Notes under the pieces: model-generated
The model's database searches: none
What the model saw: only the letters and a program-made list of their open reading frames with translations
What the model was told of the DNA's origin: nothing
Shown here: piece after piece, positions 1-38,952 of the stretch
Layout: every line of letters starts with the position of its first letter
Position numbering within the stretch: the stretch's first letter is position 1
Translations under genes and position numbers: made by a program
Origin: a virus
Virus record (IMG/VR): IMGVR_UViG_3300050015_000339
Coordinates: 1-38,952 of that record
Strand: one strand, 5' to 3'
Length of the DNA stretch: 38,952 nt

Positions 1-37
1 GTCTAATGGACTTTTTGCTCTAGCGATTTGTACGCCC

Positions 38-376
38 CTACCCGTTCGTGTCGCGCTGTGTGCGTGAACTATGGCAGCTATGGCACAGCGCTCTCAGGTT
101 GCCATCCTCATTCGAGCCACCAAGCGCCCTGGGTATGATGTGATCCACATCAGTAGTAGGTTCGCCACACAACACACAGAACGGATGCTCCCTGATGTAC
201 TCTGCTCGCAACCTTGCCCACTCAGCATCGTAACCTCTTGATGCTGACGATCCCCTGGACTTGTCATAAGCCTGGTCGTTCTGCTTGGCATGATCATTGC
301 AGTACCCGCGCCGGGCTGCATATCCTGGACATCCCTGAACCCTGCACGGTCTTGGCGCTCTATGTGGCACGTTCAC
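38..376 (-). CDS. HNH endonuclease, packaging-associated type
   Basis: About 112 residues from a GTG start (a second GTG two codons later is equally possible). The N-terminal third has CxxxxC and CxxH pairs (residues 12-30). The C-terminal half has a classic HNH core: CVLCG, then VDHIIPRALGG, then NLRALCHSCH, so two zinc-binding Cys pairs surround the metal-binding His. Small HNH proteins of this kind sit beside terminase genes in many cos phages and assist terminase cleavage. Here it is the last minus-strand gene at the left end, while terS is the first gene at the right end; joining the ends restores the usual HNH-terS-terL order. It lies downstream of a strong terminator, so it probably has separate transcription. 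Confidence 0.88.
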   Translation of the reverse strand: MNVPHRAPRPCRVQGCPGYAARRGYCNDHAKQNDQAYDKSRGSSASRGYDAEWARLRAEYIREHPFCVLCGEPTTDVDHIIPRALGGSNEDGNLRALCHSCHSSRTQRDTNG

Positions 377-394
377 CTCTGACTATCAGGCAAT

Positions 395-436
395 AAAAAA
401 CCACCCGATTCGAGGGATACCCCTTGAACCAGGTGG
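395..436 (-). terminator. Rho-independent terminator ending the early operon
   Basis: Read on the minus strand, positions 436 to 401 form a 16-pair stem with a single mismatch and a four-base loop (GTAT), followed at once by six T (400-395). It lies after the last early gene (487-702) and before the HNH gene, as expected for the end of the early transcript. Confidence 0.85.
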
Positions 437-486
437 CCCATACCTGCATACAGCCACTACTAGTATATCAGGTTATTATTGCATTG

Positions 487-702
487 TCAATGAGTAATGC
501 AAGATTTATTGCAATACCAAGGATTGTCCCATCGGCAGTTTGGACATTCTAACATCACATACTCAGGGAGGAATGTGATTGTGCCTGTAACTTTGCATCT
601 ATTATTATGAGTTAACGCCAGTGGTTCACCGCATTTCTCGCACTTCCAGGGCACGCCCGGATTCGCTGCTTTAGGTTCCTCCTGGTGCAAGCAGATGTTC
701 AT
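487..702 (-). CDS. Small zinc-ribbon protein
   Basis: About 71 residues from the ATG preceded by a GGTGAT ribosome site; an in-frame TTG 15 bases upstream is less likely. Two CxxC knuckles (CEKCG near residue 24 and CPNCR near residue 57) predict a zinc ribbon, plus a further Cys near the end. It follows the preceding gene with almost no gap, at the end of the early operon. Such proteins bind nucleic acid or protein partners; no specific function can be read. An imperfect dyad, TTGCATT (479-485) and AATGCAA (496-502), overlaps its stop region. Confidence 0.65.
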   Translation of the reverse strand: MNICLHQEEPKAANPGVPWKCEKCGEPLALTHNNRCKVTGTITFLPEYVMLECPNCRWDNPWYCNKSCITH

Positions 703-703
703 A

Positions 704-937
704 TCACCAATCTCCAACCCTAGGCCCTGGATGGTCCCTATCGATCATTTTCTTGGGGCTTATGTAGGGGGCTTTAGAGATGTACCATTGCACCTTATAA
801 TCAACCCCTTTCGGAGGATAATGATACCCGCAACGCCTACACTCCCACCAGGCAGATTTATCCGGTGTCTCATTGAAATGCCATGCGCCCGGCTTATGAC
901 CGAAGATCTTGCAGATCAGTTTGGCCAATAAATTCAT
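704..937 (-). CDS. Small phage protein with CKIFGHKP motif (DUF1660-like)
   Basis: 77 residues. It begins MNLLAKLICKIFGHKP, followed by WECRRCGYH; the Cys-x-x-x-Gly-His-Lys-Pro start plus a CxxC knuckle resembles the short phage proteins grouped as DUF1660, whose function is unknown. The start ATG overlaps the stop of the upstream basic gene as ATGA, with a GGCGGAG ribosome site. Probable metal-binding early protein. Confidence 0.7.
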   Translation of the reverse strand: MNLLAKLICKIFGHKPGAWHFNETPDKSAWWECRRCGYHYPPKGVDYKVQWYISKAPYISPKKMIDRDHPGPRVGDW

Positions 938-1062
938 TTCTCCGCCTTCGCCCTATTCGCCTTATGCTTCCTGTGTTGCATATGGCTCCCGTGCCGCTTG
1001 TGCCAACGTAGTTTGAGAGCCTTCGCTATACCGTTTATTATTGGTTCTACAGCCTTGTTCAT
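934..1062 (-). CDS. Small basic protein, coupled between rep and the DUF1660-like gene
   Basis: A 42-residue frame beginning MNKAVEPIINGIAKALKLRW. The second half is very rich in Lys, Arg and His (KRHGSHMQHRKHKANRAKAEK in outline). Both ends couple by ATGA overlaps, with the stop of the replication initiator upstream and the start of the CKIFGHKP gene downstream. That filling of the gap, end to end, is the main reason to believe it is translated. Possible nucleic-acid-binding peptide; no family recognised. Confidence 0.55.
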   Translation of the reverse strand: MNKAVEPIINGIAKALKLRWHKRHGSHMQHRKHKANRAKAEK

Positions 1063-1943
1063 CTGGCATCCCCGCATTCCGATCTCAGAAATGCGTCAAC
1101 TTCCATGAGTGTTCTATATCCGCAAGACGTTTTGAGAACATCCAATACATGCCTATACCCAAACATTCTGCACATATGATCAAGTATGGATTTTTCTATC
1201 TTATCTGGGCGAAATGAAGATATAGCAGCCCATGCTTGATATATAGCAGTTTCCAGTTCTGCCGTTTCCCCATACACGAGGTCTTTATTGGGCTCCTTAG
1301 GCAAATTAGGAGGAAGAGTATGTTTATTAATATTAGAAAAAGAAATATCCCTACCAGGTGCGGATTGAGGATTAGGAGGTGGCGTCGCCGGCGCGCGCGG
1401 GGGGTCTGATCTGATCTTTTCTGTTTCTGAATCTAATCTTATCTCTTCTAATCTAATCTGTGTTAAGTTTCTTAACGGCTCATTAACAGGCGCTTCACTG
1501 GGTAGGTTAATAGCCTGTGAAGGGGAAGGTATTGCGGGTTGCTGTTCTAGAGGTGTGGATTCTGTCGTCGCTGCTGATTCGGGCGTGTTCGTGGCCGGCA
1601 CGTAATATTCCGCCTTATGCCGCCTTTCCCGCAATCTCGCCATGCCCTCTGCCGGCGTGATATTATCCTGGCGCTCTGCAAAGTGGCTCACAATCCAGCG
1701 ATCGTTATCCAGGTGTACGATCCCTACCTTGGCCAATTCCTCCAAGTCCGGCAGGATCGTCCCGGCTTCCCTGCGCAAGGTCCATTCAATATCATCGACT
1801 TTCGGTAACTCTCCGTCTTTATCCACCTCACCGGCCAATAAAAACAGCTTCATACACAAGGCAAACAGGTGGTCGGTCAAGCGTTCCATTTTAGGGTCAT
1901 GCAGAATCTCGTGATACAGTTTGATCCAATAACGTGATGCCAT
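1059..1943 (-). CDS. Phage replication initiator (replisome organizer-like)
   Basis: 294 residues. The N-terminal 100 residues (RYWIKLYHEILHDPKMERL, then LFALCMKLFLLAG and a segment around WTLRREAG) match the winged-helix replisome-organizer domain that starts many phage initiator proteins. Residues about 120-220 form a Pro/Ser/Thr-rich linker, and the C-terminal 70 residues (AIYQAWAAISSFRP onward) form a helical domain as in DnaD-like initiators. It would bind the phage origin and load the host helicase. AT-rich direct repeats within the linker coding region may be that origin. It is followed by a coupled small basic gene. Confidence 0.75.
   Translation of the reverse strand: MASRYWIKLYHEILHDPKMERLTDHLFALCMKLFLLAGEVDKDGELPKVDDIEWTLRREAGTILPDLEELAKVGIVHLDNDRWIVSHFAERQDNITPAEGMARLRERRHKAEYYVPATNTPESAATTESTPLEQQPAIPSPSQAINLPSEAPVNEPLRNLTQIRLEEIRLDSETEKIRSDPPRAPATPPPNPQSAPGRDISFSNINKHTLPPNLPKEPNKDLVYGETAELETAIYQAWAAISSFRPDKIEKSILDHMCRMFGYRHVLDVLKTSCGYRTLMEVDAFLRSECGDAR
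1403..1465. other. Candidate origin: AT-rich iteron-like repeats inside the initiator gene
   Basis: Tandem short units of the type TCTGATCT and TCTAATCT(T/G) are packed into about 60 bases within the linker-coding part of the replication initiator gene, in a lower-GC patch than its surroundings. Phage initiators often bind iterons within their own gene. The repeats also encode a charged segment (IRLEEIRL), so they could be coding-driven. Confidence 0.3.
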
Positions 1944-1951
1944 TCAGCCCC

Positions 1952-2038
1952 CTAGTAGAGCCAGAGTGTGATTTTGATTACCACCAGGCACACGATGCAC
2001 GCCACGATCAATATCCCCAGGGCGTGCCTCCTCAACAC
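1952..2038 (-). CDS. Micro-protein with one membrane segment (28 aa)
   Basis: A GTG-started frame whose first base is the last base of the upstream TAG stop. It encodes 28 residues: a short basic head (MLRRHALG) followed by one continuous hydrophobic stretch (ILIVACIVCLVV) and a short tail ending TLWLY. A GAGGTGAG ribosome site precedes it. It sits between an exported barrel protein and the replication initiator. It resembles several other tiny membrane proteins in this operon in plan, not in sequence. Confidence 0.5.
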   Translation of the reverse strand: MLRRHALGILIVACIVCLVVIKITLWLY

Positions 2039-2418
2039 TATCTCACCTCACCCAACGCACACCCATCCACTCCCAACCCCACCGCCCGCGCGGCGGCCGG
2101 CCACAGATCAACGTAGCCCGTAATCCCATCCGCCAGGCGGTCCACAACTGTCACTGTGACCTCTCGCCTGGGCATTATCTCCCCGTTGCACTCTGCCATT
2201 AACGTCACATGCAAAATAGTGCCCATTGGCACATCATTGCTCGCTGCACCCAGGTATTCATCATCCACCACCTCCGGCGCACCTGGTGGCGTTACGCCGT
2301 GCCAACTTGCCGCATGGCGCCGGCCTAGGTATTGATCGTCTATGCCATAGGTGGTCACCGTGACCGGCAGGCTAATCACATGCAACGCCAGGAGCAAAGC
2401 GAGCAAGGCGTTGGTCAT
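2038..2418 (-). CDS. Exported RlpA/3D-like double-psi beta-barrel protein
   Basis: 126 residues. The first about 20 residues are a signal-peptide-like hydrophobic segment (NALLALLLALHVISLPVTV). The mature part has the double-psi barrel pattern: GAASNDVPMGTILHVTL, a Cys-Asn loop, then REVTVTVVDRL and YVDLWPAAARAVGLG, close to the VxDRG...DLS..AA..LG core of RlpA and 3D-domain proteins, which act on peptidoglycan glycan strands. An exported wall-active protein in the early operon, away from the lysis genes, could alter the envelope of the infected cell. Its start overlaps the methyltransferase stop (ATGA). Confidence 0.65.
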   Translation of the reverse strand: MTNALLALLLALHVISLPVTVTTYGIDDQYLGRRHAASWHGVTPPGAPEVVDDEYLGAASNDVPMGTILHVTLMAECNGEIMPRREVTVTVVDRLADGITGYVDLWPAAARAVGLGVDGCALGEVR

Positions 2419-3362
2419 ATCGGCATCGGTATGGCGCCTATCCGCGTTTGCGACATTGCGACATAATCGGCTTTGAGATCTATCCCCACAAATGAGCGAC
2501 CATGCTTAACCGCCACTTTCCCGGTAGTACCGCTACCAGAGAAGGGATCCAACACAACATCGCCCGCCTTACTGCCAGCCAGTATGCACGGCTCGACCAA
2601 GGCTTCTGGAAACGTCGCAAAATGGGCTTCTGAATATCCTTGCTTGGCGATAAACCAAACATCACGCCGATTTCGGGTGCCATTATCCTCTACCGGCTTC
2701 CTGTCCATCCGATGCTGTATTGCGGATTGTCCCGGTAATAGATGGTCTTTCGTAACTCTCTTAAAGTCGGCTGCTTTACCATTTTGCCCCGTGCTGGGTT
2801 CTTTGATTGCCGCGTTGTCGAAGTAATACCTTGCGCTCTTGGTCAACAAGAACAGGTATTCGTGGCTCTTAGTGCATCGATCTGTAACGGATTCGGGCAT
2901 CGGGTTCGCTTTCGCCCACACAATATCCTGCCGTAGATACCAACCGTCAGCTCGCAAGGCAAAGGCGACCATCCAGGGGATGCCGACCAGGTCTTTACGC
3001 TTCAATCCTCCGACCGCCGGCACATTTCCACCACCCCAACGCTTACTCTTGTCTATTATCGAGGCATCTTTACCATGACCGGTGATCGCATCCGTATTTC
3101 CGCCCCTGCCCCCGCCGGCATAACTATCGCCCAGGTTTAACCATAGTGTCCCGTCATCTCGCAGCACTCGCCATAATTCCCGCCCCACCGCCACCAGGTG
3201 CTCGACGTAGAGATCGGGTGTTGCCTCAAGACCGAGCTGGCCATCTACGCCATAATCGCGCAAACCCCAGTATGGTGGCGATGTTACGACGCACTGAACG
3301 CTTTTCTCGGGCAACGTCGGTAATACTTCCAGGCAATCCCCCTGGATGAGTTGCACTGTCAT
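2415..3362 (-). CDS. DNA methyltransferase (beta class, N4-cytosine or N6-adenine)
   Basis: 315 residues. The catalytic motif TSPPYW lies at residues 27-32 and the AdoMet-binding motif DPFSGSGTTG near residue 272, giving the motif order of beta-class amino-methyltransferases. TSPPY is more typical of N4-cytosine than of N6-adenine enzymes. The central region (about 110-250) holds WGGGNVPAVGG and the likely target-recognition part. No cognate restriction enzyme is adjacent, so it is probably an orphan phage methylase that protects phage DNA from host restriction. Its ATG overlaps the stop of the 35-residue membrane gene upstream. Confidence 0.92.
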   Translation of the reverse strand: MTVQLIQGDCLEVLPTLPEKSVQCVVTSPPYWGLRDYGVDGQLGLEATPDLYVEHLVAVGRELWRVLRDDGTLWLNLGDSYAGGGRGGNTDAITGHGKDASIIDKSKRWGGGNVPAVGGLKRKDLVGIPWMVAFALRADGWYLRQDIVWAKANPMPESVTDRCTKSHEYLFLLTKSARYYFDNAAIKEPSTGQNGKAADFKRVTKDHLLPGQSAIQHRMDRKPVEDNGTRNRRDVWFIAKQGYSEAHFATFPEALVEPCILAGSKAGDVVLDPFSGSGTTGKVAVKHGRSFVGIDLKADYVAMSQTRIGAIPMPI

Positions 3363-3466
3363 CTAATCGTCACTAGGTGTGTCTCTGCATAGTTGCCGGC
3401 CCACACGAATATGAGCGCAATCACGACCACCAGGATCAGCATTATCACGGTCTCTCTAGTAGTCAT
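3359..3466 (-). CDS. Micro-protein with one membrane segment (35 aa)
   Basis: Frame of 35 residues: MTTRETV, then a 20-residue hydrophobic segment (IMLILVVVIALIFVWAG), then a short polar tail. A GAGGT ribosome site precedes the ATG, which overlaps the stop of the 31-residue membrane gene; its own stop overlaps the methyltransferase start. Function unknown; a holin-like or regulatory membrane peptide is possible. Confidence 0.6.
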   Translation of the reverse strand: MTTRETVIMLILVVVIALIFVWAGNYAETHLVTIR

Positions 3467-3558
3467 AGCGACCTCACCAACGCAATTACTCCCCACCCCA
3501 GCACCACAACGATCACCACGAACACGATCGCGCAGCCTATCTCGGCTAGTCGGCTCAT
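3463..3558 (-). CDS. Micro-protein with one membrane segment (31 aa)
   Basis: Frame of 31 residues starting MSRLAEIGCA, followed by a strongly hydrophobic run (IVFVVIVVVLGWGVIALV) and a basic end. Its ATG shares one base with the TAA of the upstream gene and its TGA overlaps the ATG of the next membrane peptide, so three genes are chained without gaps. A GGGGAAG ribosome site lies upstream. Function unknown. Confidence 0.6.
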   Translation of the reverse strand: MSRLAEIGCAIVFVVIVVVLGWGVIALVRSL

Positions 3559-3773
3559 TAGTGCTTCCCCTGCAACCAGTTATAGAGATCGCGCTCAGCT
3601 TCTTTCTTCGTCGCTCGCAACGGTAAATATTTGGATTTAACCCTGTGCATGCCATGTCCGGGTTTCTTGGTATAGGTTGCCCACGTCTTACCCCAGGAAA
3701 TACCCGAGGAAACAAAATGCTCCGTATGGTGAGATAGGTAATTGCGAATCCACGCTACTTCTAGTTCACCCAT
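3558..3773 (-). CDS. Small basic hypothetical protein
   Basis: 71 residues from the ATG that has GAGGT eight bases upstream; an earlier in-frame ATG at 3788 lacks a ribosome site. The sequence is basic and aromatic (WIRNYLSHHTEHF near the start, then MHRVKSKYLPLRATKKEAERDLYNWLQGKH in outline). The C-terminal part looks like a short helical nucleic-acid-binding segment. No family recognised. Confidence 0.55.
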   Translation of the reverse strand: MGELEVAWIRNYLSHHTEHFVSSGISWGKTWATYTKKPGHGMHRVKSKYLPLRATKKEAERDLYNWLQGKH

Positions 3774-3794
3774 TGGCCGGTACCTCATTGTTTC

Positions 3795-3821
3795 GTAGGG
3801 GCGGACCTGCGTGTCCGCCCG
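3795..3821. repeat. Hairpin repeat, family C (GGGCGGAC...GTCCGCCC)
   Basis: GTAGGGGCGGAC and GTCCGCCCG form an eight-pair stem around CTGCGT. It occupies the gap between two early genes; the same element recurs near 28620, 29043, 36260 and 36625. Confidence 0.85.
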
Positions 3822-3831
3822 CTGTCAATCG

Positions 3832-4179
3832 TTATACCCCATCCCACTTATGCCTAATTTCCTCTGGTACTGTCGGGGGCTTGGGGGCATCTTCCGCCTT
3901 CTCGCGTTCTGCAGTTGCATCATCCCATACTTCTAGATCATCCTCGACCATATCCTCAACTGCCCCGTCCCCGTTATCTTCCTCCGCCCGCCCAATAGCC
4001 TGATCCTCATCCATAGCCCGCACCCTGTACCAGTGGTATTGCGGCACTTTGACTAACCAATGCGGATAGCCGTCTTCATCCTCAGCCATGGTTTGTGCAA
4101 TTTGTTCTGCCGTTCTTATCTTGCGGTCTTTTTCCAATATCACGTTCGCTTCTGAACTACCGAAAACAAGGCCACTCAT
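3832..4179 (-). CDS. Acidic hypothetical protein with SGLVFGSSEA start
   Basis: 115 residues; a good GGAGAT ribosome site precedes the ATG. The N-terminal motif (SGLVFGSSEANVIL) closely matches the start of the gene at 5044-5310 (SALVFGSPEAEAVL), so the two are related at least at the N-terminus. The rest has PHWLVKVPQYHWYRV followed by a very acidic stretch (EEDNGDGAVEDMVEDDLEV in outline), possibly DNA-mimicking. They flank the Gp37/Gp68-like gene on both sides. Function unknown. Confidence 0.6.
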   Translation of the reverse strand: MSGLVFGSSEANVILEKDRKIRTAEQIAQTMAEDEDGYPHWLVKVPQYHWYRVRAMDEDQAIGRAEEDNGDGAVEDMVEDDLEVWDDATAEREKAEDAPKPPTVPEEIRHKWDGV

Positions 4180-4180
4180 A

Positions 4181-5047
4181 TTATCTCCTATTCCCCGGCC
4201 ACTCGTGGATCATCCGCCCATCTATATGCAGCGGCCGACCTGGAAATCGATCGCTGTCCTGCTTGCCAAAAAAAGGAATGCCGGCAGCCTTGCATTGCTC
4301 GTAAATCGCTTTCGCCCATTCGAGGTTAAACGGCCGTCGGTTAGTTCCCGATTCTGCTCCCGCAATCACCCAATCAATGCCACCCTTATAATGGCTTCCA
4401 TTTACAGCATATGATTCGCAGCAGTCGATATTGGGGTCTGTGTCTGGGTCCACGGGATTATCTTCGTCATTGCGTCCACAACTGAGCCACGAGTTGTTAC
4501 TATCACATAGAGTAATAGGTTCTAGCATCGGCTCCACGCTCACGAACTTCGGGCCCTTCCAACTGGCTAACAATATCGGTATGCGCCGGTCAGCCATAGC
4601 CTGGTTTTCACAGGAAACCCCCATATAAATATTTATGTAGGCCGTGTATTCCAGCACCTCCCTGATCCGCTCCGGGCGTTTGGTCAATATCGCCCAATCC
4701 ACATCGGGTCGGTGTCCCAGGCACCCAATAGCTTCCCAAATGAATAGATCCGACACGTTCGAGTGAAAGAGATCCCCGCAATCCACAACAAAGACCATCG
4801 GCTTATTTGGCGCGCCGCGTTTGGGGCTATATTTGGGAAACTTTTTCGTCATCAAACGGTTCAGTTTATAGGCGTATGCGGTTGTGACCTCAGGCAAGAA
4901 GCCATATCGCTTGTCCAGCCTGATTACGTAGCAATTCTTGCAGCCAGGGGAGCACTCACAGTCACTGTCATTCCTGCCGCGCAAAACGAAATTCGCATCA
5001 GCGCCTGAGTAGTCTGCCCACCCGATTGTAGAGGGTTTCATGGTCAT
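4181..5047 (-). CDS. Phage Gp37/Gp68-like protein (DUF5131 type)
   Basis: 288 residues from the ATG overlapping the upstream stop (ATGA). Hallmarks of the Gp37/Gp68 family: a Cys cluster near the N-terminus (CECSPGCKNCYV), DCGDLFHSNV, WAILTKRPERI, GVSCENQ, VSVEPMLEPI, WVIAGAESG and the C-terminal AGIPFFGKQ. The family is common in phages and mobile elements; the Cys-rich start recalls radical-SAM or iron-sulfur proteins, but its reaction is not established to my knowledge. An extra Cys-rich segment (residues about 185-215, SCGRNDEDN to DCCESY) interrupts the core. Confidence 0.85.
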   Translation of the reverse strand: MTMKPSTIGWADYSGADANFVLRGRNDSDCECSPGCKNCYVIRLDKRYGFLPEVTTAYAYKLNRLMTKKFPKYSPKRGAPNKPMVFVVDCGDLFHSNVSDLFIWEAIGCLGHRPDVDWAILTKRPERIREVLEYTAYINIYMGVSCENQAMADRRIPILLASWKGPKFVSVEPMLEPITLCDSNNSWLSCGRNDEDNPVDPDTDPNIDCCESYAVNGSHYKGGIDWVIAGAESGTNRRPFNLEWAKAIYEQCKAAGIPFFGKQDSDRFPGRPLHIDGRMIHEWPGNRR

Positions 5048-5310
5048 GGCTGCGCCGCCTCTCTCAGTATCCGCTTGATCCCTTTGAGCAGTTCCTTCTC
5101 CCACCGACCGTCGATAACAATGGCGCCATCCCCTCGTACGTAGATGCTTTCAGAATGATCGGCGTAGGTATCTAGTATCAGGTCAACAATACTCCGTGCA
5201 GTCTCCGCGTGCGTGACTTCCACGGCTGGATCGATCGGGTCATCGATCCCACTCTTTGCGCGCCGCAACACCGCTTCCGCTTCCGGGGAGCCGAATACGA
5301 GGGCACTCAC
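5044..5310 (-). CDS. Hypothetical protein with SALVFGSPEA start
   Basis: 88 residues from a GTG overlapping the upstream TGA (GTGA). The first 15 residues resemble the start of the 3832-4179 product. The remainder (ARSIVDLILDTYADHSESIY, then GAIVIDGRWEKELLKGIKRIL) looks like a small alpha/beta domain ending in an amphipathic helix. No family recognised; it is coupled at both ends to its neighbours. Confidence 0.6.
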   Translation of the reverse strand: MSALVFGSPEAEAVLRRAKSGIDDPIDPAVEVTHAETARSIVDLILDTYADHSESIYVRGDGAIVIDGRWEKELLKGIKRILREAAQP

Positions 5311-5615
5311 TCTGTCACCAGGCCGGCAGCCGCCAGGGCTTCCCGCCACGTTTTACCCTCTCCATAATCCCTGGGGGATTCCTCTCCATCCTCATCGGTT
5401 ACGAGCACCTGCGCCCAATATCTAATGCCAGCGTAATCGGAGTCACGAGGATCTCTGCGCCCTACCGAGAAATAGGAGCCTTTTGGCAGGTGGTCTAGTA
5501 CTTGGATGATTACTCGTGCAAACTTGTTCACCTCAGACGCCGCGTCGATCTCTTCCTGTGTAGCCTTTCGCAACCCACCATCGGCCTGGTCAATAACTAA
5601 TAAGCTGCTATTCAC
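5307..5615 (-). CDS. Hypothetical early protein
   Basis: 102 residues; AAGGTGA lies just before the ATG. It contains VIIQVLDHLPKGSYFSVGRR, RYWAQVLVTDEDG and a terminal TWREALAAAGLV helix. This is a small compact soluble protein without a recognised motif, and its stop overlaps the next GTG start. Confidence 0.6.
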   Translation of the reverse strand: MNSSLLVIDQADGGLRKATQEEIDAASEVNKFARVIIQVLDHLPKGSYFSVGRRDPRDSDYAGIRYWAQVLVTDEDGEESPRDYGEGKTWREALAAAGLVTE

Positions 5616-5638
5616 CTTGTTCTCCTCCTACCCCGCCC

Positions 5639-5986
5639 TTAACTATGACCCGTCAGGCGTTGCTCTTTAAGGCTATCAACAAACTCGCCGTCCGATGGCT
5701 TTTCATCTGCTATCGGGTCGGCTACGACCTTGTAAACGATAACATCGGCACATCGTTCTATCGCGTCTTCTAGGGCTTTACTGACTTCTGCTTTGATGTA
5801 GTAACTAGTTGAATTTTTCTGTATCAGGTCATTCACCTGCTTCAAACAATCCATCACATAATTCAGTTGCGCTTTCAGGGCGGTGATACTGGCTTGCTTC
5901 TCGGTAAGTTGTCTTTTAAGCGGCGTTGTGTAATTGGCCTCACCAAACCCGTGGCAATTTGAGCACACAGTCGTACCGAGTTTCAT
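5639..5986 (-). CDS. Hypothetical protein with CxxC and coiled coil
   Basis: 115 residues after a strong AGGAGG ribosome site. The N-terminus has CSNCHGFG, a half zinc-knuckle of the DnaJ-like CxxCxGxG type. Residues about 25-60 form a likely coiled coil (LTEKQASITALKAQLNYVM), followed by an alpha/beta segment. Function unknown. Confidence 0.6.
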   Translation of the reverse strand: MKLGTTVCSNCHGFGEANYTTPLKRQLTEKQASITALKAQLNYVMDCLKQVNDLIQKNSTSYYIKAEVSKALEDAIERCADVIVYKVVADPIADEKPSDGEFVDSLKEQRLTGHS

Positions 5987-6115
5987 AATCTTTTCCTCCT
6001 CCTACCCCGCCCGCTCATCCGGCTCGCCCTGCATTTCAGTTATGCTCGACATTGCTGGTTCATCCCCTCATATTCGCTTGAGCAACCAGCTACGCGAGCG
6101 GGGCTTATAACCTAC
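5987..6115. other. Short gap with no convincing gene
   Basis: About 130 bases between two coupled blocks. A 16-codon minus-strand frame (MSSITEMQGEPDERAG) ends just before the next ribosome site; it could be a leader peptide but nothing supports translation. Confidence 0.3.
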
Positions 6116-6382
6116 CTACGCTTCAGCCTCCGGTTCCGGCTTTTCCTCTGGAGAAGCCTTGCCGTCTTTACAAGTTGCCCAGGAATTTTTCAAAGCCGTC
6201 AGGGCGCGCTTGGATATGTAATTCACCTCAGCTACGATTTCGAGCCGCACGAAATGGAAGCCGTCAGTGCCGTAAACATCAACGGCTTTTAACGCCTCCT
6301 CCGGCGTCGTGCAGACCAGGAACGGCTTCCGCTCGAGTGTTTGCTCTTTGTTCACTAGCACCATGCGATAAATGATTACCAT
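6116..6382 (-). CDS. Hypothetical early protein
   Basis: 88 residues with a GGGGAGGAG ribosome site. The N-terminal two thirds look like a small alpha/beta fold (MVIIYRMVLVNKEQ, CTTPEEALKAVDVYG, FHFVRLEIVAEV); the C-terminus is a Pro/Glu-rich tail. No family recognised. Confidence 0.6.
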   Translation of the reverse strand: MVIIYRMVLVNKEQTLERKPFLVCTTPEEALKAVDVYGTDGFHFVRLEIVAEVNYISKRALTALKNSWATCKDGKASPEEKPEPEAEA

Positions 6383-6406
6383 CGCTTTTGCTCCTCCCCT
6401 TCCACG

Positions 6407-6433
6407 TCATTCCAGCGAAGGCCAAAATCCATC
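6407..6433. repeat. Decayed family A palindrome
   Basis: GTCATTCCAGCGAAGGCC then AAAATCCATCC matches the family A element of the late region with two substitutions that break the GCCGGAAT arm. It lies upstream of the 6116-6382 gene. Confidence 0.7.
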
Positions 6434-6552
6434 CTCTACTCTCTTCGCCGGTTACTGTATCCGGCGCTGCCAGTTTCAGGTGCCTATTCCATCAAACCTA
6501 CAGCCGACTACTCACATCGAACGGGTACAACTTCCTAACTTATTTTGGCTTG

Positions 6553-6620
6553 TGCGGGGCGGTGGAGTCGGACCACCCAACACGCTAGCCCCTGGCCATT
6601 CGTGCCTGACCATTCCCCGC
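6553..6620 (-). pseudogene. tRNA-like remnant lacking an anticodon arm
   Basis: On the minus strand the 68 bases from 6620 to 6553 show a 5' acceptor half (GCGGGGA) and a 3' half (GCCCCGC plus A) pairing at six of seven positions. There is a D-arm-like GGTC/GGCC pair and a T arm (GGTGG, TCCGACT, CCACC). Only 16 bases remain where the anticodon arm and variable loop should be, and the T loop begins TCC instead of TTC. It is either a decayed tRNA or a chance fold. Confidence 0.35.
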
Positions 6621-6626
6621 TTGTAT

Positions 6627-6728
6627 CTAGTGCAACGACAATATGATCGCCACGATCGCCACATAGGCGCAATAGCGAACGCCGCGACCCATTCCACCAA
6701 TCACAGCCCTCAAGTACATCATCCTCAT
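6627..6728 (-). CDS. Micro-protein with one membrane segment (33 aa)
   Basis: Frame of 33 residues: MRMMYLRAVIGGMGRGVR, then a hydrophobic end (YCAYVAIVAIILSLH). The ATG overlaps the TGA of the nuclease gene upstream (ATGA), and AAGGAG lies seven bases before it within that gene. Its layout is positive-inside head then membrane segment. Function unknown. Confidence 0.5.
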   Translation of the reverse strand: MRMMYLRAVIGGMGRGVRYCAYVAIVAIILSLH

Positions 6729-7072
6729 TGCTCCTTGATCCCCAGCGCTCGCTCGATGTAGTAGAGAGCCCGCCCGTCCCGGATCATGTTGCTGGTCACC
6801 TGCAGGCACCTCCACCCGGCGATCGTGGCCAGGTTCAACTTATTGCAATCCCGGGTGATGCCGGTGCCGGATGTATGAGCTGTCTGTGGTTTAAAGATGG
6901 CGCCTTGCACCTCCACCACCAGCTTCTGCGCCGGGAATGCAAAGTCATAAATATATCGCCGACCCAGCCCTGGGATCCGGAACTGGCACTCGTAAGCAAT
7001 CCCAACACACTTCAGCACGTAAGCCAGGCCGGCCTCGAGCTCGCTGGTGTACTTGGTGGGGATTAGGGTCAT
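6725..7072 (-). CDS. PD-(D/E)XK-like endonuclease
   Basis: 115 residues from the ATG that overlaps the upstream stop. The pattern fits the short single-domain PD-(D/E)XK group (very-short-patch/DUF559-like or resolvase-like): an N-terminal Glu (SELEAGLAYVL), YECQF, then YIYDFAFPAQKLVVEVQGAIF with the Asp and Glu-x-Gln catalytic pair. A His and Asp follow in HTSGTGITRDCNKLN, then GWRCLQVT. It may process recombination intermediates or nick DNA; a restriction role is less likely without a partner. Confidence 0.7.
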   Translation of the reverse strand: MTLIPTKYTSELEAGLAYVLKCVGIAYECQFRIPGLGRRYIYDFAFPAQKLVVEVQGAIFKPQTAHTSGTGITRDCNKLNLATIAGWRCLQVTSNMIRDGRALYYIERALGIKEQ

Positions 7073-7461
7073 GGTTCCTGCACCTTGTACGCCTGCTTGC
7101 TCAACAAGGCGCCACGCGTACAAAGACTGTCAAACAGTTCACGCACTGGGTTGGGATCTTCCCACATGCCCAGCGCGATCCGGATAGCATCCGATGGAGT
7201 GGTGTCACTCGGGCAGAGGTAGATTTCGTTGGCTTCATGCACCGATTTCTTGGTGCTGTCGGTATTCATGCCGCCTAGCGCATACTGCGCATCCTGGTAG
7301 ACCTTGATCTCCTTGGAGACGATAAAGCGCCTCAATTTGGGCTCCTTTGTCGTCTCCCAACTCTCGAGGCGCAGGCCGATCTCCATCGCTCCCGCAACTA
7401 CCACGGACTTTTCCAGCCGGTGATCCTCAAACACAATCGCGCAGACTGCTTTGTTATCCAC
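7069..7461 (-). CDS. Hypothetical early protein
   Basis: 130 residues from a GTG placed four bases after a perfect AGGAGG site. Segments such as AVCAIVFEDHRLEKSVVV, SAMEIGLRLESW in outline, and PSDAIRIALGMWED give an alpha/beta impression. It is the first gene after an AT-rich spacer with dyads, so it probably begins a transcription unit and is translationally coupled to the nuclease gene. No family recognised. Confidence 0.6.
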   Translation of the reverse strand: MDNKAVCAIVFEDHRLEKSVVVAGAMEIGLRLESWETTKEPKLRRFIVSKEIKVYQDAQYALGGMNTDSTKKSVHEANEIYLCPSDTTPSDAIRIALGMWEDPNPVRELFDSLCTRGALLSKQAYKVQEP

Positions 7462-7489
7462 GTTTCCTCCTGGGTATCCTGTTGATATC

Positions 7490-7570
7490 TACCGTTATGG
7501 AAAGATAGTAATATGATTTATTACATAATAACTATTATTAGTTGTTATATCTAACTATCTGTATTCAACA
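7490..7570. promoter_or_regulatory. AT-rich dyad region before the 7461 gene
   Basis: An 80-base AT-rich island. AGATAGT (7503-7509) and ACTATCT (7554-7560) are inverted arms; inside them AACTA/TAGTT (7530-7543) forms a smaller dyad. No convincing -35/-10 pair can be named, but position and composition suggest a promoter/operator for the minus-strand genes to its left. Confidence 0.4.
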
Positions 7571-7605
7571 GTATTATGCTTAACATTAGACGCCTTGCGT
7601 CCACA

Positions 7606-7902
7606 TCATGCATGTCCTCGGGGCATCCTCTGATACGGGTAGTTGCACCTCTTCTGGTCCGCTTCCCGCCAGCCAACGATATGGCTGAGGGTTTCGTCCA
7701 ATGCCTCGATCGCCAGGTTCAACGCGGCGGCCGCCCCAGCCTGCTTGATGTGCAGGCGTATCATGCTCTCGGCATGCAGCACCAGGCCCAAAGCCAACCC
7801 GGCCGGCACCCCGGCATCCTCGTGATATATAGCCAGCAGGTCCTTGGCTTTGCGCCTATTCGATCCCCCAGCCGTAGCAGCCGCAGAAGTAACCTCTTGC
7901 AC
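7606..7902 (-). CDS. Hypothetical helical early protein
   Basis: 98 residues from a GTG with a GGAGGAG site. It is Ala/Leu-rich and helical throughout: KAKDLLAIYHEDAG, GLALGLVLHAESMIRLH, NLAIEALDETLSHIVGW. No membrane segment of full length and no recognised family. Confidence 0.55.
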   Translation of the reverse strand: MQEVTSAAATAGGSNRRKAKDLLAIYHEDAGVPAGLALGLVLHAESMIRLHIKQAGAAAALNLAIEALDETLSHIVGWREADQKRCNYPYQRMPRGHA

Positions 7903-7946
7903 TAGATCTCCTCCAAGTCAATCGTTTCAATATCTTCTTCGCATCC

Positions 7947-7971
7947 GTAGGGGCGTGTTTCAAATCCGCCC
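7947..7971. repeat. Decayed hairpin repeat
   Basis: GTAGGGGCGTGTTTCAAATCCGCCC resembles the GTAGGGGCGGGTTT...AACCCGCCC class of hairpins with a broken stem. It fills the gap between two early genes. Confidence 0.5.
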
Positions 7972-7975
7972 TCGC

Positions 7976-8395
7976 TCATGCAACCACCGTTCCGTGTAGA
8001 GTACCAAGGCCACCCGTCTCACTGTCGTTTGCTATTCCAGGTCGCTGCAAGTACGACATGCTCATTCGTTTCTTAAAGGTATTCGGCGGCTTGATAGTAG
8101 TCGGGGGTGTAATTGATGAGGGCTTATCCTCTACTTTTAAGGGAGCGCCGAGAGTGTCCGTTGAGGATTCGTCTTTGAGACAAGTTGCTTGCTGAAGCTC
8201 TTCGAGCAGATCATCACTCTCACGTGGCCAGCCAAGTTCACGCCGTATGCGGTTCTCAAGATTTTCTCCTGGGAGGATGTCGCCCTTGCGTAACATGGCC
8301 ATAACCGCATTATCGAGCTTGAGCTTATCGCATAAATAGTTATGGTCTACCCCTCGAATCACGCACATCGCCGCCATCTTGGTTGCAAAGTCCAT
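7976..8395 (-). CDS. Possible HTH regulator with disordered tail
   Basis: 139 residues with GGAGGCG before the ATG. The first 55 residues (MCVIRGVDHNYLCDKLKL, NAVMAMLRKGDILP, LENRIRRELGWP) resemble the helix pattern of small Cro/XRE-type domains with the final LGWP seen in phage regulators. Residues 70-139 are Ser/Thr/Pro-rich and probably unstructured. A regulator of the early operon is plausible but unproven. Confidence 0.5.
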   Translation of the reverse strand: MDFATKMAAMCVIRGVDHNYLCDKLKLDNAVMAMLRKGDILPGENLENRIRRELGWPRESDDLLEELQQATCLKDESSTDTLGAPLKVEDKPSSITPPTTIKPPNTFKKRMSMSYLQRPGIANDSETGGLGTLHGTVVA

Positions 8396-8397
8396 CG

Positions 8398-8634
8398 TTA
8401 CGCCTCCACTGCCGGCGCGGCCTGGCGCCGCAGCAACTCCTGGCGCAGCATCGCAGCATGTTTGCGTAACGCGGCGTGCTGGGCTTTCTGAGCGCGATTG
8501 GGCCTATAAACGACGCTCTCCCTCGCCCACTTCTCCGCATTAGCGATCCCTCGCTCCAGATCGACCACGGTCAATTCCGTTAAGTTCTGCATGATCAGCG
8601 CGCCTACCTCATCTACCTCGGTTTGTAAGCTCAT
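8398..8634 (-). CDS. Small helical hypothetical protein
   Basis: 78 residues from the ATG preceded by GGAGGCA. It has two predicted helices (VDEVGALIMQNLTEL and RIANAEKWARES-like, then KAQHAALRKHAAMLRQELLRR) and looks like a helical hairpin. It is coupled to the upstream gene, whose stop lies only two bases before this start. No family recognised. Confidence 0.55.
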   Translation of the reverse strand: MSLQTEVDEVGALIMQNLTELTVVDLERGIANAEKWARESVVYRPNRAQKAQHAALRKHAAMLRQELLRRQAAPAVEA

Positions 8635-8636
8635 CG

Positions 8637-8846
8637 TTATGCCTCCGCCTTCAACGGCTCCTGCACCGGCGCTACAGCTCTGCCACCGGCGATCCAGTTC
8701 CCCAAAGTCCCCCATACTCCTACTCTCGTCATTTCCGCGTGGATCAGCTCCCTGGCGTGGTCCGCGTTCCGGGCGGTTACGGCCCAGCCTCGAATCACGT
8801 CATGTCCGATCAACGGCTGCCATCGGGTTACCAACGGGTTTTTCAT
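8637..8846 (-). CDS. Small hypothetical protein
   Basis: 69 residues starting MKNPLVTRWQPLIGHDVIRGW, with GGGAGG upstream. Basic and Trp-rich in the first half, Ala-rich at the end. It starts just left of the divergent tRNA promoter. Function unknown. Confidence 0.5.
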   Translation of the reverse strand: MKNPLVTRWQPLIGHDVIRGWAVTARNADHARELIHAEMTRVGVWGTLGNWIAGGRAVAPVQEPLKAEA

Positions 8847-8874
8847 TGCGCCGGCCTCCCGTTAGTGATAGAAT
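8846..8874 (+). promoter_or_regulatory. Sigma-70-like promoter for the tRNA
   Basis: TTGCGC (8846-8851), exactly 17 bases, then TAGAAT (8869-8874). The predicted start lies near 8881, four bases before the tRNA. The -10 matches five of six consensus bases and the -35 four of six. Confidence 0.6.
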
Positions 8875-8884
8875 GAGAAAAGGT

Positions 8885-8958
8885 GCCCCCGTAGTTCAGC
8901 TGGATAGAATTTAAGCCTCGCAGCTTTAAGGTCGTCGGTTCGAGTCCGACCGGGGGCA
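8885..8958 (+). tRNA. tRNA with Arg-like body and aberrant anticodon arm (apparent CGC)
   Basis: 74 bases. The acceptor stem (GCCCCCG/CGGGGGC, discriminator A), D arm (GTTC, AGCTGGATA, GAAT) and T arm (GTCGG, TTCGAGT, CCGAC) pair perfectly. The A in AGCTGGATA at position 20 and the overall body resemble bacterial tRNA-Arg. The anticodon arm is odd: a seven-base loop gives anticodon CGC (Ala codon GCG) but leaves a C-C mismatch closing the loop, and shifting by one base pairs the stem but leaves a six-base loop. There is no G3-U70, so alanine charging is doubtful. It has its own promoter on the strand opposite its neighbours. Confidence 0.8.
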
Positions 8959-9123
8959 TCTGCACAGTGACATTGCCTCTTGATTTCCTTACAGAATTGG
9001 CGTATACTGTGGGTGCGAGGCTTACATTCTGATCCACTGAATGGTCAACGGACCGAACTTCAAAGGGAAAGAAGGCACACAGGAGGAACATTGGGTTAAC
9101 CACCCCGCGCTTGCAGCCTTCGC

Positions 9124-9157
9124 AGCCCCCAGCCAACACCTGGGGGCTTTCCCTTTT
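9124..9157 (+). terminator. Rho-independent terminator downstream of the tRNA
   Basis: AGCCCCCAG (9124-9132) and CTGGGGGCT (9140-9148) form a perfect nine-pair stem with a seven-base loop, followed by TTCCCTTTT. It would end plus-strand transcription from the tRNA promoter. The 165 bases between tRNA and stem contain no convincing gene. Confidence 0.75.
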
Positions 9158-9171
9158 CTGCAACTCTTTCA

Positions 9172-9618
9172 TCATGAGCTCCGGATCCAGGCTAGAATCG
9201 TGCGCAACACCAATACGACCTGTTCCGGGGTTATTTCGCGCGCAATCACTATGTTCTCATGCACGGTGTCGCCATAGCATTTGATAACGCTGTTCTCGCC
9301 GGTCACCGGATCGAACTCTAAGCCGATGTAGTAGCCGGCCTTCTGCTGCGTTAACCAATAGTTGATCTTGCTTTGCAGTTCGTTCACTTCCTCACCCTCC
9401 ACAGTTTGCCTATCCAACCCGCTCGATACCACCGGCAACGCCAGATCTGATTCCTCCACCGTTTCCAACCGCGCCATGATATCTTTGATGACCGTGTACA
9501 GTTCCGGGATGGTGAAGACGAGGTACCTGTCTGGATTTTCGAGAGCAGGCGCTTTGTAGGCCGGATTCGGTACTAGTCCTCCATCGGTCACAAAGTATTT
9601 CGGAATACCGTTACTCAT
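9172..9618 (-). CDS. Hypothetical early protein
   Basis: 148 residues from the ATG with GGAGGG upstream; it overlaps the stop of the 25-residue membrane gene (ATGA). The middle has TVIKDIMARLETVEES, a helix, and the C-terminal half (KINYWLTQQKAGYYIGLEF, VIKCYGDTVHENIVIA, PEQVVLVLRTILAW) looks like a compact alpha/beta domain. No family recognised. The plus-strand terminator sits just beyond its stop. Confidence 0.6.
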   Translation of the reverse strand: MSNGIPKYFVTDGGLVPNPAYKAPALENPDRYLVFTIPELYTVIKDIMARLETVEESDLALPVVSSGLDRQTVEGEEVNELQSKINYWLTQQKAGYYIGLEFDPVTGENSVIKCYGDTVHENIVIAREITPEQVVLVLRTILAWIRSS

Positions 9619-9692
9619 CTCTTTTCCCTCCACTGCTTGCGATCGCAAGCCGATAGCACCACCAACGCCACCACCACGAATACAAGTATCAT
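9615..9692 (-). CDS. Micro-protein with hydrophobic N-terminus (25 aa)
   Basis: Frame of 25 residues, MILVFVVVALVVLSACDRKQ plus a short basic end. Both ends are ATGA overlaps with neighbouring genes. The hydrophobic run ending LSAC looks like a lipoprotein signal (Cys at residue 16), which would leave a tiny lipopeptide; a simple membrane anchor is equally possible. Confidence 0.5.
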   Translation of the reverse strand: MILVFVVVALVVLSACDRKQWREKR

Positions 9693-9922
9693 GCCGGCAC
9701 CTCACTTACCTCGTCATTCCGGCGAAGGCCGGAATCCATCCCTTCCGCCGTCGCTTCCATCCTCGCCATCTCGTCCAACATCACGCGGTTCCTGATAATC
9801 GCCATCGCTCGGTTGTAGGCCGCCTGGCTCGGCTTGCCCTGGTCTATGTTGAGCCACGACTCCGGGAAGCCGTACTTGCTGCAATCCTCAACCTTGCCGT
9901 TGATGCGTATTAGTTTTGGCAT
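9689..9922 (-). CDS. Hypothetical protein ending in a repeat-derived tail
   Basis: 77 residues. The first 60 (MPKLIRINGKVEDCSKYGF, SQAAYNRAMAIIRNRVMLDEM) look like a normal small phage protein. The last 16 contain MDSGLRRNDE, the translation of a family A palindrome at 9713-9742, so the original C-terminus was replaced or extended. The start overlaps the HTH repressor gene by 13 bases. Confidence 0.6.
   Translation of the reverse strand: MPKLIRINGKVEDCSKYGFPESWLNIDQGKPSQAAYNRAMAIIRNRVMLDEMARMEATAEGMDSGLRRNDEVSEVPA
9713..9742. repeat. Family A palindrome, the only intact copy in the early region
   Basis: ATTCCGGC-GAAG-GCCGGAAT stem with GTC before and CCATCCC after. It lies inside the 3' end of the 9689-9922 gene and is translated as MDSGLRRND. 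Confidence 0.9.
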
Positions 9923-10146
9923 GGGGACTCCACCTTGCCGGCAGCTGCAGCCTCCAGAAGCTCATCCGCAGCCTCATTCCAATCAAGGGCTTTGCGGATG
10001 GCCGCTTTTTCGGCATCCTTCAGTTCTAGGGTGCCGGCCTCAGACTTTTGCAGATAGTCCCGGTTCACACTCGAGAGAACCGATAATTCGATCTGGCTCA
10101 TACCTCTCAGGGCTCGCATCATGCGCATCCCTTGACCGAAGTTCAT
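9910..10146 (-). CDS. Cro/CI-type helix-turn-helix regulator
   Basis: 78 residues. Residues 5-55 form an XRE-type HTH: MRMMRALRGMSQIELSVLS, SVNRDYLQKSEAGTLELK, with the recognition helix around VNRDYLQKSE. The remainder is a short acidic helix (DELLEAAAAGKVE). It is small and lacks a dimerisation or peptidase domain, so it is more Cro-like than CI-like. It is divergent from 10338-10583 across an AT-rich operator region and is the first gene of the leftward early operon. Confidence 0.75.
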   Translation of the reverse strand: MNFGQGMRMMRALRGMSQIELSVLSSVNRDYLQKSEAGTLELKDAEKAAIRKALDWNEAADELLEAAAAGKVESPCQN

Positions 10147-10337
10147 GTTACCTCCCCTGACTTATAATGTAAGTTTTAGTTATTTATATCGGCAAATAAA
10201 AAGCGTCACGGTCAAGATTACTAATGGTTAGATACATTATAAACTAATACTTATATTTTGTCAATAGGCAATCTGACCTAAACTAGAATATTAGTGATAT
10301 AATATCTAGAGAATAAGGATTAGTTATCGGTGATAAC
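10147..10337. promoter_or_regulatory. Divergent control region with operator dyads and promoters
   Basis: 190 AT-rich bases between divergent genes. TTATAATGTA (10162-10171) recurs as its exact reverse complement TACATTATAA (10233-10242). ACTTA/TAAGT flank the first copy. A plus-strand -10, TATAAT (10298-10303), has only a weak -35 (CTGACC) upstream. GTTATC-GGT-GATAAC (10323-10337) is a perfect six-base dyad touching the ATG at 10338 and covering its GGTGAT ribosome site, so protein bound there would block translation or elongation. A TTGACC box (minus strand, near 10217) may serve the leftward gene. Confidence 0.65.
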
Positions 10338-10583
10338 ATGGCTAATTTGAGTGGATTAAGCAATAGGGATCGTGAAATCGCCAAGAGAGTGCGCCAAGCG
10401 CGCGAGGATGCGGGCTATCGTCAAGAGGATGTGGCTAATGTGTTTCCCATGACCCCCGCCACCACTCGCCAGGGCCGTCAGCGCAAGGTTGGGCGTATGA
10501 TGGGCTGCGGTGGATGTGTTGTGCCGGCCATGCTTGTCGCGCTCTCGATCGCTGTAATCCCGTTACTCCTGATGGTCTTATAA
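10338..10583 (+). CDS. Truncated HTH fused to a membrane segment
   Basis: 81 residues. Residues 8-45 follow an XRE-type HTH (NRDREIAKRVRQAREDAGY, QEDVANVFPMTPATTRQG), but the domain breaks off after the recognition helix and runs into a basic linker. A hydrophobic C-terminus follows (CGGCVVPAMLVALSIAVIP, LLLMVL). An internal ATG (codon 54) with AAGG upstream could start a separate 27-residue membrane peptide. It is either a membrane-tethered regulator or a deletion joining two genes. It is followed directly by the integrase. Confidence 0.55.
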   Translation: MANLSGLSNRDREIAKRVRQAREDAGYRQEDVANVFPMTPATTRQGRQRKVGRMMGCGGCVVPAMLVALSIAVIPLLLMVL

Positions 10584-10587
10584 CGCC

Positions 10588-12021
10588 ATGACCCACCGCG
10601 CCCTCATTGTAGCCATCGTATCCGGTCCGTCCCAGGCCACCGCCGATAAGGTCAGTATCCCCACCCAGCTCGCCGATTGCCATGCCGTGTGCGAGCGGCA
10701 CGGTTGGGAGGTCGTCTCCGAGGTGGTGATCCCTGGTCACTCGCGCAACTATGATGACCTTACCAAACTGGTAGCCGATTGCCCCGAGTATGGGCTAATC
10801 ATGCGGGCGATAACCGATAACACCATCACCCTGCTGGTCGCTTGGGCGTATGACCGCCTGTGGCGCACGGTTTCGCTCATGGCTCACGTCACCTCGATCT
10901 GCCGCCAGCATCGGGTGCAGGTCTACTCGCTCCATCAGTCATCCGAGCCTACCCTCGATGGCAGCACCCCCTTTTTCACTCGTGCCAGCGAGACGATATT
11001 CAGTCTGTTCGCCGAGCAGGAAAATGACGCGCGCAATTCTCGCGTATGCTCCGGTAAAAAAGGCGTCATCTTCAAGGGCGGGGTGCAGTATAACGACCGA
11101 CCGCCCTATGGCTATCTCAAGGCCGGCCGGCAGTCGATTGCCCCCAATCCCGTCACCGCGCCGGTGGTGGTGGTGATATTTGACCTACGCGTCAACCAGC
11201 GCCTGGGCTTCCACGCCATCGCCCGCGAGCTAAATCGGCGCATGATCCCCTCCCCGATGGGCGGTATCTGGAAACACAAGGCCATCATCGACATCATCCG
11301 CAATACGATCTACAAGGGCGAAACGCACTGGGGCGATGCGCGTTGCGAGCATGGCCGGCACACGCCGCTCGTCTCGCGTGAGATATGGGAGGCCGCTCAA
11401 ATCAACCAGATGGTATATCGCAATACCGGGCCGTTCCCCCGCCCCCTGGCCGGTCTTTGTCGTTGCGGCTATTGCGGTTACGCCATGGCCTACGAGCGCC
11501 CCCAGCCCCAAAAGTCCAAGCAGCTCCGCTGCGGTCATTATTTGTCAGGTGGCCAGTGCCAGCCTAACTCCGTGCGCGCCGATATTGTCGAGGACTTTGC
11601 GCGTCTCGAGATAACAAAAGTGCTTTCGGATCCGGCCGCCTTCCTGGCGTCAAGCGAATCCGATGTCAGGCGCGATGAGATTGGCGCCCGTCTCAACCAG
11701 ATCGATGTAGAGTTATCCTCCCTGGAGGACCGCAAACGCCGCGCCTATGCCGCCTACGAGAGCAAGGTGATCCCCCTCGAGGAGTATGCCGGCCGGCGCA
11801 AGGGTCTTGACGCACGTATCCTCGAGCTGGAGCAACAAAAAAGAGCGCTATCCTCCCAGGATTACGCCCTCTCGAGACTCACCACTAACCTGCAAACCTA
11901 TTCCAGCCGCGTCAACGACCTGGCCACCATGCCCGCCGACGAGCTGCACGGCATCTACCTATCCCTCATCCGCGAGATCATCGTCACCCGCGGCCAATCC
12001 CCCGTGATCCACTGGTTGTAG
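10588..12021 (+). CDS. Large serine recombinase (phage integrase)
   Basis: 477 residues with the three-part plan of large serine integrases. The catalytic domain (1-150) has the nucleophile region AIVSGPSQ with Ser12 and the DRLWR motif (Asp89, Arg90, Arg93). The recombinase domain (about 165-290) contains PPYGYLKAG and IIRNTIYKGE. The zinc ribbon (about 288-325) has CRCGYCG and RCGHYLSGGQC, followed by a coiled coil (about 350-430). It would integrate the phage and, with a directionality factor, excise it. Odd: the arginine two residues before the catalytic serine (YxRVS in relatives) is Ile10. It is the only long plus-strand gene. Confidence 0.93.
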   Translation: MTHRALIVAIVSGPSQATADKVSIPTQLADCHAVCERHGWEVVSEVVIPGHSRNYDDLTKLVADCPEYGLIMRAITDNTITLLVAWAYDRLWRTVSLMAHVTSICRQHRVQVYSLHQSSEPTLDGSTPFFTRASETIFSLFAEQENDARNSRVCSGKKGVIFKGGVQYNDRPPYGYLKAGRQSIAPNPVTAPVVVVIFDLRVNQRLGFHAIARELNRRMIPSPMGGIWKHKAIIDIIRNTIYKGETHWGDARCEHGRHTPLVSREIWEAAQINQMVYRNTGPFPRPLAGLCRCGYCGYAMAYERPQPQKSKQLRCGHYLSGGQCQPNSVRADIVEDFARLEITKVLSDPAAFLASSESDVRRDEIGARLNQIDVELSSLEDRKRRAYAAYESKVIPLEEYAGRRKGLDARILELEQQKRALSSQDYALSRLTTNLQTYSSRVNDLATMPADELHGIYLSLIREIIVTRGQSPVIHWL

Positions 12022-12057
12022 TATTGGTACTACCATCCAAATATGAGTACCAATATT
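12020..12057. other. Dyad at the integrase stop codon, attP candidate
   Basis: AGTATTGGTACT (12020-12031) and AGTACCAATATT (12046-12057) are inverted arms with one mismatch in twelve, spaced by 14 bases, and the left arm includes part of the TAG stop. Attachment sites of serine integrases are roughly 40-50 bp imperfect dyads next to the integrase gene. A terminator is less likely because no T run follows. Confidence 0.4.
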
Positions 12058-12117
12058 ACACTCTGACCATCTAGCGTTGCCGCTCCACGTTGCACAATCC
12101 ATTATACCACGGTTAAT

Positions 12118-12157
12118 GTTTCAATCCCCACCCAATCCGAAGATTGGGTGCAATTGC
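12118..12157 (-). other. Solitary CRISPR-repeat-like element
   Basis: Read on the minus strand, this 37-40 base element ends in GGGGATTGAAAC, the 3' end typical of many type I and III CRISPR repeats (8-base handle ATTGAAAC). It contains a perfect nine-pair stem (CACCCAATC and GATTGGGTG around a four-base loop, 12129-12150). Only one copy exists and no cas gene is present. No T run follows, so it is not a standard terminator. It lies between the convergent integrase and holin genes. Confidence 0.4.
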
Positions 12158-12165
12158 TAGAGGGG

Positions 12166-12198
12166 AGCCAGGCCCCGCCGCCCTAACGGAACCTGGCT
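12166..12198. other. Second hairpin in the int-holin gap
   Basis: AGCCAGG (12166-12172) and CCTGGCT (12192-12198) pair perfectly across a 19-base loop. No T run on either side. It could be part of the same small RNA as the CRISPR-like element on the minus strand. The remainder of 12058-12239 shows no gene; a minus-strand TATAAT occurs at 12101-12106. Confidence 0.4.
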
Positions 12199-12239
12199 TA
12201 TGTTGTGCGCCAGTCGGAGTATTTCCTGGCGGTAGCAAC

Positions 12240-12563
12240 CTATGGTATCGTCTTTGGCAGCCTGGCCGGGGTTCCGTTGTCAGTTATTTTGTATAGCAAT
12301 GTCGGACCGCCGCCACAAGCAATAGCCGTCAATAATCGTCCCAGCCATACCCATGCCGGCAAGAATCCTGGAAACGCATTCAATCCTGTCGCCCATCCCA
12401 CCAACCCGCCGATGACCAGCGACACGTAGGTTATCCACCAGGTATCCCATTTGAGTTTTAGGAATACCGGCGTGATGAACCAGTCGATGAGTTTAGTCAC
12501 GACCACACTCAAAACTATGAGCTGAACGAATACGGTCAACGCTACCACTAATTGCTGCTCCAT
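12240..12563 (-). CDS. Holin-like membrane protein
   Basis: 107 residues after a perfect AGGAGGT site. Three hydrophobic segments are visible: VALTVFVQLIVLSVVVT (about 7-24), WWITYVSLVIGGLVGWATG (about 42-60) and WLGRLLTAIACGGGPTLLY (about 73-92). The C-terminal tail is short and polar. Position just downstream of the endolysin and its membrane partner supports a holin that permeabilises the inner membrane to release endolysin. No exact holin family is assigned. Confidence 0.65.
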   Translation of the reverse strand: MEQQLVVALTVFVQLIVLSVVVTKLIDWFITPVFLKLKWDTWWITYVSLVIGGLVGWATGLNAFPGFLPAWVWLGRLLTAIACGGGPTLLYKITDNGTPARLPKTIP

Positions 12564-12572
12564 CGTAACCTC

Positions 12573-12932
12573 CTATGGTGTTACCTTAGCGCTCGCTAGC
12601 GCTTCCAATTGCAACCGAATAAATGCGATATCCTTTCGTATCTCCGCCAGTACAACCAAGTTGGTCGAATTACGCTCTTCAGTGAGTTTATTATTGGCTA
12701 TTTCATCTCGTAGATGCTCCGCTAGAGTTATTTCAAGCCGCGTTTCGTCGGCCTTGACCGCCTGGAGTCGATAATCAAAACCCTCCCAGCCAACAATCAT
12801 GCTCGTGATAAGCACAATAATGGATATAATGAATGGCAACCATGCTCTGATCCCGCTAAAAGTGACTGCATCTTTCGGCTCTTGGGTGTGGTCTGGCCCT
12901 CCTACATGTTGAACTCTTCCTGTTAACGACAT
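12573..12932 (-). CDS. Membrane-anchored coiled-coil protein of the lysis module
   Basis: 119 residues with CAGGAG before the ATG. A polar N-terminus of about 30 residues is followed by one membrane segment (LPFIISIIVLITSMIVGW) and then about 60 residues of charged helix (RLEITLAEHLRDEIANNKL, LAEIRKDIAFIRLQLEALA). This plan matches XhlA-type hemolysin/holin accessory proteins or an i-spanin-like anchor. It lies between endolysin and holin genes. Confidence 0.6.
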   Translation of the reverse strand: MSLTGRVQHVGGPDHTQEPKDAVTFSGIRAWLPFIISIIVLITSMIVGWEGFDYRLQAVKADETRLEITLAEHLRDEIANNKLTEERNSTNLVVLAEIRKDIAFIRLQLEALASAKVTP

Positions 12933-12976
12933 ATTACTCCTGCCTTCGTGAACGGTTGGCGGTTATGCCGCCAGGA

Positions 12977-14599
12977 TTAGTTAGCTCGCCTAAATGATTT
13001 CACATTGCCCCAGTCACCCGTGATGCAGTACAACCCGTACTGCCACTGGCGATTAGTTGCCAACCTGTACGCCTGGCAGATATAGTTCACGCCCGCGATC
13101 TCGGTGGCGAACTCTCCACCGGCCGGCAGCAGACCCATCAGCGCCCCCGCCTTCTCCAGCGATGCCGCCGGATTGAGTGGGATGATATGCTGCTGCATCT
13201 CAACACCCAGCGCGACCTCGATCTCCGCCTGCGATACCAGGTTATTATCTAGTTGCGACTTGACCAGCCCTCTGAACCATGCCCAATTCGCAATCAACAT
13301 GGCGCCCGGGCACTCTTTCTCATCCCGGACCGCTTTGTGGTAGGTGAGCCGGTCTATCCCCAGGCCGGCAGCCTTCAGCATCACCGCCGCGCACCACACC
13401 GCGTTATCCAGCCGCTTACCGTCCGGCAGGTGGCTGGTAAAGTTTCCGACGATCTCGATATGCCTGGTTTGTCGGTTATTATCCGTTACCCCTATGCCGT
13501 CCTGGTTGAGTGGTGTAAATAGCCCGATCCCCACCTGGTCGACAAACGTGTGCGGGCCGCGATCCCATCCCCAGCTGGCGTAGGTGTTGCGCATGGACCC
13601 CTTCCAATAGTTCCACCCGCCCCACTGATCCCACAGCGCCTCATCCGGATCCTCGCTATGGTGCATGATCACCCAATCATATGTCCCCGCCAGATTCAAC
13701 CCTTCGGCGTACTTGCGAAAGTCTGCCTGGTTCATCTGCCGGCCATCGAACGCGAATACTACCGGCGGCGTTACCGGCGGCGTTACTGTTGCACTTTCCA
13801 TCTTGCTCACCACCTTCCCCCATATCGAATCCACGCGAAACTTTGCGAACTCTGCCTGCAGCCCATCGCCGGCGCTGAACACCACCGCCCCGATCACCCG
13901 CGGATACCGCTGAAGGAGCTGGTCATAGACACCAAAGTCCCCGATGATCTCATCCTCGTTGCAGGTGTACTGCCAACCCGGCCGGCCTTTGTATTTGACC
14001 TTGCCCTGGGCGTCCATACCATCTTCGACAATATCGCGTCCGCACTCGGTGATAGCGAGGTCGTGCTCCATCAACAGCGGGCTATGCACCCACCGCCCGC
14101 AATGCCAACTGTTGGCTATATCCGCCGTATCACTCCAATATTCGTGCAACCCAACTATGTCACCTGAGTGCATCGCATTCAGCGCGCCTGCATATTTCAA
14201 CACCACCGGCAGATCCGGCCGGCCCACCGACCAATCACCCACGCACACCGGGATATTGTCCACGTGTGCTAACCTGAGGAGCTCCACCAGGAATAGGTTG
14301 TACGCATCGGCCACCGGATCATCGATCTCGTTGTATGTTGACATCGCGCACCGCCCGCCGTAACCCAGGCATTGCAGCATCTCGCCGCGATATCGGTTGT
14401 AGAACCCTCGAGCATTGTTCACCGGATTATTCAACGGCTGGTCCCCCAGCGTTTTGCGCCAGATCATCAGTGTATTCGGCCCCACCTGCTGCCGTACCTG
14501 TCGCCAGTATTCCGGACTGACGTTGACTAGCTTGATTACGGGGCTGGGGCCATATGCCCCTGCGAACCCGCCAACCGTGTGCAAGCCGATTTTACGCAT
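12977..14599 (-). CDS. Two-domain endolysin: glycosidase-like plus N-acetylmuramoyl-L-alanine amidase
   Basis: 540 residues. Residues 1-265 resemble a TIM-barrel glycoside hydrolase: TYNEIDD (Glu91) fits an acid/base and AITECGRD (Glu185) a nucleophile. A short TVTPPVTPPV linker follows. Residues 283-445 fit an amidase_2/PGRP domain: VIMHHSE (His313-His314), HTFVDQVGIGLFTPLNQ, a metal-ligand His380 in RHIEIVGN, and ECPG where the family usually has a Cys or His ligand. The last 90 residues may bind cell wall. Two cutting activities in one lysin; its stop overlaps nothing but lies 45 bases before the next gene. Confidence 0.8.
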   Translation of the reverse strand: MRKIGLHTVGGFAGAYGPSPVIKLVNVSPEYWRQVRQQVGPNTLMIWRKTLGDQPLNNPVNNARGFYNRYRGEMLQCLGYGGRCAMSTYNEIDDPVADAYNLFLVELLRLAHVDNIPVCVGDWSVGRPDLPVVLKYAGALNAMHSGDIVGLHEYWSDTADIANSWHCGRWVHSPLLMEHDLAITECGRDIVEDGMDAQGKVKYKGRPGWQYTCNEDEIIGDFGVYDQLLQRYPRVIGAVVFSAGDGLQAEFAKFRVDSIWGKVVSKMESATVTPPVTPPVVFAFDGRQMNQADFRKYAEGLNLAGTYDWVIMHHSEDPDEALWDQWGGWNYWKGSMRNTYASWGWDRGPHTFVDQVGIGLFTPLNQDGIGVTDNNRQTRHIEIVGNFTSHLPDGKRLDNAVWCAAVMLKAAGLGIDRLTYHKAVRDEKECPGAMLIANWAWFRGLVKSQLDNNLVSQAEIEVALGVEMQQHIIPLNPAASLEKAGALMGLLPAGGEFATEIAGVNYICQAYRLATNRQWQYGLYCITGDWGNVKSFRRAN

Positions 14600-14777
14600 C
14601 GGGCTTCTTCGTTGTCTCAGGCGTCTCCGCTGGCTTCGGTGGCTCCAATAACGCCGCTAGTCCGTCCATCCGTCCCTTCCAATAGTTCACGTTTGCCATC
14701 GATTGCTCATAGTTTTTCTGAGCATCGGCCAGCGCTTCCCGAATCTGCTTCATAATCCGTGCGTCAATCTCGTCCAT
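14592..14777 (-). CDS. Small coiled-coil protein
   Basis: 61 residues, MDEIDARIMKQIREALADAQ then YEQSMANVNYWKGRMDGLAAL, ending in a Pro/Thr/Lys tail. It is largely one amphipathic helix. GAGGGG precedes the ATG, and its end overlaps the endolysin start by eight bases. Probably a minor tail-tip or lysis accessory protein. Confidence 0.55.
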   Translation of the reverse strand: MDEIDARIMKQIREALADAQKNYEQSMANVNYWKGRMDGLAALLEPPKPAETPETTKKPDA

Positions 14778-14787
14778 GTTCCCCTCC

Positions 14788-15063
14788 CTAGTCTATTGTT
14801 GCCGTGTTTGTTGCATCCGAGGCCGCAACCGCCGCCTGCCTAACCTGGTAGCGGTGCAAAGCGATGAGTTTGCCCCTCACGTAACCATCTATCAACGCCA
14901 GCTTCTGCGCTGTGGTCATATCAGCATAGGGCTGCGCCTGCTCCCCCTGGGCATATAGCACCCGCGCGATGTTATCCAGCATCGGCGTGATAACCGCCGT
15001 TTCTGCCGTGAGTTTGATGGTGAGCGTGGTTTTGCCTGCTGCCGCGGATAAAGTTGTTGTCAT
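14788..15063 (-). CDS. Small tail-region protein
   Basis: 91 residues with GGAGGGG before the ATG. The N-terminal part is Thr-rich beta-like (TTLTIKLTAETAVIT); the rest is helical (DNIARVLYAQGEQAQ, AQKLALIDGYVRGKLIALH). Position at the end of the tail-fibre block suggests a minor structural protein or fibre-assembly factor. No family recognised. Confidence 0.55.
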   Translation of the reverse strand: MTTTLSAAAGKTTLTIKLTAETAVITPMLDNIARVLYAQGEQAQPYADMTTAQKLALIDGYVRGKLIALHRYQVRQAAVAASDATNTATID

Positions 15064-15071
15064 GCCCCCTC

Positions 15072-15287
15072 CTACACCGTCGAAATTGTTATCCAGCCAC
15101 CATCAACGCCCGTCCACATTTTCAGCACCTTGCCGCCCGACCCCAACCACCAGTCTTTCCACATGTCGTAGTTAGCGGTTGGCGTCAACGTGTTGTTACG
15201 CAACATCGCCAACCGCGCGCCCTTCATGGCCACCTTGAATCCCCAACTGCTAGTCAATCTAGCAGCACCCTGTTTGGAGTTTGCCAT
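15072..15287 (-). CDS. Small tail-region protein
   Basis: 71 residues (MANSKQGAARLTSSWGFKVA, NYDMWKDWWLGSGGKVLKMW, DGGWITISTV). Trp- and Gly-rich, beta-like end. Tail-tip position only; function unknown. Confidence 0.5.
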   Translation of the reverse strand: MANSKQGAARLTSSWGFKVAMKGARLAMLRNNTLTPTANYDMWKDWWLGSGGKVLKMWTGVDGGWITISTV

Positions 15288-15290
15288 TGC

Positions 15291-16097
15291 TTACCCCTGC
15301 GTCCATCGCACTTCACCAGCAATAAGAGATATTGTGGTCGTTGAAGGGATGAAAATTAAGAACGGGACGGTATCATTCCATAGCCGAGGAAACCCGCTGG
15401 TCAGTGCATCAATCGCATTCGGCACGTTTGAGCTTGTCAGTTCCAACCTGGCAATAACCCGGTACAGCACGACGTGAATAACGCCACTTGTCCAAGTGGC
15501 AGATAATGTAAGCGATTCCGCCGTCTGGATTCCCAAGTCGCCCGCTGCTAACCCGATAGGATAAAACGAACCAACGGCAGACGTGGCGAATGCAGGCGTG
15601 ATATGTATCGCCGTGTGCCCTGTTGCCCCCGCCGAATTAGTGTACTTTAGTGTCAGTGTCGGCGTTCCCGCGCCAGTCACGGTCGATACCTCAACTGCAG
15701 CATATACTTCGACGCCGTTGGCTGCGCCAAGAGCATCTCGAGTCGGTATATTTGCGTGGCCAGCAAACACCTGTTCAGCCGTGCTTGTCACGTCCAAGCC
15801 GCTATTTTGCCACAGACGGTCGCAGAGCATCAGGGTTCCGCCGATTGTCGCCATGCCTTGCAATCTGGCAAGATATGTATTGCCACTCACTGGGTTGGTA
15901 AAGGGTATCTGTCCAAGCAGGGTCGTTAGCACCTCGCCACCGATGCCAGGCGTGGGCGCAACGCCTGCCCCAGGATGCCCACCAAGATAAAACAGCGAGT
16001 GCAGACGCCCTGCTACAAGCGTGGGAGTCGCCGCTTTCATGAATTGCCGCCCATACTGCATACCAGCGAGGGCTTGGTCGAGAGTAACAATGCTCAT
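15291..16097 (-). CDS. Predicted virion tail protein, beta-rich
   Basis: 268 residues with GGAGG before the ATG. Segments LARLQGMATIGGTLMLCDRLW, ANGVEVYAAVEVSTVTGAGTPTLTLKYTN (in outline) and SLTLSATWTSGVIHVVLYRVIARLEL alternate as beta strands, and Thr/Ser/Gly content is high. It sits with other tail-tip genes and probably forms part of a fibre, collar or decoration. No enzymatic motif is visible. Confidence 0.6.
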   Translation of the reverse strand: MSIVTLDQALAGMQYGRQFMKAATPTLVAGRLHSLFYLGGHPGAGVAPTPGIGGEVLTTLLGQIPFTNPVSGNTYLARLQGMATIGGTLMLCDRLWQNSGLDVTSTAEQVFAGHANIPTRDALGAANGVEVYAAVEVSTVTGAGTPTLTLKYTNSAGATGHTAIHITPAFATSAVGSFYPIGLAAGDLGIQTAESLTLSATWTSGVIHVVLYRVIARLELTSSNVPNAIDALTSGFPRLWNDTVPFLIFIPSTTTISLIAGEVRWTQG

Positions 16098-16116
16098 CTG
16101 ATTGCCTCCATTATGT

Positions 16117-17730
16117 CTAGATACTTAACCACATATCACCCACACTCGGATTTATTGGAGCGTGATTAGATATTGTAAATCGTGGCGTGTTGGCTTGCTG
16201 TGCCACGCCAGTCAGATTTGTACCATCCCCGGTGATGCTATATGCGCTGAAATTGCCTGCGGCAACAACGTTATTACTGACGAGTAGTGCCAGAGTGGGT
16301 CTAGCTGGCATGGTAGACTGTTTCCCGGCCCCCAGGTATAGAGGATGCAGATTCCCTGAGTTAATATAGCTAATGGCCCCAGAATCCCCCATAAAGATCT
16401 TGTTATTAGCCCCATTGAATCGATAAATGACCCAGTTGTCCCCGGCAGCGGTGGAAGTTCCGAGCAGATTAAATCCAACAGTGCGAGTCGCGACGGAGCC
16501 ACTTGCCGCAATCTCTCCCTGCAAGGAGCCGTCAGTCCCCCCATACAACCCGATGGGAAAATTGGATGGCCCAACGTCCAATACATGCGCAGCCGTCGCT
16601 AGTCCAATAGCAACCTGACAGCCAGTTATCCTCAATTGGTTGAGCGTATCATCGAATGTCATCAGCGGCCCCGCCACCTGGCCGATGGTGCCGCCGTTGG
16701 GCACGATGGTCGAGGCAGGCAGGATGAGAGTGTTATCTATCACTACGCCATGGCCGCCAGTGCGCTCTCCGATATGGTCGGCGGTAATGGTGCCAGGCAG
16801 GTCGAGAGCTATAATTCCTCTGAAGTCGGGGTTAGCGTCCGACCCTGATACCGGCCCCATCAGAGCGGTATGGGCAGGCTTGACTGGCAGCGCCAAAACA
16901 CCGGTGATTGTCACGTCTGTAAACGTCCCCGCCTCTGGGAAACTTCCCCCGACCACCATCCCGTCAGCTGTCCCACCGACGATGCTGGCTATCCCTGAAA
17001 CCTGGGTAACGACCGTGCTGACGCTCGCGCCGGTCGCTCCCCCAGCGTTACGCGCCGCACTGACCACCGCCCCCGCCAGTACCTGCGCGTCGCTGGCTGC
17101 CTCGCGTTCGATGGTGCTGATCTCCATGACGGCAATCAGCTCGCCCGCATCATCAAAAGACCACCCTGCCGACATCACGTTGAAATCATCATCTATCACA
17201 TAGGCGGCCTCGCCGTTGACCGTGGTGGTCGTGGTGACGTGGATCGTCTGCCCCAGCGCGAATAATGTTGTCAGCCCAGCCACCGTGATAGTGTAAAAGT
17301 CGGCGATCGTATCGTGCTGCCCCAACCACTCCAACGCCTCGTCGAATAATTTATCGGCAGCGTATTGCTGTTTCAATGTCAGGCTGTTGTAAGTAGTAGG
17401 CATATCCACCGGCAACGGCACCACGCGATCTCTGCGCCTTAGGTTGGTCTCTGAGTCGCTGTTGCAGATATAACCGGCTGTCTTGTCGAGCACATAGGGT
17501 GCTGTCGCCGTCCGGCTGGTATCGGCCAGCGACACTCCCGTTGCCCTGGGATAGATGCGCGAGACATACTCGGTGCGGTCGGTGCGCGGCGTGATCGAGA
17601 GTAATCGGACTTGTGTGCGCTGTATAACGTCCACCTCGGCCAGTACCTGCGAGGCGATAACGAATGGATTCTGAATCGCGTCCACCTCGGCCAGTACCTG
17701 CGAGAGCGTGACCAGATTACCCTCTGTCAT
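16117..17730 (-). CDS. Tail tip / tail fibre protein
   Basis: 537 residues. Residues 1-60 carry a duplicated peptide (SQVLAEVDAIQ and SQVLAEVDVIQ). Residues 60-230 look like a baseplate/tail-tip domain: SITPRTDRTEYVSRIYPRA, DKLFDEALEWLGQHDTIADF, TTLFALGQTIHV and SAGWSFDDAGELIAVMEIS. From about 235 on, Gly/Thr/Ser-rich beta repeats (GGTADGMVVGGSFPEAGTF, ITGVLALPVK, PSNFPIGLYGGTDGSL) resemble fibre shafts ending in a small cap. It likely contacts the host surface. Its start shares bases with the preceding stop. Confidence 0.65.
   Translation of the reverse strand: MTEGNLVTLSQVLAEVDAIQNPFVIASQVLAEVDVIQRTQVRLLSITPRTDRTEYVSRIYPRATGVSLADTSRTATAPYVLDKTAGYICNSDSETNLRRRDRVVPLPVDMPTTYNSLTLKQQYAADKLFDEALEWLGQHDTIADFYTITVAGLTTLFALGQTIHVTTTTTVNGEAAYVIDDDFNVMSAGWSFDDAGELIAVMEISTIEREAASDAQVLAGAVVSAARNAGGATGASVSTVVTQVSGIASIVGGTADGMVVGGSFPEAGTFTDVTITGVLALPVKPAHTALMGPVSGSDANPDFRGIIALDLPGTITADHIGERTGGHGVVIDNTLILPASTIVPNGGTIGQVAGPLMTFDDTLNQLRITGCQVAIGLATAAHVLDVGPSNFPIGLYGGTDGSLQGEIAASGSVATRTVGFNLLGTSTAAGDNWVIYRFNGANNKIFMGDSGAISYINSGNLHPLYLGAGKQSTMPARPTLALLVSNNVVAAGNFSAYSITGDGTNLTGVAQQANTPRFTISNHAPINPSVGDMWLSI
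17628..17704 (-). repeat. 26-bp direct repeat, 51-bp period
   Basis: The same 26 bases occur at 17628-17653 and 17679-17704, encoding SQVLAEVD twice at the start of the tail-tip protein. It looks like a recent in-frame duplication of 17 codons. Confidence 0.85.
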
Positions 17731-18770
17731 TACCCCACCGCCGCGCCGATTTCGAGCGCATTAATTTTCGCTATAGTCCACGCCGCGCTGTCTATCGGGT
17801 CAACATCCATAATAAGCGACTTGACCGCGTAGTTTGTGCTGAGCGCAATATCCGTCTGCTGCTGTGTCGTCCCTCCGCTCCTAATTACCGGCGTTATATT
17901 AGCTCCACCTGTATCTAATTTGGCACGACTTATCCATTTTACCGCACTTACGGAACCTGCTGCCGGCATAGAAGAAGTATCCAACGTATAGAGGTCGTAG
18001 GCGTCCACCGTTGCATCGCTCACATAATCCGCATCGCTGGCCGGTATCTCATCCACGCATTGCCAGTTAGCCCCAGCCGATGGCGTCATATCTGGCGCGT
18101 GTGCAGCCGAATTACCATTCACGAATGCTAGTCGAATACCACCCTGCCCTATCCATCCAGTATTGACCGCTCCGGTCGTGTCGTTGATGGAAATATCGTC
18201 CACATAACCAGTAACACCGTTCCAGTAATTATGATAGACACGCCCAAAATGAACCAACCTTATACCGGCGACATTGGCGTTAAGTGTATCTCCTGTGAAA
18301 TCTAAGGATATCGCTCCGTCAATCTTTATCATTACTCTACCATTGGGAGCGTCGGCAATTTTGATATAGACCTCTACGCAGCACCATGAATTGAGCGGAA
18401 TAGGTATTGTCCCAATTGCTATATTATTCATAGTAGGTGAAGTAGAAGATAGCATAGGCAGCAGAGACGCAGCAATGAGTCCTACTAATATTTGATTTGC
18501 TCCCAGATAATCTTTGAATTGAATAAGAGGAGGATAAGTCATATCAAGCACCACGGTTCCCGTCAGATAAAGCCCGAATCTGACATACAATTCTGTAACA
18601 TTTGCAGCTAACGTGGCTTCTCCAAACTGCGAATCAGCCCCTGGCGTCCCAAGAAGCATCGAATACGCTCCGGTACGTTTTTGTGCTGTACTAACAATAG
18701 TTTGTGCCCCCACAGAAGAAAACGCCCCCAGCGACCCGTCCTCGAAGCCCGTCATAAATATTCTAGCCAT
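17730..18770 (-). CDS. Lectin-like (jelly-roll) tail protein
   Basis: 346 residues with GGAGAG before the ATG. Residues 1-205 follow a LamG/concanavalin-type sandwich: FMTGFEDGSLGAFSSVG, YSMLLGTPG, ELYVRFGLYLTGT, WCCVEVYIKIADAPNGRVMI, SLDFTGDTLN and GYVDDISIND. The C-terminal 140 residues (DADYVSDATVDAYDLYTLD, AVKSLIMDVDPIDSAAWTI) form a second beta domain. Such proteins often bind glycans as phage receptor-binding components. It lies between two tail-tip genes. Confidence 0.65.
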   Translation of the reverse strand: MARIFMTGFEDGSLGAFSSVGAQTIVSTAQKRTGAYSMLLGTPGADSQFGEATLAANVTELYVRFGLYLTGTVVLDMTYPPLIQFKDYLGANQILVGLIAASLLPMLSSTSPTMNNIAIGTIPIPLNSWCCVEVYIKIADAPNGRVMIKIDGAISLDFTGDTLNANVAGIRLVHFGRVYHNYWNGVTGYVDDISINDTTGAVNTGWIGQGGIRLAFVNGNSAAHAPDMTPSAGANWQCVDEIPASDADYVSDATVDAYDLYTLDTSSMPAAGSVSAVKWISRAKLDTGGANITPVIRSGGTTQQQTDIALSTNYAVKSLIMDVDPIDSAAWTIAKINALEIGAAVG

Positions 18771-18782
18771 GTTGCTCTCCTC

Positions 18783-19877
18783 TCATGGCGTCGCCGCCCC
18801 GTCGGCTGTATAGCCGGAGTCGGTAAACGTCGTTATCCAGTCGATCTGCATCACCCCGCCCACCAGGCTGGCCAGGAAGTGCCCGCCCACCTGGTCGCGC
18901 AGATATCGCAGAGCCGCCAACACGGTCATGTCCTTAATCTCGCCATAGGCCGTTTTAGATGTATCGGCGTATCCGCTGGTCTTCCAACCTGCCGGCGCAT
19001 AGGCCATAATTAGGTTCAGGCCGTTCAGCGTCGGCTGGTCGGCATACACCTCGATCTCGGTGATCTCTAGATCGGACGTCCACTCTACATCCACGTATAT
19101 TCGGATCCAATACCACGACCCCGAGGCCGCCGTCACTGTCGAGCGTATCCAATCGGTTGGCCTTGTCCAGGATATCACCCCCGTCTGCGCCATCGTCGTG
19201 CCGCCTGCAATAGTACCGTCAACGAGGCCGCTCACCCCAGTCCAACCACTGGGTCCGTTATATTGGATGCAGATATGCGCCCCTGGATAAGTATTCGCCA
19301 TGTGGATGGTCGCTCTAATCGCGTCGAACAGGCTGTCAAAGCCGGCATACAAATAGTTGATCCAGTCGGCCTGCACTTCGCTCAAAACCACCGGGTACGA
19401 CGTAGCCGGGTTGCCATCATACAGTTCAACCATGTCGCGTTCCCACCAATGATCCTGACCTGTAATGATCCAGTACGACATCCAGATATTCCTCACCGCG
19501 CCATTCGTCCCAATCGCCATCCAATCCTGTTCGACGATCGGCAGCGACACGATCGTCCTGTCTGATAACTCCCCGATCCGTGTCTGCCCGCTCACCGGGA
19601 ACCTGCTGCCGCTCAGCTTGTTCACGTCCGGATCCTTGCCGTCCAGGCTCCCCGACGATAGCAGGATCTCGCTGCCGGCCGGCGTGCCATACACATCCAC
19701 CCGCCTCCCCGCCACCAGCAGATCCACATTCGCCTTCTTGGCCCAGCACTCGAATGACCACTTGCCCGCGCCGTCCATCACGTCATTCAGCGTCCAATCC
19801 AGGATATGGTCCACCACACCCACGTCAGCGCCCGCCGGCGTAATTATGTGCGCGTGCAGGTTAGCTACTCGGCTCAT
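18783..19877 (-). CDS. Tail tip / distal tail-like protein
   Basis: 364 residues. The first about 125 residues (HIITPAGADVGVVDHILDW, GAGKWSFECWAKK, VAGRRVDVYG, RTIVSLPIVEQDWMAIGTNG) fit a baseplate hub-like start. The middle (about 130-285) has carbohydrate-binding character (WWERDMVELYDGNPATSYPV, WYWIRIYVDVEWTSDLEIT). The C-terminus (MTVLAALRYLRDQVGGHFLA, MQIDWITTF) recalls the hub region and stops abruptly. The ribosome site GAGGGGA is supplied by the edge of an upstream repeat. The gene directly follows the tape measure across a repeat block. Confidence 0.65.
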   Translation of the reverse strand: MSRVANLHAHIITPAGADVGVVDHILDWTLNDVMDGAGKWSFECWAKKANVDLLVAGRRVDVYGTPAGSEILLSSGSLDGKDPDVNKLSGSRFPVSGQTRIGELSDRTIVSLPIVEQDWMAIGTNGAVRNIWMSYWIITGQDHWWERDMVELYDGNPATSYPVVLSEVQADWINYLYAGFDSLFDAIRATIHMANTYPGAHICIQYNGPSGWTGVSGLVDGTIAGGTTMAQTGVISWTRPTDWIRSTVTAASGSWYWIRIYVDVEWTSDLEITEIEVYADQPTLNGLNLIMAYAPAGWKTSGYADTSKTAYGEIKDMTVLAALRYLRDQVGGHFLASLVGGVMQIDWITTFTDSGYTADGAATP

Positions 19878-19884
19878 GCCCGTC

Positions 19885-20070
19885 CCCTCTTCTCTGCGTC
19901 CTCTGCGGCTCTGCGCGAGGTATCGTCATTCCGGCACGGTACTTGGCCGGAATCCATCCCCTCTTCTCCGCGTCCTCTGCGCAAGATAAATACCCTCGCG
20001 CGGAGAACGCAGAGATCGCAGAGAATATAGGAATTTCTCCCTCTGCGTCCTCTGCGGCTCTGCGCGAGTA
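19885..20070. repeat. Repeat block between tape measure and tail-tip genes (B, A, B, inverted B, B)
   Basis: The 215-base gap is almost entirely repeat. Family B units (TCTGCGTCCTCTGCGGCTCT type ending GCGCGAG) lie at 19888-19920, 19965-19990 and 20040-20070; one inverted B lies near 19993-20025; a long-loop family A copy (ATTCCGGC...GCCGGAAT) lies at 19925-19960. A 79-codon minus-strand frame here is made only of repeat translation. Confidence 0.9.
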
Positions 20071-20093
20071 ATATTCCAATATTCTTTCTCCGC

Positions 20094-22562
20094 TCACCAT
20101 TGCGCCCCGTATTTCTTCAATTCTTCTGTCACGCTATTCCCGGCCGTTTTGGCGTTCGGGCTGTTGATGTTGATGTTGATAGCGCCCGAGAAGCTCAAGT
20201 AGTTCGCACCCACCCCTGCCGGCGTCGGCACCGCCTGTGGCAGGATCATGTTACCGTTTATATCTATTTTGAGCTGCGGCGGCATCCATCCGCTGAATTG
20301 CTGGCTGAATCCACCCTGCCAGGATTGAGCCGCAGATACGCCCAGGCCAGCGGCGATTGAGGCCGTATTCCCATTGGTGCCCTCCAATAATGGCCCAAGC
20401 ACCCCGTCAGCGCGCGCCTGTGCCAGCACGGCTTCGCTGAAAGCGCTGCCATAGGATGCGCCGTCTGTATTACCAAATGTGTTGAAAGCCGCCGCTGCCG
20501 TGCCTGTTACGCCCTCTCTAATCGCCTCTTCTACCTTGGGCAATACCTCATCGCTGCCATATTTCAGCAAATAATCCATCAGAGCCTTCTTCATGCCCGG
20601 GTCCTGGATTGAGTTTAATTGCAGGGAAATATCAGCCGAAGTTGCTGCATTCATGGTCTCCGCGATGGAGGCAATAAATCCTTCTTGCGCTTGTTCATTA
20701 GCAGTTTTATACAGATTCTCGATGTAATCTATGGTCTTGATATTTTCCATATCTATAAGGTGATTGAAAAATGGCCCAGGGAATGCGGTTCCCAATATTT
20801 TATATGCTTCTGTCATATAGTTGCTTGAAACCAGCGCATTTCCTTGGCCAAAAGGCTGTGGCGTGCTAGGAAAAATAGTTTCCGCGGCGGCGGCGCTGGT
20901 CTTGTTTCCTCCGAATATATTGGAAATAAACCCTCTTCCAATTGCGCCCGCAATGCTGGGTATCGTTTGGCCAACGTTGTAGGCCACATCCTTCAGCATC
21001 TTCTCGAGGTCAGTGGATGTGTCATCGACGCTCTTGGGCAGCCCAAACACCCCCCTGATCGCGTCCACCACCATACCGCCGATGGCGCCGCCTACCTCAT
21101 TCACCGGTCCGGTAATCGTCGCGGTTATTTCGCCCGGGCTACCGAATGCCGTACTTAATGCCCCCGCCACATCCCCATTGGATAAGTCCACCACCGCCGC
21201 CGCCAACCTCTCCATCGCCGGCGCCACCACCGTGTCGATGAACGGCCCCAGCTTGTCCAGCGCCGGCTGTAGGTTGTCGATCGATGTCGTGAACGCATCC
21301 ATCAGCGTCAGGCCGCTCGGCGCCAATGCCAGCGCTAGCTTGTTCTTGATCATCGTGAGCTTTTCAGGGAAATCCATCGTATCAGTAGCCGTTTTTAATA
21401 TCGCGCCATCGACATTCCCCAACGATGCGGTGAATTCGTCGATATTGAACCGGCCTTCGCGGATGGCCGCTACCATATCCGGCGCGGCCTTAGCCCCAAA
21501 GACGTCCATCCCCAGCGCCAGGGCCGCGCTCGCATCCGCATTATCCCTGATGGCTGTCATCGACTCGCGTAGGCTCTCGCCCAGCGTGGTGGTGGCTTTG
21601 GCGGACGTGATCGTCTGTTTCTCACCCAACGCCATCGCCGCCCTCAGGTCGCCTATTTGCTTGGTGAACTTGTCGATCTGTGCTTGTTTCGCGACTTTGG
21701 CAGACTCTTTGGTCTTGTCGTTGAATTCGCCCTGCTGCAGGGTTGCTATCTGTAGATTTTTCTCCAGGTCGCCCAGCTGGGACGTGGCGTCCGCCATGCT
21801 GTCCACGCCGCCGATAACCGTGGTGTTGCTCTTGGTCTGTGCATCGGCGAACTTGCCCGCCGCAATCCGCAGCGACCCCATCACGGTCTCCGAGTTAACC
21901 CCCTCTTTTTCCCACTTGGCGAACATGCTGACGGAATCCTGGAGGTTGAATCCCATTAACCTTAGGGGTGCGCCGAACTGCACCACGTTCGTCATCAGAG
22001 AATCGACGCCTACGCCCGCCTTTTGGCCGGCCACGAATAGCAAATCCATCGCGTTCGAGGCATCGGCGGTCTTGATCCCCCAGTCGCCCAGCATCCGGGT
22101 GAATAGTTCCCCGTTCGTGGTGGCGTCTGTCTTCGTCAACCGCGACATCTCGAGCAATTGCTCGGTCAAGCCCTGCAGGCTTAGGCCTGTCAATCCTGTG
22201 CGATCGGAGAGTAGCGAAAGCGCATCCGCCGCCGTGGCCGCATCCGTCGGCACAGCCTTGAAGACGGCGGCAAAGTCACCCTTCAATCCCTCGAGGGCTT
22301 GTCCCGTGGCGCCCGTCTTGATCATGATGGTGTCATAGACATCATCCAGTTGCATGCCGGACGCAAAAGCCGCTGTGCCAATACCCACCACCGCTGCACC
22401 CAGCATGGCCACACCAGCCACCACCGTTTTGCTGGCAAACTTGCCAAACGAAGTCAGCGCCTTACTAACGGTCTTATTGACCCCATCCAGGTCGCCAGGC
22501 AGCTTGCCCACATTCGCCCTTATGTTGACCTGCGCCTCGCCCAAAGTCTGTGTATCAGCCAT
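20094..22562 (-). CDS. Tape measure protein
   Basis: 822 residues, which determines a tail of siphovirus length. It begins LGEAQVNIRANVGKLPGDLD. A hydrophobic stretch (TVVAGVAMLGAAVVGIGTAA, about 45-66) follows, then the TP901-type core (DAATAADALSLLSDRTGLTG, RMLGDWGIKTADASNAMDLL, VVQFGAPLRLMGFNLQDSVS). A Lys/Gln-rich coiled coil lies near 265-325. The C-terminal half is helical with further hydrophobic patches. AGGAAGGG precedes the ATG. It is the longest gene in the window and, notably, carries no repeat insertions. Confidence 0.93.
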   Translation of the reverse strand: MADTQTLGEAQVNIRANVGKLPGDLDGVNKTVSKALTSFGKFASKTVVAGVAMLGAAVVGIGTAAFASGMQLDDVYDTIMIKTGATGQALEGLKGDFAAVFKAVPTDAATAADALSLLSDRTGLTGLSLQGLTEQLLEMSRLTKTDATTNGELFTRMLGDWGIKTADASNAMDLLFVAGQKAGVGVDSLMTNVVQFGAPLRLMGFNLQDSVSMFAKWEKEGVNSETVMGSLRIAAGKFADAQTKSNTTVIGGVDSMADATSQLGDLEKNLQIATLQQGEFNDKTKESAKVAKQAQIDKFTKQIGDLRAAMALGEKQTITSAKATTTLGESLRESMTAIRDNADASAALALGMDVFGAKAAPDMVAAIREGRFNIDEFTASLGNVDGAILKTATDTMDFPEKLTMIKNKLALALAPSGLTLMDAFTTSIDNLQPALDKLGPFIDTVVAPAMERLAAAVVDLSNGDVAGALSTAFGSPGEITATITGPVNEVGGAIGGMVVDAIRGVFGLPKSVDDTSTDLEKMLKDVAYNVGQTIPSIAGAIGRGFISNIFGGNKTSAAAAETIFPSTPQPFGQGNALVSSNYMTEAYKILGTAFPGPFFNHLIDMENIKTIDYIENLYKTANEQAQEGFIASIAETMNAATSADISLQLNSIQDPGMKKALMDYLLKYGSDEVLPKVEEAIREGVTGTAAAAFNTFGNTDGASYGSAFSEAVLAQARADGVLGPLLEGTNGNTASIAAGLGVSAAQSWQGGFSQQFSGWMPPQLKIDINGNMILPQAVPTPAGVGANYLSFSGAINININSPNAKTAGNSVTEELKKYGAQW

Positions 22563-22582
22563 TACTCATTCCCTTCCTATAT

Positions 22583-22791
22583 TCCTCCGCGCCCTCTGCG
22601 TCCTCCGCGCGATCCCCCGTCATTCCGGCGAAGGCCGGAATCCATCCCCTCTTCTCCGCGCCCTCTGCGGCTCTGCGCGAGGATTATCCTCACTGGGTGG
22701 CCACGGGGGGCCGCCCCTACGACTACGTCCTCTGCGGCTCTGCGCGAGAAATATCCTTCCCCTCTGCGCTCTCTGCGGCTCTGCGCGAGGA
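22583..22791. repeat. Repeat block before the tape measure (B, A, B, E, B, B)
   Basis: The whole gap is repeat: B at 22583-22612, family A at 22619-22649, B to 22682, a GGTGGCCACGG/CCGCCCCTAC hairpin (family E) at 22694-22722, and two B units to 22791. Confidence 0.9.
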
Positions 22792-23211
22792 TCATCCGTT
22801 CCCCTTCGCCACCTTCGACCTCCCCACGGCCGCCTCGAACTCCCGCTTCATCTGCTCAAAATCCGGCTTCTCATCCTCATCGCTCCTCAGCAACCGCTTG
22901 AGCGACGGCAACCGCTTCGTCCGTGCAAACGCCTCCGCATGCCATGCCCCATACAGCACCAGTTGCAGCTCCTGCTTGTACTTCCAACTGGCCGCCCGGA
23001 TCGCCGCCACCGTCTCAGCCGGATTCATCCGCCAGAACTCCAGCGCAGGCACCCCTGCCTTCAACGCGCTGGCCAGGAAATCCCCCCAATCGATAGACCC
23101 GTCATCCCTCTCCCCTCGTAGGGGTGGCCCCCCGTGGCCACCCATTGATTCGTGGCCGCCCGCTGGGTAAGGGTCTCCGTCATTCCGGCACGGCACTTGG
23201 CCGGAATCCAT
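22792..23211 (-). CDS. Second tail assembly chaperone, repeat-derived start
   Basis: Up to 139 residues. The core (DWGDFLASALKAGVPALEFW, RMNPAETVAAIRAASWKYK) matches the FWxxxPxE signature of tail assembly chaperones placed between tail tube and tape measure. The first about 35 residues (MDSGQVPCRND, GGHESMGGHGGPPL) are translations of a family A and a family E repeat, so no native start is visible. In many phages this product is made by frameshift from the upstream chaperone; here the frames differ and a repeat occupies the junction. Confidence 0.65.
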   Translation of the reverse strand: MDSGQVPCRNDGDPYPAGGHESMGGHGGPPLRGERDDGSIDWGDFLASALKAGVPALEFWRMNPAETVAAIRAASWKYKQELQLVLYGAWHAEAFARTKRLPSLKRLLRSDEDEKPDFEQMKREFEAAVGRSKVAKGNG

Positions 23212-23214
23212 CCC
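23117..23214. repeat. Family E hairpin and long-loop family A at the chaperone junction
   Basis: E (GTAGGGGTGGCC / GGCCACCC) at 23117-23144 is the inverse of the copy at 22694-22722; family A with a ten-base loop is at 23179-23214. Together they encode the N-terminus of the second chaperone frame. Confidence 0.85.
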
Positions 23215-23234
23215 CTCTTCGGGTGTCTCCTGGC

Positions 23235-23618
23235 CTAACTCGCCGGGGGGGATTCCTCTTCTTTGCCTCCCGGCTTCTTCACGCCGAACCCGAACACCTC
23301 TGCCAGGGCGCCGTAAACCATAGAGGCCACCTGCACAAAACCCACCGCATCCATGATGCGCAGCGCATCGGCCTGCGTGTACGACGCGCGCGGTTCTTTA
23401 TATTCCCGCCGCGCCGTCTCAAGTCCCAACCGCGTCAGCACGGCATAGTCGTTGATGCTTACATCGCCCCGCTCATACTTTTGGACGATCCGGGTAATGC
23501 TTTGGCCCAATTCCTTCTCGGCCGTCATTAGCGCCTGGTTGGTGAACAGGATCACCTTCTCGCCTTCGCCCTCGACCACGATGCGGCACTCACCTCGAGC
23601 CCCTATGGGTGTCTCCAT
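23235..23618 (-). CDS. Tail assembly chaperone (first)
   Basis: 127 residues. It begins with a small beta section (GECRIVVEGEGEKVILFTN), then helices (ALMTAEKELGQSITRI, YAVLTRLGLETARREYK, ADALRIMDAVGFVQVASMVY), ending in a Lys/Glu tail. Location directly after the tail tube gene and before the tape measure matches lambda gpG-like chaperones that coat the tape measure during tail assembly. Confidence 0.7.
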   Translation of the reverse strand: METPIGARGECRIVVEGEGEKVILFTNQALMTAEKELGQSITRIVQKYERGDVSINDYAVLTRLGLETARREYKEPRASYTQADALRIMDAVGFVQVASMVYGALAEVFGFGVKKPGGKEEESPPAS

Positions 23619-23620
23619 CT

Positions 23621-24022
23621 CTAGGTGCCCGCCTCAGTCCAGCCGCCCTTGACCATCAGGTCTATCGTGAAGGTGCTCACGTCCTGATCCGGGTGGTTTT
23701 TGACGAATGACGTGATGTAGGCCGGCGCGGTTTCAGTCTCCACGCCATTCTCCTGCACCTCGATCAGCAGCAAACCCTTGGATTTGTAGGTCGTGTCGAT
23801 CAGGCGTTGCGCCACATCGCTGGGCACATACACCCCATCGAGCGATACCGTCGAGCCCAGCCGCCCCGGCTCCGGATTCTCATCGTCCGAATCCTTGCTC
23901 GAGGCGTCCATCGTCGCCATCGTCTTGGTGATGGTCGTATTGCGTTGCGACCCCACCGCCACATAGGTCGGGCTATTGATCGTGCCCGTGTTCACGAATA
24001 AAAGTACATCGGTACCGTTCAT
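23621..24022 (-). CDS. Major tail tube protein
   Basis: 133 residues, a typical length for TP901-1-type tube proteins. It starts MNGTDVLLFVNTGTINSPTY. VAVGSQRNTTITKTMATMDAS (in outline) is the hallmark segment in which a tag of the type Q.ettls..a..id.tsKd precedes the tube fold; SKDSDDENPEPGRL and LMVKGGWTEAGT follow. Own AAGGAGA ribosome site. It polymerises into the tail tube around the tape measure. Confidence 0.82.
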   Translation of the reverse strand: MNGTDVLLFVNTGTINSPTYVAVGSQRNTTITKTMATMDASSKDSDDENPEPGRLGSTVSLDGVYVPSDVAQRLIDTTYKSKGLLLIEVQENGVETETAPAYITSFVKNHPDQDVSTFTIDLMVKGGWTEAGT

Positions 24023-24046
24023 TTCATTTCTCCTTTATCTTAATTC

Positions 24047-24152
24047 GTCATTCCGGCGAAGGCCGGAATCCATCCCCTCTTCTCTGCGTCCTCTGCGGCT
24101 CTGCGCGAGGATTATCCCATCTTCTCCGCGTCCTCTGCGTTCTCCGCGCGAG
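24047..24152. repeat. Repeat block (A, B, B) between tail tube and completion genes
   Basis: Family A at 24047-24077, then two B units (24080-24110 and 24119-24152). No other content in this gap. Confidence 0.9.
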
Positions 24153-24172
24153 ATATCTTCCCTCTTTTCTCA

Positions 24173-24598
24173 TTATGGCATCACCGCCACCTCCTGCATC
24201 ACCATCCGCAGCGTCAACTTCCGCCCATAGGCGTCATTCTCAGCGGCCAACGTCGGCCCGCTTACATCCGCCACCTCGACCCTGTATCCGGTGATCGTCA
24301 ATGGCTGGCGGTGCAACAGCGTTCGCACCCTTTCCGCGATCTGCTCGAGCGCCACCACCGAGCCGTTATCCTCCGCATAGCAATAGATATCGCGCCAAAC
24401 TCTCTTGCCCCGCGTGGTCTTGGTATCGAACGGCGTGATCACGCCCTCACCAGGAGCGACGATATAGGGCAGCGTCGCATCCTCCGGCGCCAGGTCCGGC
24501 GTAAAGATGGCCGGCTTGCCGTTATAATCCGCGAGCATCGCCACCAGCGTCGCATCATTGGCCAACCGGTCATACAATGCCTCGGTGATCTCGCTCAT
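24173..24598 (-). CDS. Tail completion protein (DUF3168-like)
   Basis: 141 residues: MSEITEALYDRLANDATLVAM, then PDLAPEDATLPYIVAPGEG, RVWRDIYCYAEDNGSVVALEQIAERV (in outline) and YGRKLTLRMVMQEV. This N-terminal helix, Pro-Tyr-Ile-Val core and terminal strand match the gp17/DUF3168 tail-terminator family. Start overlaps the upstream stop. Confidence 0.8.
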   Translation of the reverse strand: MSEITEALYDRLANDATLVAMLADYNGKPAIFTPDLAPEDATLPYIVAPGEGVITPFDTKTTRGKRVWRDIYCYAEDNGSVVALEQIAERVRTLLHRQPLTITGYRVEVADVSGPTLAAENDAYGRKLTLRMVMQEVAVMP

Positions 24599-25029
24599 TC
24601 TCCACCTGCTATCAACCGCAATATCTCTTTGCCATGATTGAACACTGCCGGCCTCAAAAACGGATACGCCTTTGTCGCCGCATGTGATCTCCTCACCTGG
24701 TGCGCTCGCGTCGCCCCGCGTCCTGGCGATGCCGGCACAGCCGCCGCGGCCGCCCTTCCTGCCTTCCCCTTGGTACCCAACTCCACGAATCGCGCCCAGA
24801 ATGCCCCGCTCTTGCGCGTCACACCCACAAATCCATCGACTTCCTCTTTGTGGGCGCTCACTACATAATCGATGCCTTCCCGCATCCGGCCTGTCCGTAC
24901 CCGTGCCAGGCTTTTGGCGTTATCCCTGACAAATCGACAGGCTCGATCCATCCCATCGACTACCTTGCCGGTATACTTTGCCACCAGCTGGTCGCCGTAC
25001 CACTGGGTAATAACGACATCCTCGCTCAC
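24595..25029 (-). CDS. HK97 gp10-like head-tail joining protein
   Basis: 144 residues from a GTG overlapping the upstream stop. MDRACRFVRDNAKSLARVRTGRMREGI is the gp10 signature in outline (long helix then TGxLxxSI-like), followed by AFWARFVELGTKGKAG and the terminal YPFLRPAVFNHGKEI. It contributes to the tail-completion/neck complex. Confidence 0.85.
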   Translation of the reverse strand: MSEDVVITQWYGDQLVAKYTGKVVDGMDRACRFVRDNAKSLARVRTGRMREGIDYVVSAHKEEVDGFVGVTRKSGAFWARFVELGTKGKAGRAAAAAVPASPGRGATRAHQVRRSHAATKAYPFLRPAVFNHGKEILRLIAGGE

Positions 25030-25373
25030 GATTGCACCGCCTGCGGCTCTCTCACGATCTCATCGCAATCCACTTGGTAATGATGCCCCTCATAGCTCGG
25101 ATCGCGCACCGCGATCACCTTCAGATCCGCCCCGGCTCCCACCACCGTATCCCCGCGCTGGATATCCTCCGTCGCCGCGCAATACAGCACGTGGCTCATC
25201 ATCACGTTGAGCTGGTCGGCGCTGTTGCGCTCACTGGCGCTCGTCGGCCTCAATCTCCCCGCGATATCACCCACATGCACCAGCGCCTCGTTATGCCCGC
25301 CCTGGCCATCATCCGTCCGCACCGTGCGGTACACCGCAAATATGTTGTTCAAAAAGCTCGTTATATTCTTCAT
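25026..25373 (-). CDS. Head-tail adaptor (SPP1 gp16-like)
   Basis: 115 residues. VYRTVRTDDGQGGHNEALVH, IAGRLRPTSASERNSADQ, HVLYCAATEDIQRGD and LKVIAVRDPSYEGHHYQVDC match the head-tail joining family: diagonal beta-barrel with the R.r..s..e...a......H....r....i..gd..... pattern. Its ribosome site AGAAGAGAAG is the edge of a family B repeat. Confidence 0.85.
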   Translation of the reverse strand: MKNITSFLNNIFAVYRTVRTDDGQGGHNEALVHVGDIAGRLRPTSASERNSADQLNVMMSHVLYCAATEDIQRGDTVVGAGADLKVIAVRDPSYEGHHYQVDCDEIVREPQAVQS

Positions 25374-25455
25374 CTTCTCTTCTCTGCGCCCTCTGCGGCT
25401 CTGCGCGAGCTATCTTCTCCCTTTTCTCCGCGTCCTCTGCGTCTCTGCGCGAGAT
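25374..25455. repeat. Two family B repeats
   Basis: B units at about 25376-25411 and 25420-25455 fill the gap between the adaptor and connector genes. Confidence 0.9.
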
Positions 25456-25469
25456 ATCCCATCCCCCCG

Positions 25470-26084
25470 TCACAGCCTGTACGCATCCAACTGTTCCTTC
25501 TCGCTCCGCAGCAACATCGGCGCCGCGCTCGCCCCCAGCATGTTATCCCCGCTCGAGCTGGATCCCGCCCCATACGTCACCGAATAATCACCCAACGCTT
25601 CCGACTGCACCCCCGGCACACCCGCCATGGCCGCCGCGTTCAACCCCGCCTGGTACGCCCTCGAGGCCACCCGCGTGCACACCGCTATCAGATCCTCCGG
25701 ATAGCCGGCATAGGCGTCATTGGCATAGCCGTGTGTATAGGTCACCGTGATGATCTGCACGCCCCGCGCCCAAGTCCACCCCACCCGGTACAGGATCCCG
25801 CCTTCCCCCAGCACATAATCCGTGGTGGCCGTCAGCGTCACCCCATTCTCCACCACCGACTTGATCGACTGCGCCGGCAACTGCGGCAACATCAGTCCCG
25901 CCGTTTGGCGAATATTGTCGTACGTCACGATATCATCCACCACTTCCACCAGCGCCTGGTGGCAATAGTTCTGTATACTGGCACTCGCCTCAGCGATCGC
26001 GCGGTTGGCCGCCGCCAATTGCGCCTGGGTGATCGTCACCTGCAGAAAATCTTCCATATTCTGGACCGTGCAGAACGCCGCCAT
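25470..26084 (-). CDS. Head-tail connector (gp6-like)
   Basis: 204 residues from the ATG preceded by GGGGAGGTG; a longer frame upstream is repeat. FCTVQNMEDFLQVTITQAQ, ANRAIAEASASIQNYCHQAL, LPAQSIKSVVENGVTL, YVLGEGGILYRVGWTWARG and ITVTYTHGYAN follow the HK97 gp6/SPP1 gp15 connector plan: helical bundle, then a strand pair ending in Y.aGy. It would form the ring under the portal. Confidence 0.83.
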   Translation of the reverse strand: MAAFCTVQNMEDFLQVTITQAQLAAANRAIAEASASIQNYCHQALVEVVDDIVTYDNIRQTAGLMLPQLPAQSIKSVVENGVTLTATTDYVLGEGGILYRVGWTWARGVQIITVTYTHGYANDAYAGYPEDLIAVCTRVASRAYQAGLNAAAMAGVPGVQSEALGDYSVTYGAGSSSSGDNMLGASAAPMLLRSEKEQLDAYRL

Positions 26085-26101
26085 CACCCACCTCCCCTGC
26101 C

Positions 26102-26343
26102 GGGACCGCCGCACCCCAGTGCGGCAATTCTTATATTCTCCGCGCCCTCTGCGTCTCTGCGCGAGGTATATCCCCTTCGCTTATTCCTCGCCTTGCCTCG
26201 CATCTTATTCGGCGCCTGCTGCATTGCCTTCTCCGCGCTGGGATCGCCGCACCCCAGTGCGGCATCTTGGCAATCGTCATTCCGGCACGGTTGTTGGCCG
26301 GAATCCTGTATTATGTCATCCCGGCGCAGGCCGGGATCCATCT
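26102..26343. repeat. Repeat block (F, B, F, A, A) upstream of the connector gene
   Basis: Two identical GCCGCAC-CCCA-GTGCGGC hairpins (family F) at 26102-26126 and 26240-26264, B at 26135-26164, a long-loop family A at 26276-26305 and a variant A (TCCCGGC/GCCGGGA) at 26315-26343. The gap 26085-26358 holds nothing else recognisable. Confidence 0.9.
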
Positions 26344-26358
26344 TCTCTTCTTCCCCGT

Positions 26359-27045
26359 TCATTGCCGCCTCCCCAACGCCATCTCCTGGAAATGCCTTAA
26401 CGTCTCCCGTTCCTCACCCGGCCGGCACATCACGAACCGGTTCTTGCCGATCTCCACCCTCACCAGGTTCGTCGTCGGCTTGGCAGGCTTGATCTCCTGA
26501 GCCATCATCGACCCGTTCTCCATCAACCACGACCCCGGCAGCTCCAGGAACACCGGCTTCACCGTATGCAGCGCCATCAGGAACGCCAGGTGCGGCTCCA
26601 TCCCCTCCGCGCCCTCCGCGTCCTCTGCGCGAGCTATCTCTCCCCTCCATGCCCTATAAAATGCTTGCCCGCCCTGGTTGTTATGGATGAACACCATCTC
26701 CGGCGCATACAACGGCTGCCTCAAATCCCCGATCGCCGCCTGCGCCGCCTTGCGTTCCCCCGGCGATCCTACCCCATCCGCCAGCAGGTCATATCTCCAC
26801 AGCGCCGCCGCCACATCCCAGCTATCCAGGAAACACCAGGCCGCCTCGATCAAAGCCCACGGCGCCAGCACATTGCCCCCCAAAAACAGGTTACGCAGGA
26901 ACGGCAACGGTACGGGCGAGGCATGCCTCGCCCCGTCTTGCGTCGCCCTGGTCACCAGCCCCAAACCGCGTCGACCGCATTCCTGCTGCAGCTTATCGGT
27001 GATCTGCTCCGCGATGATCCCATTCTCGCCTGCCACTGGCTTCAT
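26359..27045 (-). CDS. Hypothetical protein of the transfer cassette, with two repeat insertions
   Basis: 228 residues from the ATG overlapping the methyltransferase stop (ATGA). It contains LPFLRNLFLGGNVLAPWALI, EAAWCFLDSWDVAAALWRYD and MEPHLAFLMALHTVKPVFLE, followed by NLVRVEIGKNRFVMCRPGEE. Two segments are repeat translations: GARHASPV (family D, residues about 35-45) and RAEDAEGAE (family B, about 137-146). No family is recognised. It might belong with the sugar genes or be a head protein preceding the connector. Confidence 0.6.
   Translation of the reverse strand: MKPVAGENGIIAEQITDKLQQECGRRGLGLVTRATQDGARHASPVPLPFLRNLFLGGNVLAPWALIEAAWCFLDSWDVAAALWRYDLLADGVGSPGERKAAQAAIGDLRQPLYAPEMVFIHNNQGGQAFYRAWRGEIARAEDAEGAEGMEPHLAFLMALHTVKPVFLELPGSWLMENGSMMAQEIKPAKPTTNLVRVEIGKNRFVMCRPGEERETLRHFQEMALGRRQ
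26606..26633. repeat. Family B repeat inside the 26359-27045 gene
   Basis: CTCCGCGCCCTCCGCGTCCT then CTGCGCGAG, in frame, translated as ARAEDAEGAEG on the minus strand. Confidence 0.88.
26909..26940. repeat. Family D palindrome inside the 26359-27045 gene
   Basis: ACGGGCGAGGCATGCCTCGCCCCGT in two halves around GCATGC; translated GARHASPV. Same reading frame is used at the other two D copies. Confidence 0.88.
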
Positions 27046-27491
27046 TTCCGCACCTTCAGATTCACAAATATTGAGCTCTTGCCCGGATTGAACAACGGTT
27101 GCCGGGTGATCGTCCATTTGCGCTCGGTATAAAAATCATATAGCTTCCCAAAACTTGTTTCCGGATCGAACACATCGAACGAAGTCAGGTCGAAGCGCCA
27201 ATAATGCGTCGGATCCTGCCAACTCGCCGCGTGCAGGTAATAGGGCAGCTTCAAACAGATCTCCCCATCCGGCTTCAATATCCGCCAACATTCGTTCATG
27301 CTCTCGACCAGGTTCAACTTCAGGTGCTCCAGCACCGAATAGGCCACAATCATATCGAATGTGTTGCTGGCCCATGGCCACAACAGACTGTTCAGGTCGT
27401 GCGCCACATCAACCCCAGCGCTGTGCTTGGTGAGATCGTGATTGACCGCGTTCGCTAATATATCTTTGCCACACCCAAGGTTTAGCTTCAC
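27042..27491 (-). CDS. SAM-dependent methyltransferase (Methyltransf_11 type)
   Basis: 149 residues. It begins directly with motif I (MKLNLGCGKD), then NHDLTKHSAGVDVAHDL, the DxxxSxxVLEHL region (FDMIVAYSVLEHLKL), and WRILKPDGEICLKLPYYLHA. These are the marks of short class I methyltransferases found in sugar-modification clusters. Substrate is unknown; neighbours suggest a sugar or glycan. The start overlaps the acyltransferase stop. Confidence 0.85.
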   Translation of the reverse strand: MKLNLGCGKDILANAVNHDLTKHSAGVDVAHDLNSLLWPWASNTFDMIVAYSVLEHLKLNLVESMNECWRILKPDGEICLKLPYYLHAASWQDPTHYWRFDLTSFDVFDPETSFGKLYDFYTERKWTITRQPLFNPGKSSIFVNLKVRK

Positions 27492-27928
27492 TCCAATCTC
27501 CTATAGAACCCGCATTCCGGCAGCGGCACATAAATCCATTGCTTGAAGGCCCACCTGGCGATCACTCGTGCCGGATTACCCGCCACCATCAGACCGGGCG
27601 CTACATCCTGGCATCTCACCACCGTGCCGGCCGCCACAATCGCCCCAGCTCCAATCCTGCACCCCACCAATAGCGCATATGATCCTATCCAGGCGCCATT
27701 CTCCACATACACTCCCCTGGAGATCACCTTGCCCACCACTCCAGGCCCGCCATTGATATCGTGGCTCTCGGTGAGTACTCTCACGCCGAATCCCCAGGTC
27801 GTATTGGCATCGATCTCTATCGGCCCCCTGCAATCCAGAATGCAGCCCCTCATACTAAAGTATTCCCAGGGCAAGCCGATAGTACTAGGCCACTCACCCA
27901 TCCGCGCCGCGAACACGCTCAAGTTCAT
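27488..27928 (-). CDS. Left-handed beta-helix acyltransferase
   Basis: 146 residues from the ATG with GAGAGAAAG upstream; the frame extends further only through a family B repeat. The hexapeptide pattern appears in CRGPIEIDANTTWGFGVRVL, GVYVENGAWIGSYALLVGC, RIGAGAIVAAGTVV and the closing VAGNPARVI. A His (ESHDIN) fits the active site of O-acetyltransferases in the LbH family. Likely acetylates a sugar in the cassette. Confidence 0.82.
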   Translation of the reverse strand: MNLSVFAARMGEWPSTIGLPWEYFSMRGCILDCRGPIEIDANTTWGFGVRVLTESHDINGGPGVVGKVISRGVYVENGAWIGSYALLVGCRIGAGAIVAAGTVVRCQDVAPGLMVAGNPARVIARWAFKQWIYVPLPECGFYRRLE

Positions 27929-27935
27929 CTTTCTC

Positions 27936-27968
27936 TCTTCTCCGCGTCCTCTGCGTCTCTGCGCGAGG
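27936..27968. repeat. Family B repeat before the acyltransferase
   Basis: Fills the gap 27929-27998 and could be read as an N-terminal extension, but the ATG at 27928 has a better ribosome site. Confidence 0.85.
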
Positions 27969-27998
27969 AATATCCTTCCCCATTCGCGCCCATTCGCG

Positions 27999-29966
27999 TC
28001 ATTGGCGGTTACCTCTCCCATTCCTACTATCCTGCGCCTCAAACCGCTTCACCGCCTGCCATGCCTCCTGGCCATCGATGCGCCCTCTGATTTGCCCCGC
28101 CCACCTCCTGGCCTCCTGCGGATAATGCAGTATCCCCGCTGTCACCTGGCCATTCTGGAACTTGGGAAAGGTATTCCATTCGTTGCCCAACACCAGCATC
28201 TTCAGCGGATGCTTGTACAGCGCCCTCAGCAGCGCCCCCTGGTCGCGTTGGCAGTATTTCTCATACTCCTCTTTCCAGCTCTCAAAGAAGACCTTCGTCC
28301 TCTCCGATCGGCAGAACGACCACACCCCACCGTTGAGCTGCTGCACTTCCCACGTCTGGAGCAGCTCGATCATCTCCGCCACTTCGGCCTTATCGTACCT
28401 CTGTTGGAAAGAGCTCAGCGTGTCGCGTGGGTATAAATCCCGGCAGATCACAAACTCCCAGCCTCTTTCGATCCAATCGAACAGCGCATACACCGGCGCC
28501 GTCAGCACCGTATCCGCATCCAGGTAGAGGATCTGCTGCCACTCCTGCGGCGCCAGCTCATAGATCGCCAGCTTCGCCCGCCGCGCCCCAATATCCGTAT
28601 CCGGATATTTGACGAATTGTAGGGGCGGACCTGCGTGTCCGCCCGTTAACTCAATCGGCTCACTCCCCACCAAACATACCGGCACGTCCGGCATGAATTT
28701 GGCAATACTCTCGATCAATCGCTTGGCCGTCTCTCTCGCCGGCCCACCAAACGCCACTACATATATGCCCCTTTGCATTCTCAGCGCCCTCTGCGGCTCC
28801 GCGCGAGGCATTGTCACCCTCTTCTCTGCGCCCTCTGCGTCCTCTGCGCGAGATTCTCCCTCTCCTGCGCCTTTCCCTGCCACAATAACCGGCTTTTCTG
28901 CCTGAATTGCCGGCATATTTTCACCACAAGGGCTTGTACGGGAGTTAAACACCTGCTCAAATGCGGTTTTATGCTCCTCCACCCATGCCTGCACGCTATG
29001 TGGCTCCGTTGCCGCTCGCAGCGCCTCCCTGAATCCGGCCTTGTACGGGCGGACCTGTGTGTCCGCCCATTGCTCCAAGGCCTTCAACAGGCTCTTGACA
29101 TCCCCCCGCTCATAACGGTATATCCCCGGCATCTCCGGCAGCTCATCCAGCATGCCCACGTGCCACGGAATCACAATCGGCACCCCGCAGCTCAGCGCCT
29201 CGAGGGGCGGCATCGGGATCCCCTCCACCCGGCTGGTGCAAACCAAAATATCCAGCCCCTGGTAGAACCCCGGCATCTCCGCCCACGAATATTTGCGCGT
29301 CGGCACTGGCCACCCGCGCCCTGAAGCCCTGAACTCGCACCCTTGCAGTACGGGCGATGCATGCATCGCCCCGACCAGGCTCTGCACCATATCCTCGCCC
29401 TTGCGCTGGTTGGCATAGGCGTACCCGCTAAACCCTATCACCGGTTTGGTTATCCCTCTCCCTTTGGGAGAGGGCGGGGTGAGGGTCTTAATCGTAAACC
29501 TCTCCCTCTCAATGGGCGCATGCATCCTCATGGTGTTCCCATATTGGGAAACCAGATCGTAATACATCGGCGCCGTCACTATCCTCAGCTGCGCCTTGCT
29601 CGCTACCAGGTCAAACAGCCTCGCCTTCCCATTCCCCGGCGGCTCTTCCTCTCGGTGCGTCATGTATGCCGCCATCCTGGGGCCGTCATTCCGGCGTAGG
29701 CCGGAATCCATCTGGGGTTCGTCATTCCGGCACGGTTGTTGGCCGGAATCCATCTGGGGTTCGTCATTCCGGCACGGTTGTTGGCCGGAATCCATCCTTG
29801 CGCCCATATTCTTCGGCGCCTCAAAATACCCCAGCAGGTAATTCACATCCGCCCTCGCATCGATCACCCCATCCACCGACCAACCCAGGCCATCGCGCAG
29901 CGCCCTGGCCATCCTGGGCACCACCCGATCCTCTTCATAATTGCGACAAACGATGTGTACTTTCAC
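27999..29966 (-). CDS. Double glycosyltransferase (GT4-like plus GT8-like), joined through repeats
   Basis: 655 residues from a GTG with GAGG upstream. Residues 1-345 follow a GT-B retaining transferase: MKVHIVCRNYEEDRVVPRM, PVIGFSGYAYANQRKG, FYQGLDILVCTSRVEGIPMP, PLEALSCGVPIVIP. Residues about 396-640 follow a GT-A fold of the GT8 kind: MQRGIYVVAFGGPARETAKR, LYLDADTVLTAPVYALF (DAD metal site) and VQQLNGGVWSF. The linker (about 370-395) is two family B repeats. In-frame repeats also lie at 56-94 (three A), 160-171, 197-207 (D), 298-308 (C) and 440-449 (C). The second domain has its own possible ATG at MQRGIY. Likely glycosylates a virion or cell-surface target. Confidence 0.8.
   Translation of the reverse strand: MKVHIVCRNYEEDRVVPRMARALRDGLGWSVDGVIDARADVNYLLGYFEAPKNMGARMDSGQQPCRNDEPQMDSGQQPCRNDEPQMDSGLRRNDGPRMAAYMTHREEEPPGNGKARLFDLVASKAQLRIVTAPMYYDLVSQYGNTMRMHAPIERERFTIKTLTPPSPKGRGITKPVIGFSGYAYANQRKGEDMVQSLVGAMHASPVLQGCEFRASGRGWPVPTRKYSWAEMPGFYQGLDILVCTSRVEGIPMPPLEALSCGVPIVIPWHVGMLDELPEMPGIYRYERGDVKSLLKALEQWADTQVRPYKAGFREALRAATEPHSVQAWVEEHKTAFEQVFNSRTSPCGENMPAIQAEKPVIVAGKGAGEGESRAEDAEGAEKRVTMPRAEPQRALRMQRGIYVVAFGGPARETAKRLIESIAKFMPDVPVCLVGSEPIELTGGHAGPPLQFVKYPDTDIGARRAKLAIYELAPQEWQQILYLDADTVLTAPVYALFDWIERGWEFVICRDLYPRDTLSSFQQRYDKAEVAEMIELLQTWEVQQLNGGVWSFCRSERTKVFFESWKEEYEKYCQRDQGALLRALYKHPLKMLVLGNEWNTFPKFQNGQVTAGILHYPQEARRWAGQIRGRIDGQEAWQAVKRFEAQDSRNGRGNRQ
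28617..28647. repeat. Family C hairpin inside the GT8-like domain
   Basis: GTAGGGGCGGAC...GTCCGCCC, read in frame as GGHAGPPLQ (residues about 440-449). Confidence 0.9.
28780..28855. repeat. Two family B repeats forming the linker between the glycosyltransferases
   Basis: B units at 28780-28810 and 28820-28855; translated as RAEDAEGAEKR and RAEPQRALRM between the GT-B and GT-A domains. Confidence 0.9.
29043..29072. repeat. Family C hairpin inside the GT4-like domain
   Basis: ACGGGCGGAC...GTCCGCCC, read as ADTQVRPYK, a different frame from the copy at 28617. Confidence 0.9.
29346..29374. repeat. Family D palindrome inside the GT4-like domain
   Basis: ACGGGCGATGCATGCATCGCCCCG read as GAMHASPVLQ. 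Confidence 0.88.
29454..29487. repeat. CCCTCTCCC-type repeat inside the GT4-like domain
   Basis: CCCTCTCCC / GGGAGAGGG stem followed by GGGGTGAGGG; read in frame as LTPPSPKGRGI. Confidence 0.8.
29685..29798. repeat. Three family A palindromes in a row inside the GT4-like domain
   Basis: Copies at 29685-29713 (four-base loop), 29721-29757 and 29763-29798 (both ten-base loop ACGGTTGTTG). The last two are near-identical and separated by TGGGGTTC, a tandem duplication; read as MDSGQQPCRNDEPQ twice, then MDSGLRRND. Confidence 0.95.
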
Positions 29967-29984
29967 CCTTCAATCCTCATATCT

Positions 29985-30060
29985 TCTCCGCGTCCTCTGC
30001 GTTCTCCGCGCGAGGAATATCTTCTCTTCTCTGCGCCCTCCGCGTCTCCGCGCGAGGTAT
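29985..30060. repeat. Two family B repeats
   Basis: Fill the gap 29967-30062 between the methyltransferase and the double glycosyltransferase. Confidence 0.9.
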
Positions 30061-30062
30061 CC

Positions 30063-30773
30063 TCACCATCTCTCGCCCTCTCGCCTGACAATGCCGGCCA
30101 TCCCCGTCTTACCCTCATCGATGATCAGCACATCGAACCCGTGCAGCTTTTCAGCCATACGGTTCAATGCCTCATACACCGGCGGGCACGGATGGCTCGC
30201 ATCCACAGGCGAATAATCGTGAAACAGCATCAACCCGCCCACCTCCAGCCGGTTGAACCACGGCAGATCCCACTCAATGTGCCGGTGATCTCCGTCCACA
30301 AAGATCATGTCGTATAGGTATTCATCATCCCCCTCTGCGCCCTCCGCGTTCTCTGCGCGAGTTCCTACGTCATTCCGGCACGGTTGTTGGCCGGAATCCA
30401 TCCCCTCTTGACTCCTTGGCGCCGTGGTGGTGAAATAATCCCACGAGCGAATCGGCACCACCTTCACATTCGCATAAGCCGCCAGGTTGCGCATCGCCTG
30501 GATCACCTCACTCCCGGATGGATTCAGCGTCACAATCTCCGCCCTGGGCGCCGCCATCGCCATCAACGCCGCCGAATACCCCACCAACGTGCCGATTTCC
30601 AGGATCTTCGCCGGTTGTCTCGCCTTGGTGATGGCATATAGCCATGCCGCCTGGTAATCTAGCAGTCCCCGCTTCAACCCGGCAACCCTGGCGACCGCTC
30701 TACCGGCCTCGGGACAATCCTTTATGACCTCAGCCAGCATCCCGGGCCCGGATAGACCATTCACTCGTATCAC
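30063..30773 (-). CDS. Class I SAM methyltransferase (Methyltransf_24 type) with repeat insertion
   Basis: 236 residues from a GTG five bases after AGGAGG; a longer frame reaching into the capsid gene is repeat-derived. Motif I is AKILEIGTLVGYSAALMAM (residues about 55-73), then EIVTLNPSGSEVIQAM and YDMIFVDGDHRHIEWDLPWF, the acidic DGDH site of O-methyltransferases in sugar and natural-product clusters. Residues about 123-148 (MDSGQQPCRND, then RAENAEGAEG) are an A-B repeat pair inserted between two strands of the fold. Substrate unknown. Confidence 0.83.
   Translation of the reverse strand: MIRVNGLSGPGMLAEVIKDCPEAGRAVARVAGLKRGLLDYQAAWLYAITKARQPAKILEIGTLVGYSAALMAMAAPRAEIVTLNPSGSEVIQAMRNLAAYANVKVVPIRSWDYFTTTAPRSQEGMDSGQQPCRNDVGTRAENAEGAEGDDEYLYDMIFVDGDHRHIEWDLPWFNRLEVGGLMLFHDYSPVDASHPCPPVYEALNRMAEKLHGFDVLIIDEGKTGMAGIVRREGERW
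30328..30404. repeat. Family B plus long-loop family A inside the methyltransferase
   Basis: B at 30328-30362, A at 30369-30404; in frame with the gene. Confidence 0.93.
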
Positions 30774-30793
30774 GTACCCCTCCTCACGGGTTG

Positions 30794-30862
30794 TAGGGGC
30801 GGGTTCAGGTACCCCGTTGACCCGCCCTCTTCTCTGCGTCCTCTGCGTTCCCCGCGCGAGGT
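30794..30862. repeat. GTAGGGGCGGGTT-type hairpin plus family B
   Basis: TAGGGGCGGGTTCA...TGACCCGCCC (30794-30829) followed by B (30830-30862) in the gap between capsid and methyltransferase genes. Confidence 0.88.
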
Positions 30863-30867
30863 CTTCT

Positions 30868-32874
30868 CTACGTCCCTTGTTCCGTCTCCACCAGGATGAA
30901 CGCGCTCGGCTTCGTAATCGCAAACGCTGCCCGCATCTCAGCCAACACCGCGATCATATTGTGGATGAAAAATTTATCATGATGCTCGCTGACCCGGATG
31001 GTTGACGCCTCCCGGTCCCACATTTTGGCCTTCGACCATTGGCCCAGCACCGCGATGCCCTGCGTCACGTGCTCGCATTCCACCATCGGCGCGCCCCATA
31101 GTGTCTCTGTGCCTTCGCGGAAAGGCCCGCCCCAGTAATAGCGGTTCGACCCATCCTTCAGCAGGTCCACCATCTCTTTGTCTTCCGGGTTGAGCAGCCA
31201 GGCCAGTGGCCCATAGGTGCGACCCGTTGTGCGCAACGCCGTCTTCGCCTTGCGCGCTGTGGTTATAAAATCGATAACCCAGGGCTGATTCAGCACGTTC
31301 TGGGTGTGGAAGATGCCCGTAAAGTTAGACCCGATGCCATCTCCTTGCGTCATCTGGTACTCCAGGTTCTCGATCAGGTCATCGTTCAACTCCCCGTTGA
31401 TGATGCTCATCAACTGCCCCACGTCGCTCATAGCTCGTCGCGATGCTGGGATCCAAACCGCCTGTGTCTTCACCGCTTCGGTCAGCAGTTCAAACGCCAT
31501 CGCCCCCTCAGGCTTCAATCCGCTGATCTCGCCCGTCGCCCCTGCATAGTTGGTGACGTTCGCTTCCGGCACCATAGCCGCCTGCGTGATCTTCGCGGTC
31601 TGCCGAACATAGTCCACCGTATCGCTGCCGGTTGTAGCCCGCGTGATCAGATTCAGGATCGATAGAGGCGCTCGCCCCAACGGTTCATAGATGTTCGTGT
31701 GGTCCGTCTGCACGAACGCGCCTGCCGAGGTGTCCGATTCCCCCGTCAGCAACGTCTTGAACCCCACCGGCGGCGAGGCCGGCACATCGGATTCTGGCAG
31801 ATAGCCGTTCGGCGCGATCTGCTTCAGCCAGCCCTTGAACTGTTCGCTCTCCACAAAGGCCTTGCCGATGTTTTGCCGCCCCTGCCTCACCTGCGCGGGC
31901 TCGCTGGCGCGCCCTTGTGCCGGCTGTGAAAACAGCACGTCATAACTGGGTTTATTTGGCACAACGCCAGGCGTTTCACGCAAGGATTTGATTCGAGCCT
32001 CGATCTTTGCGATCTTAGCCTCTTCATCCACTAATCCTTTACGCTCGATCTCAAGCTCGGTGAGCTTTGCCTCTTCTTGCTCGGTCGGAACACGTCCTTG
32101 TATTGCGGTCGCAAGCGCATCAAGCTCAGCCACGTTTTTCTCGAATGCCGCTACAAGTTCTTTCCTGTTCATTTTTTCACCTTCATCCCTAAATATTCGA
32201 ACACGTTTTATGAAATCGATCCGCCGTTGGATGTCTCTCGGCGTCACCTTACTCGACTGTACGGGCGACGCATGCGTCGCCCCGTCACTGCCTTTAGGCG
32301 TGCCTTCGTCACCCGTAGCGTTATCTTCTGGTGTATTACACGTGGCGCCCAGCGCCGCCGCTCCATCGTGGATCGCCTGGATATGCTCGGCGTCCTTGGC
32401 GCTATTGCGCCGCCCTTCCTTCATAGTGATCGTCCGGGTGTTGATCCCTGCCGCCTGCATAACCGGCGACACTTCGATCACGTCCATGCGTTTTAGGAAT
32501 TGCACCGACTCGCCATTGAATTGGCCATTTGATGCGTCTAACACCTCATAGCCGTAGCTCCATCTTGTTAGATCCGCCAACGACTTGAGGGTCTCATAGT
32601 GTTCCCTGCCGGAATTGGTGTTCATAAAGAACTGTCCATCAACCCATGCCTCTATCTGGTCTGAATGGATTTCACCGCGGCCAGGCGGCAATTCGCCCCA
32701 ACCATGATTCCACACCGAGATACGCACGGGTTGCCCTTCGGTGAACGCCCCGGGCAATGTCACATCGCCGTCATGGTCCTTGACATTGAAGGTGGCGAAC
32801 ACCGCTCTAAACGATCCGACCGGCCCATCCGCCTTAAACTCAAACCGTACACCGAATACCGTTTTCGTCTTCAT
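30868..32874 (-). CDS. HK97-type prohead protease fused to major capsid protein
   Basis: 668 residues in one frame. Residues 1-160 are a prohead protease: FATFNVKDHDGDVTLPGAF, VWNHGW with the catalytic His, and IEVSPVMQAAG with the catalytic Ser. Residues 196-206 (GATHASPVQ) are a family D repeat. Residues about 240-310 form the scaffolding-like delta domain (ELVAAFEKNVAELDALATAI), then the capsid fold: GAFVQTDHTNIYEPLGRAPL, MVPEANVTNYAGATGEISGL, VWIPASRRAMSDVGQL, WGGPFREGTETLWGAPMVEC. An internal ATG (32172) with AAGGTG upstream could produce the 434-residue capsid protein alone. Its start overlaps the HNH gene stop. Confidence 0.9.
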   Translation of the reverse strand: MKTKTVFGVRFEFKADGPVGSFRAVFATFNVKDHDGDVTLPGAFTEGQPVRISVWNHGWGELPPGRGEIHSDQIEAWVDGQFFMNTNSGREHYETLKSLADLTRWSYGYEVLDASNGQFNGESVQFLKRMDVIEVSPVMQAAGINTRTITMKEGRRNSAKDAEHIQAIHDGAAALGATCNTPEDNATGDEGTPKGSDGATHASPVQSSKVTPRDIQRRIDFIKRVRIFRDEGEKMNRKELVAAFEKNVAELDALATAIQGRVPTEQEEAKLTELEIERKGLVDEEAKIAKIEARIKSLRETPGVVPNKPSYDVLFSQPAQGRASEPAQVRQGRQNIGKAFVESEQFKGWLKQIAPNGYLPESDVPASPPVGFKTLLTGESDTSAGAFVQTDHTNIYEPLGRAPLSILNLITRATTGSDTVDYVRQTAKITQAAMVPEANVTNYAGATGEISGLKPEGAMAFELLTEAVKTQAVWIPASRRAMSDVGQLMSIINGELNDDLIENLEYQMTQGDGIGSNFTGIFHTQNVLNQPWVIDFITTARKAKTALRTTGRTYGPLAWLLNPEDKEMVDLLKDGSNRYYWGGPFREGTETLWGAPMVECEHVTQGIAVLGQWSKAKMWDREASTIRVSEHHDKFFIHNMIAVLAEMRAAFAITKPSAFILVETEQGT
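32257..32287. repeat. Family D palindrome in the protease-capsid linker
   Basis: ACGGGCGACGCATGCGTCGCC plus CCGTC; read as GATHASPV. Confidence 0.9.
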
Positions 32875-33656
32875 TTGTTACCTCCAAGCCTAACAACTTC
32901 ATATGGCCATTTATCGCGCTTTCTACTATTACAAGGTTTACAAATCGGCCTAAGATTACAAGGCCAATCAGCTCCGCCCTTGGCCAATGGCTTTACATGG
33001 TCTGTGGCGGTAGCCGGGATACCACACAAATAACACATTCTCCCGTAATATTCCCAACGCGCTTCAAGCAAATCCGGCGTTATATACTCTGCCCCCGCCG
33101 CATTTCGCTTACGTGAACGGCGTCGGTGGTCATAAAACCGTTTAAGCTCCGGATGTTCCCTTACCCATCTAACAACAGCATTTCGAGCTTTATCCTTATT
33201 TTCTGTACGCCATCTAAGAAAGTTGTTACTTCTTTCTATCTTGTGCGTTGCTCGATAAAGTGCATCCTTCGCTTTTTTTTGCTCTGGATGCGCTCTTTGC
33301 CATGCTGTAGACCGTGCGCGATACAATTCGGCGTTTACTGCATACTCTTCGCGCCTCTGAGCATTTATCGATTCTCTATTTTCGTCGCGCCATTTAGCAG
33401 TTGCCCTCGCCGCCTTATCGTGGTGTTCTAGTAAATATTGCGCGGTATATGCTTTAATTAGCTCTCTGTGCTCGGCGCGGTACCTGGACTTATATGCAAG
33501 TTCCGCGTCACGATGCTCAGCGTGATATTGTGCTTTCTTAATTCGTTCCTTCTTCTTTTGTTCGTCGCTAAGTTCAGCGCGCTTCCTAGCCATACGGGCA
33601 CGGTTAGCAGCGCGTAATTGTTCTATATGTTCCGCTCGCCATGCTGCAGTACTCAT
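32871..33656 (-). CDS. HNH endonuclease with helical repeat N-terminus (free-standing homing type)
   Basis: 261 residues. Residues 1-180 are a long charged helix with a quasi-repeat every about 22-25 residues (HAEHRDAELAYKSRYRAEHR, then LLEHHDKAARATAKW, RENRESINAQRREEY-like, WQRAHPEQKKAKDALY). The C-terminal 75 residues are an HNH core: CYLCGIPATATDHVKPLAKG, then NLRPICKPCNSRKRDK, with two Cys pairs. Codon use is visibly more AT-rich than in the neighbours. It sits between portal and capsid genes, where free-standing HNH genes often invade. Coupled by ATGA to the capsid gene. Confidence 0.87.
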   Translation of the reverse strand: MSTAAWRAEHIEQLRAANRARMARKRAELSDEQKKKERIKKAQYHAEHRDAELAYKSRYRAEHRELIKAYTAQYLLEHHDKAARATAKWRDENRESINAQRREEYAVNAELYRARSTAWQRAHPEQKKAKDALYRATHKIERSNNFLRWRTENKDKARNAVVRWVREHPELKRFYDHRRRSRKRNAAGAEYITPDLLEARWEYYGRMCYLCGIPATATDHVKPLAKGGADWPCNLRPICKPCNSRKRDKWPYEVVRLGGNK

Positions 33657-33668
33657 TTGTGTATCTTC

Positions 33669-35795
33669 CTACTTGCTAAACGTCACACTGCACTGGCACC
33701 CGCTATTATTATCCGCTCCGCCCGCCGGATCCCCCGGCCATCTCTGACCCGTCGCATAAAACAACTCCTCCAGCTTGACGGTCGTGCCCGCCAAAGCCGC
33801 ATGCGCCGGCCTCGGATTGCCTGAATTCGTCTGCCATGTCTTGTACCGCAATCCACCCTGCCGAGCCCCCTCATGCGCCCCAAAGTTGGCCATGGCCGTC
33901 ACCTTGCTGATCCCGATCTCCACCGCCCGCACCGTCATCGCCAGCTCGAACACGTTCTCGAGCGCCGTTTGCGGATCATCCTCCCCGAGGGCCGCCTCAA
34001 CCTGCGCCATGGTGGTCTCGTTGATATCCTGCGCGCCCCAGTCAGCGTTCTCATCCAGGTAGGCCATCATCGGTTCCTGCGCGATCGGCGCATCCACCGT
34101 AGCCGCCGTATAACTCGCCCAGGCCCAGGCCGTTTCCAGGTTCAACCTCAGCAGATCCTTCTTCAGCTCCGCATTCCATCTCTTGCTATCGCCCCACAGC
34201 TCCGTTACCGCCGCCTTATATTCCTCTGCGCCCTCTGCGTTCTCCGCGCGAGCTCCGTCATTCCGGCGTAGGCCGGAATCCACCTGCTTTGTAATAAATC
34301 CCAACGCCTTCGGCAGCCTCGATTGCACCGCCGCCCCCTGGCGTTTGAAATACTTCCCCATCACCTGCGTCCACTTCTCCGCATACCTGGCCCGCAACCT
34401 GATCCTCGTCGGATCGATCCGCGTCACCTTCCCCTTATATTCCTCCGCGCCCTCCGCGTTCTCCGCGCGAGTTCCGACGTCATTCCGGCGAAGGCCGGAA
34501 TCCATCCCCCCATCCTCTCCCTTTGCATTCTCCGCGCCCTCCGCGTCTCCGCGCGAGGAATATCCTATCCCCTTCGGCGCCCCGCTATCCAACGGGCTCG
34601 CCTGTCCCCCCGTCAGCACATTCAGCGGCGTCACCAGCTCATCCGCATCGCCGCCCAACGACGGCATATTCAATTTGGCCCGCGCCTCATTGGCCGTCAT
34701 CCACGGCCGTCCCACCGCCGCTTGGAAACTGGTCGCCTGTTCCTCAAACGATCCCGCCATCTTTTCGGCGATATTGAACTCGAGGTAGATCCCTTCCGTA
34801 TCCGGGAAATCCGGCAGCAATTGCAGCTCGAGCTCCTCGGTGATCATCACCAATAGTGGCCCCAGGCAATCCTGGTATAGGTTCTTGTGCTGCTCTTTGA
34901 TGTTTGAAAAGGTGGCATTGTCCAATATCCCCACCATTGGCAGCGGGATGTGATACTCCCTAGCGCACTCTTCGCGCGTCAGCTTGCGCCCCAGCAAGTA
35001 TTCGCTCTCCTGCGCATTGAAGGTATTTTCTTTCCAGCTCATCCCATCCTCGAGCACCAACGTCTCACCCGAGTTCTCCGCTCCCGCGTGGAAATCATGC
35101 AGGTCCTTGATAAATCGCTCTCGCGCTATCTTTGCCCACTCCTTACCATTCTTTTGTTCTGGTCGCTCGATCACCCCGCCGATTCGGGCTGCGTTCTGCC
35201 AGAAATGCTCGCGATACTCACCCATCTCATGTTCTTCCGCCAGGATCCGCCGTAATGTTTCCAGTGGCGATAACCCGTTCAGCGTGTCGGTCGGGTTATA
35301 TCCTCTGAAATGCACCACCTGCTCAGGCTTATAATATTTCAGCCCATCGAGAAAGTTGACCATATATTGTGTCGGGTAGATTCCGCCATAGACCGTCATG
35401 GCGTAGGGCGGTACGCGCTGGGTAATCACAGTCCCGCCATCATCCATCTTGATCCAGAATGCCTGGTCATAGATCCCCAGGTCGCTCACCAACCAATTGA
35501 TGTTGCGGTAACAGGTGGTAAAGTAATTCGGCCTCTCGATATACGCTGCCAGCGGATGGTCTTTGGCCGTCAATCGGATCCGATCCGTCTCGCCCGCCCT
35601 TCGGTATACATGTAACCCCAGCTGGGCTATGTTCCTGGCCAAGAAATCCACACACGTCCGCACGTTCGGCTGGGTGCGGTACATCGTCGCATAATCATGC
35701 GTGTACTGGTCATACAACTTGATCCCACCCGTGCCCGGCCAGCTCCACGTCGTCCCGTAATTCAGCAGCGTCAGCCCGCTCTGTATGATTGTCAT
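33669..35795 (-). CDS. Portal protein fused to a MuF-like minor head domain
   Basis: 708 residues. Residues 1-400 are an HK97-type portal: YRTQPNVRTCVDFLARNIAQ, HFRGYNPTDTLNGLSPLETL, EHFWQNAARIGGVIERPEQ and TREECAREYHIPLPMVGIL. The last about 170 residues carry a MuF-like signature (EIGISKVTAMANFGAHEGAR, WQTNSGNPRPAHAALAGTTV, PGDPAGGADNNSGCQCSV). Between them two repeat clusters are translated in frame: residues about 412-452 (RAENAEGAE, MDSGLRRND) and 504-528. The portal gates DNA entry; MuF proteins are internal head proteins. Two usually separate genes are one frame here. Confidence 0.9.
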   Translation of the reverse strand: MTIIQSGLTLLNYGTTWSWPGTGGIKLYDQYTHDYATMYRTQPNVRTCVDFLARNIAQLGLHVYRRAGETDRIRLTAKDHPLAAYIERPNYFTTCYRNINWLVSDLGIYDQAFWIKMDDGGTVITQRVPPYAMTVYGGIYPTQYMVNFLDGLKYYKPEQVVHFRGYNPTDTLNGLSPLETLRRILAEEHEMGEYREHFWQNAARIGGVIERPEQKNGKEWAKIARERFIKDLHDFHAGAENSGETLVLEDGMSWKENTFNAQESEYLLGRKLTREECAREYHIPLPMVGILDNATFSNIKEQHKNLYQDCLGPLLVMITEELELQLLPDFPDTEGIYLEFNIAEKMAGSFEEQATSFQAAVGRPWMTANEARAKLNMPSLGGDADELVTPLNVLTGGQASPLDSGAPKGIGYSSRGDAEGAENAKGEDGGMDSGLRRNDVGTRAENAEGAEEYKGKVTRIDPTRIRLRARYAEKWTQVMGKYFKRQGAAVQSRLPKALGFITKQVDSGLRRNDGARAENAEGAEEYKAAVTELWGDSKRWNAELKKDLLRLNLETAWAWASYTAATVDAPIAQEPMMAYLDENADWGAQDINETTMAQVEAALGEDDPQTALENVFELAMTVRAVEIGISKVTAMANFGAHEGARQGGLRYKTWQTNSGNPRPAHAALAGTTVKLEELFYATGQRWPGDPAGGADNNSGCQCSVTFSK
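34211..34283. repeat. Family B plus family A inside the portal-MuF gene
   Basis: B at 34222-34253, A at 34257-34283; in frame (VDSGLRRND, RAENAEGAE). Confidence 0.93.
34440..34560. repeat. Family B, A, B inside the portal-MuF gene
   Basis: B 34440-34471, A 34479-34508, B 34527-34560; in frame at the portal/MuF junction. Confidence 0.93.
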
Positions 35796-36010
35796 GGGTT
35801 GAGTACCTGCATAAACGCTACATTGTCTTTATCGATCAACGCTTCGCCATCAATCGCAATCACCCTGCCATCTTGCTGCAGCGCTTCAGCGTTGCGCACT
35901 ACCAGCCAACCGTCCCGCTTCGCCCACAGCACACCCCGTATTGCCTCACCCGACTTGGTATTCACAATCACCCGCTTGAGCGTCGGGTATGGCGCCCCGA
36001 ATATTTTCAT
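35792..36010 (-). CDS. Small beta-rich head-module protein
   Basis: 72 residues: MKIFGAPYPTLKRVIVNTKS, then AIRGVLWAKRDGWLVVRNAE, VIAIDGEALIDKDNVAFMQV. Regular beta strands suggest a small SH3-like or Sm-like barrel. Small genes of this type are often found between terminase and portal in HK97-like phages. Its GGAG ribosome site lies in the edge of a family B repeat. Coupled to the portal start by ATGA. Confidence 0.65.
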   Translation of the reverse strand: MKIFGAPYPTLKRVIVNTKSGEAIRGVLWAKRDGWLVVRNAEALQQDGRVIAIDGEALIDKDNVAFMQVLNP

Positions 36011-36090
36011 ATTGTATTCTCCGCGTCCTCTGCGTTCTCCGCGCGAGGTATCTTCCCCTCTTCTCCGCGCCCTCTGCGGCTCTGCGCGAG
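36011..36090. repeat. Two family B repeats
   Basis: B units at 36016-36048 and 36057-36090 fill the gap between the kinase-like and beta-rich genes; one supplies the latter's ribosome site. Confidence 0.9.
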
Positions 36091-36104
36091 AAATATCCTC
36101 TCCC

Positions 36105-38952: not shown

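Follow-up and report, generated by a model that had tools for sequence, protein, structure and literature searches.

In type I-C CRISPR systems, crRNA processing is carried out by Cas5d. Several viruses are known to carry solitary CRISPR repeats whose RNAs act as anti-CRISPRs (Racrs); the published examples bind the Cas protein responsible for crRNA processing and lock it into a dead-end subcomplex (PMC10651486). RacrIC1, the type I-C member, from a prophage of Bifidobacterium pseudocatenulatum, lies downstream of a phage gene, 11 nt behind acrIC5 and on the same, mapped transcript, and it restored phage infection in PAO1::IC when its activity was tested (PMC10651486). RacrIF1 belongs to another subtype, involves Cas6f and has a known promoter; like other viral solitary repeat units (SRUs), it is a single repeat that acts by repeat mimicry outside of any array and away from cas genes (PMC10651486). 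In CreTA, an ectopic single repeat with a spacer-like part forms a guide aimed at a toxin promoter (PMC9458426).

Here we describe a 37-nt unit from an environmental phage that shares with RacrIC1 its type I-C repeat character, its solitary and intergenic position in a phage, its sense orientation and its location downstream of a phage gene, and with RacrIF1 and other viral SRUs its single repeat lacking an array or cas genes. In contrast to RacrIC1, it lies 85 nt behind a holin-like gene and is known from sequence; and whereas RacrIF1 has Cas6f and a defined promoter, Cas5d would be the expected partner here and no promoter was found. From its sequence features and from the analogy with RacrIC1, which provides a type I-C precedent for the earlier note's statement that solitary phage repeats can encode RNA anti-CRISPRs, we consider the unit a candidate phage-encoded type I-C solitary repeat unit acting as an RNA anti-CRISPR. 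This is the best explanation of the locus, and we give it about an even chance of being correct. On this likeliest reading, a lone-repeat decoy RNA would tie up host CRISPR proteins, a strategy already known in other phages.

A Complete Repeat Unit with a Perfect Stem and an Intact Handle

The DNA analyzed (hereafter, the window) is a 38,952-base virus record from IMG/VR that encodes tailed-phage genes, including a terminase, a portal, a capsid-protease fusion, a tape measure, an amidase and a serine integrase. Nearly all genes are on the minus strand; the integrase is on the plus strand, convergent with them. The sequence GTTTCAATCCCC is present exactly at position 12118 of the window, where the unit begins (Table 1). 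In its perfect 9-bp stem, residues 12129-12137 pair with 12142-12150 around a 4-nt loop, and the minus strand of the unit folds with an energy of −18.5 kcal/mol (z of −4.8), which none of 200 shuffles equaled. The handle, GGGATTGAAAC, is intact, and its last ten nucleotides, GGATTGAAAC, match the positions that are invariant in the repeat family described below. Cleavage by Cas5d, at the position expected from type I-C biology, would release GGGATTGAAAC as an 11-nt tag.

Table 1. Features of the unit and its surroundings in the window
Feature	Position	Strand	Basis or remark
Large serine integrase	10588..12021	+	PF00239, PF07508, PF13408; phrog_95, E 5.9e-67
Inverted repeat TGTAGTATTGGTACT/AGTACCAATATTACA spanning the stop codon of the integrase gene; arms of 15 nt, 93%	12017..12060	.	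Inverted-repeat scan
Solitary type I-C CRISPR-repeat-like unit, 37 nt, ATTGCACCCAATCTTCGGATTGGGTGGGGATTGAAAC	12118..12154	-	Covariance model R1; alignment to G141 array repeat
3' handle of the unit, 11 nt, GGGATTGAAAC; expected 5' tag of Cas5d product	12118..12128	-	Sequence; family alignment
Stem-loop within the unit (9-bp stem, UUCG tetraloop)	12129..12150	-	Folding; inverted-repeat scan; compensatory pairs versus other repeats
Strong hairpin on the 5' side of the unit, after the holin-like stop codon; no U tract	12166..12198	-	Folding; inverted-repeat scan
Holin-like hydrophobic protein, 107 aa, whose gene ends the leftward late run	12240..12563	-	85 nt upstream of the unit
N-acetylmuramoyl-L-alanine amidase (endolysin)	12977..14599	-	PF01510, phrog_3088

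The covariance model R1 was built from 27 repeats and units of other genomes and phages, with the window unit left out. Run on the whole window with filters off, R1 scored the unit at 50.6 bits with an E-value of 5.6e-13 and the next site elsewhere at 12.5 bits; E-values from R1 are approximate, yet the two bit scores are far apart. Because an independent model gives this single strong match, we judge the unit to be more than a chance resemblance. Indeed, on the strength of this match, 12118-12154 is a complete CRISPR-repeat-like unit and a homolog of true CRISPR repeats. The sole visible decay is at its first base, an A in place of G. This base apart, the perfect stem and the family-invariant last ten nucleotides of the handle argue against the unit being a relic or passenger devoid of present function, a repeat acquired by recombination with an array or chromosome of the host. 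That no host emerged from our searches would fit such a relic, as would the scatter of solitary I-C-like copies through some genomes, where several handles carry a point change; overall, we regard this origin as fairly improbable.

No second copy of the repeat was found in the window by repeat search or by the R1 scan, none lies at spacer distance from the unit, no array surrounds it in the window, and no cas genes were seen among the window proteins scanned. The earlier note had described a solitary element in the gap between integrase and holin, with no array or cas genes, a perfect nine-pair stem and a neighboring hairpin at 12166-12198, and all of this was borne out. Its span of 37-40 bp (12118-12157) proved slightly too long for what is a real element of 37 nt, and the minus-strand 3' handle that it ascribed to type I/III repeats is present, narrowed now to type I-C by the arrays of the family. 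The unit is intergenic, between 12021 and 12240, and outside any array or mini-array, the published 70% flank filter for SRUs having been approximated only. The published limits of SRUFinder are 90% identity, 90% coverage and 41.1 bits. In a comparison of this type, in which an array repeat from our own search (from the genome G141, below) replaced the repeat set of the SRUFinder authors, the unit exceeded these limits with 91.7% identity over 36 of 37 nt and 52.7 bits; across all 37 nt, identity is ∼89%.

The solitary state also bears on whether the unit might be a mini-CRISPR or a CreA-like guide, in which a crRNA-like RNA made of the repeat and its 3' flank would target another phage or a promoter. 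Ectopic single repeats with a spacer-like part do exist, as in CreTA (PMC9458426), and an extended −10-like TGGTATAAT lies within the 36 nt past the handle. However, a search of the rest of the window for TTC-PAM sites matching the seed of these 36 nt gave none, no second repeat is found at spacer distance, and the 393 spacers collected from the retrieved arrays match the window over 15 nt at most. Such a guide is very unlikely in our view. CreTA and the unit have in common a repeat outside an array, but CreTA has a guide to the toxin promoter, whereas the window unit has no such target. Membership of the CreA or mini-array class was rejected, there being no second (degenerate) repeat and no spacer target within the window.

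The Unit Belongs to a Family of Type I-C Repeats

A blastn search of a plasmid collection recovered an array of 17 copies in Deinococcus proteolyticus with a repeat of the same plan, which opened the family, and pattern scans revealed further arrays in Chloroflexota, Armatimonadota, a cyanobacterium, Geobacillus and others. These 37-nt type I-C repeats have the same length, stem, loop position and GGATTGAAAC handle as the unit; where checked, they lie in arrays next to I-C cas genes, whereas the window unit stands alone. The closest array repeat, GTTTCAATCCTCACCCAGTCCGAAGACTGGGTGCAA, is that of G141, a member of the Chloroflexota, which differs from the unit by 3 mismatches in 36 (33/36 identical). 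The G141 array adjoins cas3, cas5, cas8c, cas7c, cas4 and cas1c, with the Cas5 match at C3:80311-80916, and the remaining family arrays checked also adjoin type I-C genes (Cas3c/Cas8c/Cas7c). The family was therefore assigned to type I-C. In a type I-C array of G141 (C3:85824-86145), the outermost repeats differ from the other three in stem sequence.

The stem is conserved as a structure. Across 27 relatives, 98.8% of its cells are paired and both partners have changed at six of the nine pairs; none of the shuffles did as well, although they ignore relatedness. The unit has A-U, A-U and U-A at the three inner pairs that are variable within the family, and its differences from other members are mostly paired changes that preserve the 9-bp stem. 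Columns 28-37, which correspond to the last ten nucleotides, are invariant among the 27 relatives. The particular stem of the window unit, CCCAATC/GATTGGG, was absent from every array searched. A repeat with the identical stem was likewise found in none of 84,980 genomes, nor in the further genomes sampled or the viral contigs; the comparison with candidate-host CRISPR repeats that the earlier note had proposed gave no identical repeat in these genomes.

Type I-C repeats were also seen at both ends of two IMG/VR contigs, of 54.8 and 50.7 kb (L016/L022 and L017/L019/L021); three of these four ends have arrays and the fourth a single copy. The 50.7-kb contig has an additional solitary copy at ∼4.1 kb. 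Two origins would account for these contigs: insertion of a phage into an array, or a circular element opened within its own array.

Genomic Setting of the Unit

The integrase and holin-like genes are 218 bases apart, and three inverted repeats lie in this gap: 12017-12060, the 9-bp stem of the unit, and 12166-12198. Within this convergent gap, the sense strand of the unit is the minus strand, cooriented with late (lysis) transcription. The hairpin on its 5' side, which may form part of one RNA with the unit, as the earlier note suggested, has 12-nt arms that are 83% complementary and an energy of −24.3 kcal/mol (z of −2.5), and was not a terminator-like site in the terminator scan. The inverted repeat at 12017-12060 is a candidate attP of the serine integrase or, alternatively, a convergent terminator hairpin. 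A consensus scan, which is weak evidence either way, gave no sigma-70-type promoter or terminator around the unit. The holin-like protein had no family match in profile searches, and the neighboring small proteins had no NCBIfam Acr match; a nearby acr gene is enriched among Racr loci and is not required. No Shine-Dalgarno sequence with a gene lies behind the unit, where the only frame is one of 47 aa that has no ribosome site and is antisense to int.

A convergent gap beside an integrase is a place where terminators and attachment sites are both common, and a terminator or attachment-site arm could resemble a repeat by chance. The match to the 37-nt repeat model (E 5.6e-13) includes, however, ten invariant unpaired nucleotides, 12017-12060 is the better candidate for attP, and no U tract is present at the unit; we view a chance resemblance of this kind as extremely unlikely. 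As an intrinsic terminator the unit was rejected, no U run following the stem in the scan or in the sequence.

A Putative RNA Anti-CRISPR

In the anti-CRISPR reading, leftward read-through on the minus strand past the lysis genes would produce an RNA carrying the repeat hairpin and handle. Cas5d, the processing nuclease of a host type I-C system, would bind this repeat RNA and cut it at the 3' base of the stem. With no proper spacer-repeat unit before or after the hairpin, the bound Cas proteins would end in a nonfunctional subcomplex, and less Cascade would be left to act against the phage. The sequence shows a structured, solitary type I-C repeat homolog in the orientation of the late genes; we infer the later steps of transcription, Cas5d binding and inhibition. 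Counting against this reading, besides the chromosomal units described below, are the negative outcomes of the promoter and terminator scan, of the search for acr genes nearby and of the host searches, which yielded no matching I-C system, the key context for a Racr. If active, the unit would be a type I-C Racr from an environmental phage that has no close relative among the sequences searched here, in a class with few tested I-C members.

Three other phage contigs (L018, L020 and L023) carry solitary units of the same I-C family, in the sense orientation with respect to their genes. In L018 (533-798), a promoter-like TATGAT, the solitary I-C unit, a Shine-Dalgarno sequence and a 70-aa HTH regulator follow one another in this order, a layout reminiscent of anti-CRISPR loci that encode an Aca-like regulator.

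Solitary Type I-C Units in Chromosomal 5' Leaders

Solitary I-C-like hairpins were also found in the Chloroflexota genomes G137, G089, G064, G337 and G129 (L044-L057, L071-L074, L140-L145), where they lie in the sense orientation in gene 5' leaders. The genes behind these chromosomal units include metK, nusA, ispD, dnaJ, a gpmA-like phosphatase, ubiD, ctaG, PNPOx and NUDIX, among others. As a sense/antisense control, 22 chromosomal units from six Chloroflexota genomes were taken, and every frame with a start no more than 210 nt away on either side was checked with Pfam: a verified gene was present on the sense side at ∼15 of the 22 loci and on the antisense side at 1. A crude count of Shine-Dalgarno sequences, 9 sense versus 6 antisense of 16, was not discriminating, unlike the Pfam-verified count. 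G129 has an I-C array with cas genes plus solitary units with altered handles; no Cas5 match was obtained in G137, G064 or G337, which are fragmentary genomes.

Solitary I-C units are thus not always anti-CRISPRs. The earlier note had named the same hairpin at many nonphage sites as evidence that would speak against its reading, and at the level of the family this is in part what was found, in the chromosomal 5' leaders of some Chloroflexota. Because these chromosomal units sit in leaders of housekeeping genes, inferring an anti-CRISPR from a solitary I-C unit becomes less secure in general. The complication applies less to the window unit, since it lies at a transcript 3' end with no gene behind it, and an anti-CRISPR role, narrowed to type I-C, remains plausible.

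The leaders raise the alternative of a cis-acting hairpin, which Cas5d or another protein would bind or cut, thereby processing or regulating the transcript that carries it. In the window, the late transcript would have its 3' end trimmed by such a hairpin or be uncoupled from downstream sequence, host DNA adjoining the prophage end included. The excess of Pfam-verified genes on the sense side points in this direction, as do the phage units of L018, L020 and L023, which lie 15-19 nt ahead of a start codon. The window unit, however, is not in a 5' leader, is followed by no Shine-Dalgarno sequence and gene, and any regulation by the chromosomal units is putative in its own right; we consider a cis-acting role here unlikely, though by no means negligible. 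In a wider form of this alternative, the unit would belong to a class of I-C-repeat-derived hairpins that act in cis via Cas5d or another protein, with its chromosomal members in Chloroflexota 5' leaders and the same element taken up by phages, a placement that we hold to be rather improbable. Should the 5'-leader finding hold, CRISPR repeats would have been taken up as gene-control elements, which would be weightier than the Racr result, and solitary repeats in genomes with prophages would have to be scored as anti-CRISPRs with caution.

Host Searches and Other Features of the Phage

A blastn search of the phage collection gave only chance matches, and no relatives of the integrase and amidase were found among the viral contigs. 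A portal-protein search of 400 Chloroflexota returned a best match of 34% identity over about half of the protein, and indicated no host. Between 19890 and 36750 and elsewhere, the window contains many interspersed repeats between phage genes, of the CTCTGCGTCCTCTGCG.., CGTCATTCCGGCGAAGGCCGGAATCCATC and GTAGGGGCGGACC.. families, which is unusual for a phage. One tested motif of these repeats occurred in 0 of the 400 Chloroflexota and in 0 viral contigs, and the interspersed-repeat search gave one short plasmid match in Sphingopyxis. The window also carries, inside the phage, a tRNA-Ala with anticodon CGC (8884-8960).
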